From: Prevotella sp.
Lineage (GTDB): Bacteria; Bacteroidota; Bacteroidia; Bacteroidales; Bacteroidaceae
Length of the DNA: 64,000 nt
Direction of reading: 5' to 3'
Assembly (NCBI GenBank): GCA_017960525.1
Contig: JAGCZA010000140.1
Location: 1 to 64,000, forward strand
Position numbers and translations under genes: made by a program
Shown here: positions 1-64,000 of the stretch, one piece after another
How the letters are laid out: each line of letters begins with the position of its first letter
Numbering within the stretch: the stretch's first letter is position 1
Notes under the pieces: generated by a model
Database searches by the model: none
Seen by the model: only the letters and a program-made list of their open reading frames with translations
What the model was told of the DNA's origin: nothing

Positions 1-2747
1 ACTTTTCTCTCTTACTGCCTGATGGCGTTGACTTCAACACGACGAAGACTACTGCTGCTGCCAGGAAGAAGTGCTGCGATTTCGGCGAACTCATTGACGA
101 GGACATTGCTTCTGAATGCCTTACCATTCAGGAGCGTCCTGCTGGCGGTTATCTGTTCAACTGGATTGACCAGGCCGACAAGACCCCGTTGCTTGGCACC
201 AAGGGTAGGCTTATCAGCATCAACCTGAAGGCCGACCCCGCCACCCTTAGCGGTACAGGTAAGATCTTCGGTATTGGTCTGTCGAACAGCAAGGACCAGG
301 GCTTTGCCACCTTTGGTGGAGGTGCTGTAATTGCCGATGTTGAGTTTAATATCAATGCCGGAACCACGCCCATGCCGACATTACCCAAGCCGTCATTTAG
401 CCGTGTTGGTAACTTGCTCTATATCAGCTCAACCAATGAAGGGGCTAACATCTATTACACTCTTGACGGTACCGTTCCCACATCAAATAGTACACGCTAT
501 ACAGGCCCAATCAGCCCGACTCAAAGTTGCACTGTGAAAGCCGTTGCCGTGAAAGAAGGATTCATAGATTCTGAAGTTGCCGACTTCTACTATATAGTTT
601 CTACAGAAAAGATTACCGTGTTAACCGCGAGCGACATCAATATTAAGGCTGGCGGCATAGCTGAGTTGGTCATCAATATGGACTATGACACCAACGAGAC
701 CGTGGTGGGTTGGAACTTCTCACTCAAATTGCCCGAGGGCATCACCTTCAATTCTGCCAATACGGCCATTTCTGCCATTAAGAAGTGCTGTACTGTTTCA
801 ACAGAACTACATGACCCGGATGTGGCCGCAGACGGGCTTAACATCACCGAAAGACCGAATGGAGGCTATCTATTTACATGGATTGATAAGGGTGACAAGA
901 CACCATTGCTCAAGACGCACGGCAAGCTGATAACTATTCAGTTGAAAGCAGCCACCAATGCCATTTCAGGTGAAGGTGCCATAACGGAAATCGCCTTGTC
1001 GAACAATGCCGACCAGTCGCTTGACCAGGGTAATATCAAGGATGCTTCATTCTATGTCAATGTGGAGGCATCATCCCAGCCGCAGGAGAAGAAAAATGTG
1101 TTGATTCCTAACGATGTCAATATCAAGACTGGAAGCACAGCCGATCTCGTCATCAATATGAACTACGAGACTGACGAGACTGTCGTTGGTTGGAACTTCA
1201 CTCTCTATTTGCCAGACGGCATCACATTCGATACGGAGTCAAGCACTATTGCCGCAATTAAGAAGTGTTGTGTTGTCTCGACCGAGACTCATGACTCGGA
1301 TGTGGCCGCAGACGGACTTACCATCACAGAAAGACCAGATGGAGGCTATCTCTTTACCTGGATTGACAAAGGTGACAAAACACCATTGTTGAAGACTCAT
1401 GGCAAACTGATGACCATTCATCTGAAAGCTGCCAGCGATGCAGTGACGGCTACGGGTACCATCAAGCAAATTGCACTTAGCAACCAGAATGACCACTCCA
1501 TCGACCAGGGCAATATCAACGATGCAACGTTCACCGTCAATGTCACTTTCGACCAGAATATGGAATACGACAAGATGGTCGACAACGTTGTCTACCATTT
1601 GAAGTTTAGCAACAGATCGGCCATGGTAAAGTCCATCGTTCCTAATGGCGTTGTCACGATTCCTGCCAATGTTGTTGATGGTGTCTTCAGTTATGCCGTC
1701 ACCGCTGTGGGTGAGTCGGTATTCGGTCAGGGCAACAACTTCAGTTATGTTGTTTTCCCGGAGAGTATCACCTCTATTTCAGAGAAAGCTTTCCAAGGCG
1801 ATTTTGACTTGTACAACTATGCGGTGGTTTGGGAATCGAACACGAAACTTCCCGCAGCACTTTTCGACACCCAGGGCTTCAAGAATAGCAATTTCCTGCT
1901 CTACGTAAAGAGTGCTGGTGTTGCACCCTCTAATGTCACCAACGTGGTGGTCAACCTGAAAGCAGACAACATTGTGCTGAAGGACGGCCAGCCTTTCCGT
2001 TGCCCCATAGCCTTTACTGCCGGCAACATCAGTTTCACCCACAACTTCATTATGGAGACTGGTAAGGGTGAATGTGGCGGTTGGGAGTCCATTGTCCTGC
2101 CCTTCGACGTGCAGACTGTCACCCACCAGACGAAAGGAGAACTCACACCCTTTGCCACCTATAAACAAGGTAGTGGCAAGAAGCCCTTCTGGCTCTATGA
2201 ACTGAACGCTGAGGGCAAGTTTGCCAAGACTGCCGCTATCAAGGCCCTCAAGCCATGCATCGTCAGTATGCCAAACAACGACAGTTATCCTGCCGACTAC
2301 AATGTGGCTGGTCGGGTGACTTTTGCGGCCACCAATGTCACGGTGAGTCCCACCATCAACACATCTGCCATCGGCGAATGGGCTGTCGCTTTCGCTCCTG
2401 TTGCGAAAGCCGAGGGTCGCTTTGCACTTAATGTGGTAAATGATTTCTTCAGCGACTACGGTAGCGGTAATCCAGGCAGTCGCTTCATTAACAACCTGCG
2501 CAATATCAATCCATTCGAACTTTATTGCAACAGTACATCGGCAAGCCGTGAGATTGCCATAGAATTTGCAGACGAGTCATCGGGTATCGAGGAGTTGATG
2601 CTTGACAACAACTTGCCAATCCTCTACAAGATTTACGATGCAAAGGGTGCCCTCGTGCGCTCCGTTGTCGCCACCTATGCCAATGCCGTGAGCGGACTCA
2701 CGCCTGGCCTTTATTTGGTCAATGGTGTTAAAGTCGTGCTGAAATAA
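1..2747 (+). CDS. Secreted repeat protein, 5' partial (cohesin-like repeats, chitobiase-C and BspA-like segments)
   Basis: The reading frame is open from base 3, so the gene begins upstream of the window. At least three copies of a roughly 140-residue module are visible (about nt 3-360, 622-1065 and 1105-1545). Each has a VGWNFSLKLPEGI-type strand, a conserved KKCC pair, an ERPxGGYLFTWID segment and an LKTHGKLITIQLKA segment. This resembles cohesin-like beta-sandwiches of Bacteroidetes surface proteins, which is my reading of the pattern. Between copies 1 and 2 lies a chitobiase C-terminal-like unit (IYYTLDGTVPTS, nt 375-590). After copy 3 comes a BspA-like leucine-rich stretch (nt 1560-1900). 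The last 60 residues (IYDAKGALVRS..GLTPGLYLVNGVK) look like the C-terminal tail typical of secreted Prevotella proteins. Probably cell-surface; ligand unknown. First gene of an apparent four-gene operon. Confidence 0.8.
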   Translation, partial: FSLLLPDGVDFNTTKTTAAARKKCCDFGELIDEDIASECLTIQERPAGGYLFNWIDQADKTPLLGTKGRLISINLKADPATLSGTGKIFGIGLSNSKDQGFATFGGGAVIADVEFNINAGTTPMPTLPKPSFSRVGNLLYISSTNEGANIYYTLDGTVPTSNSTRYTGPISPTQSCTVKAVAVKEGFIDSEVADFYYIVSTEKITVLTASDINIKAGGIAELVINMDYDTNETVVGWNFSLKLPEGITFNSANTAISAIKKCCTVSTELHDPDVAADGLNITERPNGGYLFTWIDKGDKTPLLKTHGKLITIQLKAATNAISGEGAITEIALSNNADQSLDQGNIKDASFYVNVEASSQPQEKKNVLIPNDVNIKTGSTADLVINMNYETDETVVGWNFTLYLPDGITFDTESSTIAAIKKCCVVSTETHDSDVAADGLTITERPDGGYLFTWIDKGDKTPLLKTHGKLMTIHLKAASDAVTATGTIKQIALSNQNDHSIDQGNINDATFTVNVTFDQNMEYDKMVDNVVYHLKFSNRSAMVKSIVPNGVVTIPANVVDGVFSYAVTAVGESVFGQGNNFSYVVFPESITSISEKAFQGDFDLYNYAVVWESNTKLPAALFDTQGFKNSNFLLYVKSAGVAPSNVTNVVVNLKADNIVLKDGQPFRCPIAFTAGNISFTHNFIMETGKGECGGWESIVLPFDVQTVTHQTKGELTPFATYKQGSGKKPFWLYELNAEGKFAKTAAIKALKPCIVSMPNNDSYPADYNVAGRVTFAATNVTVSPTINTSAIGEWAVAFAPVAKAEGRFALNVVNDFFSDYGSGNPGSRFINNLRNINPFELYCNSTSASREIAIEFADESSGIEELMLDNNLPILYKIYDAKGALVRSVVATYANAVSGLTPGLYLVNGVKVVLK

Positions 2748-2784
2748 ACCAATAGTTCTTTTCTTGACTTATAGTGATTGTATT

Positions 2785-4581
2785 ATGAGAATAAAGGACT
2801 TGCATATTTTAAAGACGAGCTGCAGTTTGGTTGTGATAGCCATCTGCTTACTACTGGTATGTCTGCCGGGAGTAAGTGTGGCCAAGAGCTTTAAGTACAC
2901 CTACAGGAACGTCACGTTCACCTGCAAGGTGACCGATAGGGGTGTCAGCATCACCAGTTTTACACCCAATGTCGACAATGTCGTTGTGCCGGCAAAGGTG
3001 AGCGACGGGGGTGAGAACTATAACGTGTGGGAAGTGAATACCTTCGTGAACGGCAACAACTATCTCACACAGACACTTGTGCTGGAAGAAGGTATCGAAG
3101 AGATTGCCCGCTCGGCTTTCATTGAGTTCCGTCTGCTGAAAAGCGTCACCCTGCCAACTTCGATTAAGCGTGTTGGTAAGAATGCTTTCCGCATCAACGA
3201 TGGTATGGCGTTCAAACTGCCTGCCTCGCTTGATGAGGCTGTGTTGCGCCGTCGTGAAGAGTATGATCCTGCCAAGGCCGAGCGACTGTTGGCTGAACAG
3301 AAAGCCGATGACGAGGCTCGCAAGGCAGACGAGGCCCGCAAGGCAGAGGAAGCCAAGAAGAAGGAAGAGGCTCGCCTGCTGGCTGAGGCTCAGAAAGAGG
3401 CTGACCGCAAGGCGGAAGAGGCCCGTAAGGCCGAAGAAGCCAAGAAGAAGGAAGAGGCTCGCCTGCTGGCTCAGGCTCAGAAGGATGAGACTCGCAAAGC
3501 TGAAGAAGCGCGTAAGGCTGAAGAAGCCAAGAAGAAAGAAGAGGCTCGCCTGCTCGCTCTGGCTCAGAAGGAGGAAGCCCGAAAAGCAGAGGAAGCCCGC
3601 AAGGAAGAGGCCAGAAAGGCAGAAGAGGCCCGTAAGGCTGAGGAAGCCCGCAAAGCCGAGGAGGCACGTCTGCTGGCTGAAGCCCGTCAAGCAGAGGAGC
3701 GTAAGGCTGAAGAGGCTCGCCTGGCTGCTGAGAAAGCGGAGCAAGCCCGCCTGCTAGCCCAGCGCAAACGAGCCGAGGAAGAGGCCCGTGTCATTTTCGA
3801 TGTTGACCAGAACATCCCCGTCTCAGGCAACTATAATGCGGACACTTATTGTGTTATCATTGCCAATGAGAAATACCGTAACACTAACATTGAGGACGTG
3901 GAATATGCCAGTAACGACGGAAAGATGTTTGAGCAGTACTGCATCTCTACGCTGGGCATTCCAGAACAGCAAATCAGAATGTATATCAATGCCACTACCG
4001 GTGTGATGGAGGATGCCATTGGATGGCTGAGCAGTTCGGCGCGTGCTAATAGCGGCAATGCCCGACTCATCTTCTACTATGCCGGTCACGGTATGCCCAG
4101 CGAATCTGACCGTCGTGCCTATCTGCTGCCTTCCGATGCCTCGCTCTCAAGTCAGCGTGCGTGGATTCCTCTTTATGAGATTTACAACGAACTGGGAAGC
4201 ATACAGGCCAAGAGCGTCACCGTGATGCTCGACGCCTGCTTCAGCGGCACCAAGCGAGGTACGGACGAGAATCTGGTAGCTGCCCGTGGTGTGGCTATGA
4301 GGGTGAAGGAGGAGGAACTGTCTGGTAAACTTGTTGTGTTCTCGGCTGCATCTGGCGACGAAATGGCCCATGCTTTCCGCAAGCGCAACCACGGTATGTT
4401 TACCTATTTCTTGCTCAACCAGTTGGCAAAGACGAAGGGCGGTGCCACTTACGGCGAACTCTTCGAAGGCATCAAGGCTGGTGTGGCCAAGTATTCGTGG
4501 AACGAGAACGAAAAGATTCAGACTCCTTCTGTTTCCACTTCGCCAGAAATGCGCGACATCTGGAAACAACTGAAGTTCTGA
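2785..4581 (+). CDS. Secreted caspase-like (C14/metacaspase-type) protease with BspA-like N-domain and charged coiled coil
   Basis: I chose the ATG at 2785 over an upstream TTG because it starts a clean signal peptide (MRIKDLHILKTSC, then a hydrophobic core ending near VSVAKS). From that start, residues about 38-150 resemble BspA-type leucine-rich repeats (LVLEEGIEEIARSAF, VTLPTSIKRVGKNAF). Residues about 152-335 are an almost uninterrupted Glu/Ala/Arg/Lys helix made of KAEEARKAEEAKKKEEARLL-type repeats, a predicted coiled coil. Residues about 353-590 form a caspase-fold domain with the expected dyad: His435 in YYAGHG and Cys485 in DACFSG. The family cleaves after Arg/Lys or Asp; specificity here is not visible. 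It lies 37 bp after the previous gene and 31 bp before the barrel gene, suggesting an exported module acting in the periplasm or at the surface. Confidence 0.88.
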   Translation: MRIKDLHILKTSCSLVVIAICLLLVCLPGVSVAKSFKYTYRNVTFTCKVTDRGVSITSFTPNVDNVVVPAKVSDGGENYNVWEVNTFVNGNNYLTQTLVLEEGIEEIARSAFIEFRLLKSVTLPTSIKRVGKNAFRINDGMAFKLPASLDEAVLRRREEYDPAKAERLLAEQKADDEARKADEARKAEEAKKKEEARLLAEAQKEADRKAEEARKAEEAKKKEEARLLAQAQKDETRKAEEARKAEEAKKKEEARLLALAQKEEARKAEEARKEEARKAEEARKAEEARKAEEARLLAEARQAEERKAEEARLAAEKAEQARLLAQRKRAEEEARVIFDVDQNIPVSGNYNADTYCVIIANEKYRNTNIEDVEYASNDGKMFEQYCISTLGIPEQQIRMYINATTGVMEDAIGWLSSSARANSGNARLIFYYAGHGMPSESDRRAYLLPSDASLSSQRAWIPLYEIYNELGSIQAKSVTVMLDACFSGTKRGTDENLVAARGVAMRVKEEELSGKLVVFSAASGDEMAHAFRKRNHGMFTYFLLNQLAKTKGGATYGELFEGIKAGVAKYSWNENEKIQTPSVSTSPEMRDIWKQLKF

Positions 4582-4612
4582 AATAAGAATGATAATTGAA
4601 GATTCAACAGAT

Positions 4613-5272
4613 ATGAAAAGGAATATCGCTTTTATTTGCCTCCTGTTGCTCTGCCTTACAGCACAAGCACAGGTAACGTGGAACACAAAGGGCGGCGCAG
4701 GATTGGCCGTCAGCCTGACCGATGCCAATGTAGACCCTAAGCCCAAGTTTGTGGCAAAGTTGGGAGTCGGCATAGAGACACCTCTCACACCCGACCTCTC
4801 GCTGATGCCATCGCTGGAAATAGCACTGAAGGGTGGTAAGTACGACTCTGTGGAATTTCAGAAGGAGGGAGGTAGTGAGACGCTCAATCTCACCTATTTG
4901 CAGATTCCCGTGCTGATGGCCTATCGCCTTCATCTGGGTGGCTTCAACAATATCACCTTGAAGGCTGGCCCCTATTTCGCATACGCTCTTTCGGGTAAGG
5001 TGAAGGCCGAGTTTGCGAACATTTCAGGAGGTTCACTGGACTATGAAGTGAATATCTTCGATATGGACGAGTTGGAGCAGGTCAATGCCGACGCCAGTAT
5101 TACTCCGTCTAAAGCCAAACGTTTCGATGTGGGCATCGATGCCGGTATCGACTTCGAGTTCCGCCGCTTTGTGGCCGGGCTGGAGTACGAGGTTGGTTTC
5201 CTGTCTATGGCTCCTAACGGCGCAAATATGAAGAACCAGGCTTTTTATCTCACAGTAGGATATAAATTCTAA
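4613..5272 (+). CDS. Small outer-membrane beta-barrel protein (PorT-like)
   Basis: The ATG at 4613 is preferred over 4589 because it opens directly on a signal peptide (MKRNIAFICLLLLCLTAQA). The mature protein of about 200 residues alternates hydrophobic and polar residues in strand-length blocks (TPDLSLMPSLEIALKGG, LTYLQIPVLMAYRL, FNNITLKAGPYFAYALSG) and ends in a C-terminal aromatic strand, YLTVGYKF. This is the signature of the outer-membrane beta-barrel family around PorT (PF13568-like). Its role is likely an envelope barrel; transport or anchoring function cannot be told from sequence. It sits between the caspase-like protein and the BACON lipoprotein in the same operon. The 31-bp spacer before it contains an ATTGAAGATT linker like those seen elsewhere in the window. 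Confidence 0.85.
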   Translation: MKRNIAFICLLLLCLTAQAQVTWNTKGGAGLAVSLTDANVDPKPKFVAKLGVGIETPLTPDLSLMPSLEIALKGGKYDSVEFQKEGGSETLNLTYLQIPVLMAYRLHLGGFNNITLKAGPYFAYALSGKVKAEFANISGGSLDYEVNIFDMDELEQVNADASITPSKAKRFDVGIDAGIDFEFRRFVAGLEYEVGFLSMAPNGANMKNQAFYLTVGYKF

Positions 5273-5285
5273 GCAAGCTACGATT

Positions 5286-6485
5286 ATGACAAAACAAACG
5301 CTTCTACCAATCATTTGCCTCATATCACTTTTTCTTGGCAGTTGTGGGGGTGACCCTGACGGCGCGCCAAGTATTCTCGGTATCGATCCGACAAAGGGCA
5401 AACTCAAACTTGAAGTGAGTCCTGCTGCCATCAGTTTCGAGGCTGAGGGCGGTTCGCAGAAGATCAGCATCGACGCCAACCAGTCGTGGACGGTAAAGGG
5501 CAGCGACTCTTGGCTTTCGCTCTCCGCACGTGAAGGTGTGGACAAGGCCGACATCACCATCACTGCCGACTATAACAATGGCAATGAACGCACAGCCACC
5601 ATCACCGTTACCGGTCGAGGCGAGACCAAGACAGTAAGCGTGAGTCAGGGCAAAATCAATCCTGAACTGTCGGTGACACCTATCGAAATGAAGTTTGAGG
5701 CCGTTGGTGGTACCCAGAACCTAACTGTGAAGTCGAACACCAATTGGACGGCCAGTTCCAACCAGTCGTGGTGCACCATAGACACCAACGGCGGTAATGG
5801 CGATGGTGCCATTGTTGTCAGTGTGGCTGCCAATACAAGCGTTGACGAGCGTACTGCTACAGTAACGGTGAAAACTGGTGGCGTGCAGAAGAATGTGGTC
5901 GTGACGCAGAACGGTGTTGAAATCACCTTGGAGGTAACACCCACCACTGTCAGTTTGGATGCCAACGGCTCTGCCAAACAGTTAAAGATTATGTCTAACG
6001 GTCCTTGGACGGTCACCAGCAGCGACACGTGGCTGAAGACTTCCTCAGGCAGCGGCAGGGGCGAGCAGACTGTCAACATCTCGGCTGAGGTCAATAAGCA
6101 GACCACACCACGCTCCGGCAAACTGACCATCAAGGCTGGCAATAAGACCATCGTAGTCGATGTGACGCAGAATGGTGCTGGCGTGGAACTCAAGACCAGT
6201 CCTGCCACCCTGCAGTTCGACTATGCGCCCGAATCAGTTCAAACGGTCACAGTCACTTGCAACGAAGATTGGCGTGTGGCCGTGGGTGGCGGTGCCACTT
6301 GGTGCACAGTAAAGAAAACCACTGCTACGGCTTTTGAGGTGAGTGCGGCGACAAACGAGTCACTTTCTCCGCGTACTGCCACAATCACCGTGACTTCCAC
6401 CAGTGGCAACACTACTACTGTACAGGTGACACAGAAAGGTGGAAACATTGAGCGCGACGACTTCGGAGACGACAAGAAGATATAG
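5286..6485 (+). CDS. Lipoprotein with four BACON domains
   Basis: A lipoprotein signal peptide ends in the lipobox LGSC, so the mature protein is lipid-anchored at Cys20. Four tandem BACON-type Ig-like domains follow, beginning near residues 42, 125, 211 and 299. Each shows the family pattern: an opening strand like LEVSPAAISFEAEGG, a Trp-containing core (WTVKGSDSWLSL, WTASSNQSWCTI, WTVTSSDTWLKT, WRVAVGGGATWCTV), an ERTATITV strand and a final VSVSQ or VVVTQNG strand. BACON domains are common in Bacteroidetes surface glycan-binding proteins and enzymes; here there is no enzyme domain, so a spacer or binding role is inferred. The tail (RDDFGDDKKI) is short and charged. Last gene of the operon, followed by a strong hairpin. 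Confidence 0.92.
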   Translation: MTKQTLLPIICLISLFLGSCGGDPDGAPSILGIDPTKGKLKLEVSPAAISFEAEGGSQKISIDANQSWTVKGSDSWLSLSAREGVDKADITITADYNNGNERTATITVTGRGETKTVSVSQGKINPELSVTPIEMKFEAVGGTQNLTVKSNTNWTASSNQSWCTIDTNGGNGDGAIVVSVAANTSVDERTATVTVKTGGVQKNVVVTQNGVEITLEVTPTTVSLDANGSAKQLKIMSNGPWTVTSSDTWLKTSSGSGRGEQTVNISAEVNKQTTPRSGKLTIKAGNKTIVVDVTQNGAGVELKTSPATLQFDYAPESVQTVTVTCNEDWRVAVGGGATWCTVKKTTATAFEVSAATNESLSPRTATITVTSTSGNTTTVQVTQKGGNIERDDFGDDKKI

Positions 6486-6498
6486 GCCGTACTCCAAA

Positions 6499-6542
6499 TA
6501 AATGGCAAAGCCCAGAGTTGCGACTCTGGGCTTTGCCATTTA
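6499..6542. terminator. Bidirectional terminator hairpin
   Basis: Perfect 20-bp inverted repeat (6499-6518 and 6523-6542) with a TGCG loop. It lies between the convergent BACON lipoprotein and DUF4923 genes and has A-rich and T-containing flanks on either side, so it probably terminates both. Confidence 0.85.
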
Positions 6543-6556
6543 CTGGAAGTTGGGCC

Positions 6557-7177
6557 TCACTTCATATCGAAGCCTACGCGCAGTCCGTCATAACTCTTGG
6601 CTATGTCGCCGATGCCTTGAAGTTGGGCATTGCCACTCAGGGCTGCCATCGTTTGCAGCAGGGTGAGCAGTTTCGATGACTCAAAGAGGATGGCCATGCC
6701 TCCTACGTTCTTCTTTGCATAGCAGTTGATACTGAGCAACAGGCCCTGGAGAGTGATTTTTGAAGTGGCCTCGTCGTAGGTGTAGTTGCCGCTGAACTTC
6801 TTGCCGGCGATGGTGGCGGCAAAGGTGCCATCGTTGTTGAATGTGATGGAAGTGTTGCTGCTCTTCACGCCCACTTTCTGGTAGTAGGGGGCCAGTCTCG
6901 ACTTGATGTCAGCGGCTACCACCTCACCACCAGCCTGTGCCAGCAGTTTGTCGCTGGTGAAGGCGCATCCCGGCTGGCTGTATTTCCAGGTGCCGATCAG
7001 GTCTTTCTGTGTCACCTTCGTGGCACCAATCACGCTGGCAATCACATTGCCTAAAGTCTCACCGTTGGCAGCCCCGCTCAGAATGTTCCCCATCGTCTGC
7101 TGTCCAGCCATACCGCAGCCGCTCAACACCATCGTGGCGGCTACCATCAAAACAGTTACAATCTTTGTCTTTTTCAT
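6557..7177 (-). CDS. DUF4923 family lipoprotein
   Basis: A 206-residue protein with a lipoprotein signal peptide (lipobox VLSGC). The core is recognisable as the DUF4923 family of Bacteroidales: a glycine-rich N-terminal stretch (NILSGAANGETLGNVIASVIG), then DLIGTWKYSQPGCAF, a lipocalin-like set of strands (TSITFNNDGTFAATIAGK, GNYTYDEATSKITLQG) and a hydrophobic C-terminal helix region around SSKLLTLLQTMAALSG. Function is unknown; localisation to the inner face of the outer membrane or the periplasm is inferred from the lipobox. It follows parE by 33 bp on the same strand, and that gap is filled by AATTCGT-type direct repeats with no separate promoter visible, so co-transcription with parE is likely. 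Confidence 0.85.
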   Translation of the reverse strand: MKKTKIVTVLMVAATMVLSGCGMAGQQTMGNILSGAANGETLGNVIASVIGATKVTQKDLIGTWKYSQPGCAFTSDKLLAQAGGEVVAADIKSRLAPYYQKVGVKSSNTSITFNNDGTFAATIAGKKFSGNYTYDEATSKITLQGLLLSINCYAKKNVGGMAILFESSKLLTLLQTMAALSGNAQLQGIGDIAKSYDGLRVGFDMK

Positions 7178-7206
7178 AATTCGTAAAATTCGTTTAATTC
7201 GTGGTC
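7178..7206 (-). repeat. AATTCGT-type linker repeat upstream of the DUF4923 gene
   Basis: Three near-consecutive AATTCGT units, with 8-10 base periodicity, immediately precede the start codon. The same unit recurs at 9246-9274, 59510-59530 and 60575-60600, each time next to a gene boundary on the minus strand. Confidence 0.7.
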
Positions 7207-7210
7207 GTAA

Positions 7211-9226
7211 TTATTCGTAGACATCCTCCTCTGGTCGGTCTTCTTCGATGACGAGGTTGTCGATGATGAAGTTTTGGCGCTCCATCGTGTTCTTGCCCAT
7301 ATAGTACTCTAAGAGTTTCTGAACTTGGTCGGTCTTGTGGAGGGTGACTTGCTCCAGGCGCATATCGGGGCCGATGAAGCCGGCGAACTCTTCTGGCGAT
7401 ATTTCGCCCAAGCCCTTGAATCGGGTGATTTCCGGGTCTGGCCCCAAGTCGGTGATGGCCTGCACGCGCTCCTCCTCGCTATAGCAGTAGCGGGTGATGA
7501 AGTCCGACTTCAGCTTGGTGCTATTTGTGTCTTCAGTGGCAATCACCTCTTTCTTCCGTATCTTGGTGCGGCGGTTGCGAACGCGAAAGAGGGGCGTCTG
7601 CAACACATAGACGTGGCCTTTGCGGATGAGTTCCGGGAAGAACTGCAGGAAGAAAGTGATGATGAGCAGTCGGATGTGCATACCGTCCACATCGGCATCG
7701 GTGGCCACAATCACCTTATTGTAGCGCAGGGTGTCGAGTCCGTCCTCGATGTCGAGTGCCGCTTGTAGGAGGTTGAATTCCTCGTTCTCGTACACCACCT
7801 TTTTCGTCAGGCCAAATGTGTTTAAGGGTTTTCCCCTCAAAGAAAAGACCGCTTGCGTGTTCACGTCGCGGCTCTTGGTGATGCTGCCGCTGGCCGAGTC
7901 GCCCTCTGTGATGAAGATACAACTCTCCTCTTTCTGCTCGTTCTTTACGTCGCTATAATGTATGCGGCAGTCTCTCAGTTTGCGATTGTGCAGATTGGCC
8001 TTCTTCGCCCTTTCGCGGGCCAGTTTCGTCACGCCGGCCATCGCTTTCCGCTCTTTCTCGCTCTCCTGAATCTTCTGCAGCATCGCTTCAGCCACATCGC
8101 TGTTCTTGTGCAGATAGTTATCCACCTCCTGCTTGATGAAGTCGCCCACATACTTGTTGATGCTTACTGGCGACGGGTTTTCGGGCGTCACGGGCGCCAT
8201 ATTGGTGGAGCCGAGTTTGATTTTCGTCTGGCTCTCGAAGACAGGCTCCTCCACGTTCAGGGCAATAGCGGCCACGATGCCCGTGCGTATATCCACATAC
8301 TCGAAGTTTTTCTGGTAGAAATCCTTGATGGTGCGGGCTATGTGCTCCTTGAAGGCACTCTGGTGGGTGCCGCCCTGCGTGGTGTGCTGGCCGTTGACAA
8401 AACTGTAATACTCCTCGCCGTACTGGTTGGCGTGGGTGAAGGCAATCTCAATGTCCTCCCCCTGGAGATGGATGATGGGGTAGAGGGCGTCGGCGCTCAT
8501 ACGGTCTTTGAGCAGGTCTTCCAGCCCTCGGCGCGAAAGGATGCGCCGCCCGTTGTACATAATGGCCAGGCCTGTGTTCAGGTAGGTGTAGTTGCGCAGC
8601 ATCGTCTCCACAATCTCGTCGTGGAAAGAGTAGTTGGGGAAGAGCGTCGGGTCGGTGTCCGGCTCGAAGAAGATATAGGTGCCGTTTTCGTCCTTCGTAG
8701 GCTCTGTGGTGTCGCTCACCAGTTTGCCTTTCTCGAACCTGGCGCGACGCACCTGTCCGTCTCTGTAACTGGCCACCTCAAAGTGGCTGCTGAGTGCATT
8801 AACAGCCTTTACGCCCACGCCGTTCAGTCCGATAGACTTCTTGAAAGCCTTCGAGTCGTATTTGCCGCCAGTGTTCAGTACGCTGACGGCCTCAATCAAC
8901 TTCCCCTGAGGGATGCCGCGCCCGTAGTCACGCACGCTGACGCGCAACTGGTCGTCCACGTTTACCTCGATGCGGTCGCCAGCCTTCATCTTGAACTCGT
9001 CTATCGAGTTGTCTATCACCTCTTTCAGCAGCACATAGATGCCGTCTTCTGGCAACGAGCCGTCGCCCAGTCGGCCTATGTACATACCTGGGCGCAAGCG
9101 GATATGCTCTGTGCCCGAAAGCGTGCGTATGTTGTCGTCGTTATAGTCCACAGGCTGCTGCGCCTGACCTCCCTGAAGGCTGTCTTCGTCTGTCATTTGG
9201 CTCATTGTCTCCCTTTCGGTGTCCAT
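7211..9226 (-). CDS. parE: DNA topoisomerase IV subunit B
   Basis: A type IIA topoisomerase ATPase subunit of 671 residues that decatenates or relaxes DNA together with a ParC/GyrA-type partner. The GHKL ATPase region shows LRPGMYIGR and [10 protein letters not shown] with the catalytic Glu69. The transducer region carries QTKIKLGS. The Toprim domain shows [11 protein letters not shown] and the metal-binding DADVDGMH. Length and the RPGMYIGR form fit ParE better than GyrB, whose Toprim domain normally carries additional sequence. ATG codons at 9226 and 9202 (MSQMTDED) are both possible starts; the promoter lies about 65 bp upstream of the first. ParC is not next to it; the DUF4923 gene follows instead. 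Confidence 0.93.
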
Positions 9227-9245
9227 AGCTTGTTAGTAGCTAATC

Positions 9246-9274
9246 CGTAATTCGTTTAATTCGTGAAATTCGTG
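9246..9274 (-). repeat. AATTCGT-type linker repeats upstream of parE
   Basis: Three AATTCGT-like units between the parE promoter and its start codon. They lie in the 5' untranslated region and match the units upstream of the DUF4923 gene. Confidence 0.65.
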
Positions 9275-9289
9275 GTCAGTTTCACGGCG

Positions 9290-9321
9290 CAAAGTTACAA
9301 AGACTTTCCGAGATTTCCAAA
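9290..9321 (-). promoter_or_regulatory. parE promoter
   Basis: On the minus strand a -33 TTTG (9318-9321) and a -7 TAACTTTG (9290-9297) are separated by 20 bases, the Bacteroidetes housekeeping consensus. Transcription would start near 9283. Confidence 0.75.
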
Positions 9322-9384
9322 CAAAGTGGCAGAAATGTTTCGGGGACACACATCAAAGAAGTGGTCTTTATATCCTGAACGCGA

Positions 9385-10845
9385 CTATCGGCTGAACTGC
9401 CACCAGTCCAGATGGATGTCGCCATTGACGTTGTCGAAGCAGAGGTAGAGGTCGTGGACGCCGGCGGGCTTCTTGACCTTGGCCTTGAAGGGGGAATAGG
9501 CGTCGGTGCTGCCGGTGTCCTTGATTTTCACTGTGCCGACGATGGGGCCGTCCTTGGTGTCGAGGCGCAGGGTGACGGTGCACTGGCCCTTGGCGGCTGC
9601 CGTGATGGCAAACTGGCGGGCGCCCTTGTCGCCGAAGTCTACGCCGCGCAGTTTGATGTATTCGCCGTCGTTGAGGTCGTAGATGTACATATTGCGCTTG
9701 CCGGTAGAGGCGGGCATATCAGCCACCACGCCCGTGTTCTTGATGCCCATCTTGGCCGACTTCAGGCCGTAGCCCCAGGCCATGGTCTCTGCCTCCACGC
9801 GCTGGTAGGGGTTCAGCCACTTCAGTTGCTTCATCGGTTCGTGGTCGAGCCAGTAGGGCACTTCCTCGATGGTGCCGTCGGCGTTGTAGTGCATTTCGGC
9901 CACCGATACCGAGCGGCGCTCGTGGTGTTTCAGCGTCTCAATGTGCATCAGGTCGTAGTTCTGGCCGAAGATGTAGGTATGCCCCTTGAAGTCGGCAATG
10001 CCGGGATGATTGCCACGGTCGCGCTGGGTTGGCCGCATGATGTAGCCCGTCGATGTCCAAGGGCCGGTGGGCGACTGGCTCATGGCGTAGCCCAAACCCT
10101 CTGGGCAGCAAGTGCTTGCGAAACCCAAATAGTACTTCCCGTTGCGCTTGTAGAACCACGGCCCTTCCTGGTAGTGGTCGATGTGGGGCAGTTGGACGAT
10201 GCTGTCCTTCAGCGAAATCATATCGTCGTTCAGGCGGGCATAGTAGCAATGCGGATTTCCCCAGTACATATAGGCCTGGCCATCGTCGTCGGTATAGACG
10301 GTGGGGTCGATGTCGTTCCAGTGTTGGCGCTGCCACACGAGGGGCTTGCCCAGCGGGTCGCGGAAGGGACCGTAAGGCGAATCGCTCACGAGCACGCCGA
10401 TGCCGTGGCCGTGGAGCGGGGCATAGAGGTAGTACTTGCCGTTGCGCTCCACCGTCTGTATGGCCCATGCGCCGTTTTCACGGCTGCGCCAGGTGAAGTC
10501 CTTCAACGAGGCCACGGCGCCATGTTCCGTCCAGTTCGCCATGTCGGTGGTGCTCCACAGCAGCCAGTCGTACATAAAGAATCCTGCCGAGTTTTTCTCG
10601 TTCTCGTCGGGGATGTCTTCCGGCGAGGCATCGTGCGAGGTGTAGAGGAACAGGGTGTCGCCGATGACCAGAGGCGAGGGGTCGGCGGTGTACTTGGTCT
10701 GGAAGATGGGCAGGTTCACCTGCTTTTCGCCTCTCAGGGCCTGCTGGATCTTCACTGAGTCGGTGTGTACGTCGTCGGCAAGCAGAGCTTCCGGCAGAAG
10801 GGCTGCCGCAAAGAGGGCAGTTGCAAATAGGATGTTTGTTTTCAT
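9385..10845 (-). CDS. Glycoside hydrolase family 43 with C-terminal CBM6 (arabinoxylan-type)
   Basis: The start is placed at the ATG at 10845, which opens a signal peptide (MKTNILFATALFAAALLPEA); a longer in-frame extension upstream crosses the promoter and is rejected. The GH43 five-bladed propeller carries the expected triad: Asp55 (TADPSPLV), Asp180 (WNDIDPTVYTDDDG) and Glu227 (YQEGPWFY). From about residue 350 a CBM6-like beta-sandwich follows (RVEAETMAWGYG to DIHLDWWQF), a combination typical of arabinofuranosidases and xylosidases acting on arabinoxylan. The exact substrate is inferred. Likely exported to the periplasm or cell surface. It is a lone transcription unit; the window also encodes GH51 and GH28 enzymes, so the organism uses hemicellulose and pectin. 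Confidence 0.9.
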   Translation of the reverse strand: MKTNILFATALFAAALLPEALLADDVHTDSVKIQQALRGEKQVNLPIFQTKYTADPSPLVIGDTLFLYTSHDASPEDIPDENEKNSAGFFMYDWLLWSTTDMANWTEHGAVASLKDFTWRSRENGAWAIQTVERNGKYYLYAPLHGHGIGVLVSDSPYGPFRDPLGKPLVWQRQHWNDIDPTVYTDDDGQAYMYWGNPHCYYARLNDDMISLKDSIVQLPHIDHYQEGPWFYKRNGKYYLGFASTCCPEGLGYAMSQSPTGPWTSTGYIMRPTQRDRGNHPGIADFKGHTYIFGQNYDLMHIETLKHHERRSVSVAEMHYNADGTIEEVPYWLDHEPMKQLKWLNPYQRVEAETMAWGYGLKSAKMGIKNTGVVADMPASTGKRNMYIYDLNDGEYIKLRGVDFGDKGARQFAITAAAKGQCTVTLRLDTKDGPIVGTVKIKDTGSTDAYSPFKAKVKKPAGVHDLYLCFDNVNGDIHLDWWQFSR

Positions 10846-10897
10846 AAAGTCAGTATTGTTATTTATGTCAGTTTCTTCTCGTTCTAAAAATTTGTTG

Positions 10898-10905
10898 CAA
10901 AGATA
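10898..10905 (-). promoter_or_regulatory. -7 element upstream of GH43
   Basis: TATCTTTG on the minus strand, 52 bases before the GH43 start codon. It matches TAnnTTTG. No TTTG is found at the ideal upstream distance, so the -33 box is weak. Confidence 0.55.
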
Positions 10906-10959
10906 CGGTTTCACCCGCAAAAAGGCTTTTTTCCGTGTCTCATTATTTTTCATATATTT

Positions 10960-11040
10960 TTTGGACGAACCAAACTCTGGGTTTGGACGAACCAAACTAC
11001 CAGTTTGGACGAACCAAAGTCATAGTTTGGACGAACCAAA
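10960..11040. repeat. Array of four TTTGGACGAACCAAA repeats
   Basis: Four identical 15-bp units at 10960, 10982, 11004 and 11026, spaced by 7-bp fillers (ctctggg, ctaccag, gtcatag), giving an exact 22-bp period. Each unit is a small dyad (TTTGG, 5-base loop, CCAAA). The last unit overlaps the 3' end of prmA. A sister array lies at 30197-30255 and shares the filler gtcatag. Confidence 0.9.
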
Positions 11041-11928
11041 TTTTTCGGCCCTTACCAGCGCCCAGTCGCCGTCCTGGCTGGTGGCTTCCACGGAGAGGCC
11101 TTGCTCCCCTGCTTTTTCCGCCAGAAGGGGAATATCGGAAGCGTAGAACCCGCTCATCAGGAGCCTGCCGCCGGCGTTCAGCTTCGTGGCAATCTGCGGG
11201 AGGTCGGCCAGCAGGATGTTGCGGTTGATGTTGGCAACAACGATGTCGAACTGCCCCTCCACCTCTTTAAGTATAGAGACATCGCCGAGCAGCGGGGTGA
11301 AGCGGTCGCCCACGCCGTTGAGTGCGGCGTTGTGGCGTGCGTTCTCCGTGCTCCATTCGTCTATGTCGTAGCCCACGGCCTCGCGTGCCCCCAGTTTGAG
11401 CGCCGCAATGGCGAGGATGCCTGTGCCCGTGCCGCAATCGAGGATGCGCTTTCCCCCGAGGTCGAGCGCCGCCAGACTGGCCACCATCATCCGTGTGGTC
11501 TCGTGGGTGCCGGTGCCGAAGGCGAGACGGGCGTCAATCACAATGTCGGTCACAGGCTGGTTCACGTCGGGCGCGGCGTGGTGGCTGTCGTGGACGACGA
11601 GCGTGCCGCCGCCCTTCTCTGCCGGCACGTCCAGGCAGATAGGCTCGAAGCCCGCCTGCTCCCAAGCCTCGTTCCAGTCGCGGTCTTCCGCCTCGCTGAC
11701 GCTGAAATTCACCGTACAGTCAGGCAGGGGGAATTCGTCCAGGAGCGACGCTAAAAGCGGCTGGTCGAAGAGTGTCTGCTGCACGTAGCCCGTCAGTCCC
11801 TGGGCTGTTTCCTCAAACGACTCCAGCCCTGCCTCGCCTGCCAGTGCGGCCAGCACGTCGCGGGCGTCGCCGAGCAATAGGGAGCCTGCGGGCAGGGAAA
11901 TAGTGAAAGTTACCTGGTAATACTTCAT
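11020..11928 (-). CDS. prmA: Ribosomal protein L11 methyltransferase
   Basis: PrmA trimethylates ribosomal protein L11 using S-adenosylmethionine. The start at 11928 (MKYYQVTFTI) fits the family better than the upstream ATG. The SAM-binding motif is clear (DCGTGTGILAIAALKLGA), with GTGTHETT before it and a NINRN motif after it. About 302 residues, normal for the family in Bacteroidetes. The oddity is at the 3' end: the final residues FGSSKL and the stop codon are encoded by a copy of the TTTGGACGAACCAAA repeat, so the native C-terminus has been replaced or extended by repeat DNA. The catalytic fold ends earlier and should be unaffected. Confidence 0.93.
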   Translation of the reverse strand: MKYYQVTFTISLPAGSLLLGDARDVLAALAGEAGLESFEETAQGLTGYVQQTLFDQPLLASLLDEFPLPDCTVNFSVSEAEDRDWNEAWEQAGFEPICLDVPAEKGGGTLVVHDSHHAAPDVNQPVTDIVIDARLAFGTGTHETTRMMVASLAALDLGGKRILDCGTGTGILAIAALKLGAREAVGYDIDEWSTENARHNAALNGVGDRFTPLLGDVSILKEVEGQFDIVVANINRNILLADLPQIATKLNAGGRLLMSGFYASDIPLLAEKAGEQGLSVEATSQDGDWALVRAEKFGSSKL

Positions 11929-11949
11929 AGCGTATGTTAAATTTCCGTG

Positions 11950-11957
11950 CAAAATTA
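11950..11957 (-). promoter_or_regulatory. prmA promoter -7 element
   Basis: TAATTTTG on the minus strand, 21 bases upstream of the prmA start, so the leader would be short. It matches TAnnTTTG. Confidence 0.5.
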
Positions 11958-11999
11958 CAAAAAATAGGGAAAATCCTACAACGTTTTAGGGTTTTTCCG

Positions 12000-12007
12000 T
12001 ATCTTTG
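12000..12007 (+). promoter_or_regulatory. -7 element for the Tyr/Trp-rich protein and porin operon
   Basis: TATCTTTG on the plus strand with a T-rich stretch upstream. The start codon is 60 bases downstream. It is divergent from the prmA promoter. Confidence 0.6.
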
Positions 12008-12067
12008 CAACAAAATATCACGTAATTTTGCACCGTGTTAATGTATAACCTATAAAAAATTACAACT

Positions 12068-13144
12068 ATGAGGAAGTGGATGTTTATGTCTATCGTCGTT
12101 GCAGCCTTGCCGCTCACAACGATGGCGCAGGACGACGATATGTATTTTGTGCCAAGCAAGTCTAAGGCAAAAACCGTGGCTACTGAAACCCCACGGTCGT
12201 CGTACACACCAGTGCCCGACACCTATTATCCGGGCAGTTCGCGCAACGTCGACGAGTACAACCGCAGGGGAAGTGCCTACGAAGTGCTCCCTGCCGACAC
12301 GGGCGACATCATCTCTTTCGCTCCCGTAGAGGGCGTCTATCCCGACTCGCTGGGCGACTTCCAGATGACCCGCAAGATGTCGCGCTGGGACGGCTACGAG
12401 CCTTCAGATGCTTATTTGGCAGGTTACAAACAGGGGCGCAACGATGCCACCTGGCACTCGCCCTGGTACTATAGTTACTATCCCTGGTACGACTCCTGGT
12501 ACTGGTGGGATCCCTGGTACTACTCGTCATGGCACTATGGCTGGTACGACCCCTGGTACTATAGTGGATGGGGCTGGCACGGCTACTATGGCTACTATAG
12601 CTACTACAACCCGTGGTACTACGACAGATGGTACTGGGGCGGAGGAGGAGGTGTCCACGTGGCGCACAACTCCGGACACTATGGCGGCAACTACCACAAT
12701 CTGGCTCACGGTGCAGGAGGAAGCCGCTACGGCGGAGGAGGTGTCGCCGGCACCAGGAAGACGTCGCGCTACGGTAATACGGGCGGTATGGCAACAGGCT
12801 CCCGCACAACAGGCGGAACTCGCGTGACATCTGGAAATCGCACAACCTACGGCACGAGAACAACAACTGGCACTACCGGCAGCCGGGGCGTGAGAAGCGC
12901 CATTTCGACTTATTCAGGTAGTTCCTATTCAGGTGGCTCCTATTCAAGTGGCTCCTACTCCACCCCGCGTTCTGAGGGCAGCCGTAGCAGCAGTTACAGC
13001 GGCGGCGGTTCCTCCTACACACCCTCAAGCAGTGGCAGTTCCGTGTCGTCAGGCAGCCGCTCCAGCGGTGGCTCCTTCGGAGGCAGTAGCAGCCGTGGTG
13101 GCGGCGGAGGCGGTGGCAGCCGTTCAGGCGGAAGCCGCAGATAA
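12068..13144 (+). CDS. Secreted low-complexity protein, Tyr/Trp-rich then Gly/Ser/Arg-rich
   Basis: Family not recognised. The signal peptide (MRKWMFMSIVVAALPLTTMAQ) is followed by an ordinary segment of about 110 residues. About 60 residues of aromatic low complexity come next (repeats of PWYY, DPWYY, YYGYY, WDPWYY). The tail is Gly/Ser/Thr/Arg-rich (SGSRSSGG, SSRGGGGGGGS) and runs to the stop. Such Tyr/Trp-dense segments can drive aggregation, sheet stacking or surface association, but that is inference. The protein has few hydrophobic core residues outside the first third, so most of it is probably disordered or amyloid-like. It is followed after 56 bp by the FadL-like gene, with no terminator between, which suggests joint expression and an envelope role. 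Confidence 0.8.
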   Translation: MRKWMFMSIVVAALPLTTMAQDDDMYFVPSKSKAKTVATETPRSSYTPVPDTYYPGSSRNVDEYNRRGSAYEVLPADTGDIISFAPVEGVYPDSLGDFQMTRKMSRWDGYEPSDAYLAGYKQGRNDATWHSPWYYSYYPWYDSWYWWDPWYYSSWHYGWYDPWYYSGWGWHGYYGYYSYYNPWYYDRWYWGGGGGVHVAHNSGHYGGNYHNLAHGAGGSRYGGGGVAGTRKTSRYGNTGGMATGSRTTGGTRVTSGNRTTYGTRTTTGTTGSRGVRSAISTYSGSSYSGGSYSSGSYSTPRSEGSRSSSYSGGGSSYTPSSSGSSVSSGSRSSGGSFGGSSSRGGGGGGGSRSGGSRR

Positions 13145-13200
13145 ATATAGAATTGTCTCTCAACAATAACTATAGTCTCTCAACTCTAAACTCTCAACAA

Positions 13201-14883
13201 ATGAAAAGACATATCATACTTGCAGCCCTGTCGATGGCGCTGATGCCAATGGCTGCACAAGACACATACGAGAATGCCCGCTTCCTGGGCAACGACCTCA
13301 ACGGCACGGCCCGCTACGTGGGCATGGGCGGAGCACTGGAAGCCCTTGGAGCCGACATCTCCACCATCAGTACCAACCCCGCAGGCATCGGACTCTTCCG
13401 CCACTCCTATGTCGGACTATCATTCGGAGGCGTCAACCTGCAAGGATCTAAAGAGTTCGACAACCTGGGGAAGACAAACCTCAGCTTCGACCAGGCGGGA
13501 TTCGTCTACTCCAACGTTTTTGGCGAGGAAAGCTACGTCAACCTCGCCTTCAACTACCACAAGAGTCGCAACTTCGACCAAATCCTGCAAACCAACAGCG
13601 TGTTCGCACGCCACAACGGGCAGGGAGCATCGCTCGGCAAGCTTGCCTTCGCCAAAAGCACCAAGCACAGTGACACCAACGGCGGCTACGACCTCGGCCT
13701 GAACAGCAAATCAGGTATGTGGATGGGCTACAGGAACCCACTCGAGAACAGCCAATACGGCTATCCATTCACACAGTGGGACTATCTCTACACCAACGCC
13801 TACAACATAGACGACGTGAACGACCCTGAGGGGCTTCCCATCTTCTCTGAGGCCGGCGACTACTTCTTCGACAAGGCACATCGCGGATGGATTGCTGACT
13901 TCGACTTCAACCTGAGCGGAAACATCGGCAGCAGGGCCTTCTGGGGAATCACCCTAGGATTCCACGACATCAACTACAAAGGCTACAGCATCTACGACGA
14001 GATGATTATCAACCGCAAAGACCTGCCTGTTGGCAATATCCTGCTGGAAGACGACCACAAGATTGAGGGCGACGGTGTCGATGTGAAAGCCGGCGTCATA
14101 TTCAGGCCTTTCGAGGAAAGCCCATTCCGCGTCGGACTGTCCGTAGCCACTCCGACATGGTACAAGATGAAGAGCACCAACTATACCACCATCTACAACT
14201 ACACCTACGAGGGAGAATACGAACAACTCCTGCCCGACGGCATCGACAGATGGGGATGGGCCGACCTGTCATCGGACGACACCTACGAGTATAAGTACTA
14301 TACACCCTGGAAGTTCGGACTTAGTCTGGGACACACCATCGGCAACCAGCTGGCTCTCGGCGCCAGCTACGAGTACAGCGACTACAGCTCGGCCAGCACA
14401 CGCACCCTCGACGGCACATTCGACTACTATGGCAATGAGGACTCAAGGAAAGACCGCGTCATCAACGACCACACGGGCAAGACGCTAAAGGGCGTATCGC
14501 TCCTGAAGTTGGGCGCAGAACTGAAGCCAGACCCATCGTTTGCCGTCCGACTGGGCTACAACTACCAGTCGGCTGCATACGAGAAGAACGGCATACGCGA
14601 CACACAGCTCGACTCGCCCAGCATCTACTTCTCATCAACGGCCAACTATGTGAACTGGGAGAGCACACACCGCATCACCTGCGGACTGGGATACAAGTAC
14701 CAGGGTCTGAGCCTAGACTTGGCCTACCAGTACAGCACCACCAAGGGCACATTCTACCCCTTCCAGCCCAACGTCACCTTCATCGACCCTGACGATGACG
14801 TAGCAGAGACCTGCATCTCCACCTCGGCACCCGTGGACTTCAAGCGTCACCAGCTGCTCTTCACCATCGGCTACACCTTCTAA
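13201..14883 (+). CDS. OmpP1/FadL-family outer-membrane transport protein
   Basis: The ATG at 13201 opens a signal peptide (MKRHIILAALSMALMPMAA). The mature N-terminus (DTYENARFLGNDLNGTARYVGMGGALEALGADISTISTNPAGIG) is diagnostic of the FadL/TodX/OmpP1 family: an N-terminal hatch followed by the NPAG motif. The rest is barrel-like with many YxxSDYS and aromatic strand ends, finishing in LLFTIGYTF. The family takes up hydrophobic compounds such as long-chain fatty acids; Bacteroidales members are often labelled hemin receptors without good evidence. 560 residues, normal size. Second gene of a two-gene operon. The 56-bp spacer holds CTCTCAAC-type repeats. Confidence 0.9.
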   Translation: MKRHIILAALSMALMPMAAQDTYENARFLGNDLNGTARYVGMGGALEALGADISTISTNPAGIGLFRHSYVGLSFGGVNLQGSKEFDNLGKTNLSFDQAGFVYSNVFGEESYVNLAFNYHKSRNFDQILQTNSVFARHNGQGASLGKLAFAKSTKHSDTNGGYDLGLNSKSGMWMGYRNPLENSQYGYPFTQWDYLYTNAYNIDDVNDPEGLPIFSEAGDYFFDKAHRGWIADFDFNLSGNIGSRAFWGITLGFHDINYKGYSIYDEMIINRKDLPVGNILLEDDHKIEGDGVDVKAGVIFRPFEESPFRVGLSVATPTWYKMKSTNYTTIYNYTYEGEYEQLLPDGIDRWGWADLSSDDTYEYKYYTPWKFGLSLGHTIGNQLALGASYEYSDYSSASTRTLDGTFDYYGNEDSRKDRVINDHTGKTLKGVSLLKLGAELKPDPSFAVRLGYNYQSAAYEKNGIRDTQLDSPSIYFSSTANYVNWESTHRITCGLGYKYQGLSLDLAYQYSTTKGTFYPFQPNVTFIDPDDDVAETCISTSAPVDFKRHQLLFTIGYTF

Positions 14884-14941
14884 GTCCTCTCTTCCCAGTT
14901 TGACAAAACAACGGATTTAACGGATTAAACGGATTTTTACC

Positions 14942-15079
14942 CCACCCCTGCCCCTCCCCTAAAAAGGGAGGGGAATTTGGTATATTCTGAACAACGACTC
15001 CCATCCCCTAAAAAGGGAGGAGAATTTGGAATATGCTGAACAACAACTCCCCTCCCATTTAGGGGAGGGGCAGGGGTGG
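14942..15079. repeat. 138-bp element bounded by 22-bp perfect inverted repeats
   Basis: The left arm (14942-14963, CCACCCCTGCCCCTCCCC..) and right arm (15058-15079) are exact reverse complements over 22 bp. Inside are two about 54-bp direct repeats, each with CCTAAAAAGGGAGG, a GAATTTGG block and an ATTCTGAACAAC-like block. No open frame lies inside. The layout is that of a MITE-like or palindromic intergenic element. Its right arm overlaps the first codon of the truncated gene that follows. Confidence 0.8.
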
Positions 15080-15552
15080 CCTGCTGTAATGTAGGCGCAA
15101 ATAAGCCGGAGGATTTCTGGAACTACTATGCATGGGGAGAGACACAGACGAAGAGAGAGTACACAGTGGATACTTATCTATATGATATTGGGGACTTCGA
15201 CCGTGAAATTGCCGGTACGGACCACGATGCCGCCACTGCCAACTGGGGCGCCCCCTGGCAGATGCCGTCAAAAGTCCAGATTCAGGAGTTGCTGGACAAT
15301 ACGACCTCCATTGGGACTACCCAGAACGGCGTGAAAGGTCGGAAGTTCACTGGCAACAACGGCGAATCGATATTCCTCCCCTTCGCAGGCCAAATGACTA
15401 CGACACTTTATAACACCACGAGCGGCTACTATTGGTCGTCAACGGCCGGCGGGTCCATAACCCGGCCGAACCTTCTCGCCATCTCTATGACGTACTCGGG
15501 TATGTTAGACCTGATGTACTCCTATGGTCTACCTATTCGCCCTGTGCGTTAG
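15076..15552 (+). pseudogene. C-terminal remnant of a Fibrobacter-paralogous/DUF1566-like secreted protein
   Basis: The reading frame encodes about 158 residues matching the C-terminal lectin-like domain found in many Prevotella and Fibrobacter secreted proteins: CNVGANKPEDFWNYYAWGET, WGAPWQMPSKVQIQELL, LPFAGQM, GYYWSSTAG and a final GLPIRPVR. In intact relatives CNVGA is preceded by a VDLGLPSGTKWA-type strand and a long signal and linker region. Here that part is missing, and the coding frame begins exactly where the 22-bp inverted repeat ends. No signal peptide is present and the only start is a GTG. I therefore call it a 5'-truncated pseudogene, probably cut by the repeat element. Confidence 0.75.
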
Positions 15553-15637
15553 AACTGGACGTTCATTCTCTCATACCGCGAGAAAAGGCGGGCGAACCCC
15601 TTATTTCGCACCGCTTGACAAAAAAAACGGGAAAAAA

Positions 15638-15669
15638 TTTGGAGGATTCAGAAAAACGTTGTACCTTTG
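15638..15669 (+). promoter_or_regulatory. tRNA-Pro promoter
   Basis: TTTG (15638-15641), 20-base spacer, TACCTTTG (15662-15669): a full consensus match. Transcription would start about 35 bases before the tRNA. Confidence 0.8.
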
Positions 15670-15710
15670 CACCCGCAAAAGCAGAAACGTATGCTTTATG
15701 CACACAGGTT

Positions 15711-15786
15711 CGGGGCTTAGCGCAGTTGGTAGCGCACACGTCTGGGGGGCGCGAGGTCGCTGGTTCGAGTCCAGTAGCCCCGACCA
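15711..15786 (+). tRNA. tRNA-Pro (anticodon GGG)
   Basis: A 76-nt cloverleaf with encoded CCA. Acceptor stem CGGGGCT/AGCCCCG, D-stem GCGC/GCGC, T-stem GCTGG/CCAGT closing TTCGAGT, variable loop AGGTC. The anticodon loop is CTGGGGG, giving anticodon GGG with G37 as expected for proline tRNAs. The anticodon stem CACGT/GCGCG contains one A-C mismatch at the second pair and a G-U closing pair, which is unusual. Confidence 0.93.
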
Positions 15787-15829
15787 AAGGAAAAGGCTGA
15801 AAACCACAACAGTTTTCAGCCTTTTCCTT
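15787..15829. terminator. Terminator after tRNA-Pro, shared with sodB
   Basis: An 18-bp perfect inverted repeat (15787-15804 and 15812-15829) with a 7-base loop. It is A-rich on the left and T-rich on the right, immediately after the tRNA CCA and 24 bases beyond the sodB stop on the other strand. Confidence 0.8.
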
Positions 15830-15853
15830 CCTCTTTGCTGCTTGCCATTCAGG

Positions 15854-16456
15854 TCACGATTGCTGGTAGCGGTTTTCTATCACGTTCCAGTCGACAATCT
15901 GCCACAGGGCGGCAAGATGGTCTGGCCGGCGGTTCTGGTAGTCGAGGTAGTAGGCGTGTTCCCAAACGTCGAAGGTCAGCAGGGGCTTCAGCCCGCGCTG
16001 AACTGGATTGGCCGCATTTGTCTCCTGGGTGATGACAAGTTTGCCCGTTGATTGAGGGGCAGGAACAGCCGACAGCCACACCCAACCTGAGCCAAAGAGG
16101 GTTGCGCCCGCCTTCTGAAACGCCTCCTTGAAAGCCTCAAACGACCCGAAGTCGCGCACGATGGCCTCGGCCAAGGATCCCGTCGGCTCCGTCTTGGTCT
16201 GCTTGCCACAGAATTGTCCGAAGTACAACTCGTGGTTCAGGATCTGCCCAGCGTTATTCAGGATTCCACCCTCAGAACGGCAGACAATTTCCTCCAGCGT
16301 CGCCTCCTCGAACCCACTCCCAGGCAGCAGTACGTTCAGATTGTTCACATACGCCGCCAAATGCTTCCCATGATGGAAGCCAATTGTCTCGCGGCTAATC
16401 ACAGGCTCCAAGGCCTCCGGCGCATACGGCAGCGCCATCAATTGAAACTTTCCCAT
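15854..16456 (-). CDS. sodB: Superoxide dismutase (Fe/Mn type)
   Basis: Converts superoxide to oxygen and hydrogen peroxide in the cytoplasm. All four metal ligands are present: His28 (FHHGKHLAAYV), His75 (LNHELYF), Asp163 and His167 (FDVWEHAYYLDY). Length of 200 residues is normal. The GSGWVWL motif and the absence of a signal peptide support the cytosolic Fe/Mn family. Bacteroidales enzymes are often cambialistic (active with either metal), which cannot be read off here. It stands alone, with a weak TGAATTTG -7 site about 30 bases upstream of the start and a shared terminator with tRNA-Pro downstream. Confidence 0.95.
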   Translation of the reverse strand: MGKFQLMALPYAPEALEPVISRETIGFHHGKHLAAYVNNLNVLLPGSGFEEATLEEIVCRSEGGILNNAGQILNHELYFGQFCGKQTKTEPTGSLAEAIVRDFGSFEAFKEAFQKAGATLFGSGWVWLSAVPAPQSTGKLVITQETNAANPVQRGLKPLLTFDVWEHAYYLDYQNRRPDHLAALWQIVDWNVIENRYQQS

Positions 16457-16502
16457 ACCATTTACAGTTTTTAGTTAAAGATGTTGCAAATTCATTGGGT
16501 AT

Positions 16503-17894
16503 TTATCGAATGGAAATGATGATGCGGCGATAGGACACAAGGCTGAAAGGCCCATCATCGTGGACTTCGCAGATGATGTGGATGGTGTCGGCAGCGGCAG
16601 CGGCAGGGATATTGACGGTTGCAACGGCCTTTCCAGGGTTATTGACAGTTGCCTTTGTCTTGCCTATCTCCTGCTGCTGCCACCACAGGAAGGTGAGGCT
16701 GTTGCCATCAGGGTCGCCCGACTTGGAAGCATCAAGGCGGACAGTCTCGCCTGCCTTGGCCTGAATGTGGATGGGTTTGATGCCTTTGCTGCCGTTTACA
16801 ATGACGTGGGGGTTGCGGTTGCCATATCCCTCGTCGGCCCATTGCATACGCGCACAGAAGTCATTGAGTTCATCGGGATAGAATCGCTTCTTGTAGCCAG
16901 TAGTGATGCTGCGCAGCGGCTCCTGCCAACTGGTCCAGGCAATGGTGAGCGAGTCGGCACAGCGGCCACGCTCGTGGCAGCCGGCCCAACTCGCCTGACA
17001 CGGGTCTTCGGGATCGTTTAGTCCGTTGGGCATCACATAGAGAAAGCTTGGCGTGTCGCCCTCGACGCCCCATTTGTAGTTTGGATATTCCTTGCCAAGT
17101 GCACCCTTGCCCTGGATATGCTGCTGGTGCAAGGTCCAATGGCGCTTGCCCAATTCACACTGCTCCTGCCACGTACCCTCGTCCCAGATGAACTGCAAAT
17201 CATCCTGGAACTCCTTCCGCAGCCACTGGTGCGAACTGTAGGCACGGTTCATACGCATACTGTATTGCATATCCTGGTCGGTGATGGTGTAGATGCGGAA
17301 CTTTTTGACGAAGGCAGAAACTTCGGCTGCACTGCGCGTCTGCTTCACCCTCCAAATGGCCTGTGCCAAGGTGTTTGCCCCACCCCACGCAGCCACGTAG
17401 ATGGGTCGAGGGTCGGTCTCATCGGCCAGACGGATGAGCAGTTCGCTTCCAGGTGAGTCGTTACCCTCGCCGATGACCTTGATGCCTCCCCGCTTACTGC
17501 CCATCACGGCTCGGCTCTTCACATAGTCGGCACTGGGCCAGTAGCCGATATGCTGCACTTTGTTTTCCTTGACAATGGGCAGAAACTTCTTCTGCCCGGA
17601 GCGGCGCATCAGTTTCAGCACATCATTACGATAAGCCTCGATGACGCGCTGCAGATACTCTGCCCACTCCTTCGGGTACGGGTCGCAGTTCCAGCCCACC
17701 GACGTGATGAGAGCCTCTATCTCGAACAGGTCGGCGTAGGCCATCAGCCTCACCATCGACTCCATATCGTCGGGTTCCACATCTGCCGGTGCAATGTCAG
17801 TACACACTACAAGGCGTGGCTTCAGGTCTCTATTGGCCCACCCATACGACGCGACGAGAGCGAGCAGAAAGGTAATGATAACAGTCCTCTTCAT
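16503..17894 (-). CDS. DUF1593 / Sde182-type nucleoside-hydrolase-like secreted protein
   Basis: The start at ATG 17894 gives a signal peptide (MKRTVIITFLLALVASYGWA). The N-terminal domain is the nucleoside-hydrolase-like fold of DUF1593: RLVVCTDIAPADVEPDDMESMVRLMAYADLFEIEALI, with the clustered acidic residues expected for a metal site, then YVAAWGGANTLAQAIW and IYTITDQD. A C-terminal beta-sandwich follows (KGIKPIHIQAKAGETVRLDASKSGDPDGN). Related proteins are found in polysaccharide utilisation settings and are sometimes called cellulose-binding, but no activity is firmly assigned. Predicted periplasmic or surface. About 463 residues. It is monocistronic with a good consensus promoter. Confidence 0.88.
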   Translation of the reverse strand: MKRTVIITFLLALVASYGWANRDLKPRLVVCTDIAPADVEPDDMESMVRLMAYADLFEIEALITSVGWNCDPYPKEWAEYLQRVIEAYRNDVLKLMRRSGQKKFLPIVKENKVQHIGYWPSADYVKSRAVMGSKRGGIKVIGEGNDSPGSELLIRLADETDPRPIYVAAWGGANTLAQAIWRVKQTRSAAEVSAFVKKFRIYTITDQDMQYSMRMNRAYSSHQWLRKEFQDDLQFIWDEGTWQEQCELGKRHWTLHQQHIQGKGALGKEYPNYKWGVEGDTPSFLYVMPNGLNDPEDPCQASWAGCHERGRCADSLTIAWTSWQEPLRSITTGYKKRFYPDELNDFCARMQWADEGYGNRNPHVIVNGSKGIKPIHIQAKAGETVRLDASKSGDPDGNSLTFLWWQQQEIGKTKATVNNPGKAVATVNIPAAAAADTIHIICEVHDDGPFSLVSYRRIIISIR

Positions 17895-17918
17895 CTTAAT
17901 AATTATTGCAACTCTGCG

Positions 17919-17949
17919 CAAAGGTAGTACTATTCTGCGAGACTACAAA
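17919..17949 (-). promoter_or_regulatory. Promoter of the DUF1593 gene
   Basis: Minus-strand TTTG (17946-17949), 19-base spacer, TACCTTTG (17919-17926). Confidence 0.75.
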
Positions 17950-18048
17950 GAAATCATATAAGAAAAAGATAATTTTTCCTCGCCCCTTGAAACTTTTTGT
18001 ACCTATCTTACGTCTAACAATCAGAAATAGCTCCAAAAGACTACAACA

Positions 18049-18765
18049 ATGAAAAAAACAGTTGTGATGACGATGATGGCAGTACTGATGCTTTGCTGTG
18101 CATCGTGTATGATGAAACCCAGTGGCAACATTGTGAAGAAAGAGTACAAAATGAAAGCCTTCGACAAGTTAGACATTGACTTGGTGGCTCATGTAAAATT
18201 CGTCCAAAGTACCGACGGCGACTATCGTGTGCGCTTGAAATGCCCAGAAAACTACGTAGACCTCTACAACTTCAAAGTGAAAGAGGGCGAGTTGGAACTG
18301 GCTTATGCTAAGAATATGCAGAAAGGCATAGAAGCCAAAGACGTAAACATCATCGTCTACAGCCCGACATTGCGCCAGATAGACAGCGAAGGCATTGGCA
18401 ATATAACCATCGACAGCCTCAACACCCCATCGCTGCATATCGACAGCGAGGGCGTGAGCAACATCAGCATCAAGGATTTGACCACAGAGGTACTGATCGT
18501 GGAAAGCAGTGGCGTGGGCAATATCGAACTGAAAGGAAAGGCCCCAAAAGTCTCGTTCACGTCAAGCGGCGTGGGCAACATCATTGCAAGTGAACTGACT
18601 GCCGAAGATGTGAAGGCTGACATCAGCGGCGTAGGCAACATCACCTGCTTTGCCTCAAGGCGCATCCAAGGCAATTTGGACGGCGTAGGCTCGCTGAAAT
18701 ACGGCGGACATCCAGAACAGAAGCACTTGCAGCGCAATGGCATAGGAAAAATCTCGGAAATGTAG
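18049..18765 (+). CDS. DUF2807 (GIN-type) lipoprotein
   Basis: A 238-residue lipoprotein (signal peptide ending CCASC) with a head-domain repeat typical of DUF2807/GIN proteins. A right-handed beta-helix pattern of IDSEGIGNITI, IDSEGVSNISI, VESSGVGNIEL, FTSSGVGNIIA, ISGVGNITCF and LDGVGSLKY appears at about 20-residue intervals. The N-terminal part (FDKLDIDLVAHVKFVQST) is the conserved entry strand of the family. Function is unknown; these are abundant surface or periplasmic proteins in Bacteroidetes. It is followed by the flavoprotein gene after 20 bp, probably the same transcript. Confidence 0.88.
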   Translation: MKKTVVMTMMAVLMLCCASCMMKPSGNIVKKEYKMKAFDKLDIDLVAHVKFVQSTDGDYRVRLKCPENYVDLYNFKVKEGELELAYAKNMQKGIEAKDVNIIVYSPTLRQIDSEGIGNITIDSLNTPSLHIDSEGVSNISIKDLTTEVLIVESSGVGNIELKGKAPKVSFTSSGVGNIIASELTAEDVKADISGVGNITCFASRRIQGNLDGVGSLKYGGHPEQKHLQRNGIGKISEM

Positions 18766-18785
18766 GATATTAATCATAAAATGAC

Positions 18786-19406
18786 ATGCGTGTATTATTG
18801 ATCAACGGAAGCCCCAAGGAGAACGGCAACACGATGCTGGCTCTGAGCGAGGTGGCGAAGACCCTGAACGAAGAGGGCATTGAGACAGAGATTATCAGCA
18901 TTGGCAAACAGGCCGTACAAGGTTGTATCGCCTGTGGGATGTGCGGTCGGAACGGTGCAAAATGCACTTTCAGAGACGACCTTTACTACAAGGTATGGAG
19001 AGCCGTGAAGGATGGCATCGACGGGCTGGTCGTCGGCTCACCCGTCTATTACGGCGGTCCCAACGGTTCGTTGTGCGCCCTACTTGACCGCGTGTTCTAC
19101 TCTCTGGGTAATGAGCTGCGATTCAAGCCTGGAGCCAGCGTAGTAGTATGCCGCAGGGGCGGAGCTTCAGCTGCCTTCGACCGTCTGAACAAATACTTTA
19201 CGATTCTGAATATGCCCGTTGTCAGCTCTCAGTACTGGAATATGGTCTACGGCCAAACACCTGGGCAGGCTGCACGAGACGAGGAGGGTATGCAGACTAT
19301 GCGCACCCTCGGTCGCAATATGGCCTGGATGATACGCAAACTGAACGTTACTGAAGAGGGACACCCGCAGTTGGAGAATCCACTTCGCACCAACTTTATC
19401 AGATAA
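18786..19406 (+). CDS. Flavodoxin-family NAD(P)H-dependent FMN reductase / iron-sulfur flavoprotein-like
   Basis: A 206-residue flavodoxin-fold protein. The N-terminal FMN phosphate loop is LLINGSPKENGNT; the second flavin loop region is VVGSPVYYGGPNGSLCALLDR. Between them lies a CIACGMCGRNGAKC cluster of cysteines, as in iron-sulfur flavoproteins and NADPH-dependent FMN reductases of anaerobes, where they may bind a cluster or take part in redox chemistry. It is likely cytoplasmic electron transfer or detoxification; the substrate is unknown. It is convergent with the small membrane protein gene on the other strand, only 10 bp from stop to stop. Confidence 0.88.
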   Translation: MRVLLINGSPKENGNTMLALSEVAKTLNEEGIETEIISIGKQAVQGCIACGMCGRNGAKCTFRDDLYYKVWRAVKDGIDGLVVGSPVYYGGPNGSLCALLDRVFYSLGNELRFKPGASVVVCRRGGASAAFDRLNKYFTILNMPVVSSQYWNMVYGQTPGQAARDEEGMQTMRTLGRNMAWMIRKLNVTEEGHPQLENPLRTNFIR

Positions 19407-19416
19407 GTGGAAACTG

Positions 19417-19707
19417 CTAACTGAGGAAATAAATCAGAACAGCGAAGGCAATCAGCAGATAAATACAGCCTTTCCAGATTTTTCCGAAAACGTAGCAGCA
19501 GGCAATCAGCAGCACAATCAAGAGGATGTCGCTAAAATCGATGTGGAGGGGATGATAGTAGTTCATCCCTTCCATTATGTCCATATCCGTATCACTCAAA
19601 TCGCCACGGTCTCTTAGCGGTCTGAATTCATCATCGTCCTGTGCCCACATCCGCAACTGCGTCAGCAGCAGGCAAATAATAGCGTAAATACGTAACGAGA
19701 GATTCAT
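19417..19707 (-). CDS. Small membrane protein
   Basis: 96 residues from the ATG at 19707 (a longer frame upstream lies inside the GH51 gene and is rejected). It has a hydrophobic N-terminus (MNLSLRIYAIICLLLTQ, possible signal peptide) and an acidic middle (DDDEFRPLRDRGDLSDTDMD). One or two hydrophobic segments close to the end (SDILLIVLLIACCYVFGKIW and CIYLLIAFAVLIYFL) look like a helical hairpin. Family not recognised. It begins 4 bp after the GH51 stop codon, so it is almost certainly co-translated with the arabinofuranosidase. A function tied to it is not evident. Confidence 0.7.
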   Translation of the reverse strand: MNLSLRIYAIICLLLTQLRMWAQDDDEFRPLRDRGDLSDTDMDIMEGMNYYHPLHIDFSDILLIVLLIACCYVFGKIWKGCIYLLIAFAVLIYFLS

Positions 19708-19711
19708 CGGA

Positions 19712-22168
19712 CTACTGTTTAATGCGGACAATATTGAGTGAATAGGCGGGAACGTCGACCAATACTGCCGACTCGCAGGCAGGCGTGAGCACTTGTTCCA
19801 CGGGGTGGATATTGGTAGGCTGTTGCAGCGTGTTCTCATCCATACCGTCGTTGGCAGCCAAGCGAATGACACGAGCCTCTCTGGCGCGGAAGTTCTTCAA
19901 GTTCAAGCTGGCGGTGGTCTGCATATCGCCCGTGTTCACCAACTTGACAATAAGCTCGCCTGAGGCTTCGTCTATAGTGGCCGAAGAGTAGACACCCTTC
20001 GACGTGTCGTGCTTCAGTACGGTGTCGAAGACAAGTTCGTCGCCCAGCCAAGCCTTCACGCTGTCGCCTGCCACCTGCAGTTTGACGTCATACCACTTGC
20101 CCTGCTCTACGCGGCCTCTGCGGATGACAGTCTGCAGCTTACCACCACTGCCAATCTGCTCAATGGCGTGCTGCGTGTTGCCCCATCCGCCAAAGTTGAG
20201 CCAGCAGTAGTTGCGCTCGTCCACATAATTGAACACGATGATGAAACCCTCTGGGCCTCTGTCCTTGCGGGCACGGCACTGGATGGTGTAGTGGTCGGAG
20301 TCAATGACGTGGTTGCATATTGCCAACGGGCCTTCCTCACGTCCTTTGTGTTGCAGGATGCCATCGTTCATCTCCCATTTGCCGCTGACAAACTCAGGCT
20401 TCCCCGTCTTGGGCAGTGGGTCGCAATGGGTGTAACTGGCCTGCGTGCCCCAGGTGGAATAGCCCACGCGGCTCCTCTTGGGCGTGACGGGCTTGCGCTT
20501 CATGTTCTCGTAGGGGTTTTGCTGGCTGACCTTCACCACTTGCGTGCCAACGTTTCGCGGCATAAGCATCTGAACGTAATAGGAAGGTGTGCCCATCACA
20601 CGACTACTGTTGAAGCGTATCATATCAGGGCGCCACTTGGCATCGTTCTCGTTGACGAAGATGGGGGCATAACTGTTCAGCGGCACGATGTCGCTGTTGT
20701 TCTCCATACCCATCATATAGACGGCCTCACCTAGTGCAGCATTCATATTGCCCAAGTCACCGAAGCCGTTGGTCACAGCATATTCGCCAACGTAAATTTT
20801 CGGTCCCCGACGGTCGTAACGATCATATTTATGGAAAGCCTCGGCAAACCATCCGGGCGTGCGATAGTAATGCTCGTCCAGCAGGTCAACGGGTAACTGG
20901 CTCTCCCACCTGGGGTTGTCGTCGCCCCAGGCCACAACGTTGCCTATGAGTTTGATATTAGGATACTTGGCCTTGATGGCCTTGTAGAACAGGTTGTAGC
21001 GGTCGTAGTAGCGGTCGCTCTGCTGGCGCGGATCGGGCTGGTTGTTCTCATTGCCAATCTCCAGATACTCAATGTTGAAAGGCTCAGGATGGCCGTACTT
21101 TGCGCGCAGAGCACCATATTTCGAGGAGACGGGACCGTTGGCATACTCCAGAGCGCCAAGCGTCTCGTCAATCCAGGGCTGCAGCGAGTCGACAGGGGTC
21201 AGTCCACCGTGCCACAGGCCCACATTGACTACGTAGAGCGGCTTTGCACCCAGGTCTTCAGCCAACTGGAGATACTCGTGGAAACCGATGCCGTCGGTCG
21301 TGCGATAGCCCCAGTTCACGTTCCAGTGTCCCTCGCGCTCCTCAATGGGGCCGATGGTGCGCTTCCAGCGGAAAGCATTGTCAGGACTCTCCTGACCCTC
21401 CACGAAACAGCCGCCAGGGAAACGCATAAATTTCGGATGCATCTGCCAGAGCATATTGGCCAAATCGGGGCGCATGCCATTTTCGCGGTTGCGGAAAGTC
21501 GGGGGGAAGAGGCTCACCACATCGAGGCAAACCACGCCCGTACCGTCGAAGACGAGCGCAAACTGTGCCTTCGGGTCGTTGTCGTTGGCTTGCAACGTGG
21601 CAGTATATTTCTTCCATTCCTTGGATTTGGTGTCGAGTGTGATGCTGGCCTCGGCATAGATGTCGCCGCCATCCTTTGAGCAGAGCGTGGCCTTCACCGC
21701 TCCACCCTTATACTTCAGAGCCTTGGCCCAGAAAGAGAGGCGGTAGGTGCGTCCCTGCACGGTATTGATGCCCCAAAAGCCTTCGTTGACAAGACAGACA
21801 GGCGATGCCGGCGTGGCGTTGACGGTCAGTTCCAAAGCGTTATGTTGCACAGCGTTGAGCAGCGGAGCCTTCTTGGTGGGCTGAATGAGTTTGGCTTGGA
21901 GTTGCGACGGTGCTGCAGCGTATGTGGTCCAGCCTTGCATATCAGCAGGAGCGCCGTAGCGTGGCCCGTCTTCGAAAGAGCGGTTGCGTATGAGTTCGGC
22001 ATACAGTCCGCCATCGGCAGCATGATTGATGTCTTCAAAGAAGATGCCATAGTGTGTAGGGCTGATGCGCGGCCCACGATTCTGGGCATCAATATCGATA
22101 TTCACCTGTGCCTGAACGGCAGAGTAGGCCATTGTCAACAGCAGTAAAGCGGTCTTAATTTTCATCAC
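19712..22168 (-). CDS. Alpha-L-arabinofuranosidase, glycoside hydrolase family 51
   Basis: An exported 818-residue enzyme removing arabinofuranose side chains from arabinoxylan or arabinan. Signal peptide MMKIKTALLLLTMAYSAVQA; the second Met may be the real start. The family opening RISPTHYGIFFEDINHAADGG is present. The acid/base Glu374 lies in LEIGNENN and the nucleophile Glu462 in IYVGEYA. After the barrel and the C-terminal arabinofuranosidase sandwich there is a concanavalin-like insertion (about residues 590-690: GFIIVFNYVDERNYCWLNFGG, KWYDVKLQVAGDSVKAWLGDELVFD), giving extra length over simple GH51 enzymes. With GH43 at 9.4 kb and GH28 at 63 kb it fits a plant cell-wall degrading lifestyle. 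Confidence 0.93.
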   Translation of the reverse strand: MMKIKTALLLLTMAYSAVQAQVNIDIDAQNRGPRISPTHYGIFFEDINHAADGGLYAELIRNRSFEDGPRYGAPADMQGWTTYAAAPSQLQAKLIQPTKKAPLLNAVQHNALELTVNATPASPVCLVNEGFWGINTVQGRTYRLSFWAKALKYKGGAVKATLCSKDGGDIYAEASITLDTKSKEWKKYTATLQANDNDPKAQFALVFDGTGVVCLDVVSLFPPTFRNRENGMRPDLANMLWQMHPKFMRFPGGCFVEGQESPDNAFRWKRTIGPIEEREGHWNVNWGYRTTDGIGFHEYLQLAEDLGAKPLYVVNVGLWHGGLTPVDSLQPWIDETLGALEYANGPVSSKYGALRAKYGHPEPFNIEYLEIGNENNQPDPRQQSDRYYDRYNLFYKAIKAKYPNIKLIGNVVAWGDDNPRWESQLPVDLLDEHYYRTPGWFAEAFHKYDRYDRRGPKIYVGEYAVTNGFGDLGNMNAALGEAVYMMGMENNSDIVPLNSYAPIFVNENDAKWRPDMIRFNSSRVMGTPSYYVQMLMPRNVGTQVVKVSQQNPYENMKRKPVTPKRSRVGYSTWGTQASYTHCDPLPKTGKPEFVSGKWEMNDGILQHKGREEGPLAICNHVIDSDHYTIQCRARKDRGPEGFIIVFNYVDERNYCWLNFGGWGNTQHAIEQIGSGGKLQTVIRRGRVEQGKWYDVKLQVAGDSVKAWLGDELVFDTVLKHDTSKGVYSSATIDEASGELIVKLVNTGDMQTTASLNLKNFRAREARVIRLAANDGMDENTLQQPTNIHPVEQVLTPACESAVLVDVPAYSLNIVRIKQ

Positions 22169-22197
22169 AATATGATTAGTCGTCCAATTTGAGTGTG

Positions 22198-22205
22198 CAA
22201 AGGTA
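22198..22205 (-). promoter_or_regulatory. -7 element upstream of GH51
   Basis: TACCTTTG on the minus strand, 29 bases before the GH51 start codon, with a TTTG 12 bases further upstream (short spacer). Confidence 0.55.
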
Positions 22206-22293
22206 TTAATATTTTTGCAAAAAAAGACATTGCTCCGACGCTACTTACCCTTTTTTAGCATATATTAAGATGTTCTACTGACTAGCATAACAA

Positions 22294-22325
22294 AAAAAGA
22301 TGTGCCTTTGCAAGCACATCTTTTT
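22294..22325 (-). terminator. Terminator of the small acidic lipoprotein gene
   Basis: A 12-bp stem (22294-22305 with 22314-22325) with an 8-base loop. On the minus strand it ends in a run of T residues, 28 bases after the stop codon. Confidence 0.75.
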
Positions 22326-22353
22326 CAAACTTAGGTTCGCTATAGGGGAAGGA

Positions 22354-22644
22354 TTACTCCTCAGTAGCAGCCTCGACAGCGTCGGCAGCAGCCTCAACAA
22401 CCTCCTCAACCACGCTCTTGGCGGCCAGGATTGAGTCGTAAGCAGCCTGCAGAACGGAATCAGCAACTTCCTGACCCTCGAACATAGCTGCAACAGCGGC
22501 AGAGTCCTCAGCAGTAAGAACAGGAGCAACAGCCTCCTCAATAACCTCAACGGGCTCAGCAACCTCAGCGGCGGGCTTCTGCTCACCAGAACCACATGCT
22601 ACAAACATTGCAGCAGCTGCGAACATAAATGCAATCTTTTTCAT
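22354..22644 (-). CDS. Small acidic Ala/Glu/Val-rich lipoprotein
   Basis: The start at ATG 22644 gives 96 residues: MKKIAFMFAAAAMFVACGSGEQ with lipobox FVAC. An acidic body follows, dominated by Ala, Glu and Val (VEVIEEAVAPVLTAEDSAAV, KSVVEEVVEAAADAVEAATEE), probably helical. It is not a named family that I recognise, but small lipoproteins of this composition occur in Prevotella. It has its own consensus -7 promoter and a strong terminator, so it is a monocistronic and perhaps abundant lipoprotein. Confidence 0.75.
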   Translation of the reverse strand: MKKIAFMFAAAAMFVACGSGEQKPAAEVAEPVEVIEEAVAPVLTAEDSAAVAAMFEGQEVADSVLQAAYDSILAAKSVVEEVVEAAADAVEAATEE

Positions 22645-22695
22645 TTCTTTGCTTTTTAAAATCTGTAAAACAATCATTGGTTTATTAAAACGCTG

Positions 22696-22703
22696 CAAAG
22701 GTA
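22696..22703 (-). promoter_or_regulatory. -7 element of the small lipoprotein gene
   Basis: TACCTTTG on the minus strand, about 50 bases before the chosen start codon at 22644. It supports that start over the upstream in-frame ATG at 22698, which would lie within the promoter. Confidence 0.65.
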
Positions 22704-22872
22704 GGCATTTTTTTAATACAACGATAATTTTTTTACGATTTTTTTTGGCTCCTTTTTGTAACTTTTACGTAATATACTGAAAAACAGCCATATACTAAAT
22801 GTTAAAAAATGGTATCAAATCTACACTCAACCGAATTTTTGGGAAAAAGGCCTCTATTTGCGATTTTTTGAG

Positions 22873-22880
22873 TACCTTTG
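22873..22880 (+). promoter_or_regulatory. -7 element upstream of mtaB
   Basis: TACCTTTG on the plus strand 29 bases before the mtaB start codon. A TTTG lies 12 bases upstream, closer than the usual spacing. Confidence 0.55.
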
Positions 22881-22909
22881 CACCCTGTTCCATAATATAA
22901 TAAAAAGGT

Positions 22910-24283
22910 ATGATAGACTCATCGGCATTTCAAGGCAAGTCGGCGGCATTTTTTACGCTGGGGTGCAAACTCAATTTCTCTGAGACGTCCACCTTCGGCA
23001 CTTTGCTGCGGGAGATGGGCGTGCGCACGGCGGCCAAAGGCGAACAGGCCGACATCTGCCTGATAAACACGTGTTCGGTGACCGAGGTGGCAAGCCGCAA
23101 GTGCCGACAAGCCATTCACCGGCTGGTGCGTCAGCATCCTGGAGCTTTTGTGGTGGTGACGGGCTGTTATGCCCAACTGGAAGCCGACGAGGTGAGCGGC
23201 ATTGAGGGCGTAGACCTGGTGCTCGGCTCTAACGAGAAGGCCACGCTGCTGCAATTTCTCTCTGAGGCTTGGAGCCAAAGGGTGCCAACCGGCTCCAACG
23301 GCAAACCGGCAATGGTGGTGAGGCAGTCGCACGTGAAGGACATCAAGACCTTTGCACCCTCTTGCTCTCGCGGCAACCGCACCCGCTACTTCCTAAAGGT
23401 GCAAGACGGCTGCGACTATTTCTGCACCTACTGCACCATCCCCTTCGCACGCGGTTTCAGCCGCAATCCGACCATCGCCTCGCTGGTGGAGCAGGCCAAG
23501 CAGGCAGCCGCCGAGGGCGGAAAGGAGATAGTGCTTACGGGCGTGAACATTGGCGACTTCGGAAAGACTACTGGCGAGCGGTTCATCGACTTGGTGAAGG
23601 CCCTCGACGATGTGGAGGACATCTGCCGTTACCGCATCAGCAGCCTGGAGCCCGACCTCCTCACCGACGAACTCATCGACTACTGCGCCCACCACAGCCG
23701 CGCTTTCATGCCTCATTTCCACATCCCCTTGCAGAGCGGCAGCGACACGGTGCTCAAACTGATGCACCGCCACTACGACCGCCAACTCTTTGCCGACAAG
23801 ATACTGAAGATAAAAAGTGAAATGCCCGATGCCTTCATCGGCATCGACGTGATGGTGGGCAGCAGGGGGGAGACACCTGAGTGTTTTGAGGAGACCCGCC
23901 AACTGCTCACCGACCTGCCCGTCACGCAGTTGCACGTCTTCCCCTATTCGGAGCGACCAGGCACAGCCGCGCTGAAAATTCCCTATATAGTGACGGCACA
24001 GGAGAAGAGGCTGCGCAGCAAGGTGCTGCTCGACCTCTCCGACAACAAGACGCACGATTTCTACGCCGCCCATATCGGCCAGGAGGCTGAAGTGCTTTTC
24101 GAGAAAGCCCCACGGGGCAAGGCCATGCACGGCTTTACGCGCAATTATATCAGGGTGGAACTGCCTCCTGTACTGGCCCGTCCTGACTACGACAACCAAC
24201 TGCTCCGCGTGCGTCTGGGCGACTTCAACGCCACCCGCGACGCCCTCAGGGCCAGCATCATTACCGACGACAACCAACAATAG
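22910..24283 (+). CDS. mtaB: tRNA t6A37 methylthiotransferase (MtaB type)
   Basis: A radical-SAM enzyme that adds a methylthio group to N6-threonylcarbamoyladenosine at position 37 of tRNAs reading ANN codons. The N-terminal UPF0004 domain binds one 4Fe-4S cluster through Cys19 (TLGCKLN), Cys55 (NTCSV) and Cys86 (TGCYAQ). The radical-SAM cluster is Cys168, Cys172 and Cys175 (GCDYFCTYCTIPFARG). A TRAM-like C-terminal domain follows (IGQEAEVLFEK, GFTRNYIRVEL). The GCKLNFSE opening is the MtaB signature; MiaB and RimO differ here. 457 residues. It is followed by the glycosyltransferase gene after 9 bp, an arrangement consistent with one transcript. Confidence 0.93.
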   Translation: MIDSSAFQGKSAAFFTLGCKLNFSETSTFGTLLREMGVRTAAKGEQADICLINTCSVTEVASRKCRQAIHRLVRQHPGAFVVVTGCYAQLEADEVSGIEGVDLVLGSNEKATLLQFLSEAWSQRVPTGSNGKPAMVVRQSHVKDIKTFAPSCSRGNRTRYFLKVQDGCDYFCTYCTIPFARGFSRNPTIASLVEQAKQAAAEGGKEIVLTGVNIGDFGKTTGERFIDLVKALDDVEDICRYRISSLEPDLLTDELIDYCAHHSRAFMPHFHIPLQSGSDTVLKLMHRHYDRQLFADKILKIKSEMPDAFIGIDVMVGSRGETPECFEETRQLLTDLPVTQLHVFPYSERPGTAALKIPYIVTAQEKRLRSKVLLDLSDNKTHDFYAAHIGQEAEVLFEKAPRGKAMHGFTRNYIRVELPPVLARPDYDNQLLRVRLGDFNATRDALRASIITDDNQQ

Positions 24284-24292
24284 CAAGCGAAC

Positions 24293-25312
24293 ATGGACAA
24301 AACAGCCATCGTCATACTCAACTGGAACGGCGCCCACATGCTCCGCCAATACCTGCCCAGCGTGTTGCAATACTCACGCGAGGAGGCCACCGTCTACGTA
24401 GCCGACAATGCCTCGACCGACGACAGCCTCCAACTGCTGCAAGAGCATTTCCCCGACGTGCACCTCATCCGCTTTGACCGTAACTGGGGCTTTGCCGAGG
24501 GCTACAACCGCGCCTTGGCACAGATAGACGCCGAGTACTATCTGCTGCTGAACAGCGACATCGAGGTGACCCACCACTGGCTGACGCCCCTGCTGGAGTT
24601 TATGGACGCACACCAGGAGGTGGCCGCCTGCCAGCCAAAGTTGCTGGCCATACACGACAGAGATATGTTCGAATATGCCGGAGCCTGTGGAGGCTTCATC
24701 GACCGCTACGGCTACCCCTTCTGCCGAGGGCGCCTGTTCGAAACCGTGGAGCGCGACGACGGGCAGTACGACTATGTCGCCCCCGTGATGTGGGCCACCG
24801 GGGCCGCTCTCCTCGTACGTGCGCGTATATATAAAGAGGTGGGTGGACTCGACGCCCGTTTCTTCGCCCACAGCGAGGAGATTGACCTTTGCTGGCGTAT
24901 GAGACTGCGTGGCTACAAAATCTATTGCCTGCCCGAAAGCCAGGTCTATCACGTGGGGGGCGGCACACTGCCAAAGGGCAACCCCAGGAAGACCTACCTC
25001 AATTTCCGCAACAACCTGACGATGCTCTACAAGTGCCTGCCAGACAGCGAACTGCGCCACGTGATGCGCTGTCGCTGGTGGCTCGACTATCTGGCCGCCT
25101 GGCAGATGCTGATGCTCAAGGGGAACGTTGGCGACTTCAAGGCCGTCTTCCGCGCCCGCCGCGACTTCAAGCGGTGGCGCGACAACTTCAAGGCCGACCG
25201 CCAGCACATACAGCAGAATCGGACAGCCGAAGACATACCTGAACGGCGCCGTTTCTCGCTGCTCTGGCAGTACTATGTCAAGGGGCGCAAGCACTTCTCA
25301 CAACTCCCTTAA
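24293..25312 (+). CDS. Family 2 glycosyltransferase
   Basis: A 339-residue GT-A fold enzyme transferring a sugar from a nucleotide sugar. The nucleotide-binding N-terminus (AIVILNWNGAHML, YVADNASTDDS) is followed by the metal-binding NSDIEV, the acceptor-side WATGAALLVR and FFAHSEEIDLCWRMRLRGYK with the ED-type acid pair, and YHVGGGTLPK. The pattern is that of rhamnosyl- or galactosyl-type GT2 enzymes acting on cell-surface glycans. Donor and acceptor are unknown. No membrane segments are evident. Located directly behind mtaB. Confidence 0.9.
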   Translation: MDKTAIVILNWNGAHMLRQYLPSVLQYSREEATVYVADNASTDDSLQLLQEHFPDVHLIRFDRNWGFAEGYNRALAQIDAEYYLLLNSDIEVTHHWLTPLLEFMDAHQEVAACQPKLLAIHDRDMFEYAGACGGFIDRYGYPFCRGRLFETVERDDGQYDYVAPVMWATGAALLVRARIYKEVGGLDARFFAHSEEIDLCWRMRLRGYKIYCLPESQVYHVGGGTLPKGNPRKTYLNFRNNLTMLYKCLPDSELRHVMRCRWWLDYLAAWQMLMLKGNVGDFKAVFRARRDFKRWRDNFKADRQHIQQNRTAEDIPERRRFSLLWQYYVKGRKHFSQLP

Positions 25313-25387
25313 CACAAAACTTGCCACAAAAATGGGCCAAAAAGTCAATTTTTCGTAAAAAGTTATCGTTGTTTCACAAAATATTAG

Positions 25388-25395
25388 TACCTTTG
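25388..25395 (+). promoter_or_regulatory. -7 element upstream of the PpiD-like gene
   Basis: TACCTTTG on the plus strand in the 144-bp gap after the glycosyltransferase, 61 bases before the start codon. Confidence 0.6.
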
Positions 25396-25456
25396 CAAGC
25401 TGAATTTGAAAACAATAAGAAAAAATAATAATTAAAAGCAATTTTACTAAAAAGAA

Positions 25457-27616
25457 ATGGCAGCAATTGGAAAAATTAGGAGTTGGGGAACTTTCCTCGT
25501 GATTATCCTAGGCGTGGTTCTGTTCTTCTTCATTGCAGAACCCTTTGGTGATTTTATCAGGTCGCGCTCGGCAGCCAGCGGACAAGTGGCCGGCAAAGTG
25601 CTTGGCGAGAAGCTTAACATTCAGGAGTACCAGACGCTTGTCGACGAGTATCAGGAACTGCTGAAGATGCAGGGCCGCGATAATTTGGGCGAAGACGAGA
25701 TGAACAGTCTGCGTGACTACATCTGGCAGAACTACGTCCAGAATCAGATTGTGGCAGCCGAGGCTGAGAAGCTGGGCATCACCGTCACCAACGACGAGCT
25801 GGCAGCCATCCTGCAGGACGGCTCAAGTTCCATACTTTCACAGATTCCCCTCATTTCGGAATTTGTCAACAAGCAGACCCGCAAGTTCGACCTCAACCAG
25901 GTTTCATCATATCGTGAGGCTCTGCGCCAGAACGCATCCGTCGACCCACGCTATGGCGAGCAGGCTGCCCTCTTCGAGCGCTGCTGGCAGGTGGCAGAGC
26001 GTATGCTTCGCCAGAACCTGTTGATGAACAAGTACCAAACGCTGCTGGCCGGTTGTGTGTCAACCAACGGCGTTTCGGCAAAGGCCGCTTTCGAGGCACA
26101 GAACACCGAGTCGCAGATTTTGCTCGCTGCCCTGCCCTACTCGCAGGTCAATGACAACGACGTGGAGGTTTCCGATGCTGACTTGAAAGCCAAGTACAAC
26201 GAGAAGAAAAACGGCTTCAAGACCTACCAGGAGACCCGCGACATCAAGTACGTGGCCTATCAGGTGGTGGCTTCGCAGGCCGACCGCGACGAGCTTATGA
26301 AGCAGATGGTGGCTGCCGAGAACGACTTCCGCGCCGACAGCATCAGCGTGACTGACATCATCAGAGCAGCCCAGTCAGAGAGCGCATACATTGGACTTCC
26401 TGTCACTCGTGCCGCCCTGCCCCGCGACATTGCCGCTGCTGTTGATTCTATGCAGGTCGGACAAGTGTCGAAGCCCTTCGAGACCCGTTCAGACAACACG
26501 TTCAACGTGGTGAAACTCATCAGCAAGGCACAGATGCCCGACAGCATCGAGTTCCGTATGATTACGCTCGTGGGCCGCAGCACTATCGACGCTTCGGCAA
26601 AGTCGGCCGACAGCATCATGACCGCCCTCAAGCAGGGTGTTCCCTTCGACTCCATCGCAAAGAACTACGGCCAGGCCGGCGCCAAGATTTGGCTCACATC
26701 GGCACAGTATCAGGCTATGCAGAATATCGATGCCGACAACAAGCTCTACTTCCAGACGCTGCTCACTCTGCCCACCAACGAGTTGAAGAACCTGAAACTC
26801 TCGCAGGGCAACGTGGTGCTGCAGGTGACCGACCGCCGTCACAACGTCGACAAGTATGATGTGGCCATCGTGAAGCGCACCATCAACTTCTCCAACGAGA
26901 CCTACAGCGACGCCTTCAACAAGTTCAGCCAGTATGTCAGCGAGAACCAGACCATCGAGGGCCTGCAGGAGCATGCCGCCGAGTATGGCTTCAACATCGT
27001 TGACCGCACTATCGCCAACAACGTGCACAATATCGCCAACATCCACGGCACACACGACGCCGTGAAGTGGCTCTTCAACGACGCCAAGAAGGGCAACGTG
27101 TCACAGGTCTACGACCGTTGCGGCAACAACGACTATCTCGTGGTGGTTGCTCTCGACAAGGTTAATCCCGAAGGATTCCTCGCACAGGATGCCGTGGCCG
27201 ACGAGTTGCGCCAGGAGGTCATCCGCGACAAGAAGTTCGCCAAGCTGAGCGAGAAACTGGCCGCCGTCAAGAGCATCGACGATGCCCAGAAGGCTGGTGC
27301 CAAGGTCGATACCGTGTCGTTCATCACCTTCCGTGCCCCCGTCTATGTGCAGGCCGTGGGTATGCCTGAGCCCGCTCTTAGCGGTGCCGTGGCCGGAACC
27401 GAGAAGGGTGCCTTCAGCAAGTCAGTGGTGAAGGGCCAGGGCGGTGCCTACGTCTTCCAGGTGCTTGACCGCAAGCAGCGCGAGGGCGCACAGTACGACG
27501 AGAAGAAGGAAGCATCGCAGTTGCGCCAGCAGACTGTTCAGCAGGCGCTCGGACTGGCTTTCCAGGAACTGCAGAACCGCGCTAATGTGCAGGATAACCG
27601 CTACCTCTTCTTCTAA
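25457..27616 (+). CDS. PpiD/SurA-like membrane-anchored peptidyl-prolyl isomerase
   Basis: A 719-residue periplasmic folding factor with one N-terminal membrane anchor (residues about 12-30, GTFLVIILGVVLFFFIAEPF). A SurA_N-type chaperone helix bundle follows (KVLGEKLNIQEYQTLVDEYQ, MNSLRDYIWQNYVQNQIVAAEAEKLGITVTNDEL), then parvulin-like segments around residues 220-420 (PVTRAALPRDIAAAVDSMQVGQVSKPFETR) and 560-680 (GNVSQVYDRCGNNDYLVVVALDKV). This is the standard SurA N-terminal domain protein of Bacteroidales. It probably helps fold outer-membrane proteins such as the barrel and repeat proteins in this window. It has its own promoter and is followed by an imperfect hairpin. Confidence 0.9.
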   Translation: MAAIGKIRSWGTFLVIILGVVLFFFIAEPFGDFIRSRSAASGQVAGKVLGEKLNIQEYQTLVDEYQELLKMQGRDNLGEDEMNSLRDYIWQNYVQNQIVAAEAEKLGITVTNDELAAILQDGSSSILSQIPLISEFVNKQTRKFDLNQVSSYREALRQNASVDPRYGEQAALFERCWQVAERMLRQNLLMNKYQTLLAGCVSTNGVSAKAAFEAQNTESQILLAALPYSQVNDNDVEVSDADLKAKYNEKKNGFKTYQETRDIKYVAYQVVASQADRDELMKQMVAAENDFRADSISVTDIIRAAQSESAYIGLPVTRAALPRDIAAAVDSMQVGQVSKPFETRSDNTFNVVKLISKAQMPDSIEFRMITLVGRSTIDASAKSADSIMTALKQGVPFDSIAKNYGQAGAKIWLTSAQYQAMQNIDADNKLYFQTLLTLPTNELKNLKLSQGNVVLQVTDRRHNVDKYDVAIVKRTINFSNETYSDAFNKFSQYVSENQTIEGLQEHAAEYGFNIVDRTIANNVHNIANIHGTHDAVKWLFNDAKKGNVSQVYDRCGNNDYLVVVALDKVNPEGFLAQDAVADELRQEVIRDKKFAKLSEKLAAVKSIDDAQKAGAKVDTVSFITFRAPVYVQAVGMPEPALSGAVAGTEKGAFSKSVVKGQGGAYVFQVLDRKQREGAQYDEKKEASQLRQQTVQQALGLAFQELQNRANVQDNRYLFF

Positions 27617-27645
27617 ATCAGAATTCAGTCTTTATACAACTATCG

Positions 27646-27681
27646 CAGCCGGCTACCGCTCACAGGAGCAGTGGTCGGCTG
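27646..27681 (+). terminator. Imperfect hairpin between ppiD-like gene and tatD
   Basis: Two 16-base arms (27646-27661 and 27666-27681) pair with two G-U pairs and one mismatch around an ACAG tetraloop. The run after it (TTAATTC) is only weakly T-rich. It may be a terminator, attenuator or RNA-stabilising stem in the 80-bp gap. Confidence 0.45.
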
Positions 27682-27696
27682 TTAATTCAAACAGCA

Positions 27697-28509
27697 ATGG
27701 CCGAATACCAATTCATTGACACGCACACCCATCTGGACGGCGACGAATATGCTGCCGACTGCGACGAGGTGATTGCCCGCGCACAGGCCGCTGGGGTGGG
27801 AACAATGCTCGTACCCGCCATCGACGTGGCATCGTCGGAGCGCATCCTGCAACTCTGCCAGCAGCATCCGGGCGTGCTCTTCCCTATGGTGGGACTGCAT
27901 CCCGAAGAGGTGCGGGCCGACTGGCGCGAACAGTTGCAGACCCTGCGCCCATTGCTCAACGCCCACCGCTCACGGCTGTGTGCTATTGGCGAGGTGGGCC
28001 TCGACTTCTACTGGAGCCGCGAGTTCGAACAGGAGCAGTTGCTGGCCTTCGAGGAACAGGTGCGGTGGTCGGTCGAGACAGGCCTGCCGCTGATGATTCA
28101 CTGCCGCAAGGCACAAAACGAACTGGTGGCCATCATCAAGAAATATGCCGACCGACTGCCTGGCGGCGTGTTCCATTGTTTTACTGGAAACGCGCTGGAA
28201 GCCAAGCAGTTGCTCCAGTTCCCCCGCTTCGTGCTGGGCATTGGCGGTGTGCTCACGTTCAAGAAGTCGAACCTGCCCGAAACCCTCGTGGGCGGCGACC
28301 CGCAGCACCCTACGGTTCCGCTCGACCGCATCGTTTTAGAGACCGACTCGCCCTATATGGCCCCCGTGCCCTTGCGCGGCCAGCGCAACGAGCCTGCCTT
28401 CGTGGCCCACGTGCTACGCCGGCTGGCCGAATGTTACGGCGTGGACGAGGCGGAAATTGCCCGACAGACCAACGAAAATGTAAACCGTGTGTTCAATCTG
28501 AAAACATAA
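27697..28509 (+). CDS. TatD-family metal-dependent hydrolase
   Basis: A 270-residue cytoplasmic amidohydrolase-fold nuclease. Metal ligands are visible: DTHTHLD near the start, the Glu of IGEVGLDFYW, His in LMIHCRKA and VFHCFTG, and Asp in VLETDSPYMAP. TatD proteins act as 3'-to-5' DNA or RNA exonucleases in repair and quality control. The gene overlaps aroB by one base (stop and start share an A), implying translational coupling between two otherwise unrelated functions. Confidence 0.92.
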   Translation: MAEYQFIDTHTHLDGDEYAADCDEVIARAQAAGVGTMLVPAIDVASSERILQLCQQHPGVLFPMVGLHPEEVRADWREQLQTLRPLLNAHRSRLCAIGEVGLDFYWSREFEQEQLLAFEEQVRWSVETGLPLMIHCRKAQNELVAIIKKYADRLPGGVFHCFTGNALEAKQLLQFPRFVLGIGGVLTFKKSNLPETLVGGDPQHPTVPLDRIVLETDSPYMAPVPLRGQRNEPAFVAHVLRRLAECYGVDEAEIARQTNENVNRVFNLKT

Positions 28510-29561
28510 TGGAACGACAGAAAGTATTCATCGTAGAACGGCTGGAGACGCTGCTTTCCCAGGCCGTCAGCGCCGTCGGTGCCGACCGCACCTTCATCCT
28601 CACCGACGAGACCACCCGCCGCCTGTGCCTGCCCCTGGTGCAGGGGCTGAAGTGCCTGGAGGGGGCCGAGGTCATCAGCATTGCCGCCGGCGACACCAAC
28701 AAGTCGCTCGACAGCGTCAGCCACGTGTGGAGTGAACTGCAGCGCTTGGGGGCCACACGCCACTCGCTGCTGGTCAACCTGGGCGGAGGTATGGTGACCG
28801 ACCTGGGCGGCTTCGCAGCATCGACGTTCAAGCGCGGACTAGCCTACATCAACATCCCCACCACCCTGCTCTCTATGGTCGACGCCTCGGTGGGCGGCAA
28901 AACGGGCATCAACTTCGGCGGACTGAAGAACGAGGTGGGCGTGTTCAGCGAGGCCCGCAGCGTGTTCCTCGACACGACTTTCCTGTCCACCCTCGACGCC
29001 GAGAATATGCTCTCCGGCTATGCCGAAATGCTCAAGCACGGCCTCATTTCGACCAGTGAGCACTGGGCCGAACTGCTCCGCTTCGACCCCGTGGAGGCCG
29101 ACGGCGCACAGTTGCGCATGCTCCTGGCCAAGAGCGTGGCCGTGAAGGAGCGCATCGTCGAGGAAGACCCCACCGAAAAGGGCATACGCAAGGCCCTGAA
29201 CCTGGGGCACACCGTGGGCCACGCCTTCGAGAGCCTCGCTCTGCAGCGCAAGCCCGTACTCCACGGCTATGCTGTGGCCTGGGGGCTGGTGTGCGAACTG
29301 TACTTGAGCGTAGCAAAGACTGGCTTCCCCGTCGACAAAATGCGGCAGACCGTCCGTTTCATCTTCGACAACTACGGCCGTATGCCCATCACCTGCGACG
29401 ACTACCCCGCCCTGCTCGAACTGATGACCCACGACAAGAAAAACACCGCCGGCCGCATCAACTTCACCCTCCTCGGCGACATCGGCGACATCCGCATCGA
29501 CCAGACCGCCACACGCCAGGAAATAGAGGAATCACTCGACTTCTACCGCGAGGGCTGCTGA
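28509..29561 (+). CDS. aroB: 3-dehydroquinate synthase
   Basis: Second step of the shikimate pathway: converts DAHP to 3-dehydroquinate using NAD. The start at ATG 28509 gives 350 residues, the usual length; a longer open frame reaches back into tatD but is not coding there. Family motifs are VNLGGGMVTDLGGFAASTFKRG, NIPTTLLSMVDASVGGKTGIN, YAEMLKHG, EEDPTEKGIRKALNLGHTVGHAFE and HGYAVAWGL, including the metal-binding histidines. It overlaps tatD by one base. A long perfect inverted repeat follows the stop. Confidence 0.94.
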   Translation: MERQKVFIVERLETLLSQAVSAVGADRTFILTDETTRRLCLPLVQGLKCLEGAEVISIAAGDTNKSLDSVSHVWSELQRLGATRHSLLVNLGGGMVTDLGGFAASTFKRGLAYINIPTTLLSMVDASVGGKTGINFGGLKNEVGVFSEARSVFLDTTFLSTLDAENMLSGYAEMLKHGLISTSEHWAELLRFDPVEADGAQLRMLLAKSVAVKERIVEEDPTEKGIRKALNLGHTVGHAFESLALQRKPVLHGYAVAWGLVCELYLSVAKTGFPVDKMRQTVRFIFDNYGRMPITCDDYPALLELMTHDKKNTAGRINFTLLGDIGDIRIDQTATRQEIEESLDFYREGC

Positions 29562-29575
29562 CCGCATCACGCAAA

Positions 29576-29624
29576 GATAGCTCGTCCGAATCGTCGATTT
29601 TTTACACGATTCGGACGAGCTATC
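29576..29624 (+). terminator. 19-bp perfect inverted repeat after aroB
   Basis: Arms 29576-29594 and 29606-29624 with an 11-base loop. The arm contains CTCGTCCGAA, and a further CGTCCGAA-like pair (GTCCGAATC and TTCGGACGA) follows at 29638-29671. It probably terminates aroB, but its sequence resembles the nearby TTTGGACGAA repeats. Confidence 0.65.
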
Positions 29625-29694
29625 GTTTATTCTCTGTCCGAATCTCATTATTTTTTGCACTTTCGGACGAATAATATTTGCACAATCCAAAAAC

Positions 29695-30183
29695 TATTTG
29701 TACGGCGGCAACCTGACCGAAGTGCTGAAAAACCTGTGCAAATGTGACTTCATCCGCGAATATTCGGCTTACGGCAAAAAGGAGAAGTATGCCTTCGAGC
29801 AAGTTTGCCTCCATCATCTCATCCAAATCCGGGGAGCACTGAGCATCAAGGGCGTGCTTACGAATGTTTGCACATGGGCCTCGCCCAAGCAGACGGACAA
29901 GGACGGAACCGAATGGCCCGGCGTGCAGATAGACCTGTTGCTCTGCCGGGGCGACCACATTATTGATGTCTGTGAAATGAAATACTGTCAGGCGGAATTT
30001 GTGGTGACTGGGAAATATGCAGAACAGTTGCGAGAGAGGAACGCCGTTTTCACTCACTTCACAAAGACGAAAGACACCATCCACACGGTGCTGGTAACCA
30101 CTTACGGGCTGAAACAGAACAACTATTCTGACAGCATCTATTCCACAGTGACAATGGACGACCTATTCCAATTCGAGCGTTAG
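29695..30183 (+). pseudogene. Remnant of an AAA ATPase with DUF234-type C-terminal domain
   Basis: The frame encodes the back half of a family of ATPases very common in Bacteroidales. YGGNLTEVLKNLCKCDFIREYSAYGKKEK is a winged-helix segment that in intact members is followed by about 60 residues (typically IYQLTDLYTLFYLRF and on) before the C-terminal nuclease-like domain. Here KKEK is joined directly to YAFEQVCLHH. The ATPase domain is missing and the first codon in frame is a TTG that corresponds to an internal Leu of relatives. The C-terminal domain is intact (QIDLLLCRGDHIIDVCEMKYCQAEF, TVLVTTYGLKQNNY). I read this as a decayed gene with an N-terminal loss and an internal in-frame deletion. 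Confidence 0.8.
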
Positions 30184-30196
30184 GCAGACCTGAAAA

Positions 30197-30255
30197 TCTG
30201 GACGAACCAAACTCCTGGTTTGGACGAACCAAAGTCATAGTTTGGACGAACCAAA
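30197..30255. repeat. Second array of TTTGGACGAACCAAA repeats (three units)
   Basis: Units at 30197 (one base changed), 30219 and 30241, with 7-bp fillers ctcctgg and gtcatag, again an exact 22-bp period. Same orientation and last filler as the array at 10960-11040. It lies 13 bases after the ATPase remnant. Confidence 0.88.
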
Positions 30256-30404
30256 TTTCTAACCACGAATTGCTTCATTAGTGAAATTAGTGGTGAACCA
30301 CGAATTGCACGAATTACACGAATAGCTGCGCAAAAGTATTGGCGGCAAGAGTCAACTGCTGTTGTTTTGAATGCGGTAGCGCCATTAGCGAAATTAGTGG
30401 TTAT
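30256..30404. repeat. Degenerate CACGAATT / AAATTAGTGG repeats between the repeat array and the symporter gene
   Basis: The 149-bp gap holds two ACCACGAATTGC-type units, two related ACGAATTACACGAATA units and two GAAATTAGTGGT blocks. These belong to the same AATTCGT family as the linkers near parE. I see no coding frame and no promoter in it. Confidence 0.6.
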
Positions 30405-31835
30405 TTACTCCCAACATTCGAGCCTGTCTTCCAGTTCCGGCAACTGTCGGCGGTGGAAGACAGGCTCCTTGATGCCTTGGCGCTTCTGGCGGCGATAGTC
30501 GTCGAGCAGACGGAAGGCGTAGCGGCCCAACAGCACGATGGCCACAAGGTTGCAGGCGGTGAGGAATGCCATGAAGAAATCGACAATGCTCCACACCAAC
30601 TCAAAACTGGCCAAGGCACCGAACATCACCATCACGCCTGCCGAACAAATGCGATAGACCGTCATCACCGTGGGGTTGGGCGTGATGAAACGGATGTTGG
30701 CCTCGCCGTAATAATAATTACCGATAATGCTGGAGAAGGCGAAGAGCAGGATGGCAATGGCTACGAACACAGGCCCTGCCGCCCCCACCTCACTCTGCAA
30801 AGCCGACTGCGTGAGGGCAATGCCGTTCAGTTCCGGCACTTGGTAAAGGCCGCTGATAAGAATGATGAATGCCGTGCAAGAGCAGACGAGCAATGTGTCG
30901 GTAAAGACGCCAAGCGCCTGGATGAGACCCTGCTTCACGGGGTGGCTCACGCTTGCCGTGGCCGCCACATTGGGTGCGCTGCCCTCGCCTGCCTCGTTGG
31001 AGAAGAGGCCACGCCTCACACCAATCATAATAGTGGCACCAAGTCCGCCACCAACCACTTGCTCCACACCAAAGGCATCAAGCACAATGACCTTCAGCAC
31101 ATGCGGAATCAGTCCAATGTTCATCACAACGACCACAACGGCCAGCACCATATAGCCCAGAGCCATCACAGGCACCAGCACGGCGCTGACTTGGGCGATG
31201 CGCTGGATGCCACCAAAGACGATGAACAGAGCGACAGCAGCCAGCACAGCCCCCACCCACGCAGGCGACCAGCCGAAAGCCTCCTGCATGGCGCCGCAAA
31301 TGGTGTTGGCCTGGATGGAGTTATTGGAAAGGCCGAACTGACACGTGATGAGCACGGCAAACAGCACCGCCATCCACCGCTGGCGCAAGCCCCGCTGGAT
31401 GTAGTAGGCAGGGCCGCCGATGAAAGAATCCTTGTGCTTCTGCTTAAATAACTGGGCCAGCGTCGACTCCACGAAAGCCGTGGCCGAGCCGACAAGGGCG
31501 ATGACCCACATCCAGAACACAGCACCCGGCCCGCCGATGGCAATGGCCGAGGCCACGCCAGCCAGATTGCCCGTGCCCACACGTGTGGCCACGCTGACGG
31601 CAAAAGCCTGAAACGACGAGATATGCTTTCGCCGGCCTTCACCCTGCTCCCTGACCTGCGACTCCACCGTGTCTACTGCCGAGTCGGCGAGCAGCCGCAG
31701 CATCTCGCCCACCATTCGGAACTGCACAAAGCGTGTGCGCCACGTGAACCACAGCCCGCAACCCACCAATGCGAAGATGAGCACATAGCCCCACACCGCA
31801 TCGTTCACGGCAGTTATCAGCTCGTTCACCTCCAT
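30405..31835 (-). CDS. Sodium:alanine/glycine symporter (AGCS family)
   Basis: A 476-residue inner-membrane transporter importing alanine or glycine with sodium. Family signatures are FAVSVATRVGTGNLAGVASAIAIGGPGAVFWMWV, SFIGGPAYYIQRG, GVRRGLFSNEAGEGSAPNVAATA and ITPNPTVMTVYRI. About ten hydrophobic segments are visible. The start at 31835 places MEVNELITAVNDAVWGYVLIFALVG as a periplasmic re-entrant start, as in family members. It begins 7 bp downstream of the ATPase stop codon at 31843, so it might be read from the long minus-strand transcript. The functional link is doubtful. Confidence 0.93.
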   Translation of the reverse strand: MEVNELITAVNDAVWGYVLIFALVGCGLWFTWRTRFVQFRMVGEMLRLLADSAVDTVESQVREQGEGRRKHISSFQAFAVSVATRVGTGNLAGVASAIAIGGPGAVFWMWVIALVGSATAFVESTLAQLFKQKHKDSFIGGPAYYIQRGLRQRWMAVLFAVLITCQFGLSNNSIQANTICGAMQEAFGWSPAWVGAVLAAVALFIVFGGIQRIAQVSAVLVPVMALGYMVLAVVVVVMNIGLIPHVLKVIVLDAFGVEQVVGGGLGATIMIGVRRGLFSNEAGEGSAPNVAATASVSHPVKQGLIQALGVFTDTLLVCSCTAFIILISGLYQVPELNGIALTQSALQSEVGAAGPVFVAIAILLFAFSSIIGNYYYGEANIRFITPNPTVMTVYRICSAGVMVMFGALASFELVWSIVDFFMAFLTACNLVAIVLLGRYAFRLLDDYRRQKRQGIKEPVFHRRQLPELEDRLECWE

Positions 31836-31842
31836 CGTTCAA

Positions 31843-33450
31843 TCACATACCCCAGACCATAACGGGATGCCCCGCGTAGGACATAGAGCGGTGCCAGATG
31901 CGCTCGTCCCACGACAGCTGCCCGTCGCGGTTAAACACGACAAGGTGGCCTTCGTCCACGCTGCCCACGGTGTCCATATACTCGGAAGTCTGCTCCAGTC
32001 CCTTCTCTACGAGTGTGTCGAGGCCGTCCTTCAGGCGTTTGATTTTAAGCTCCAGAACGATGCGTTGCACAGGGCCACCGGGCTGGTCGGTCAGCGGCTT
32101 GCGGATGAGCAGGTCGGTGCGCTTGCGTCCGAGTCCATACTCACGGTCTATATAACCTCCACCGCTGACGATTCGCTGCAAGAAAGCCTGTAGCAGCAGC
32201 TGCGGTCCGGCCTCAGCATAGTCGAAGCGGCCTATCCAGGCATCGCTGTTCTCGCGGAAGAACTGCTGGAAGGCCTGCAGCAGCTTCTCCATGTCAATGC
32301 CGCCGTCCTCGCGCTGATACCATTGGGGCTGCTGCAACAGTTGCTGCTGTGTGCTGGCCGTAAGCTCACGGGGGATAATCTCGCGGTAGATGGCATTGCT
32401 GATACGCAGGGGTTTGCCCCGCTCCTTGACCACCAGCCCCATGTCCTTTACGTACTGTATGTCTTCATCCGACATCTTTTTCTCATCAGGCTCCTCGCTG
32501 TTGGCCAGTATCGGCTCTATGACGCGCTTCACACGCGGCTCCGAGAGCTTGTCAATAAGGATGTCGATGTGGGTGTCGCGGCGGTATATGATGTTCTCAA
32601 TGGCCCGCTCAATCATCTCTTTCGTAATGAGCACCGACCGATTGCGGTTCTCGCGTATCTCCCAAGTTACTTCATAGCCCACCGCGTTCACTAACCATGG
32701 CTGTCCTTCCGTGGCTTGCCACAGCAGAGGGAAACAATCATCGCGGAACTGCTGGCCAGTCTCTTTGGTGTGCTGCATATACAGCTTATGCACTTCCTCT
32801 GGGGTGAAATTGCCTAAACGCAGTGATTTGCTCTTGATGTTGAACGCCGAGCCGCCGGTGACGATGTCCTTGCCACTGGTCTGGATGCGATAGTCGCGCA
32901 CATCGCGCACACCGCAGAGGATGATGCTGTTGGGGAACGCCTGCGGACGACTCTCATAGCCGGAACGAATCTGCCGCAGCACACTGATGAGCGAGTCGCC
33001 CACCAAGGCATCTATCTCGTCGATGAAGAGCACTATGGGCTTGGGCAGGGCCTGACTGAGACGCTGCAGGAACACAGTGAGCATGGAGTCGCTCTTCAGC
33101 TTGCGGGTAGACTCACGTATCTCCAATGGCAGATCCGACTGCAATAACTGCCGGAAGCGCTCGGCCAGGGTGTCACACGTTGACCCCACCACCTCTTCTA
33201 CTTTGTCCCTCGAAGCCTGGCCAGCCTCCACGTTGACATACACGGCGATGTAGTCACCTCGCTGGTTTAGCAAGTCGCGCAGGGCCAGCATACACGATGT
33301 CTTGCCCGTCTGCCGAGGGGCGTGCAGTACAAAATACTTCTGCTGACGGATGAGCATCAGCACGTCGTCAAGGTCGAACCGGCTCAGCGGGTCGATGGTG
33401 TAGTGGAGGTCGGGCTTCTGCGGTCCGGCGGTGTTGAAGAATCGTTCCAT
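31843..33450 (-). CDS. AAA-like ATPase with winged-helix and PD-(D/E)XK nuclease-like domain, copy 1
   Basis: 535 residues. The N-terminal P-loop ATPase (AAA_35-like) has Walker A APRQTGKT (44-51) and Walker B VLFIDEID (140-147). A winged-helix-like region follows around residues 330-390 (DEDIQYVKDMGLVVKERGKPLRISNAIYREIIPREL). The C-terminal domain has the PD-(D/E)XK-like pattern RTDLLIRKPL and IVLELKIKR. The family is widespread and multi-copy in Bacteroidales; no function is established. It is 5 bp behind the 3552-residue surface protein. Its near-twin is at 45801-47423. The two share most residues but diverge sharply at residues about 82-125 and in the linker near residue 320. Confidence 0.85.
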   Translation of the reverse strand: MERFFNTAGPQKPDLHYTIDPLSRFDLDDVLMLIRQQKYFVLHAPRQTGKTSCMLALRDLLNQRGDYIAVYVNVEAGQASRDKVEEVVGSTCDTLAERFRQLLQSDLPLEIRESTRKLKSDSMLTVFLQRLSQALPKPIVLFIDEIDALVGDSLISVLRQIRSGYESRPQAFPNSIILCGVRDVRDYRIQTSGKDIVTGGSAFNIKSKSLRLGNFTPEEVHKLYMQHTKETGQQFRDDCFPLLWQATEGQPWLVNAVGYEVTWEIRENRNRSVLITKEMIERAIENIIYRRDTHIDILIDKLSEPRVKRVIEPILANSEEPDEKKMSDEDIQYVKDMGLVVKERGKPLRISNAIYREIIPRELTASTQQQLLQQPQWYQREDGGIDMEKLLQAFQQFFRENSDAWIGRFDYAEAGPQLLLQAFLQRIVSGGGYIDREYGLGRKRTDLLIRKPLTDQPGGPVQRIVLELKIKRLKDGLDTLVEKGLEQTSEYMDTVGSVDEGHLVVFNRDGQLSWDERIWHRSMSYAGHPVMVWGM

Positions 33451-33455
33451 ATTCT

Positions 33456-36400
33456 TTACTCACTTATTGAGACCCAGACAGATTCGGCAGTTCCGTCAGC
33501 ATTGTACAACTGATAACGAGATTCACCAGTTGTGGCGCTCTTGATGACGTAGTACTTCCTGCCTACCCATTCTTGGTATTGAGGATTGGTGAGCACCAAA
33601 ATCTGCATGTACTCCTTGTTGTCGCTGAAGGTCTCGACGTTGCCAGTAGCGATGGCGGTACCCGTGCTATACTGAGTGCCACCACTTGCTGCACCATACG
33701 ATGTGAACTTGTAGGTCGGACGGATGGCGACCCACAGTCCAGCAGATGTCAAAGTTCCATTTACGTCCTTCTGCAGTTCATACCTTGTACTGCCGTTTGC
33801 CGTTGCACTCTGATTGACATAGAACTTCTGGCCTACGAATTCCGGATAACTGCCGTTGGTCAAGATGACCACCTCAGACAGGCCGTTCTTTGTCTCGCCC
33901 GTGGTTCGTGCCAGACCCGAAGACCAGGCAGTACCATCATTTTCAGCACTATACGATGTGAAGCTGTAGGTCTTAGTGTTGTTGTTCTTGCCGATGACCA
34001 CATCTGTGTTGCCAGTCACCTCTGCATTGTTACCAGCACCAAAGACATTGCCGCGAATATCGACACCCTCGACAGCAGCAAGCTCGTTGGCCTGCGTTAC
34101 CAGCGTGATAGGCTCACCCGCCAATGTACCAACGTTCACATGCGGCGTACCGATGACCTCAGCCGCATTACCGCCGCCGTAGACGTTGTAGATGGCACCG
34201 ATGGTTCCTACTTCGTGGGCAGGAACATATACATCACGACCGTCTATTTTCTTGGTATACCGTTCCTTTCCTGCATTATTAGGATCAGCCTCTTTCGAAT
34301 AATTAGTGAACCGCTCATGTGATGTCTGTTCGCTATACCTACCCTTCACCACGTTGATGTTCAGCGTCGGGTCGGCCACCATCACAGCACCGGCACCATA
34401 GCCGCCGCCGAAGATATTGCCAATGCCCGTGAACGACTTCACGTTGACGACGGGAGAAGCGTATGGAGTTGCAGGGCCAGTACCGGCATCGCTGTCTGAC
34501 AGACGAGGTTTCCAGACAGTCTTGCCGTTTTCCGTTACCTGCTTATAGCCATAGATGGAGTAGCCTGCCATGTTGCCGCCGCCGTAGAGCTCGCCGATGA
34601 TGACCGGCTTACAGCCTGTCTCCTCGATGTTCACGGTGATGGAGCCAGCCACACGACCGCCCTTGTTGTTGCCGCCAAACACCTGGCCGAAGGTGCCGTT
34701 GGTGATGTTAAGCACCACATTGTCCAGCACATCGGCATCCTCAGCACCGCCATAGACTTGATTCATACCTTTTATACACCTCATTATCAGCGTGGCCGTA
34801 CCGTCCATGTCGGCATTCTTACCGCCACCGTAAGCCTCGTCGACATTGAAGTCACAATAGCCTTCTTCGCCTTCGGCTACTGCTTCACCGTCGAGCAGGG
34901 CCACAGAAGCCACGCGCACGTTACCTTTCGAGTTGGATCCGCCATAGACGGCATGAACCGTACCGCCATAGATGTTCACTTGAGTCTTACCCGAGCCGTA
35001 AGCGTAGTTGGTCTCACGCTTCTCCTTGGTCGAGGCATCTTTGTCGGCACCTGCCGAGGAGTCAAACTCGAACACCTTGTACGGGTCGGCTGCTGTTCCA
35101 GAACCATGAGTAGAGGCATCATAGCCCGTTTCTCCTGTCGTAACATGGTAGGCGTAGCTACGGTAGCCCACGTTGGCACCAGGGTTCTGGTAGGTCTTGC
35201 CGTCGAGCGTATAGTTGTCGTAGCCGTTACCACCGCCGAAGACCGCGCCAATCTCGTAGGTGCCATAGACGGTGACATTCGTTTCCGGCGTAGAGGCAGC
35301 ATTGCCGCCGCCATAGACGCTCTGGATGCTGGTCAGGTTACACCCGTCGATGATGACGTTGGCCTTGGCCGTTGCCCTTGCCGTGGGATCGTCAGGATAG
35401 AAGGCCGCCAAGTTGCCGCCGCCATAGACGGCTTCCAGCTCGTAGGTATTAGTGTTCTTGGTGGGCTTTGCCTGTTCGGTGCCTCCACTCTTCGTCAACG
35501 TCTTATAGATATGCACAGTGACATCTTTCTGCGGACTTCCGTTCAGATTGTTACAGCCGAAGATGGTGCCCTTCACCACGCAGTCGCCGTAGGTGGAGGT
35601 AGTAGTGGTGGTTGCACTTTCTCCCTCACCCGTAGTTGTGGTAGTAGTTTCTGGTTTGTTCAGTTCCACCAGCACGGTGCCGTAGACCTTGGCCTCGACG
35701 GCAGTGACAGCATCCTTTGCCAGCCTTCCCAAGCCGCCACCATAGACATCGCCCTTCACGGTGCCGCCAGTGAGGTTGACATTGGTGGTGTTAGACTCAG
35801 ACTCACTGACGTTGCTGGTATTCGTGTCGGCCAATGCACCGCCGCCGTAGATGTCTTTGTATACTGTACCGCCCTTCATATTGACCGCCACGCTGCCTTT
35901 CACCGTACCAGCCTCGCCACCGCCGAAGACTGAGCCTTTCACGTCGGCACCATTCTCGATGTTGATCACAGTATTCTTGACGTTAGCCAAATCAGCAGAA
36001 ACACCCTCGCTGCCACGTGCCGAGCCATAGACATTGCCATTGCCATTGCCGTCCATACCAATGATGCCGCCTTTGACATTGATTGTGGTTTTACCGGAAT
36101 CGGTGTCGGAATCATCAGGAGAACCGCCCACCGAACCCATAGCACCGGCACCATAGACATTGCGCACTACATGACCTCCATAAATATTAATTGTGGTTTT
36201 TCCATACACGATACCGGCCAAGGGGTTGAAGGAGTCACCTCCGCCATCGTGGGTCTCTAAGGCATGATTCGAATAATACTTGTCAGTACCGCAACCGCCG
36301 CCATAGACATTGCCACGGTAGGGATAGGCTGCACCGCTGTAGGTCTTTCCGCCAGACGTAACGGTATAGCCGGCATCGCTATTCTCACATATGCCGATAG

Positions 36401-39400
36401 TACCGCTATGAATGTTCACCTTGGTGTCATTGAAGACGTGTCCGTTCTCACCGCTGCCATAGACAGTACCATTGATTTGAGGCCCAGTCTGAGAACAAGA
36501 ATCACCTATGGTGACATGCGTGTCGTAGACCCAGGCCGTGTAGTCATCGCGCTCGCCCGGCTTGTTGATATCGCCTCGCGACGAGCCGAACACCATGCCG
36601 TTCTCCTTGCCGTCGACGCCGATGGTGCCGCCAGTGATGGTGACTGTTGCAACACCAGAGTTGGGGTGATCTGTATGGAGACCAGAAACACCATTAACCT
36701 TATCCGTTCCAGCAGCAGCATCATACTTCATGTCGTACGTGAAATCACCCACCGTACCATAGGCGCCACCACCATATACATTATGGTATATATTACCGCC
36801 ACTGATGTTCACGTTGGTATTACCATAAACATGACCGCTTCGCACAGTGTTGTTATGACCGCTGCCGCCGCCATAGACATTACCCATCTTTGCACCACCG
36901 AAATAGCGAAGGCTGCCGCCGGGAAGCGTAACGGGCGCTTTACCGATAGTACCGCCACTGACTATCACATGGGTATCTCCAGTAAAGCCCTCAGTCAGTG
37001 TCTCGTCCAGCGTTTTCGACTCGCCAACGGCAGCCATTTTGCCACCGCCATAGACACTGGCCCGCACCTCGCCAGCCGTCATCTCAACCTTCGTTCCAGC
37101 CATTACACGTCCGGCAATATACTTGGGATGAGAACTGCCCAACGTTTCCATGAGGCTTCCATAGCCACCACCAAAGACGCTGCCATAGATGAAGCGGGTG
37201 TAATTAGATGTCGAAGCAGGAGTTTCCCCCTGGGCAGGTGTCGTGATAGATTCTTCCATCTCAGTGCCGATGGTACCGCCATTGATAATCACTTCAGTAC
37301 CTACATTGACATTTGTATTTGCAGCGTTCTTGGCAATATGATATCCTACCACCTGGCCCAGCTCGCCACCGCCAAAGGCAGTACCCTTGATTTCGGCATC
37401 TTCTTTGATGGTCAGCGTAGTACTCTTGACACAGCCCATTTTCCACCAGTCAACAGATGAAATCGGGGTTGTACCATCCAGCTGATACATGCGTCCCATG
37501 CCACCGGCAAAGACGTTGCCACCCTTGGTGTGGGACACGCGTCCGGTGGTGGTGTCAAACTCCGTATGGGGGATGTTGTTGTGCTCCTTCCACTTATCCC
37601 AATCCCCACCTGTAGTGGTAGCCCACTTGGTAAAGTCTGTTTCTGATATGGTATTCGGAGTATTGCCGCCTTCACCAGTCTTAGGAATAATGTATTCGTA
37701 TGAATTACCGATGGTGCCGCCACTGATAGTGATGTCGATGTGACCGCGACCGGGTCTGGCAGCTCCCTCAGTGTAGTAGTCGGTGGTTGTTCCGTTGTCA
37801 TCTTTATCATCAGCTTGCATAACACCATAATTAGTGGTATTGGTAGACTCGAAGAGTCCGTAGCCTACGGAGGCGAGTTGTCCACCGCCATAGACAGAGC
37901 CGAGAATATCACCGCCATTGATTACCATCTTGACGCTGCCAGCTACATTACCAGCCGTGTAGGCATTACCAGCGAAGCCACGGCCACCGCCAAACACGTT
38001 GCCGTCTTCGCCGCTGGTGCCAAAGGTGCCAATCTTCGGCTTTGTTGTTGAAGTGGTGGCACTTTGGCCTTCACCTTGCGCAGGAACCGTCACTGTGGTA
38101 TTCTCAATGGTCAGCTCCACATCGCGCATCACGTGGCCATCCTCACCGCCGCCGTAGACGGAGCCGTAGATGGTGCCGCCCGTGACGTTCACCTCAACGT
38201 CTCCCACGTTAGTGCTCTTGTTGAAGAACACGCGCTGGTCGCCCTTGCCCGCACCGAAGAGGTAGCAGGTGACGGGGTGGGCTTCAATCTGCTTCAAGGT
38301 ACGAGGCACACCGATGGTGCCGCCAGACATATTAATGGTACACTTGCCTCCAGACGTAGTCTTTGTTGTCGGCTTGCCATTGCTATCCAGTTCATACGTA
38401 CCCACATCGGTCATCTCATTTCCGCCATAGACGTTGGTCAGGATATGACCGCCCGTGATGTCCACCACGGTATTGCCATAGACTGAACCAGCATCCTCAA
38501 ACCACCGGCCCGGCTTGTAGGGGTAGTAGCCCGAGCCGCCACCGAACACGTTGCCATAGAAGGTATGACCGTCGGAGCCTGTAGAGCGGCCACCTTCAGC
38601 TGTTGAGACTGCTGAACCAGAGGGATAGTTGCCACTTGCATCAGCATCCTTATCGTACGGTGCGTATGGAGTTCCATACTGCCAGCTGGCACATTCGGGA
38701 AGAGAGGTTGTGTAATAGATTGCCGATTCACCAACACCCACTAGAGTTTTCAATTCTTCCCGGTCACCAGCTCCTAATATTAGACGTCCTTCCGTCCACT
38801 CTGTAGTAGTATAGCGACGGTTAACGGCCTTGGGAGTTTTAGGAGATTCCAGTTTGTCCAAGTATGTACCATCATCATCCATCTGAACATATCCGTTGCC
38901 TATCTGACCGCCCGATATTGTCACATGCGTATCCTGCTGCACGTAGCCATTCTCGCTGCCGCCATAGACGGAACCCTTGATAAAGGGGTTACCGCTGATG
39001 GTCACTTCGGTCTGGGTGGCTAAGGCCAAGGACTTAACAAACTTAACGTAGTCAGCGTCTAATTCTGAAGCAGCACTGTAAGCAGAATATTCTCTATAAT
39101 TATCCACCCAAGAGCCGTCATTCTGTCTTGTGCCATCCATGTGTTTAGGCTTAGCATCTGCTGCATAACCGGCGTATGGCAGAGTTCCCTGACCGGCACC
39201 AAAGACATGACCTGCGTCTGAGGGACCGCCCGACTTTGTCATTTCCATATCGTCAGGACCAATTTCAGCGTTGCCCCGGATATAGACGTAACATTTTCCA
39301 CTATACTCATTTTTGGTATCCACTACCTCTGGCAGTCCATCATTGGCCACTTTATATCTTCCCACTGAAGCTACCTCGCCGCCACCATAGACGCTGCCTC

Positions 39401-42400
39401 TAACCTTGGCATCAGCCTGGACATAGACTGTACTTTTGCCGCGCACCAAAGCAGAGTAACCATGCGTGATTTGACCTGCTCCAGCACCGAACACGTTGCC
39501 ATTGATTTCGGGCGCACTGGTTCCTTTTCCCTCTTCTCCTTCTTTTCCAATTGTTACTAAAGTGTTCTTTTCCACGCGGCCTACCTCGCCACCACCATAG
39601 ACGTTGCCTCTAACAAAACCTTTATAGATGTTGACCGTCGTTCCGCCATCGGGATTATCTATTTTTCCATCGTTATTTGAATCCAATATGCCGTCGCCAT
39701 CTTTGCCAATCATGGCTTTAGCACACAAGAATGCTTCTCCAGCTGTTCCGGCGGTCATTTTGGCTTCACCCTTGCCGCCGCCAAAGACATTGCCTCTGAT
39801 ATAAGCTCCCAGGACATCTTTCTCACTCAAATCGTAGTCGGCGACACCGACAGCATTCACAGAGTTGATTTTTGTATGCAGTGTCACCTTCGATGTCGTA
39901 CCGATATTCACCGTAGGATTACCTTCAACGTCGGCAGCATTGCCACCACCATAGACATCGCCGATGATGCCCAGATTATTGGGGTTGCCAGAAGCATCGA
40001 GGTGCAAAGCTGACATGACAGCTGGAACGCCATCTTTATGGTACCCCTGAATCATATTGATGTTCACTACAGGGTCGCCATAGATGACAGCGCCTGTACC
40101 ATAACCACCACCGAACACCTTGTCGATGCGGGTACAAGAAGTGATGTTCAGCTCGGGAGCAGCATAAAGATATGTTTTTCCTTCTACTTGTTCATTTATT
40201 CTTCCTATTACTGGTGCAACATATCCTTCATCGCCTACATGAAGACTGGCCATCGCTGCCGTCCTTGGCACGTAGGTCTCTCCATCTGTGTCAAGATAAT
40301 AGCCATACTGGGAATACGCCGCCTGGTTACCGCCAAGATAAAGCTCATCAATGATAATGGGGTCACAAGTGCTCGTCTCCTCAATGTTCAGTTTAATGTG
40401 TCCTCTGATGACACCGCCAGCGTTGTTACCGCCGAACACCTGGCCGAAGCTGCCGCTGGTGATGGTCAGCTCCACGTTGCCGTTCACGTTGGCATCGTCG
40501 GCACCGGCAAAGAGCAGCGGAACTCTACTGGTCTTACAGCCCATGATAACAACAAGGTCACCTTCGACATCAGCATTCTTACCAGCAGCCACAACCTTAC
40601 CTACATCCAACACACAATCACCACCTTCGCCAAGATCAATGGTCACATTACCAGTAATAGTACCTTTCTTGTTACTTCCACCGTATGCCTCGTGGATCAG
40701 GCCACCCGTCAGTAGCGTATTGGCATTGCCATTAACATTGGCACCTGGGTTGTTTTCCCAAGAGGTCCCATTATCAAGGGTGTACTGGTCCCTACCATTA
40801 CCGCCGCCGAATACAGACTCTATCTGATAGGCACCCTTCACCAAGACATCCGTCTCAGGAACAGCTGCGGCATTGCCGCCGCCATAGACACTCTCAACAC
40901 TGACTTCGCAGGTCTCGATGATAACATTCGTCTTCTTGCCAGATGCAGTATAGTTGGCCAGGTTACCGCCACCATAGACAGCAGCAACATCATAAATATG
41001 GGGTTCTGCTACGGTTTCGACTTTTCCAGTAGTGGCATTGCGCGTAATAGCAGTTCTCGCAATATTGTCAAAACGTGTAACAGTTTTCCAGACATCCACC
41101 TTCACGTTGCCCTGCGGCGAGCCGTTCAGATTGTTACAGCCGAACACGCGACCACTCTTCACAATGTCTTTACCATCGTATTCTGTTATATTGAATTGAG
41201 TCGCATCAGTAAGCCCGGCATCGCCCAGCTGTACCGTGATTTCACCATAGACTTTGGCCTCGACGGCATCAACGCCTGTGACTGCAGGAGTCTTAATTGT
41301 TTCAATCGTCACAAAGCCTACATCACCTGAACTTAGATTATGTTCGGTATTATAAGCATTTGCCTCTTCTTGAGTGTAATAAACAGCATTGGCTGCTGCC
41401 ACGCCAATACGTCCCAGTCCACCGCCGTAGGCATCGCCCTTGACTGTGCCGCTGAGGAGGTTGACTGTAGTATTATATAGAGCAAAGTAATCGGTTGTTG
41501 CGTCTGCTGTAGCATCAGCATCTGTGATTTCTGTATATGTATAATTACCCTCTGTTCCTGTCCTTGTGTAAAGACCTGTAGTCGAAGCACCGGGAACGAG
41601 CTGGTAATAATCGATTCCGCTAAGAGCTGTGTCATTCTCACCTGTAGCCGTGTATGTATAAGGTTCGGAATCTCCCGACCTGGTATATAGCCCCGCGACA
41701 GATCCACCAACAGCCACCTCTGTCTTTATATATGATGGTCTGGAGATTGACGTTTCTTGATGATAAGGATACGAAGAAACCAATGCACCATTTTCCCAGT
41801 TGGCAGTATTCGTATCAGCCAGCGCGCCGCCACCATAGACATCAGTAGTAACAGTGCCACCAAGAATGTCGACCACCACCTTGCCCAAGGTAATACCCAT
41901 CTCGCCACCGCCAAAGACTGAGCCATTGACAGTAGCACTATCACTGATAGTCACGTATGGATTGCTGGTCAAGGCCAGCGTCCTGAGGAACCCAAGGTAG
42001 TCATTCTCGGCAGTATATTTTTTCCAAACATATCTATGGTCTTCTTTTCCATTCTCATTATAATATTCCCAAGATGAGCCACGGTTTTCATAGGTCTGCA
42101 TACTTTTGGATTCACCACTCACAAAAGCTGGTGTGACACCCTTGCAGGCGCCATAGACATTTGTTTCAATTTCTGCATAATCTTGAATTGTAACGGTACA
42201 GATTCCACCACTTTTGGGTGATGTCGGTAATCCACCAACGACTTCGAATCTACCCACCGAGGCTGTCTCGCCACCGCCATAGACGCTGCCTCCTACCTTT
42301 GCCTTGCCCTGGACGGTGACAAGTGAGTTGCCGCGCACCAGCGCTGAATAGCCGTGCGTATCTAAGCCAGCCCCGGCACCGAACACATCGCCTTCGATGT

Positions 42401-44114
42401 CGGGTTCGTCCGTACCATTCTCTGTCCCGATAATCACTTTCGAGTCATCTTCCACACGGCCTACCTCACCGCCGCCATAGACGGTGCCATAAACCACCGT
42501 GCCGCTTGTGCCGCTTTTTTTGATGGTGACACTTGTGGCGTAGACCATGGCCTTCTCACAATAGTATGAGTCACCCTTACCCTTTCCGGCTCCGAACACG
42601 TTGCCGTGCTCGTTAGGTTCTGAAGTACTCTCAAGGCCTATCGTGCCACCAGTGATTTCAACCTTGCAAATGCCCGTGTTATTGTTGGTGCCAGAGATGG
42701 TGTTGTTGTGAGGGTCGTTGAAGCTATTGCTGCCATCGCTCTTTTTCCACTTGTAATTGTAATCGGTGGTGTTCTTTACGATATTACCCACATCGCCCAA
42801 GCTTCCGCCGCCATAGACGTTGCCCTTGACAGTACCATCACTGATAGTGAGATTGGTGTTAATCCTAACTCGTCCGGCTTCTGCAAAAGAAGCAAGACCT
42901 TTTCCACCGCCAAAGACATCTTGGTTAACAGTGCCTTTCTCGATATTTACTTCGGTGCTATAATACACAAAGCCGCTCTCGCTGCCACCATAGACAGTGC
43001 CCGTGATGGTAGGAGCTTCTGAAGAAGCAGTGATGGCACCTACCGTCTGCCCCACTGCTGGCTCCCCTCTTTTTCCGCCAATGACGACATCGGTCGCGGA
43101 GGCGCGGCCCAGCGTCTCAACGTACTGAAGGTAATCAGCCTCAGTGGCAAAATATTCCCAGACATAACTGTAGTCTACCTTTCCGTCCTCATCTTCATAA
43201 TAATCCCAAGAGTTATGGTTGTTATCATCGTGATTAGCGTTCTTTACCACCATACGCTTAGACCTGTTTACATCACCTACCTCATTGTTGTAAATAGGCG
43301 TGACTCCCTGACCGGCACCAAAGACATCGCCAGAGTCATCTATGTCATCCTTTCCGATGACGGCCTCGTCTTGAATATTGACGGTACATTTTCCACCGGC
43401 TTTCAAAAAGCACGGCATTCCTAACCGTACATGATATTGGTCTGCGAGTGCCTGCGTTGTAGCAACTTCATACCTGCCCACCGATGCCTTTTCACCGCCA
43501 CCATGAACGTTTTGCCATACCTCGGCCTTGCCCTGGATGGTGACAGTAACGTTACCGCGTACCAGTGCCGAGTAACCATGGGTCTCTACGCCCTGGCCGG
43601 CACCGAACACGTGGCCTTTGACGATAGGCATCAGAGTCGTATTCCCTGCTTCTCCTATCGTCACTATGGTATTTCTTTCCACGCGGCCCACCTCACCGCC
43701 GCCATAGACGTCGCCTTCCACCGTACCGTTGGTGATGGTGACCGTCGTTCCGCCATCTTTCAGCGTGTATCTTGGATTTGCGTCTTCACCGTTATCTATT
43801 ACGCCATCGTCATTTTTATCTATCCCCACCATGGCTTTGTCGCATTCGAAATTGTCGGCCTTACCCTTGCCGCCTCCGAAAACATTGCCGGCGACGGTGC
43901 CGGTACTCATGATCACTGCGGCATCGCCCTCCACGGGAGCCAGGTTGCCGCCGCCATAGACGGAACCGCCTACCCTGACGCCAGTCTGTTGTTCCTCTGC
44001 CATCGCCGTCGCACTTGTCAGCAGCGACATCGCTGCAATAAGAGCCATACGGAGGGTGTTGCCTTGCTTGACGATATGTCTGATTCTACTATTCATAAGT
44101 TGTATCTGTTTCAT
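33456..44114 (-). CDS. Giant exported repeat protein (about 60 V-Y/F-GGG motifs)
   Basis: 3552 residues in one uninterrupted frame. Signal peptide at the start: QGNTLRMALIAAMSLLTSATAMA, with Met1 and Met7 both plausible starts. The body repeats a unit of about 50-60 residues: a V-(Y/F)-G-G-G or FGAG turn, a short variable piece, then V-x-G-(N/S)-T-x-V-x-I-x-G-G-T-(I/V) strands. I count about 63 such motifs by eye. The strand-turn pattern suggests a very long beta-solenoid or beta-helix. Higher-order blocks recur: GEVGRV, then HGYSALVRG, then ASVGRY three times; and ALADTN, then CNNLNGSPQ, then GGNLA, then GGNAA twice. Two related 80-residue units (FTSYSAENDGTAW, FTSYGAASGGTQY) close the protein. 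No recognisable type IX sorting domain is seen. Function unknown; a surface adhesin is inferred. Confidence 0.85.
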   Translation of the reverse strand: MKQIQLMNSRIRHIVKQGNTLRMALIAAMSLLTSATAMAEEQQTGVRVGGSVYGGGNLAPVEGDAAVIMSTGTVAGNVFGGGKGKADNFECDKAMVGIDKNDDGVIDNGEDANPRYTLKDGGTTVTITNGTVEGDVYGGGEVGRVERNTIVTIGEAGNTTLMPIVKGHVFGAGQGVETHGYSALVRGNVTVTIQGKAEVWQNVHGGGEKASVGRYEVATTQALADQYHVRLGMPCFLKAGGKCTVNIQDEAVIGKDDIDDSGDVFGAGQGVTPIYNNEVGDVNRSKRMVVKNANHDDNNHNSWDYYEDEDGKVDYSYVWEYFATEADYLQYVETLGRASATDVVIGGKRGEPAVGQTVGAITASSEAPTITGTVYGGSESGFVYYSTEVNIEKGTVNQDVFGGGKGLASFAEAGRVRINTNLTISDGTVKGNVYGGGSLGDVGNIVKNTTDYNYKWKKSDGSNSFNDPHNNTISGTNNNTGICKVEITGGTIGLESTSEPNEHGNVFGAGKGKGDSYYCEKAMVYATSVTIKKSGTSGTVVYGTVYGGGEVGRVEDDSKVIIGTENGTDEPDIEGDVFGAGAGLDTHGYSALVRGNSLVTVQGKAKVGGSVYGGGETASVGRFEVVGGLPTSPKSGGICTVTIQDYAEIETNVYGACKGVTPAFVSGESKSMQTYENRGSSWEYYNENGKEDHRYVWKKYTAENDYLGFLRTLALTSNPYVTISDSATVNGSVFGGGEMGITLGKVVVDILGGTVTTDVYGGGALADTNTANWENGALVSSYPYHQETSISRPSYIKTEVAVGGSVAGLYTRSGDSEPYTYTATGENDTALSGIDYYQLVPGASTTGLYTRTGTEGNYTYTEITDADATADATTDYFALYNTTVNLLSGTVKGDAYGGGLGRIGVAAANAVYYTQEEANAYNTEHNLSSGDVGFVTIETIKTPAVTGVDAVEAKVYGEITVQLGDAGLTDATQFNITEYDGKDIVKSGRVFGCNNLNGSPQGNVKVDVWKTVTRFDNIARTAITRNATTGKVETVAEPHIYDVAAVYGGGNLANYTASGKKTNVIIETCEVSVESVYGGGNAAAVPETDVLVKGAYQIESVFGGGNGRDQYTLDNGTSWENNPGANVNGNANTLLTGGLIHEAYGGSNKKGTITGNVTIDLGEGGDCVLDVGKVVAAGKNADVEGDLVVIMGCKTSRVPLLFAGADDANVNGNVELTITSGSFGQVFGGNNAGGVIRGHIKLNIEETSTCDPIIIDELYLGGNQAAYSQYGYYLDTDGETYVPRTAAMASLHVGDEGYVAPVIGRINEQVEGKTYLYAAPELNITSCTRIDKVFGGGYGTGAVIYGDPVVNINMIQGYHKDGVPAVMSALHLDASGNPNNLGIIGDVYGGGNAADVEGNPTVNIGTTSKVTLHTKINSVNAVGVADYDLSEKDVLGAYIRGNVFGGGKGEAKMTAGTAGEAFLCAKAMIGKDGDGILDSNNDGKIDNPDGGTTVNIYKGFVRGNVYGGGEVGRVEKNTLVTIGKEGEEGKGTSAPEINGNVFGAGAGQITHGYSALVRGKSTVYVQADAKVRGSVYGGGEVASVGRYKVANDGLPEVVDTKNEYSGKCYVYIRGNAEIGPDDMEMTKSGGPSDAGHVFGAGQGTLPYAGYAADAKPKHMDGTRQNDGSWVDNYREYSAYSAASELDADYVKFVKSLALATQTEVTISGNPFIKGSVYGGSENGYVQQDTHVTISGGQIGNGYVQMDDDGTYLDKLESPKTPKAVNRRYTTTEWTEGRLILGAGDREELKTLVGVGESAIYYTTSLPECASWQYGTPYAPYDKDADASGNYPSGSAVSTAEGGRSTGSDGHTFYGNVFGGGSGYYPYKPGRWFEDAGSVYGNTVVDITGGHILTNVYGGNEMTDVGTYELDSNGKPTTKTTSGGKCTINMSGGTIGVPRTLKQIEAHPVTCYLFGAGKGDQRVFFNKSTNVGDVEVNVTGGTIYGSVYGGGEDGHVMRDVELTIENTTVTVPAQGEGQSATTSTTKPKIGTFGTSGEDGNVFGGGRGFAGNAYTAGNVAGSVKMVINGGDILGSVYGGGQLASVGYGLFESTNTTNYGVMQADDKDDNGTTTDYYTEGAARPGRGHIDITISGGTIGNSYEYIIPKTGEGGNTPNTISETDFTKWATTTGGDWDKWKEHNNIPHTEFDTTTGRVSHTKGGNVFAGGMGRMYQLDGTTPISSVDWWKMGCVKSTTLTIKEDAEIKGTAFGGGELGQVVGYHIAKNAANTNVNVGTEVIINGGTIGTEMEESITTPAQGETPASTSNYTRFIYGSVFGGGYGSLMETLGSSHPKYIAGRVMAGTKVEMTAGEVRASVYGGGKMAAVGESKTLDETLTEGFTGDTHVIVSGGTIGKAPVTLPGGSLRYFGGAKMGNVYGGGSGHNNTVRSGHVYGNTNVNISGGNIYHNVYGGGAYGTVGDFTYDMKYDAAAGTDKVNGVSGLHTDHPNSGVATVTITGGTIGVDGKENGMVFGSSRGDINKPGERDDYTAWVYDTHVTIGDSCSQTGPQINGTVYGSGENGHVFNDTKVNIHSGTIGICENSDAGYTVTSGGKTYSGAAYPYRGNVYGGGCGTDKYYSNHALETHDGGGDSFNPLAGIVYGKTTINIYGGHVVRNVYGAGAMGSVGGSPDDSDTDSGKTTINVKGGIIGMDGNGNGNVYGSARGSEGVSADLANVKNTVINIENGADVKGSVFGGGEAGTVKGSVAVNMKGGTVYKDIYGGGALADTNTSNVSESESNTTNVNLTGGTVKGDVYGGGLGRLAKDAVTAVEAKVYGTVLVELNKPETTTTTTGEGESATTTTTSTYGDCVVKGTIFGCNNLNGSPQKDVTVHIYKTLTKSGGTEQAKPTKNTNTYELEAVYGGGNLAAFYPDDPTARATAKANVIIDGCNLTSIQSVYGGGNAASTPETNVTVYGTYEIGAVFGGGNGYDNYTLDGKTYQNPGANVGYRSYAYHVTTGETGYDASTHGSGTAADPYKVFEFDSSAGADKDASTKEKRETNYAYGSGKTQVNIYGGTVHAVYGGSNSKGNVRVASVALLDGEAVAEGEEGYCDFNVDEAYGGGKNADMDGTATLIMRCIKGMNQVYGGAEDADVLDNVVLNITNGTFGQVFGGNNKGGRVAGSITVNIEETGCKPVIIGELYGGGNMAGYSIYGYKQVTENGKTVWKPRLSDSDAGTGPATPYASPVVNVKSFTGIGNIFGGGYGAGAVMVADPTLNINVVKGRYSEQTSHERFTNYSKEADPNNAGKERYTKKIDGRDVYVPAHEVGTIGAIYNVYGGGNAAEVIGTPHVNVGTLAGEPITLVTQANELAAVEGVDIRGNVFGAGNNAEVTGNTDVVIGKNNNTKTYSFTSYSAENDGTAWSSGLARTTGETKNGLSEVVILTNGSYPEFVGQKFYVNQSATANGSTRYELQKDVNGTLTSAGLWVAIRPTYKFTSYGAASGGTQYSTGTAIATGNVETFSDNKEYMQILVLTNPQYQEWVGRKYYVIKSATTGESRYQLYNADGTAESVWVSISE

Positions 44115-44225
44115 ATTTATATCGTTGTCTGTTAATTTGTCTTAGATTTTCAATAATCCTGTGAGAACCAGAGACGGTATACTGTGCATTTCCTACTTAC
44201 TTATAGTAACCTCTGTGTTGAAACA

Positions 44226-45776
44226 TTATATTGTTGCTTCAAATATTCGTTTTCCCATGTTCTCTATCCACTGAGGATTGGCCATCTTCCGTTTTTTGGA
44301 GAAGTCGAAGGTCACCAGGTAACCTTCCGTCGAGCCGCGAGTTGTAAGGTATGCAGCCAGCTGGTCGCGGCCCTGCTCCTCGTACTTCTCGCCTCGCCAT
44401 ATCTTCAGTTCGATGATGTATTCCTCGCTGCCGTAGGTCACCACCAGGTCCATGCGCCGGTTGTCGCGTGTCTGCGGCTCCACATAGTAGAAGCCAGTAC
44501 CATTGATGATGGGCTTCAGGAACGTCAGGAACAGTAGGCGTCCTTCCCTCTCCAGGAACGGCACGGTACACTCGCGGTATTCCTCGTGCATCAGGTCGGC
44601 GAAGCGGGTGATGACCAGTTCCATGTCGAGCCGCCCATTGCGTACATAGTTCATCTGGAGGCGTGGACGGCCCAGGTTGTTGATGGTTTGCTCGGCAATG
44701 AAGTAGTTGTTAAGCACCTCTTCGAAGATGATGTTATGGATGCGCACCTTTCGCCTTGCGTCATACCTGATGATGCTGAACATCATGGCGAAGTCCATCA
44801 CGGGGTTGTTCACGTCGTAGGTCACCTCCTCGCTGTTGATAGAGATGGCAAAGATGAACTGCTTCAACTCCAGATAGTTCTCCAGGTTCTTGGTCAGGCT
44901 GGTGAAGAGGGTGTTCTTTTCTAAGATGGTCTGCTTCGTGGCTGTCTGCACGCCGCTGATGGTCCAGTCTTTGTCCAACTGTTCGTCAATCACCTTGCAG
45001 AGTTTACTCACGAGGAAAGGATAGCCGGTGGTGTATTTGTATATCTCCTCGCTCACTGCGGCGATGTCCATGCCTGTGTGCTCGTCCTTTTCGTAGTCAC
45101 CAAGCATCTGGGCTATCTCCTCGGGGTGGAAGGTCATGTCGACGTTGAAGTCGGCAGCAATATTCCAGGGAGAGTTGTATTTTTTCTCTGCCTCCGGGCG
45201 GAGTTTCACCTTCAGGTTCTTCACATCGTAGACACCTGCCAGAATAACGCTGTGGAACGTGCTGTCCATGCCCTGCAGATTGCGCTCTAAGTATCTGTTG
45301 CGCAACATTCCCAGGAAATTCAGGAACATCTGGTTGTCGCTGCTCTTGTCCACCTCGTCGATGGTCACAACGACTGGTTTGGGGGCCTTCTTGCAAAACT
45401 CGGTTATCAATAGTGCCAGCTCGTCCATTGACTTTGCCGTGTTGCTCTGCCAGATGCCAGTCAGTGCGTCGTTCTCCTTCTGTGACGAGAGATAGCGGTC
45501 CATCAAATTTGAGAAGGTTCTGGCGAAAGCCTCTTCCGATTCAAACGGGCTGTCGCCAAGTCCCTCAAAGCTCATTGGTACAACGATATACCTTTCCGAC
45601 AGCCGCCGCCAAACCATATACAGCGTCGTCGTCTTGCCATACTGCCGCGCACGGTTGATGGTGAAATACTCGCCAGCGTCAATCAAGTCCTCTATGGCCT
45701 TGAAACGCTTTTCCGAGTCCACCATGTAGTGTCGCTCTGGATTGCAGCTGCCCGTTATATTGAACTTCTTTCTCAT
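44226..45776 (-). CDS. AAA-like ATPase with PD-(D/E)XK nuclease-like domain, second subfamily
   Basis: The start is set to ATG 45776 (MRKKFNITGSC); a TTG seven codons upstream lies inside an ATTGAACATTGAAC linker. Walker A is RARQYGKTTT and Walker B is VVTIDEVDKS. A middle helical region follows (YTTGYPFLVSKLCKVID). The C-terminal nuclease-like domain shows RRMDLVVTYGSEEYIIELKIWRGEKYEEQGRDQLAAYL, the D-x(n)-E-x-K pattern of the PDDEXK_9 group. About 516 residues. It lies 24 bp after the second AAA_35-like ATPase gene and 111 bp before the giant protein gene, all on one strand. It is distantly related to its two neighbours. Function unknown. Confidence 0.85.
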   Translation of the reverse strand: MRKKFNITGSCNPERHYMVDSEKRFKAIEDLIDAGEYFTINRARQYGKTTTLYMVWRRLSERYIVVPMSFEGLGDSPFESEEAFARTFSNLMDRYLSSQKENDALTGIWQSNTAKSMDELALLITEFCKKAPKPVVVTIDEVDKSSDNQMFLNFLGMLRNRYLERNLQGMDSTFHSVILAGVYDVKNLKVKLRPEAEKKYNSPWNIAADFNVDMTFHPEEIAQMLGDYEKDEHTGMDIAAVSEEIYKYTTGYPFLVSKLCKVIDEQLDKDWTISGVQTATKQTILEKNTLFTSLTKNLENYLELKQFIFAISINSEEVTYDVNNPVMDFAMMFSIIRYDARRKVRIHNIIFEEVLNNYFIAEQTINNLGRPRLQMNYVRNGRLDMELVITRFADLMHEEYRECTVPFLEREGRLLFLTFLKPIINGTGFYYVEPQTRDNRRMDLVVTYGSEEYIIELKIWRGEKYEEQGRDQLAAYLTTRGSTEGYLVTFDFSKKRKMANPQWIENMGKRIFEATI

Positions 45777-45800
45777 TGTCCTTTGTTCAATGTTCAATCT

Positions 45801-47423
45801 TCACATTCCCCACACCATCATGGAGCGTCCCTGATATGTCATGAGGCGGTGCCAGATGCGCTCGTCCCACGTCAGCAGGCCGTCGCGGTTGAATATGATG
45901 AGGTGGCCCTCGTCCACGCTGCCCACGGTGTCCATATACTCGGCAGTCTGCTCCAGCCCTTTCTCAATGAGGGCATCCAAGCCGTCCTTCTTACGTTTGA
46001 TCTTCAATTCAAGGACGATACGCTGGGTTGGGGTGTTGGGAGACAGGTCGTTTGGCTGTTTAGGCAGCGGTTTGCGGATGAGCAGGTCGGTGCGCCTGCG
46101 GCCCAGGCCATACTCGCGGTCTATGTAGCCTCCACCGTTCACTATCCTCTGGAGGAAAGCCTGGAGCAGCAACTGCGGCCCGGCCTCGGCATAGTCGAAT
46201 CGGCCTATCCAAGCATCGCTGTTCTCGCGGAAGAACTGCTGGAACGCCAGCAACAGCTTCTCCATATCGATGCCGCCGTCCTCGCGCTGATACCACTGGG
46301 GCTGCTGCAGCAACGACTGCTGGGTGCTCCACGTCAGCTCGCGGGGGATAATCTCGCGATAGATACCGTTGGATATACGGATGTTCTGCCCGCGCTCGAT
46401 CTTGATGAGGCCCATGTCAGCCACATACTGTATGTCGTCCGACGGAACAAGGCCCTCCACCGGCTCGTCGCTGTTGGAAAGTATCGGCTCAATGACGCGC
46501 TTCACCCGCGGCTCGCTGAGCTTGTCGATGAGAATGTCGATGTGGGTGTCGCGGCGGTAGATAATCTGCTCCTTGGCTCGGTAGATCATGTCGGGCGTAA
46601 TCAGCACAGAGCGGTCACGGTTTTCGCGAATCTCCCATGTCACCTCATAGCCGAGGGCATTGACAAGCCACGGCTGGCCTTCAGTGGCCTGCCAAATCAT
46701 GGGAAAACAAGCCTCGTCAAACTGTTGACCCGTCTCCTCGGTATGCTGCATGTATAGCTTGTGAACTTCCTCTGGCGTGAAATTGCCTAAGCGCAGAGAC
46801 TTGCTCTTGATGTTGAATGCCGAACCACCGGTGACGATGTCCTTGCCTGAAGTCTGGATGCGATAGTCGCGCACATCGCGCACGCCACAGAGGATGATGC
46901 TGTTGGGAAACGCCTGTGGACGGTTCTCGTAACCGGAGCGTATCTGGCGCAGCACGGAGATGAGCGAGTCGCCCACCAGGGCGTCTATCTCGTCGATGAT
47001 AAGCACCAAAGGCTTGGGCAGGGCCTGACTAAGCTTCGACAGGTAGGTGGAGAGCATGGAGTCCGGTCCCTCTCCCTGCACAGTGTCGCGGATATGCTCT
47101 GCCAACGGGTCGCCCATGATCTGCGACACCCTGAGCGCCAGCGTGTCGACCGTCGATTTCACCACGCTCTTCACGTTGTCGCGCGATGCCTGACCACCCT
47201 CTACGTTGGCATAGACGGCAATATAGTCGCCCTGTCTGTTCAACAGGTCGCGCAGGGCGAGCATGCACGATGTCTTGCCAGTCTGGCGGGGGGCATGTAG
47301 AACAAAATACTTGCGCTGACGGATGAGCATCAGCACGTCATCGAGCTCGAACCGGCTCAGCGGGTCGATGGTATAGTGAATATCGGGCTGTTGCGGTCCG
47401 GCGGTGTTAAAGAATCGCTCCAT
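45801..47423 (-). CDS. AAA-like ATPase with winged-helix and PD-(D/E)XK nuclease-like domain, copy 2
   Basis: 540 residues, a close paralogue of the 31843-33450 protein. It has the same opening MERFFNTAGPQ and Walker A APRQTGKT, Walker B VLIIDEID, the middle block SILCGVRD-like NSIILCGVRDVRDYRIQTS, and the nuclease motif RIVLELKIKRKKDGLDALIEKG. It differs at residues about 82-125, at the linker (SNSDEPVEGLVPSDDIQYV) and by a short insertion (KQPNDLSPNTPT) before the last strand. It has its own consensus promoter, so it probably heads the transcript running through the second ATPase and the giant gene. No function is known for the family. Confidence 0.85.
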   Translation of the reverse strand: MERFFNTAGPQQPDIHYTIDPLSRFELDDVLMLIRQRKYFVLHAPRQTGKTSCMLALRDLLNRQGDYIAVYANVEGGQASRDNVKSVVKSTVDTLALRVSQIMGDPLAEHIRDTVQGEGPDSMLSTYLSKLSQALPKPLVLIIDEIDALVGDSLISVLRQIRSGYENRPQAFPNSIILCGVRDVRDYRIQTSGKDIVTGGSAFNIKSKSLRLGNFTPEEVHKLYMQHTEETGQQFDEACFPMIWQATEGQPWLVNALGYEVTWEIRENRDRSVLITPDMIYRAKEQIIYRRDTHIDILIDKLSEPRVKRVIEPILSNSDEPVEGLVPSDDIQYVADMGLIKIERGQNIRISNGIYREIIPRELTWSTQQSLLQQPQWYQREDGGIDMEKLLLAFQQFFRENSDAWIGRFDYAEAGPQLLLQAFLQRIVNGGGYIDREYGLGRRRTDLLIRKPLPKQPNDLSPNTPTQRIVLELKIKRKKDGLDALIEKGLEQTAEYMDTVGSVDEGHLIIFNRDGLLTWDERIWHRLMTYQGRSMMVWGM

Positions 47424-47494
47424 GTCGTTTAGTCAGTTTCTATAAAAAACGGTCTTTTGTCTTTTGTTCTTACGCGCATGTATATATTTCCTTG

Positions 47495-47526
47495 CAAAAT
47501 TACAACTTTTCTCCAAACTGACCAAA
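47495..47526 (-). promoter_or_regulatory. Promoter ahead of the ATPase-giant protein operon
   Basis: Minus-strand TTTG (47523-47526), 20-base spacer, TAATTTTG (47495-47502). The expected start near 47488 leaves a leader of about 65 bases before the ATPase start codon. Confidence 0.75.
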
Positions 47527-47644
47527 AAAAATTGCACAAAATAAGCGGAAACAGGCATTTTCTTGCCCATTTCCTGCTTCCGAAAATGAAGAGTCCGACT
47601 GTTGGAATGATTTGGAGTCAGACTGGCAAGGCATAATCTATCAG

Positions 47645-48124
47645 TTACCCCTCACTCTTCATCTTATACCGCTCAGCAACTCGGTGGCCGATGTCTCCTG
47701 CATCCTGATGTAGGCAAAGAGCTTCTTGCCCGCGTCCTTCAGGCTGGCACCGAAGACGTAGACCTCGTCGTCGATGATATTGTAACTCTATACCTCTTTT
47801 GGTGTTAACACGGAAACCAACGGAAATGATGGCATCGAGGTTATAGAATTCTATTTTCCTTCTGACCATTCTTTTCCCTTCCTTACGAACTAGTTCCAAA
47901 ATGGAACTTGTTGCCTCTTCCTTCAGTTCCCCGCAATCATAGATGTTTTGAAGGTGTTTGGTAATGGCCTGACGTCCAGTACCAAACAACTCAGCCATCT
48001 GCTGTTGAGACAGCCAAACACTTTCATTCTCCACACGAACCTCCAGCCTGACGGTCTCGTCGGGCTGGTAGAGGATGATCTCTCCCTGCTGAGGTGTCAG
48101 CTGCTGTATGGTCTCGTTGGCCAT
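47645..48124 (-). pseudogene. Broken RhuM-family gene (internal deletion plus frameshift)
   Basis: The first 105 residues (start ATG 48124) match RhuM-type proteins: GEIILYQPDETVRLEVRVENESVWLSQQQMAELF, then FYNLDAIISVGFRVNTKRG. After that point the frame reads into unrelated residues. The other frame reads NIIDDEVYVFGASLKDAGKK and ends ATELLSGIR at 47659, which is the C-terminal phospholipase-D-like end of the same family (compare IIDDELWHCGASFKDLGRK in the intact copy at 60607). So about 150 middle residues are gone and the two ends are joined out of frame. Upstream is an ATTGAAGATTGA linker. Confidence 0.8.
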
Positions 48125-48176
48125 TCCTTCAATTTTCAACGGTCAATCTTCAATTCTCAATCCTCAATCTTCAATT
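48125..48176 (-). repeat. ATTGAAGATTGA-type linker
   Basis: On the minus strand this spacer reads as degenerate tandem ATTGA(A/G)(G/A)AT units. The same linker recurs at 48980-49034, 45777-45800 and, in short form, 4588-4612. Confidence 0.65.
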
Positions 48177-48977
48177 CTATTTCAGGAGGTTCCGCCCTTC
48201 GTTGCCATTCAGCACCCGCATCTGCTGGATGGCTATCTGGTTGAGCTTCACCAGACGCTCACCCTGCGCCACACCGTCGTTGATGAGCACGGCGTTGATA
48301 TTCTCCATGTTCGACAGGCAGATCAACTCATTGATGGTGGCATAGTCTCGTATGTTCCCCTTCAGCTCCGGGTTAGCCTCACGCCATTGCTTGGCCGTCA
48401 TGCCGAACATGGCAACGTTAAGCACGTCGGCCTCTTCGGCATAGATGATGCTGGCCTGAGCTTTTGTCACTTCTGCGGGAATAAGGTGGCTCTTGATGGC
48501 ATCGGTGTGTATGCGGTAGTTAATCTTCGACAGCTCCCGCTTCGCCGTCCAGCCCAGCAACTCCTGTTCCTTGGCCTTCAGCCGCTGGTATTCTAATGTA
48601 AGAAGAAGCTGGAACTTAGGGCTTATCCACATTCCAAAATGGTATGCTATATCACGATGAGCGTATGTACCACCATAGCGTCCGGCTTTCGAGAAGATTC
48701 CTATAGCCCCCGTCTTTTCAATCCATGTTTTTACAGAGAGAACAAAGTTGTTGCTGCCAGCCGAATTTTTAATTGTACCGAATTCGGTACAATTAAAAAG
48801 AGGGTTAAACAGCATTTCCCATTCTCCGAGGTATTCAATGGTGCTCTTCAAGCTCAGCCAATGAATGATTATATGTTCTTGGAACTGGCTCTTAGCCATG
48901 TCGGTAAGAGATATATAGTCCTCATTGTTATGGGATATTACCGTAATTTCAGTATTCTGAACAGTTATCTTTGCCAT
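48177..48977 (-). CDS. KilA-N domain protein
   Basis: About 266 residues from ATG 48977 (MAKITVQNTEITVI). The first 110 residues are a KilA-N DNA-binding domain: DYISLTDMAKSQFQEHIIIHWLSLKSTIEYLGEWEMLFN, then VLSVKTWIEKTGAIGIFSKAGRYGGTYAHRDIAYHFGMWISPKFQLLLTLE-type core. The C-terminal helical part (RLKAKEQELLGWTAKRELSKINYRIHTDAIKSHLI, IYAEEADVLNVAMFGMTAKQWRE) is the usual partner region of such proteins in Bacteroidetes. KilA-N is a phage and mobile-element associated domain; a regulatory role is possible but unproven. It is embedded between the 1944-residue protein and the RhuM remnant on the same strand, so it may be cargo of past mobile DNA. Confidence 0.88.
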   Translation of the reverse strand: MAKITVQNTEITVISHNNEDYISLTDMAKSQFQEHIIIHWLSLKSTIEYLGEWEMLFNPLFNCTEFGTIKNSAGSNNFVLSVKTWIEKTGAIGIFSKAGRYGGTYAHRDIAYHFGMWISPKFQLLLTLEYQRLKAKEQELLGWTAKRELSKINYRIHTDAIKSHLIPAEVTKAQASIIYAEEADVLNVAMFGMTAKQWREANPELKGNIRDYATINELICLSNMENINAVLINDGVAQGERLVKLNQIAIQQMRVLNGNEGRNLLK

Positions 48978-48979
48978 AG

Positions 48980-49034
48980 TTCTTTCAATCCTCAATCTTC
49001 AATTTTCAATCTTCAATCTTCAATTCTCTTCTCG
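48980..49034 (-). repeat. ATTGAAGATTGA-type linker upstream of KilA-N gene
   Basis: About five degenerate copies of ATTGAAGATTGA in a row between the stop of the 1944-residue gene and the KilA-N start codon. No promoter is seen. Confidence 0.7.
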
Positions 49035-52000
49035 TTATGGGTTCTCGGAGGGCGTTTCCCTGATGTTCACCTCCGTGCTGCCTTCCACGACACCTCTGTC
49101 GCCGCCGCCGAAGACGTTGCCATAGACTTGGGTGTTGCCCTCTATGTAGACGGTGGTGTTGCCAGTATTGGCTATAGGTTGATTATTGCTGTCTTTAGAC
49201 TTTGTAACGTAGCTTTCCTCACCACCGCCGAATACATGGCCTTTAGTGGCGTCGCCATCAGTGCCAATCTTACTATCGCCCTTGATGGTCAGGGTCACGT
49301 TGCCCGCCACAGAGCCTAGGTTGGACTTATTAAGATTCTCATTGGTATAGACATAATTACCGTCGTCATTGCTTATCATTCCTGCTTGGCCATTGCCAGG
49401 CATTGTAGTTAACTGCTTCCATTCATATTCCTCTGTTGTATTTGCCTCACCAGGCTCAAACATACCAATGTTCATGTTCTTTTTGGGCTCTTTGCCTTCT
49501 ATGAATGCCGGAGCCGTCCTCACATCTATCTTTGGGAGGGTAGCCGAATAGCCAGCACCGAAGACATTCCCGTTGACATCACAGTTGGTTAGCATTGTGT
49601 TAACATCACCAGAAACTTTACCCAGGCTGCCACCGCCATAGACATTTCCTGTCACCTTGCATTTTGTCAATTTAGAGGTAACACTATGTGTGGTAGCAAG
49701 CGAGAATGTGATAAATTTTACATAGAAACGTGAACCTGTTCCTCCTGTTGACCAGACGAAAAACTCGTAATCAAAGTCAGTTGCCACGCCCTTACCTTTC
49801 TTACCATAACTTGTCGAACTCGATGTTCCATCGTAATATTTGCCACGTTCGCTTGTATAATTGGATTGTTGACTATTGGGTTCTACATTCTGTTCATCCT
49901 TATATTTCACTCTATTGTAAGCATTACCTCCGTATCCTGCTCCAAAAAAAGTGTCGAAGTGACAGTCTGTAGCATTAGTAGTTACCTTTTTCTCTTCTGT
50001 CATATCGCCAAACTTCGGTCCACCACAATAAAGATGAACATGACTATTGGTCATGTCAACGCGAATGTCACCAGTTATCGGGTTTACAGCGTTCACACCT
50101 CCTCCATAGAAGTTGGTGATGTCTGCCCAATTGATATCCCAACGCACATCACCCTGTATTGCCTCCAATGACGCTCCTGCCATTTCACCAAAATGACCTC
50201 CACTGATATAACACTCTGCATTGTCAGATTGCATATTAGATATGGTAGGCTGATAAGTTCCTGACAAATAAAACTCATCGTAGTCGCCACCAGTAACAGA
50301 GATAGGAACATGAGGTGTAAACTTGCTTCCATCACTATGTGTTCCCGTACCGAATTTGGCAAACCATGCATTGCTGCCTACATGGATATATTTTGTTCCT
50401 GTACTACACTCAGATTTTTGCGTGGATACTAATTGCTCAAAAGTGCCACCAAGTAAAATCAAGGGAGCGGAAGATTTTGTTACGCCATTTTGTGAATCCT
50501 TATTATTATCGTATTCAAACTGTGAGAAATTCACTACACAAGTATTTGTAATCTCAAACCACCCCTTCAGATTAAAAATAGACACATTACGTAAGAGAGT
50601 TGCACCATTAGGTATTTGAGCCTCAGCCACCCCCATTATATTAATGAAATCATAGCGAATAGGAGAAATCGGTCGTCTGTTGTCATGAGTGAAAATATAA
50701 CTATAGTCAGGCTCGTTGTCATGATTCATGTCGATGGACATGACCGTATATGGGGTATCAACGTTAGTAGGATTTGCATACTGATGCACATTACCCACCA
50801 GTACCACAGCTTGGTCATAAACAGTTTTATTCGTGTTATTGAAACCAGCAAGGGCAGCGCTTATAGTATTATATACTTTCTGGTCCGTACTGCCATCATT
50901 GTATATATCTATGGTCGAATTATTAGAGTATTGCGTTCCGAACGGAGTGAATGTCTGTATTGCATAATCTTTGTTATACACCACATCGTATGTATCATCA
51001 GACACATAGTTGGCTATAGCCCAGTATGGCTCAATGGTGATAGCTGTTACACCGTTAGGCACATCCCAGTAAGCACCCTGTGAGAATACACGACCACTCA
51101 CGCTATACTTATCCTTGTTGGTGCAGTTGCGGTCGGCAAAGTTATAACCGCCCCATTCGTCTTCTGGGTTATATGTACCAGCCGTGCCACCCGTAATATC
51201 CGTAATCTTCCAACCCGTCACCACACGATTTTCCGTATAGTTACCTGTACCCACATCGTTGTAATAGGGTAATTGTACTTTGTCATAGTTAAAATTGAAA
51301 CGGACTTCGTCCTTGTCTGTACGTATTAGATTCAGGCTTGTCGTTTGTACATCGCTGGTAGTTGCCGTTGGCCAAGACTGCCCTCCATCGGTCTTCTCAC
51401 TTTTGGTTTTAATCGTTACAGCCAAAATCCTACCCAATTTTCCACCCTTCAGTCTTCCTACCAAGGTACTGTCTGGTGCATTCTTGGCATCATAGTTGAT
51501 GATAGAAGGATATTTTCCTTGTTGCTTTAAGACAGGATAAGGATAAGGATTGTCAATAGTCCTATCGGCCGTCTCAAGCACCCATTTTGCCATGTCATCA
51601 GGATTGACTGTCACATCGCTGGTAGAAGCGTATTTTGCAGCCAACTTTTTATTGCTATTAAGCAATAGGCGGTAGCGTTCGAAGCGATTGATAAACTTCT
51701 CTTCCATCGCCAGCGCTCTATTATATTTTGTAATCTTTTTATCTACGCTATACGGTGACCTGTAACGATAGTAATTATAGTTATTCATACCACCCGCCAC
51801 ATTATTGATTTCTGTTCCGCCATATACCGGCGATATATTATTCCCATCTGCTATGTTACCATAAAACATGCAGTTCATCACCATCGTAGTCAGGCTTGAC
51901 TGTGTGGAGGCCTTATTGTTGTATCCCACAATGCCTCCCTTGTCGGTTCCGCTATTGATATTGGCATAGCTAAAACAGTTGATGACGCGAGAACTGCCGT

Positions 52001-54869
52001 CGAGCAGACCCACCAGTCCTCCTACCTTTGCGCCGCCGCCCACGCTACCACTAAGTATTCCGCAGTTGTAGATGCGGGTACTGCCTGTAGCCTCGTTGCA
52101 GATGGCACCTACGTTAGTGCCAACACTGATGCTTACATTGTCGAGGATGACATTCTTGATGACGGCTCCATCTGCGTAGCCCACAAGCGAATGGCCTACG
52201 CCGTAGATGGTTTTTAGCTGACCGTCGATGGTTCCTTTGAAGGGGTCTCCTGCTGTACCGATAACCTTTGTAACATCAAAGCCCTCACTTAAAATATAGT
52301 TGCCATACATGTTGGTGATTTCATCCGAGCAGTAAACCAGTCCTCCAGATGACGAGGCTTTAGGTAGGACAAACAGGGTGGTCTGTGTCCCTTCATCGTC
52401 GCTTAATGGGGCTGTAGGCTGCTGGGCGTCGAGGGTAGAGATTGACGTCGCCACGTTATGATGGTCGAATCGGGGCATCAGTCGTATGTTTCCGTTGTCG
52501 TCGCTGACAGCCATAAACGTTGAATTCGTGACATGCAACATCTGATAGCCAGTACCTGTTGTCTTATCCATGTTATAGTAGTCAGATGCAACGAAAGCTT
52601 CGCCATAATCCCCCAACGTCACAGTCTTTGCACCCGTATAGGTCGATCGCATTCCACCACTGCCATCAAGTACAGCATCATCAGCAGTAGTTTTGAAAAG
52701 CTTGCCCGTGTTAACACTTACTATCTGCAGGTTATAGGGGTCGAAGCCATTCTGTCCGTTAGTCTTATCGTAAACAGCGTCGTCGCGATTGGCGAAATAG
52801 GCGGCCTCTGTTTCATCCTTTGTCTTTTCCTCATAGCTTCCACTATAATTGTAGCCCATCTCCGTGTCGATATTGAAGTTTGGCTTGACGTACCAAAGCA
52901 ACCCAGATTCATTGGTGACAGTAGAGACATCAGAAACATTGGCTACAGGCTCAGTAGTGATGGTACTACCGTCGGTGGTCTTGGCGTAATTCGTGCCTTG
53001 CCTGATGAGATATTTAGAATTAGAGGCATCCGTTCCCGCCTGAGTATCTGCGCCGGTATATCGGCCACGATATGTGCCCATCACCTCGTAGGTGACATAG
53101 ATGTCGGCCAGCGTACCAGTAGATGCCACTTCGGGATAGTCGGCCAAAGAGGTGCTCTCTTTCTGATGCTGGGCATTCTTCGAGGCAGTTGCATTACCCC
53201 GGATTGGCTTATATTTTTGATAGCCGGACTCCTTGACGAAGTTCGTCCAGAAATGATACATCTTGACCATCGGGCTGTTATACTTCTTGATTGCAGCATC
53301 GTAAGCCTCCTTGTCAGAAGAACGGTTGGTGATGGGTTTTCGCATCACCTCCCAGCCATGTTGGTCAAGCAGAATCAGCGCACCATCGAGGTCGTATTCC
53401 ACCAGGTCGAAGTCACCGTTATAGTCGCTTCCCACCTTCGTACCCACGCCGATGGTCTGGAACCAGTGTGGACCATAGCCGAAGGCTTTCTTGGAATTGG
53501 TCCATGTCGAACCATTTGCCCATACGTTGTAGGTGTGCCAGCCTATTGCCCCTTCTCCAGTCGTGAGAGCACCTTCTATTTGGCCGTCTGTTGGAGTAGT
53601 GCCAATAGTGTAGGCATTGTACTTTGCGTGGATAACATTAGCTGCCGTAGGATTGGTCTTCCAGTAGTTCTCAAACGAAGTAACTGTATGCCGCACGTCA
53701 TTAGCAGCATTGCCGTCAAGATCGTCCACAACGTCAGAGGTGACCAAACGGAAGTGTGTACCTGTACCTTTAAGAATCATGTAGTCGGTGGGCTTATGAC
53801 GCACAGCATGGGCATCGTCTGAGGCATCATAGACCGAAGGATTGTTCGAAATGACACCGGTAACCACTTGGTTGTATCCCTGTGGTTTGTAGGTACGCAG
53901 ATAGGAGTAGTGCGTGTCATCGGTGGTACCGTCGGTTCGTGTTTGCAGTGAAGCAATCCTCAGACGGTAGGGATCGCCGCCTTCCAAGTACCAGGCCCAG
54001 CGGGTGCGGGTGCTGGCTACTGCATCTGCCGTTGCGTCCAACTTGTCCTGACCATAAACGAAAAGGCCGCCCTCACCGTTGATGTAGGGATAGATGCCCG
54101 GTTTTGCTGTAGTCTCAAAACCGTCGCCCGACTCCTGACGGAACGAGGTGCCGCCGGCAAACTTCAGCAGGTATTTCTTGCCATCGACGGCACGCTGTTC
54201 AGAACCGTCAAGGTCGTAGGTACTGCTGGGGTCGTATTTGACATAGATGTCTTTAGGGGCACTGTCGAAATTGGATATCTCGCTTGCTCCAGTTCTCAGC
54301 GTATAAACACCGTCTATGACATTGAAGTCACTTTCCTTATAGAAATGATAGGTCTGCACCAGCGGACTCTGCCACTTTGCCGGCACTTCGAGAGCATCGA
54401 AGTCACCGCTCTGCTCAACGATGATGTGTCCACTCATGTCGATGATATGGATGGTGTAGGCATTGGTGGGCTTGACAGTAAACGTCACGGTGACCAATGC
54501 ACCAGCATAGCCGGTGGGAACTTCAAAAGTGTAGTCGGCAGCAGCGTCTGTTTCATCTGAGCCTGTAACATCAAGCCTGTCTGCAATGGCGGGTGCTCTG
54601 CGGCGTGACTGCGCCTGGTTGAGATTTTGCAGTTTCTGCACGATGATATCCGATTTACTAATCAAATAGCCTTCAGCAGGTGTGACGGTGATGGTTACCG
54701 TCTGCCCTACAACGCTCTTAACCACTACTGATCCTCCTTCAGGAGAAGCTGGGTCGATAATGATATCCGTATCACTTAAAGCCCACGTTTCACTTGCTGC
54801 ACCCATAAAGAGTGCAAGCGTCAAAATGATTGTACGTATAATTCTTCCTGTATTCATATCTCGTTTCAT
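49035..54869 (-). CDS. Large exported GLUG-repeat protein with C-terminal YGGG motifs
   Basis: 1944 residues. Signal peptide: IIRTIILTLALFMGAASETWA (start at Met1 54869 or Met5 54857). The N-terminal half is a series of strand-rich modules around KYLLKFAGG, KYLIRQG, LYVKPNF and YNLQIVS repeats. A GLUG segment lies near the middle (VGGLVGLLDGSSRVINCFSYANI, GGIVGYNN). Then come a long beta-rich stretch and, from about residue 1700, the V-(Y/F)-G-G-G motifs shared with the 3552-residue protein (VTGNVYGGGSLGKVSGD, GHVFGGGEESYV, YGNVFGGGDRGVVEG). No type IX sorting domain is visible at the very end. The start codon overlaps the stop of the ATPase gene by four bases (ATGA), suggesting coupled translation. 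Function unknown; surface location inferred. Confidence 0.85.
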   Translation of the reverse strand: MKRDMNTGRIIRTIILTLALFMGAASETWALSDTDIIIDPASPEGGSVVVKSVVGQTVTITVTPAEGYLISKSDIIVQKLQNLNQAQSRRRAPAIADRLDVTGSDETDAAADYTFEVPTGYAGALVTVTFTVKPTNAYTIHIIDMSGHIIVEQSGDFDALEVPAKWQSPLVQTYHFYKESDFNVIDGVYTLRTGASEISNFDSAPKDIYVKYDPSSTYDLDGSEQRAVDGKKYLLKFAGGTSFRQESGDGFETTAKPGIYPYINGEGGLFVYGQDKLDATADAVASTRTRWAWYLEGGDPYRLRIASLQTRTDGTTDDTHYSYLRTYKPQGYNQVVTGVISNNPSVYDASDDAHAVRHKPTDYMILKGTGTHFRLVTSDVVDDLDGNAANDVRHTVTSFENYWKTNPTAANVIHAKYNAYTIGTTPTDGQIEGALTTGEGAIGWHTYNVWANGSTWTNSKKAFGYGPHWFQTIGVGTKVGSDYNGDFDLVEYDLDGALILLDQHGWEVMRKPITNRSSDKEAYDAAIKKYNSPMVKMYHFWTNFVKESGYQKYKPIRGNATASKNAQHQKESTSLADYPEVASTGTLADIYVTYEVMGTYRGRYTGADTQAGTDASNSKYLIRQGTNYAKTTDGSTITTEPVANVSDVSTVTNESGLLWYVKPNFNIDTEMGYNYSGSYEEKTKDETEAAYFANRDDAVYDKTNGQNGFDPYNLQIVSVNTGKLFKTTADDAVLDGSGGMRSTYTGAKTVTLGDYGEAFVASDYYNMDKTTGTGYQMLHVTNSTFMAVSDDNGNIRLMPRFDHHNVATSISTLDAQQPTAPLSDDEGTQTTLFVLPKASSSGGLVYCSDEITNMYGNYILSEGFDVTKVIGTAGDPFKGTIDGQLKTIYGVGHSLVGYADGAVIKNVILDNVSISVGTNVGAICNEATGSTRIYNCGILSGSVGGGAKVGGLVGLLDGSSRVINCFSYANINSGTDKGGIVGYNNKASTQSSLTTMVMNCMFYGNIADGNNISPVYGGTEINNVAGGMNNYNYYRYRSPYSVDKKITKYNRALAMEEKFINRFERYRLLLNSNKKLAAKYASTSDVTVNPDDMAKWVLETADRTIDNPYPYPVLKQQGKYPSIINYDAKNAPDSTLVGRLKGGKLGRILAVTIKTKSEKTDGGQSWPTATTSDVQTTSLNLIRTDKDEVRFNFNYDKVQLPYYNDVGTGNYTENRVVTGWKITDITGGTAGTYNPEDEWGGYNFADRNCTNKDKYSVSGRVFSQGAYWDVPNGVTAITIEPYWAIANYVSDDTYDVVYNKDYAIQTFTPFGTQYSNNSTIDIYNDGSTDQKVYNTISAALAGFNNTNKTVYDQAVVLVGNVHQYANPTNVDTPYTVMSIDMNHDNEPDYSYIFTHDNRRPISPIRYDFINIMGVAEAQIPNGATLLRNVSIFNLKGWFEITNTCVVNFSQFEYDNNKDSQNGVTKSSAPLILLGGTFEQLVSTQKSECSTGTKYIHVGSNAWFAKFGTGTHSDGSKFTPHVPISVTGGDYDEFYLSGTYQPTISNMQSDNAECYISGGHFGEMAGASLEAIQGDVRWDINWADITNFYGGGVNAVNPITGDIRVDMTNSHVHLYCGGPKFGDMTEEKKVTTNATDCHFDTFFGAGYGGNAYNRVKYKDEQNVEPNSQQSNYTSERGKYYDGTSSSTSYGKKGKGVATDFDYEFFVWSTGGTGSRFYVKFITFSLATTHSVTSKLTKCKVTGNVYGGGSLGKVSGDVNTMLTNCDVNGNVFGAGYSATLPKIDVRTAPAFIEGKEPKKNMNIGMFEPGEANTTEEYEWKQLTTMPGNGQAGMISNDDGNYVYTNENLNKSNLGSVAGNVTLTIKGDSKIGTDGDATKGHVFGGGEESYVTKSKDSNNQPIANTGNTTVYIEGNTQVYGNVFGGGDRGVVEGSTEVNIRETPSENP

Positions 54870-56476
54870 TTTTTTACTATTTTATAACTGTCGATGGTAC
54901 GGCGGTCCTCACTTATATTCATGCCTACGGCTACGATGGAGCGGCTATCGGCGGCGAAGCGCACAGCGTAGTCCTTCTTCAGAATCTGGTCGGCGGCCTC
55001 ATCTGCCGACTTGCCGTATTTTAGTTCTATGATGTATATTGTGTCGGGCATCTTCAGGACAATGTCCATACGTCCGTCGGCAGTCTGGTCTTCTGCCTGC
55101 ACGTCGGCTCCCACACCCACTAAGGCGGCATAGATGAGCGACTGATAGAGCTGCTCGTTCTGGTTCTTGTCCGTAATAGAATATGGAATGCCGGCATACC
55201 AGCGGCGTACCACCTCGATAAACTGCTCGATGGAGATTTTTTTGAAGCGAAGGTCGTTGTAGGCATTTGCCAGCGTGTCCTGGCTACCCACGTAGTCCTC
55301 CATGTAATACTGGTAGAGTGAGTAGGCAAAACCTTCGCGCACCTCTTCATTGGGAAATCCCAAGGTGAATTGTTTAGTGAGTGGGTCGTATTCCTTCAGC
55401 GTCAGGTAGCCGCTTTGGTACAGCACGGGGATGGGGTCGGTGATGCGCTCGGTGGGCGCGTCGAAACGGCGGAGCGGATACTGACAGCCATCTAACTGAT
55501 GTATGCTGAGGCTGTGCTGACGCATCACGTTGATGAGCATCGTCGGCGTGCCGGTGGAGAACCAGAAATGCTGGATGTCGCCCATTGCAAAAGCATTGAT
55601 GAGGCTCCAGGGACAATAGATGTCGGTCATCTCATTGGAGAAGTGGTAGCCGTCGTAGGTCTGCTTCAGCTTCGCCACCACGTCATCGTAGGTATAGTGC
55701 AGCCCCCAGCGGCCGTAGGTCTTGTTCATCTTCTCCGCCAGCAGTTCTATGTCGGGCTTCATCTGTGTGAGCAGTTCCTCTTCGGTAATGCCGCAGACGG
55801 CCTCGTAGGCAGGGTCGAAGGTCAGCTGCTGCAGGTTGTTCAGCTCGCTGAACACCGACAGCTGGGAGAACTTCGAGATGCCCGTCAGGAAGACGAAGCG
55901 CAGATACTGTGCCTGTGCTTTCAGGGGCGAAAAGAGGTTGCGTATGCGGTCGCGGATATAGTCCTGCAACTCGCGGTTGTTGATGCTGTCGAGCATCGGC
56001 GCGTCGTACTCGTCAACGAGGATGACCACCTTCTCCCCCGTCTCCTTATAGGCAGCCTGGATGATGTTCTTCAGCCTGACATCGTATGCGAAGGCATCGC
56101 TTTCCTGGGGCGCGTTCCAAAGCTGTTCGTAGTCACGCAACATGCTGTTGACAGTGCTGTGCAGCCGCTCTTTCTCGTAATACTTGCCACTCGACATGTC
56201 AAGGCGGATGACGGGGTACTGCCGCCATTCCGTCTCCTTGTCGTAGATATAGAGTCCCTCGAACAGCTCCTTGCGGCCCTCGAAGTAGCAGCGCAGCGTG
56301 TCGACCAGCAGCGACTTGCCGAAGCGGCGCGGACGGCTCAGGAAGAAGTACTGGGCATCGGTCTCCACCATCTGCCACACATACTTCGTCTTGTCCACAT
56401 ATACGGACTTCCGCTGGCGTATCCAGTCAAATGTCTGCACGCCCACGGCATAGCCTCGTCTTTTATATTCTTCCAT
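54866..56476 (-). CDS. AAA-ATPase_like / PDDEXK_9 protein
   Basis: 536 residues of a family greatly expanded in Bacteroidales. The N-terminal P-loop is FLSRPRRFGKSLLVDTL, the Walker B is VVILVDEYDAPML, and the GISKFSQLSVFSELNNL motif is typical. The C-terminal nuclease-like domain shows GRMDIVLKMPDTIYIIELKYGKSADEAADQIL. Family function has not been shown. It overlaps the 1944-residue gene by ATGA and is 43 bp downstream of the 995-residue gene. It is unrelated in fine sequence to the AAA_35-like pair, so three ATPase subfamilies sit in this one cluster. Conserved neighbours of such ATPases are usually variable, so a link to surface proteins is speculative. Confidence 0.88.
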   Translation of the reverse strand: MEEYKRRGYAVGVQTFDWIRQRKSVYVDKTKYVWQMVETDAQYFFLSRPRRFGKSLLVDTLRCYFEGRKELFEGLYIYDKETEWRQYPVIRLDMSSGKYYEKERLHSTVNSMLRDYEQLWNAPQESDAFAYDVRLKNIIQAAYKETGEKVVILVDEYDAPMLDSINNRELQDYIRDRIRNLFSPLKAQAQYLRFVFLTGISKFSQLSVFSELNNLQQLTFDPAYEAVCGITEEELLTQMKPDIELLAEKMNKTYGRWGLHYTYDDVVAKLKQTYDGYHFSNEMTDIYCPWSLINAFAMGDIQHFWFSTGTPTMLINVMRQHSLSIHQLDGCQYPLRRFDAPTERITDPIPVLYQSGYLTLKEYDPLTKQFTLGFPNEEVREGFAYSLYQYYMEDYVGSQDTLANAYNDLRFKKISIEQFIEVVRRWYAGIPYSITDKNQNEQLYQSLIYAALVGVGADVQAEDQTADGRMDIVLKMPDTIYIIELKYGKSADEAADQILKKDYAVRFAADSRSIVAVGMNISEDRRTIDSYKIVKK

Positions 56477-56519
56477 CGTTCAGTTCTTTCGTTACAAATA
56501 TCTTGTGTCAATGCAATAA

Positions 56520-59507
56520 TTATCTCACAACAATCTTCTGGCCGTTCCTCAGGTAGAGACCTTTCTTCATCGGCTTTCCGTTGAGGCGTCGACCGTCGAG
56601 AGTGTACCATGAGCCGGAAGGGTGAGAGGTGAGGGTTGAGAGGTGAGAGTCTTCGATACTGGTGGCCTCGCTCCAGTTGATGGTGAGGCGGGCGGGAGCA
56701 GGACGGCTGCCACTTACTATGGCACTCTTGGGAAGGTAAATTTTCCCTGCTTCCAGGGTGCCGGCAGCATTGAGCACGAACTCGCCATTGTAGAGGATGT
56801 AGATTTGGCCTGCAGTGAAAGATGTTCCTGTTGACACTGCCAGTTTGTTCTCACTTACTGTAGGTGCTGCCCCGCTTGTCGGCTGTGCCATGAATCCGTT
56901 GGAGCTGGCAGTGGAAAGCAGTATCACGGGAACGTCTTCAGGGATATAGCTCAACGATGGTGCCGTCAATACATTGCCGCTGGTGACTCCTGTCACAATA
57001 TGTGCCGTATAGCCCGTCGGTGTGGCGAAAGCCCCCTCGGTGCTACCAATGACGAAGGAGGCAGCCCATTCTGTATTGGCGCTATTGGGATGGAAGTCAA
57101 CGTTCACGAACTTGGCCTTGACCGTTCCAGTATAGTTGTTGACACCTTGATAAATAGCTTCATAATACTTGGTAGTAGCGTCCCCCGTAGTGGTAACGGT
57201 GTAATCATTTCCCGCCCCTACTGTAAGGGCTGTTCCGTTGTGAGAAATGGAAGGAGTGAAGGAATAGGTGTCGTTCCCATTGTCGGTTTTCGTTATATCG
57301 ACGCTGATGCCATTGGCGGGAACATAGGTGCCACTGCCCAGACTCTTCGGGGTGATGGTGAAGTTTGCACCAGTATAGCTGATTGTATAGTTAGAATTAG
57401 AAGCCAATGTTCCCTGTTCGATGGCGTATGTGCCAACATTATTGCCAGCGGCACGAATAAGTGCACCCGACAAAACGCCAGCTGCCGTGTCTTCAAATTT
57501 TAAACCTGTAGTCGTATAAGTCAGCTCAGGATCAGCATCGCCATATCCTTTTGATTTCGCATCGGCTGTGACAGTCAGCACAGCCGGGTCAATGGTGAAC
57601 GTCGTAGAGCCGTAAACAATAAAACCGTCATCTGCGCCGCTATCCGTAATGGTGACTGTCGCTGTTCCTGCATTTTGGTTGTTTGTATAAGTCAGCAGAT
57701 AGGCTGTTGAAGGAATCGTTGCCGAACTGTATTCAAGGTGGTCTATTGGCTTTTTCTCCGTTCCGTCATAAACGTATGAGAAGCCTGTTTTATATTGAAA
57801 GGAGGGCTCGGTGATAATAGTCTGTGTCGCTGTCTCGGAAGCGAGATAGCCGGCATGAGTGGCTATGGCCTTTACTACGGTATTGGAAGTTACGGAGAAA
57901 GGATCGCTGTAGGCGGTACTACTTGTGGTGGGAGTGCCGCCGTCGATGGTGTAGCGAACAGTAGCCCCGCTGCCAGAATTAATGGTGACCAGAGAGGTAG
58001 AACTGTTGAAGCTGATGGTCGGAGTATCACATTGTGGCACGTCGTATGTTGTAACATCGGAAGATACTGCACCCACATAGGCGATAGCCTTGATGACCGT
58101 TGCATCGCCCAAGGAGAAGGCCGTAGAATATTCTGTGCTTGTATTGTCTGGAGTATCGCCGTTGGTAGTGTAGTATATCGTGGCTCCGGCAGTGGCAGTG
58201 CTCAAAGAGATAGTGCCGTCGAAGTTGTTGGTAATGGTCGGTGCTTCTACAGCGACATAATCCGTCGCCACAAAAACCCAGTGCCCTTTGTCTGTGTTCC
58301 TATCACTACGCAAATCGAGTTTCTCATTATTTGCAATACTGGAGGGTGCCATACTGTTGGCAAAGTTGCTTACATCGTATTTAGACATAGCCAACTTGGG
58401 CATGATGGAATACCAAGAATTTCCCTGGTTATCATAGGAATTCACCATCACAAATTGGAAACGATCAGCATCTCCAGCAACATAATCAGACAGTATAAAT
58501 TTATCATTTTGATTGCTTCCATTAATGGTTGTTGCCGTAAACTTCAAATATTTCTCCGTCTGCGCATTCACAATATAGTAATATTTTAGGTTGTCAATCT
58601 GGGCGTCCGTTGCCGCCTCTAAGAAATACCAAACCTTTTTCTTGTCATCCGCAGTTGAGATAGTCACATAATTGTTATCATCGTAGGAAACATTATAGGT
58701 TGAGCTCCTCACATGGTTTATATTGTAATAATGTTTATCGTTGCTAGTTGAAACCACAAACGGTAACCCGGATTGCGGCCATTGCACGTCATTTCTTGCC
58801 ACAAACTTCCATTGTGAGTTTAGATCTCCGACAGGAGTGTTATTCCAATTACTCGCTTTAAGCCAATAACCATTGCCAAATTGGAGATTGCCGCTTCTTT
58901 TGCTCACCCAACCCGTTTGATCATTAGTTCCAGTGTCTTTTGGATAAATCACCCAACTACCTGAGGTGATACCTTGTGGAGTATCAAATGAGAACTTGAA
59001 CTTATCGTCATCAGCAGAGGCATAGGCTGCAACTTGAATAGTATTGTTATCCCCCGCGTTACCAGTTTTTTTCAAATACGTTCCCGTTTCCTTGTTAATG
59101 ATGTAATAGTAGTTAGTTTCACCTGATTCCATAAAATACCACAATGCTCTCAAAGTAGGTGCATTGGTAGTGGAAGCACAAGTGTTATCGGAGTTAGGGA
59201 CAATATAGAAACCTTTGCCACCAACAGATTCAATCCAATAGAATTTCTCAGAATGGTTAGTAACATCATCATCTGTAGTCACTTCAAAAGGAAGGCTTTG
59301 TCCCCACATTTCACCAACTTCCAATGTCATCATCAGGAGCAGGAGGAGCATCCGGATTACAAATCCTGATACTTGGTTCTGTCGGATTCTTGCATCTCTT
59401 TGGTAGCAAGCGAACAGAGTTCGAGCGGCAAATCCGACAGAACGGCAGCGCAAGTGGCGGCAGTCAGTTGTCTGTATGTTCCGTTTCATATCGTATGTCA
59501 TATTCAT
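56520..59507 (-). CDS. Exported MBG / chitobiase-C repeat protein
   Basis: 995 residues if read from ATG 59507; the hydrophobic signal-like segment (MLLLLLMMTLEVGEMWGQ) starts only at residue 53, ATG 59351, and could be the true start. Two chitobiase-C-like units (ATIYYTTNGDTPDNTSTEYS, TVRYTIDGGTPTTSSTAYS) are followed by MBG-type beta-sandwiches (LTVTADAKSKGYGDADPELTY, YTISYTGANFTITPKSLGSG). The end (GSWYTLDGRRLNGKPMKKGLYLRNGQKIVVR) is the usual short C-terminal module of secreted Prevotella proteins and may be a type IX-type sorting signal. The N-terminal 52 codons are made from a dispersed 5' cassette found twice more at 60.4-60.6 and 61.6-61.8 kb. Likely a cell-surface protein. Confidence 0.82.
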   Translation of the reverse strand: MNMTYDMKRNIQTTDCRHLRCRSVGFAARTLFACYQRDARIRQNQVSGFVIRMLLLLLMMTLEVGEMWGQSLPFEVTTDDDVTNHSEKFYWIESVGGKGFYIVPNSDNTCASTTNAPTLRALWYFMESGETNYYYIINKETGTYLKKTGNAGDNNTIQVAAYASADDDKFKFSFDTPQGITSGSWVIYPKDTGTNDQTGWVSKRSGNLQFGNGYWLKASNWNNTPVGDLNSQWKFVARNDVQWPQSGLPFVVSTSNDKHYYNINHVRSSTYNVSYDDNNYVTISTADDKKKVWYFLEAATDAQIDNLKYYYIVNAQTEKYLKFTATTINGSNQNDKFILSDYVAGDADRFQFVMVNSYDNQGNSWYSIMPKLAMSKYDVSNFANSMAPSSIANNEKLDLRSDRNTDKGHWVFVATDYVAVEAPTITNNFDGTISLSTATAGATIYYTTNGDTPDNTSTEYSTAFSLGDATVIKAIAYVGAVSSDVTTYDVPQCDTPTISFNSSTSLVTINSGSGATVRYTIDGGTPTTSSTAYSDPFSVTSNTVVKAIATHAGYLASETATQTIITEPSFQYKTGFSYVYDGTEKKPIDHLEYSSATIPSTAYLLTYTNNQNAGTATVTITDSGADDGFIVYGSTTFTIDPAVLTVTADAKSKGYGDADPELTYTTTGLKFEDTAAGVLSGALIRAAGNNVGTYAIEQGTLASNSNYTISYTGANFTITPKSLGSGTYVPANGISVDITKTDNGNDTYSFTPSISHNGTALTVGAGNDYTVTTTGDATTKYYEAIYQGVNNYTGTVKAKFVNVDFHPNSANTEWAASFVIGSTEGAFATPTGYTAHIVTGVTSGNVLTAPSLSYIPEDVPVILLSTASSNGFMAQPTSGAAPTVSENKLAVSTGTSFTAGQIYILYNGEFVLNAAGTLEAGKIYLPKSAIVSGSRPAPARLTINWSEATSIEDSHLSTLTSHPSGSWYTLDGRRLNGKPMKKGLYLRNGQKIVVR

Positions 59508-59540
59508 TCGTGTAATTCGTTAAATTCGCGGTTCTTGTTA
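59351..59540 (-). repeat. 5' cassette copy A, fused to the 995-residue gene
   Basis: Leader AATTCGT linker, ATG AAT ATG ACA start, MKRNIQTTD segment, palindromic GGATTTGTAATCC-like repeats, then a Leu/Met-rich segment. Copies B (60424-60600) and C (61620-61842) show the same order. Inside copy A a 13-bp perfect inverted repeat GTTCTGTCGGATT / AATCCGACAGAAC is also present. Confidence 0.7.
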
Positions 59541-59566
59541 TATTTTGTTAATTCCTTGCAGAATTA

Positions 59567-59598
59567 TTTGGTTCTTATTGGATAAATGCCTATCTTTG
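59567..59598 (+). promoter_or_regulatory. Promoter of a putative small RNA opposite the Abi gene
   Basis: TTTG (59567-59570), 20-base spacer, TATCTTTG (59591-59598): full consensus. It points into a 50-base non-coding stretch that runs toward the 3' end of the Abi gene on the other strand. Confidence 0.7.
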
Positions 59599-59604
59599 CA
59601 GTGT

Positions 59605-59652
59605 TGAATCCCATCAGCCCCTGACGCAAGTCAAGCTGGTGGGTATTGTTTT
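59605..59652 (+). ncRNA. Putative small structured RNA next to the Abi_2 gene
   Basis: From the predicted start the sequence folds into one compact hairpin. The outer helix is CCCATCAGC (59610-59618) with GCTGGTGGG (59635-59643), nine pairs including one G-U. The inner helix is TGAC/GTCA closed by a GCAA tetraloop (59622-59633). TATTGTTTTA follows and could serve as a terminator. No start codon with a useful frame lies inside. The predicted product is about 45-50 nt and is convergent with the Abi gene, overlapping only its stop codon. Inferred from sequence alone; an alternative is a shared terminator for Abi, but the minus-strand side of the hairpin lacks a T-run. Confidence 0.45.
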
Positions 59653-60349
59653 ATACTGGTTTTAGTCTGTCTATCTTTTTGCAAACACGATTTACATGGT
59701 CTATGCCATAGAGAAAAACACTACTTTTGATACCCATCCATTCAAGTAACACCTGCATCTTTTGGTATTCATTACGGATGTAGTCAGTGTATATTTGTTC
59801 CCCTTGAGCAGGAAAGCAAATAGGTTCGTGGTGTGCTATGCGATTACGTAGAGTGTTTATCTTGTCCAGTTCATTGAATATGTAAGAGGGGTTATATTGA
59901 GCTTGAGCAGAAGACCGTGGACGATTAGGGAAAATCCGAAGCAGGTCTCTTCCCGTTTGGCGATATTGTATTGGAGAGAACATGTATTTCCATATTCCGA
60001 ATTCCATTTCTGCCAGCAATTTGGTGTGTGAATAGGCATTGTCTCTCTGTAATTTGTTATATGCAAAATAAATTATGTCACGCGTTTTAGATAATATTGG
60101 CAATGTAAAGATGCCATTAGGCATAACGGAATTTTTCAGCCATTCAGTACCAAAACGAGCGGACAAATGACTATTGATTGCATTACGTAGTGCAACTTCA
60201 AAAAAACTGATTATTGCAAAGGCGGTCTGGGCCAGCTCTACGTTATAGCGGTAGAGCGTCATCGCCTTACGGGTATCGCCACAACAGGCCTGTACATAGC
60301 GTGTCATGCGCTCCGCAGAGATAATCCGTTCAAAGTCCTTGTATTTCAT
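59651..60349 (-). CDS. Abi_2 (AbiF/AbiD-like) HEPN-domain protein
   Basis: 232 residues, no signal peptide. The family core is MTLYRYNVELAQTAFAIISFFEVALRNAINSHL near residues 31-62. The conserved C-terminal motif LDKINTLRNRIAHHEPICF holds the HEPN R-x4-H motif, Arg168 and His173. An R-x5-H (Arg55-His61) occurs in the first helix region. Abi_2 proteins mediate phage abortive infection and are thought to be HEPN ribonucleases, related to the nuclease domains of Cas13. It has a textbook promoter. A candidate structured RNA lies just past its 3' end on the opposite strand, and a 50-codon ORF of repeat origin lies upstream. Defence role inferred from family. Confidence 0.85.
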   Translation of the reverse strand: MKYKDFERIISAERMTRYVQACCGDTRKAMTLYRYNVELAQTAFAIISFFEVALRNAINSHLSARFGTEWLKNSVMPNGIFTLPILSKTRDIIYFAYNKLQRDNAYSHTKLLAEMEFGIWKYMFSPIQYRQTGRDLLRIFPNRPRSSAQAQYNPSYIFNELDKINTLRNRIAHHEPICFPAQGEQIYTDYIRNEYQKMQVLLEWMGIKSSVFLYGIDHVNRVCKKIDRLKPV

Positions 60350-60370
60350 ACTGTGGCTCCTTTAAATGTG

Positions 60371-60401
60371 CAAAGTTACGACAATTTTTTGAAATGGCAA
60401 A
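60371..60401 (-). promoter_or_regulatory. Promoter of the Abi_2 gene
   Basis: Minus-strand TTTG (60398-60401), 19-base spacer, TAACTTTG (60371-60378). Expected start is near 60364, a leader of about 15 bases. Confidence 0.75.
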
Positions 60402-60423
60402 GTTTTTGACGAAATAACTGAGG

Positions 60424-60576
60424 TTACGCTATAGTGGCTTCCACGGTCATTATCAGGAGCAGGATTGCAAATCCTGATACTCGGTGCTGCCGGATTGCAA
60501 ATCCGCCAGAACGGCTGCGCATATAGCGGCCGTCGGTTGTCTGTATGTTCCGTTTCATATCGTATGTCATATTCAT
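60424..60576 (-). CDS. 50-residue ORF from 5' cassette copy B
   Basis: ATG 60576 opens a frame reading MNMTYDMKRNIQTTDGRYMR, then SRSGGFAIRQHRVSGFAILLLIMTVEATIA and stop. It parallels the first 65 residues of the 995-residue protein, including the hydrophobic end, but stops there. It is 30 bp after the RhuM stop on the same strand. It is either the decayed 5' end of a lost secreted-protein gene or a small peptide gene. I lean to the former. Confidence 0.4.
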   Translation of the reverse strand: MNMTYDMKRNIQTTDGRYMRSRSGGFAIRQHRVSGFAILLLIMTVEATIA

Positions 60577-60606
60577 TCGTGTAATTCGTTAAATTCGTGG
60601 TTCTTA

Positions 60607-61530
60607 TTATAATTGGTTCAGAATGATGTTCTTGTCAATTTGAAGCTTGTCTATGGCGAACAGTTTGCGGCCTAAGTCCTTGAAGGAGGCACCGCAATGC
60701 CATAGTTCATCGTCGATGATGAGGAATCTGTCGTGGAACGGACGAGTGAACGTTTGCACTGTAACCGTTGCACTGGGATGTTCCTGGTTGTGCAACTGCT
60801 GCAAGCGCTGCAAGCTCGCATCTATGTGCTCTGTGTATATGGCAGCCTGTACACCAACATTCCGCACGTCAAGCATGTCGAAGGTTTTGGCATCAACGTA
60901 ATTGTCGATAAGAACCACCTCATGCTGCGCCGTCTTTATCAAGTCTTCTACGAACAGGCGCGCCGAAAACACCTGTCCATTGCTGAATACCCCCACGACT
61001 GGTGGCAGACTGGTCTGCACGAAGAAGTTAAGTTTCTGCTGATGTTCGGAAAGAGTGGATTGTATTTGACTAATGGTTGCATTTTGTATCGACATTACCT
61101 TTTCCATCTTCGACTCCAAAGCATCTAAACGATGGTTTATAGTAAACCCTTTTAGTAAATGCTCTCTTATTATGCCCGTTGCCCATTGGCGGAACTTTGT
61201 ACCTCGTAATGACTTCACGCGGTATCCTACCGAAATGATAACGTCCAAGTTGTAATAAGCAACTTCATGGGTCTGTTTTTTTCCCTCTATTGCTCCGTGC
61301 AAAGTGGTTGTTCGATTTTTTCGAACTACCACTCTTTCGTCTAATTCCCCTTCCTTGAAAATATTGGATATATGAAAACTTATAGTAGACTTCGCCTTTT
61401 GGAAAAGAACAACAATCTGCGCCTGTGTCAGCCACACAGTCTCGTCCTCCAGCCGGACCTCTAAGCGGATGGTCTCGTCAGGCTGGTAGAGGATGATCTC
61501 GCCTTTATTGTTCTCTATGCTGTTCGTCAT
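60607..61530 (-). CDS. RhuM-family protein (DNA-binding N-domain, phospholipase-D-like C-domain)
   Basis: About 307 residues from ATG 61530 (MTNSIENNKGEII). N-terminal RhuM core: ETVWLTQAQIVVLFQKAKSTISFHISNIFKEGELDERVVVRKNRTTT, then VAYYNLDVIISVGYRVKSLRGTKFRQWATGIIREHLLKGF. A C-terminal half reads LIDNYVDAKTFDMLDV and HDRFLIIDDELWHCGASFKDLGRKLFAI, a phospholipase-D-like arrangement. RhuM was named from a Salmonella pathogenicity island; its biochemical role is unsettled, though it often occurs on mobile and defence islands. It is the intact counterpart of the remnant at 47645-48124. It has its own promoter with a leader of about 17 bases. Confidence 0.88.
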   Translation of the reverse strand: MTNSIENNKGEIILYQPDETIRLEVRLEDETVWLTQAQIVVLFQKAKSTISFHISNIFKEGELDERVVVRKNRTTTLHGAIEGKKQTHEVAYYNLDVIISVGYRVKSLRGTKFRQWATGIIREHLLKGFTINHRLDALESKMEKVMSIQNATISQIQSTLSEHQQKLNFFVQTSLPPVVGVFSNGQVFSARLFVEDLIKTAQHEVVLIDNYVDAKTFDMLDVRNVGVQAAIYTEHIDASLQRLQQLHNQEHPSATVTVQTFTRPFHDRFLIIDDELWHCGASFKDLGRKLFAIDKLQIDKNIILNQL

Positions 61531-61553
61531 TTCTGCTTCGTTGCTATTGTGTG

Positions 61554-61585
61554 CAAAATTACCACTTTTAAGCGTAACGGCCAAA
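61554..61585 (-). promoter_or_regulatory. RhuM promoter
   Basis: Minus-strand TTTG (61582-61585), 20-base spacer, TAATTTTG (61554-61561), 23 bases before the start codon. Confidence 0.75.
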
Positions 61586-61619
61586 TATTTAACAGAAAAT
61601 CTAACTCCACGCCCCCGTG

Positions 61620-61842
61620 GCTCCCACGGTCATCATCACCATCAGGAGTAACATTCGGATTACAAATCCTGATACTCGGTGCTGTCGGATTACAAATCCG
61701 CCAGAACGGGGTACTCGCAGCTGTCGGATAACAAATCCGCCAGAACGGGTACTCGCAGCTGCCGGATTACAAATCCGACTGAACGGCTACGCGGGTGGTG
61801 GCAGTCAGTTGTCTGTATGTTCCGTTTCATATCGTGTGTCAT
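61620..61842 (-). pseudogene. 5' cassette copy C: decayed start of a secreted-protein gene with palindromic repeats
   Basis: ATG 61842 reads MTHDMKRNIQTTDCHHPR, then SRSVGFVIRQLRVPVLAD and a stop at about 61690. Another frame continues GFVIRQHRVSGFVIRM, a hydrophobic LLLMVMMTVGATGAWS, and stop. Two tandem units of GGATTTGTTATCCGACAGC-like sequence differ by one base in a C run, which explains the frameshift. The palindrome CGGATTACAAATCCG occurs several times here. It corresponds to copy A upstream of the 995-residue gene, so it is the remnant of a paralogue. Confidence 0.65.
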
Positions 61843-61912
61843 ATTTCGTTCAATCCGTTGTCAGACGCCTTCATATTGTCTTTAATAGCGCGTATGTACA
61901 TAAATTAATGTG

Positions 61913-61944
61913 CAAAATTACGACTTTTTTATGTAATATCCAAA
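61913..61944 (-). promoter_or_regulatory. Promoter ahead of cassette copy C
   Basis: Minus-strand TTTG (61941-61944), 20-base spacer, TAATTTTG (61913-61920). Expected leader is about 65 bases. It shows that the remnant once had a functional promoter, and that RNA could still be made across the repeats toward RhuM. Confidence 0.7.
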
Positions 61945-61994
61945 TAATTAAGGAAAAAACAGCAGATGAGAGGGGAAATTTAACGCTGCGGGTG

Positions 61995-62639
61995 CTATTT
62001 CTCGAAGTGTTGGTAGTCTTTCAGGGTGCGCCAGCTGCCTCCCCAAGTGAATCCGTGCTGGAGGAAGAGGCGGTGGCAGAGGTCGCCCTTGCTGATGGTG
62101 TAAGGGTGGCGGCGGCGCCTGTCGGCGTAGTTTTTGGCTGTGGCGGGCTGGATGGAAAGGCGGCCGTTTTTGAGTGTGCGCACGCAGGGATTCTGGAGCG
62201 GGTTGATGTCGATGGCCATGCCCTGTGCGTGCTTTGAAAGTTTCTGGCTGCCAGCTATTTGGCGGAAGCAGAAGCACGAGGTGTTGTTGGCTTGCATCGA
62301 GCGCTCATCGTCGGCATCGTAGTCGTCAACCAGGCGTATCTGCGCGATGGGATAGCGGGCGGCGTAGAGTTGGCGGAAGATGTCGACAAGGTCGTCGGCG
62401 ATGGCCTTGTTGCAGACCAGCTCGCCCTCGTGGCTTTGTCCCTTGGCGTCATAGTGCAACACGCGGACATAGCGCAGGTCGGCCCGGCTGACGGTGCACC
62501 CTTCGGGGAAGCTTTTCCCCTGCATCCGCTGGAACACCGCGTCGGTCAGCGTGTCAATGCTGAACGCGCCGTCTGCCTGCGCCAGCAGGGGCGTGAGGCC
62601 TGCGGCGAAGGCGATCAGGACAGACAGGAGTCGTTTCAT
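61995..62639 (-). CDS. M15-family metallopeptidase (D-Ala-D-Ala carboxypeptidase-like), exported
   Basis: 214 residues with a signal peptide (MKRLLSVLIAFAAGLTPLLA). The zinc site is complete: His137 (SKHAQG), Asp144 (MAIDINP) and His211 (YQHFEK). The family trims peptidoglycan peptides; CwlK-like members cleave D-Ala or L-Ala-D-Glu bonds. Predicted periplasmic, exact bond unknown. Six cysteines in the mature part may form disulfides. It starts 5 bp after the GH28 stop codon, so both are in one operon, an odd pairing of cell-wall and pectin enzymes. Confidence 0.9.
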   Translation of the reverse strand: MKRLLSVLIAFAAGLTPLLAQADGAFSIDTLTDAVFQRMQGKSFPEGCTVSRADLRYVRVLHYDAKGQSHEGELVCNKAIADDLVDIFRQLYAARYPIAQIRLVDDYDADDERSMQANNTSCFCFRQIAGSQKLSKHAQGMAIDINPLQNPCVRTLKNGRLSIQPATAKNYADRRRRHPYTISKGDLCHRLFLQHGFTWGGSWRTLKDYQHFEK

Positions 62640-62644
62640 CGCCG

Positions 62645-64000
62645 CTACTCCTTACATTCGTTTTTCAGCAGGCGGACGTTGTCGAGCTTCAGCTGGGCCG
62701 TCTGGCCGTCGATTTCCGCTCCCTGCTTGTCGTAGACGATGGTGCAGTTGGCCAGCTCTATGTCGTGGACGCATTTCTGGCCTTCCATTCCGCTGGCCTT
62801 GATGGCTGTGCGGCAGCCCCGGCATACGACGTTGCTGATGTGGATGTCCTGGAAGTCGGGCAGGAACTCCAGTGTCTGCTGGGCTTGGGCGTTGTCGTTG
62901 CCGGCGGGGCGGTTCACGTAGTCGCACTGGAAGACGACGGCCTCGTCCTTGATGTCGGTCATCACGATGTCGCTGATGTACATCCGCTCTGTCTTCCCGC
63001 CGCGTCCGGCTCCGCTCTTGAAGCGCAGGCCCACGTCGGTGCCGGCGAAGCGGCAGTTGCGGGCGACGATGCTGCGCATGCCGGCGACCGTCTCGCTGCC
63101 GAGCACAAAGCCGCCGTGGGCGTGGTAAACGGTGCAATGCTGCACCAGGATGTCTTCGCAGCCGCTGATGCTGTTTTTCCTTGGTTTTCCGCTTTTCAGG
63201 CAGATGCCGTCGTCGCCCACATTGACCGTCGCGTTCACCACGAGCACGCGGTGGCAGTCGCTCAAGTCGATGCCGTCGGCGTTCTGCACGTTCCACGGTG
63301 CACGCACGGTGACGCCGTCGATGATGACGTTCTCGCAATAGCAGGGATGCAGGTGGAAACGTGGCGAATTCTGCAGTGTGACGCCCTCGACGAGCACGTT
63401 TTTACAGTCGGTGAGCCGCACCAGGTCGTTGCGCATACCCTCCTGCCGCTGTGGCGAGTTGGCTATGTCGGGATAGCCGCTCTTCATCTGCCAAGGGTAC
63501 CATAGGTCGCCCTTTTCGCTGACCTGCCCGCCCATATCGAGATAGGCTTTCCACTCCACATCGCTCATTTTGCCGCGCTTCACTGGCCGCCACTGCTGTC
63601 CGTTGCCGTCGATAATGCCCTCGCCGGTGATGGCGATGTTGGTGCATTTTTCCGCAAAGATGCAGGGCAGGACGCGGCTTTGCCGCTTGTCCTGACCGAA
63701 GTAGAGGCGCTTGTCGGGCGAGAAGTAGACGATGGCGTTCTTGTCGAGGTGCAGCTCCGTGTTGCTCTTCAGTCCGATGGGGCCAGTGAGCCATACGCCC
63801 TGTGGCACCACCAGTCTGCCGCCTCCCTTTTCGGCCAGCCGGTCGATGGCTTTGGCAAAGGCATCGGTGCAGAGGGTGACACCATCGCCCACGGCCCCCA
63901 TGTCGGCCAGGCTGATGGTGTTGTCCGGAATATCGACTGGCTCCACAGGGCGCACGCCGGTGGGCAGCTGGGTGTAGTACTTCGAGTAGTCGGCAGCCTG
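62645..64000 (-). CDS. Glycoside hydrolase family 28 polygalacturonase, 5' partial
   Basis: The frame is open through the window edge; the first visible residues (QAADYSKYYTQLPTGVRPVE) precede the usual GTG candidate at 63955, so the true start and signal peptide lie beyond base 64000. The parallel beta-helix pattern and GH28 motifs are clear: ISLADMGAVGDGVTLCTDAFAKAI, GEGIIDGNGQQW, VRAPWNVQNADGIDLSDC, VGDDGICLKSG and YHAHGGFVLGSE, which carry the catalytic Asp residues and the His. It cleaves polygalacturonan or related pectin. It is the first visible gene of an operon with the M15 peptidase. Confidence 0.92.
   Translation of the reverse strand, partial: QAADYSKYYTQLPTGVRPVEPVDIPDNTISLADMGAVGDGVTLCTDAFAKAIDRLAEKGGGRLVVPQGVWLTGPIGLKSNTELHLDKNAIVYFSPDKRLYFGQDKRQSRVLPCIFAEKCTNIAITGEGIIDGNGQQWRPVKRGKMSDVEWKAYLDMGGQVSEKGDLWYPWQMKSGYPDIANSPQRQEGMRNDLVRLTDCKNVLVEGVTLQNSPRFHLHPCYCENVIIDGVTVRAPWNVQNADGIDLSDCHRVLVVNATVNVGDDGICLKSGKPRKNSISGCEDILVQHCTVYHAHGGFVLGSETVAGMRSIVARNCRFAGTDVGLRFKSGAGRGGKTERMYISDIVMTDIKDEAVVFQCDYVNRPAGNDNAQAQQTLEFLPDFQDIHISNVVCRGCRTAIKASGMEGQKCVHDIELANCTIVYDKQGAEIDGQTAQLKLDNVRLLKNECKE

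What the first reader, a model, noticed from the sequence alone, without database searches (positions are those of the whole stretch)
59567..60401. Abi_2/HEPN gene facing a promoter plus compact hairpin RNA
On the plus strand a full consensus promoter (TTTG-N20-TATCTTTG) is followed within 12 bases by a two-tier hairpin with a GCAA tetraloop and a TATTGTTTTA tail. It ends at the stop codon of an Abi_2-family gene that is read from its own strong promoter. The hairpin has no coding frame. From memory, HEPN proteins of this AbiF type have been reported with adjacent structured RNAs acting as an antitoxin or guide, and have been proposed as ancestors of Cas13; I cannot confirm the details here. 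The Abi protein carries R-x4-H (Arg168-His173) and a further R-x5-H.
Basis: partly seen in the sequence, partly recalled or inferred. Interest (0 to 1): 0.78.

Follow-up and report, generated by a model that had tools for sequence, protein, structure and literature searches.

The report
Hairpin RNA partner of Abi_2 toxin
A small toxin-like gene of gut bacteria is nearly always found beside a tiny hairpin RNA with its own promoter that probably keeps it switched off, and similar pairs, with different RNA shapes around one shared core, turn up in distant bacteria and resemble the RNA-toxin pairs thought to have given rise to Cas13.

Summary
Window 59599-59656(+) holds a hairpin RNA gene, directly after a Bacteroidetes promoter, at the 3' end of a 232-aa Abi_2/HEPN gene (59651-60349, -). 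A covariance model from 11 copies finds the RNA in 76 of 80 relatives of the gene (66 of 70 outside the seed); in the four misses the gene starts within 79 nt of the end of the contig. It usually lies upstream on the opposite strand (69 of 78); the window's convergent place is a minority (6 of 78). A TAnnTTTG box lies just before 74 of 78 copies (2% of random windows). Helices covary; Rfam has no match. Sister Abi_2 clades carry other divergent RNAs, and RNA type follows the protein tree. These RNAs and the Rfam abiF RNA fit one module. By analogy with AbiF-AbiFr and AbiF-RCd22 it is most likely an RNA antitoxin of the HEPN protein; transcription, toxicity and binding are untested. About half of the genome-wide RNA hits lack a neighbouring Abi gene; many of these have lost the promoter box, which suggests relics, but another role is open. 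New variant of a known kind.

The parts
59567..59598 (+). RNA promoter: TTTG (59567-59570), 20 nt, TATCTTTG (59591-59598), Bacteroidetes -33/-7 type (type named from general knowledge)
   Evidence: in Abi loci TAnnTTTG precedes the RNA in 74 of 78 cases, 73 of them at one offset, against 84 of 4000 random windows
59599..59656 (+). Type A hairpin RNA (start site about 59603, inferred): stem CCCATCAGC/GCTGGTGGG (59610-59618 with 59635-59643), internal loop CCC (59619-59621) opposite A (59634), inner stem TGAC/GTCA (59622-59625 with 59630-59633), GCAA loop, T-rich tail
   Evidence: fold z -4.8; model R2 77.5 bits, the only window match up to E 10 (the window RNA is in the seed of R1 and R2); covariation in relatives
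59651..60349 (-). Abi_2/HEPN protein gene, 232 aa, R168-x4-H173; its stop codon overlaps the RNA tail
   Evidence: Pfam PF07751 E 3.2e-8; PADLOC PD-T4-5 E 5.2e-14 and AbiD E 1.4e-6; conserved RNRIAHHE
60371..60378 (-). -7 box TAACTTTG of the Abi gene's own promoter
   Evidence: direct reading
59428..59549 (+). Direct repeat copy 1, flanking the Abi-RNA cassette
60497..60618 (+). Direct repeat copy 2 (91% to copy 1), between the Abi cassette and the RhuM gene

Best explanation
The plus-strand hairpin is a small RNA gene of about 50-60 nt with its own promoter and its own terminator-like U tail, and it is the dedicated partner of the neighbouring Abi_2/HEPN protein. Most likely it is an RNA antitoxin: the hairpin, with its CYC/N internal loop closed by a U-A pair, is held by the HEPN protein (a dimer, by analogy with AbiF) and blocks its RNase site while transcription is normal; when a phage or stress stops the supply of RNA or destroys it, the RNase is freed and halts growth. 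Shown here by computation: gene, promoter sequence, fold, covariation, near-constant linkage, co-diversification with the protein, and a core shared with the abiF RNA. Inferred: transcription, binding, inhibition, release and phage defence.
For: Linkage: R1, built from 11 RNAs (the window and 10 of the 80 loci), hits 76 of 80 Abi loci, 66 of 70 outside the seed; in the four misses (L053, L066, L073, L106) the match starts at 1-79 of the locus, so little or no upstream DNA is held. R2 hits, upstream and divergent, 5 of 8 plasmid-collection relatives fetched: Phocaeicola 61.7, Chryseobacterium 61.5, Hymenobacter 55.4, Riemerella 37.8, Neisseria 31.8 bits (the Phocaeicola RNA equals seed member L010, so four are held out), and viral contig L246 at 61.8 bits. 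Covariation: 114 cells changed on both sides against 26.8 in shuffles, 9 of 13 pairs. Promoter: 74 of 78. Position varies (69 upstream-opposite, 6 downstream-opposite, 2 downstream-same, 1 upstream-same) while the RNA is kept, which favours a trans-acting RNA. A second Abi gene of the window's genome (38% identical, internal TAG) also has it: R1 30.9 bits, E 5.2e-5. RNA type follows the protein tree: 5 changes for 6 labels, shuffled mean 20.8. Known relatives: RCd22 neutralises AbiF by direct binding (PMC12373285, abstract and sections 6, 7, 11, 13 read); PbAbiF-AbiFr complex 8VZ6 (PMC12737573, passages read).
Against: No expression, binding or toxicity data. Of 26 R1 hits in 301 genomes, 13 have no Abi gene or remnant nearby. 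Of 22 R2 hits in 393 genomes, 12 have none within about 1.5 kb and one (L180) lies 45 nt past a 309-aa AbiF-type gene. 18 of 22 genomes with such hits that I searched have no Abi of this clade. Two orphans (L159, L161) face the 3' end of a Schlafen-type helicase gene, and three (L168, L173, L185) follow other genes by about 21 nt.
Confidence: 0.78

Rival explanations
1. The hairpin is only an intrinsic terminator or a generic intergenic repeat that happens to lie beside Abi genes.
For: It has a U-rich tail. Four weak genome hits (L162, L163, L181, L182) lack the core and look like ordinary terminators; three orphans of one genus (L168, L173, L185) lie about 21 nt after a same-strand gene without the promoter box.
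Against: In the common arrangement it reads away from the Abi gene, and here opposite to it. A promoter box lies just before it in 74 of 78 copies. Bases that a terminator would not need (CYC, UG..CA, parts of the 5' leader) are conserved. The core pattern occurs in 1 of 100 genomes, the window's own.
Confidence: 0.06
2. The RNA is an antisense regulator of Abi mRNA (type I-like), not a protein ligand.
For: It lies on the opposite strand; in the window its tail overlaps the Abi stop codon, and the 3' end of an Abi mRNA that runs on would be complementary to it.
Against: In 69 of 78 cases it lies upstream and diverges from the gene (median 60 nt between the model end and the gene start), and 3 of 78 lie on the gene's strand. 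The conserved part is a self-paired hairpin with compensatory changes.
Confidence: 0.07
3. The RNA is a guide or activator that directs the HEPN nuclease, as crRNA does for Cas13.
For: The AbiF family is proposed as ancestor of Cas13 (PMC12373285, PMC12737573).
Against: No spacer-like variable segment: in the alignment the stem, internal loop and start of the tail are conserved; mainly the short apical loop and the far 3' end vary.
Confidence: 0.04
4. The RNA is a more general small RNA of defence islands or mobile regions with several partners, Abi being only one.
For: Hits without Abi lie near YhcG, RhuM, a restriction endonuclease domain protein, an AAA ATPase, a HepT/nucleotidyltransferase pair. 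Two (L159, L161, same genus) face the 3' end of a Schlafen-type helicase at 112 and 61 nt, much as the window RNA faces Abi.
Against: Apart from these two and a trio in another genus, the 26 neighbourhoods printed show no recurring partner that I could see (no systematic clustering was done). 13 of 28 such copies keep the promoter box against 74 of 78. L155 and L157 match the L012 locus on both sides of its Abi gene and keep two RNAs without it.
Confidence: 0.14

Closest known systems
AbiF with abiF RNA / AbiFr (Rfam RF03085; PbAbiF-AbiFr, PDB 8VZ6)
   Same: Abi_2 HEPN protein with an adjacent small hairpin RNA. The RF03085 consensus and the four instances looked at (three over Rfam's cut-off, L124 below it and with no Abi gene among its printed ORFs) contain the module found here under a relaxed rule; under the strict rule the consensus and 1 of 4
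   Different: Protein about 300 aa, on the other side of a 100/100 branch; RNA on the gene's own strand just upstream (L121-L123); the window RNA gives no RF03085 match up to E 10 and has a longer covarying stem
AbiF-RCd22 of Clostridioides difficile (PMC12373285)
   Same: RNA beside an Abi_2 toxin with R-x4-H; there the RNA neutralises the toxin by binding it
   Different: RCd22 has two abiF motifs and shares a promoter with the gene; here one hairpin, opposite strand, own promoter
PD-T4-5 / AbiD (PADLOC models)
   Same: Best hits in the defence library, E 5.2e-14 and 1.4e-6
   Different: Longer models (309 and 277 positions); no RNA is described for them in what I read; one paper search named PD-T4-5 and showed no paper with that term in its 20 rows
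Type III toxin-antitoxin systems (ToxIN, CptIN, TenpIN)
   Same: Proposed logic: an RNA antitoxin inhibits an RNase by binding
   Different: One RNA copy in the window, no tandem repeats; not upstream on the gene's strand; fold not compared

Membership tests
Abi_2 / HEPN (PF07751) | Pfam Abi_2 score over the curated cut-off | tested here: met
   34.5 bits against 25.6
Abi_2 / HEPN (PF07751) | R-x4-6-H catalytic motif | tested here: met
   R168-NRIA-H173; R168 and H173 invariant in 75 sequences, the window's included
Abi_2 / HEPN (PF07751) | Four-helix HEPN fold, dimer | not testable with these tools
   Structure prediction switched off; profile match to 8VZ6 only E 0.069
abiF RNA (RF03085) / AbiFr | Match to the Rfam model | tested here: not met
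   No match up to E 10 in 59450-60500
abiF RNA (RF03085) / AbiFr | Same-strand RNA just upstream of a ~300-aa AbiF gene | tested here: not met
   Opposite strand, 232 aa, separate protein group
abiF RNA (RF03085) / AbiFr | Core stem-CYC-U..A-N-stem (defined here, not by Rfam) | tested here: met
   57 of 59 type A seed RNAs (window included), shuffles 1.7%; RF03085 strict 1 of 4 and consensus, relaxed 4 of 4 and consensus, shuffles 3.7%
Type III toxin-antitoxin | RNA inhibits the protein by direct binding | not testable with these tools
   Needs biochemistry
Type III toxin-antitoxin | Tandem RNA repeats upstream in the toxin operon | tested here: not met
   One RNA copy in the window, other strand, past the gene's end
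PD-T4-5 defence system | Match to the PADLOC model | tested here: inconclusive
   E 5.2e-14, no curated cut-off given
Type I toxin-antitoxin | Antisense RNA complementary to the toxin mRNA | tested here: inconclusive
   In the window the tail overlaps the stop codon and could pair with the mRNA's 3' end; in 69 of 78 relatives the RNA diverges upstream of the gene

The most novel reading that the evidence does not exclude
Abi_2 HEPN toxins of Bacteroidota, Pseudomonadota and viral contigs belong to one ancient ribonucleoprotein toxin-antitoxin superfamily. Each protein clade has its own hairpin RNA, usually transcribed divergently from its own promoter, and these RNAs (types A, B, C, D and the Rfam abiF RNA) share one module: CYC opposite one base, closed by U-A. 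The abiF leader RNA, from which Cas13 guides are thought to descend, would be one branch in which the RNA came to lie on the gene's own strand. Orphan RNA copies may protect cells against incoming Abi elements.
Probability: 0.5. Interest if true: 0.82.

Novelty: new variant of a known kind. Interest (0 to 1): 0.74.

Why it matters
If true, RNA-controlled HEPN toxins are far wider than the AbiF systems described so far, and the abiF RNA is one branch of a larger RNA family that diversified with its proteins. That gives many RNA-protein pairs with which to ask which RNA bases silence a HEPN nuclease, how such RNAs are swapped or lost, and how a silencing RNA could have become the guide of Cas13. 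Type B pairs on plasmids of Escherichia coli, Aeromonas and Pantoea, and type A pairs in records of named strains of Prevotella, Segatella and Phocaeicola, make it directly testable.

Tried and rejected
Generic repeat or terminator: judged unlikely from the pattern search of 100 genomes and the fixed promoter. A first pattern with one base too many found nothing and was corrected. Viral-contig scan with the strict pattern: 7 hits whose flanks do not form the helix; in the three whose ORFs I listed (L114, L117, L120) the match lies inside an ORF; I take them as chance. Rfam: only weak unrelated hits near the window hairpin; none to RF03085 up to E 0.1 in 13 loci with types B and C and proteobacterial relatives, nor up to E 1 in six viral loci. 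Solved structures: 8VZ6 at E 0.069 and a histone at 0.97 with the profile, none with the single sequence. Four R1 hits with E above 0.1 (L069:1493, L043:67, L055:2133, L033:2869) were dropped before the counts but are among the rows. L029 and L031 were not looked at by eye for types B or C. Type D was picked by eye from 3 of 6 alphaproteobacterial regions (L192, L244, L245; not seen in L194, L236, L237), so its module count of 3 of 3 is partly circular. The first script that printed orphan RNAs read some places wrongly; they were redone. A first tree drawing failed on group labels and was repeated. The Cell 2025 paper on Cas13 origins did not appear in the held library; I know it only through PMC12373285 and PMC12737573. 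Of the genomes with orphan or remnant hits, three with weak hits (G297, G561, G730) were left out. Searches over many genomes use stricter filters, so hit counts are lower bounds.

Full report
What is there. The plus strand at 59567-59598 carries a Bacteroidetes-type promoter (TTTG, 20 nt, TATCTTTG), followed by a two-tier hairpin and a T-rich tail that overlaps the stop codon of a 232-aa gene on the minus strand. The stretch 59599-59660 folds at -27.3 kcal/mol, z -4.8, lower than all 200 shuffles. The gene is Abi_2 (PF07751), closest in PADLOC to PD-T4-5 and AbiD, with a conserved RNRIAHHE HEPN motif and its own TAACTTTG box.

Is the RNA tied to the gene? A scan of genome contigs with the protein found 102 relatives and kept the best 80 loci. 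An alignment of 11 RNAs (the window and 10 of the 80) gave model R1. R1 hits 76 of the 80 loci, that is 66 of the 70 outside the seed. In the four misses the match begins at position 1, 2, 6 or 79 of the locus, so little or no upstream DNA is held. L032 is 100% identical in protein and probably comes from the same or a very close organism. Of 78 RNAs in these loci, 69 lie upstream on the opposite strand, 6 downstream on the opposite strand (the window arrangement), 2 downstream and 1 upstream on the gene's strand; I did not check whether the two downstream same-strand copies belong to another gene. TAnnTTTG lies just before the model start in 74 of 78 (73 at one offset) against 84 of 4000 random windows. 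In a separate protein search of 301 genomes of the family, 30 loci were held in all (L002-L031). The 18 closest, L002-L019, all have an R1 or R2 match beside the gene; four (L011, L015, L016, L017) only weakly with R1 (E 0.002-0.016), L014 only with R2, and L003 is nearly the same locus as seed L034. A second Abi gene of the window's genome (38% identical, with an internal TAG) also has the RNA: R1 30.9 bits, E 5.2e-5, as L002; R2 then gives 54.7 bits, but L002 is in its seed.

Is the structure real? On 74 distinct rows 99.8% of pair cells are paired and 90 cells changed on both sides, against 18.3 in shuffles (fitted to the model, four weak matches included). On the 59-row alignment behind model R2: 97.8% paired, 114 cells against 26.8, 9 of 13 pairs with changes on both sides, and slid registers fall to 20-41%. 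The tetraloop switches between GCAA, GAAA and TTCG, among others.

How specific? The strict core pattern occurs in 1 of 100 genomes, the window's own. R1 gives 26 hits in 301 family genomes: 13 beside an Abi gene or remnant, 13 not. R2 gives 22 hits in 393 genomes of the order: 9 beside an Abi of this clade, 1 (L180) just past a 309-aa AbiF-type gene, 12 with neither within about 1.5 kb. So linkage is near-complete from the gene's side and about half from the RNA's side. Orphan copies look partly decayed: 13 of 28 keep the promoter box, and four weak hits (L162, L163, L181, L182) lack the core and look like ordinary terminators. L155 and L157 match both sides of the L012 locus (RNA, Abi, RNA) but have no Abi between the two RNAs, as expected if the gene was lost. 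Of the 22 such genomes searched (one of them, G155, with an Abi remnant beside its RNA), 18 have no Abi of this clade, and 11 have some Abi_2 match. Several orphans lie near other defence genes. Two in one genus (L159, L161) face the 3' end of a Schlafen-type helicase gene; three in another genus (L168, L173, L185) lie about 21 nt after a same-strand gene and lack the box. A role of their own is not excluded. Conversely, four of the 80 Abi copies read from the match start meet an early stop (L033, L052, L061, L110) and still have the RNA.

Wider relatives. Of eight relatives fetched from the plasmid collection, R2 finds the RNA, upstream and divergent, in five (36-49% protein identity): Phocaeicola 61.7, Chryseobacterium 61.5, Hymenobacter 55.4, Riemerella 37.8 and Neisseria 31.8 bits. 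The Phocaeicola RNA is the same as seed member L010. The other three (28-30% identity) give 18.0 bits (L193), 14.0 bits (L194) and nothing (L192). In 15 viral loci R2 gives one clear hit, L246, 61.8 bits. The next protein tier, L020-L027 (about 30% identity), gives no R2 match, but all 8 have another hairpin after TAnnTTTG in the same divergent place: type B in L022-L025, type C in L020, L021, L026, L027, and type C also in the Bacteroides faecis plasmid L193. Gammaproteobacterial relatives have a type B RNA: the Pantoea stretch matches 67 plasmid records, and none of the 25 listed places lies under a listed gene. In the nine gammaproteobacterial loci that I fetched it lies upstream and divergent (L240 by its blastn place only). 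The pattern CCTCTCCC..GGTGATGA is seen in 12 of 19 loci tested: 4 of Bacteroidota and 8 gammaproteobacterial. Type B covaries on 12 sequences (14 cells against 4.6, 0 of 500 shuffles as high), but its 4 of 14 pairs with double changes are reached by 46 of 500 shuffles and its count of further pair types by all 500. In three alphaproteobacterial loci I recognise a type D by eye. Rfam gives no relevant match for the loci of types A, B and C that were scanned; type D loci were not scanned.

A shared module. The types fit stem, C-Y-C, helix that begins with U-A, one base, stem: 57 of 59 type A seeds, 32 of 41 further R2 hits (decayed and false ones included), 11 of 12 type B, 4 of 5 type C, 3 of 3 type D. 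The Rfam abiF consensus fits; of four Bacteroidales instances 1 fits the strict rule and 4 a rule that allows any Watson-Crick second pair (three are over Rfam's cut-off, L124 is below it). Shuffles reach the module in 1.6-10% of cases, so each family alone is weak evidence; the agreement of families is the argument. I defined the module after seeing these types, so it needs a fresh test. A partial one is the set of viral loci: L256 and L257 have a divergent RNA with AAGC-CUC-UUCACAA-U-GCUU and AAGC-CUC-UUAACAA-U-GCUU, the cores of abiF instances L123 and L121, beside Abi_2 proteins only 25-27% identical to the window's. Of the other nine regions printed, L246 has the type A RNA, L255 a plausible module, L247 and L252 chance-like matches, and L258 a partial type A core (15.8 bits, E 0.22); the remaining four show none. 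The Rfam model does not call L256 or L257.

RNA type follows protein clade. In a tree of 46 proteins the six labels need 5 changes, the minimum, against 20.8 for shuffled labels; type A is one group (96/98), type C one group (97/92), type B weaker (85/42), type D not one group, and the five ~300-aa AbiF-type proteins (abiF RNA known beside three) are separate (100/100). I assigned the labels from the RNA found beside each gene, so loci in which I recognised no type are not in the tree.

Mechanism. From papers: in C. difficile the RNA RCd22 neutralises AbiF by direct binding, and stem-breaking mutations abolish this while compensating ones do not (PMC12373285; abstract and sections 6, 7, 11, 13 read). 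PbAbiF forms a dimer with one AbiFr RNA per monomer, and bulge bases C32 and U38 inhibit the RNase (PMC12737573; passages read). The system here has the same kinds of parts. Its RNA has a separate promoter, and the gene order changes while the pair is kept, so a trans-acting RNA-protein interaction is the best reading. Antisense control is unlikely for the common arrangement, though the window's own convergent arrangement would allow it. A guide role is unlikely because I saw no spacer. Loss of a short-lived RNA during infection would free the nuclease; this step is inference.

Novelty. RNA-neutralised Abi_2 toxins are known (AbiF). This RNA family, its divergent gene order and the shared module I did not find in print; that rests on nine searches of the held library. 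The Cell 2025 paper did not appear there and may report some of it. I file it as a new variant of a known kind.

Noticed in passing
window 59428-59549, 60497-60618, 61769-61890: Three copies of a 122-nt direct repeat (91% and 70% to the first) separate the Abi-RNA cassette and a RhuM-family gene, as if defence cassettes were slotted between repeats; an 81-nt part of it also has short partial matches on other contigs.
   Followed up: partly
window 60607-61584 (-): RhuM-family gene (PF13310), similar to PADLOC candidate PDC-S05 (E 1.7e-110); the Pfam RhuM match covers only residues 86-155.
   Followed up: no
L012 1404-1465(-) and 2284-2348(+): One Abi gene with two different type A RNAs, one downstream on the gene's strand and one upstream divergent; related loci L155 and L157 keep both RNAs and lack the gene.
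   Followed up: partly
L256 and L257, upstream of 1501, minus strand: Viral contigs in which a short Abi_2 gene has a divergent RNA with the core of Rfam abiF instances but no Rfam match.
   Followed up: partly
L188 158-1063 and 1501-2181: A Chryseobacterium plasmid with a ~300-aa Abi family gene before a short Abi gene that has the type A RNA.
   Followed up: no
L180 1501-1535: A type A-like core without the usual promoter box, 45 nt past the stop of a 309-aa AbiF-type gene on the same strand.
   Followed up: no
L159 7677-7736(+) and L161 7694-7755(-): Orphan type A RNAs in two genomes of one genus that face the 3' end of a Schlafen-type helicase gene at 112 and 61 nt, like the window RNA faces Abi.
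   Followed up: no
L033, L052, L061, L110: Abi copies that meet an early stop when read from the match start, while the RNA beside them is kept.
   Followed up: no
window 54866-56476 (-): 536-aa gene that looks like an AAA/PD-(D/E)XK protein (label from memory); no NCBIfam match.
   Followed up: no
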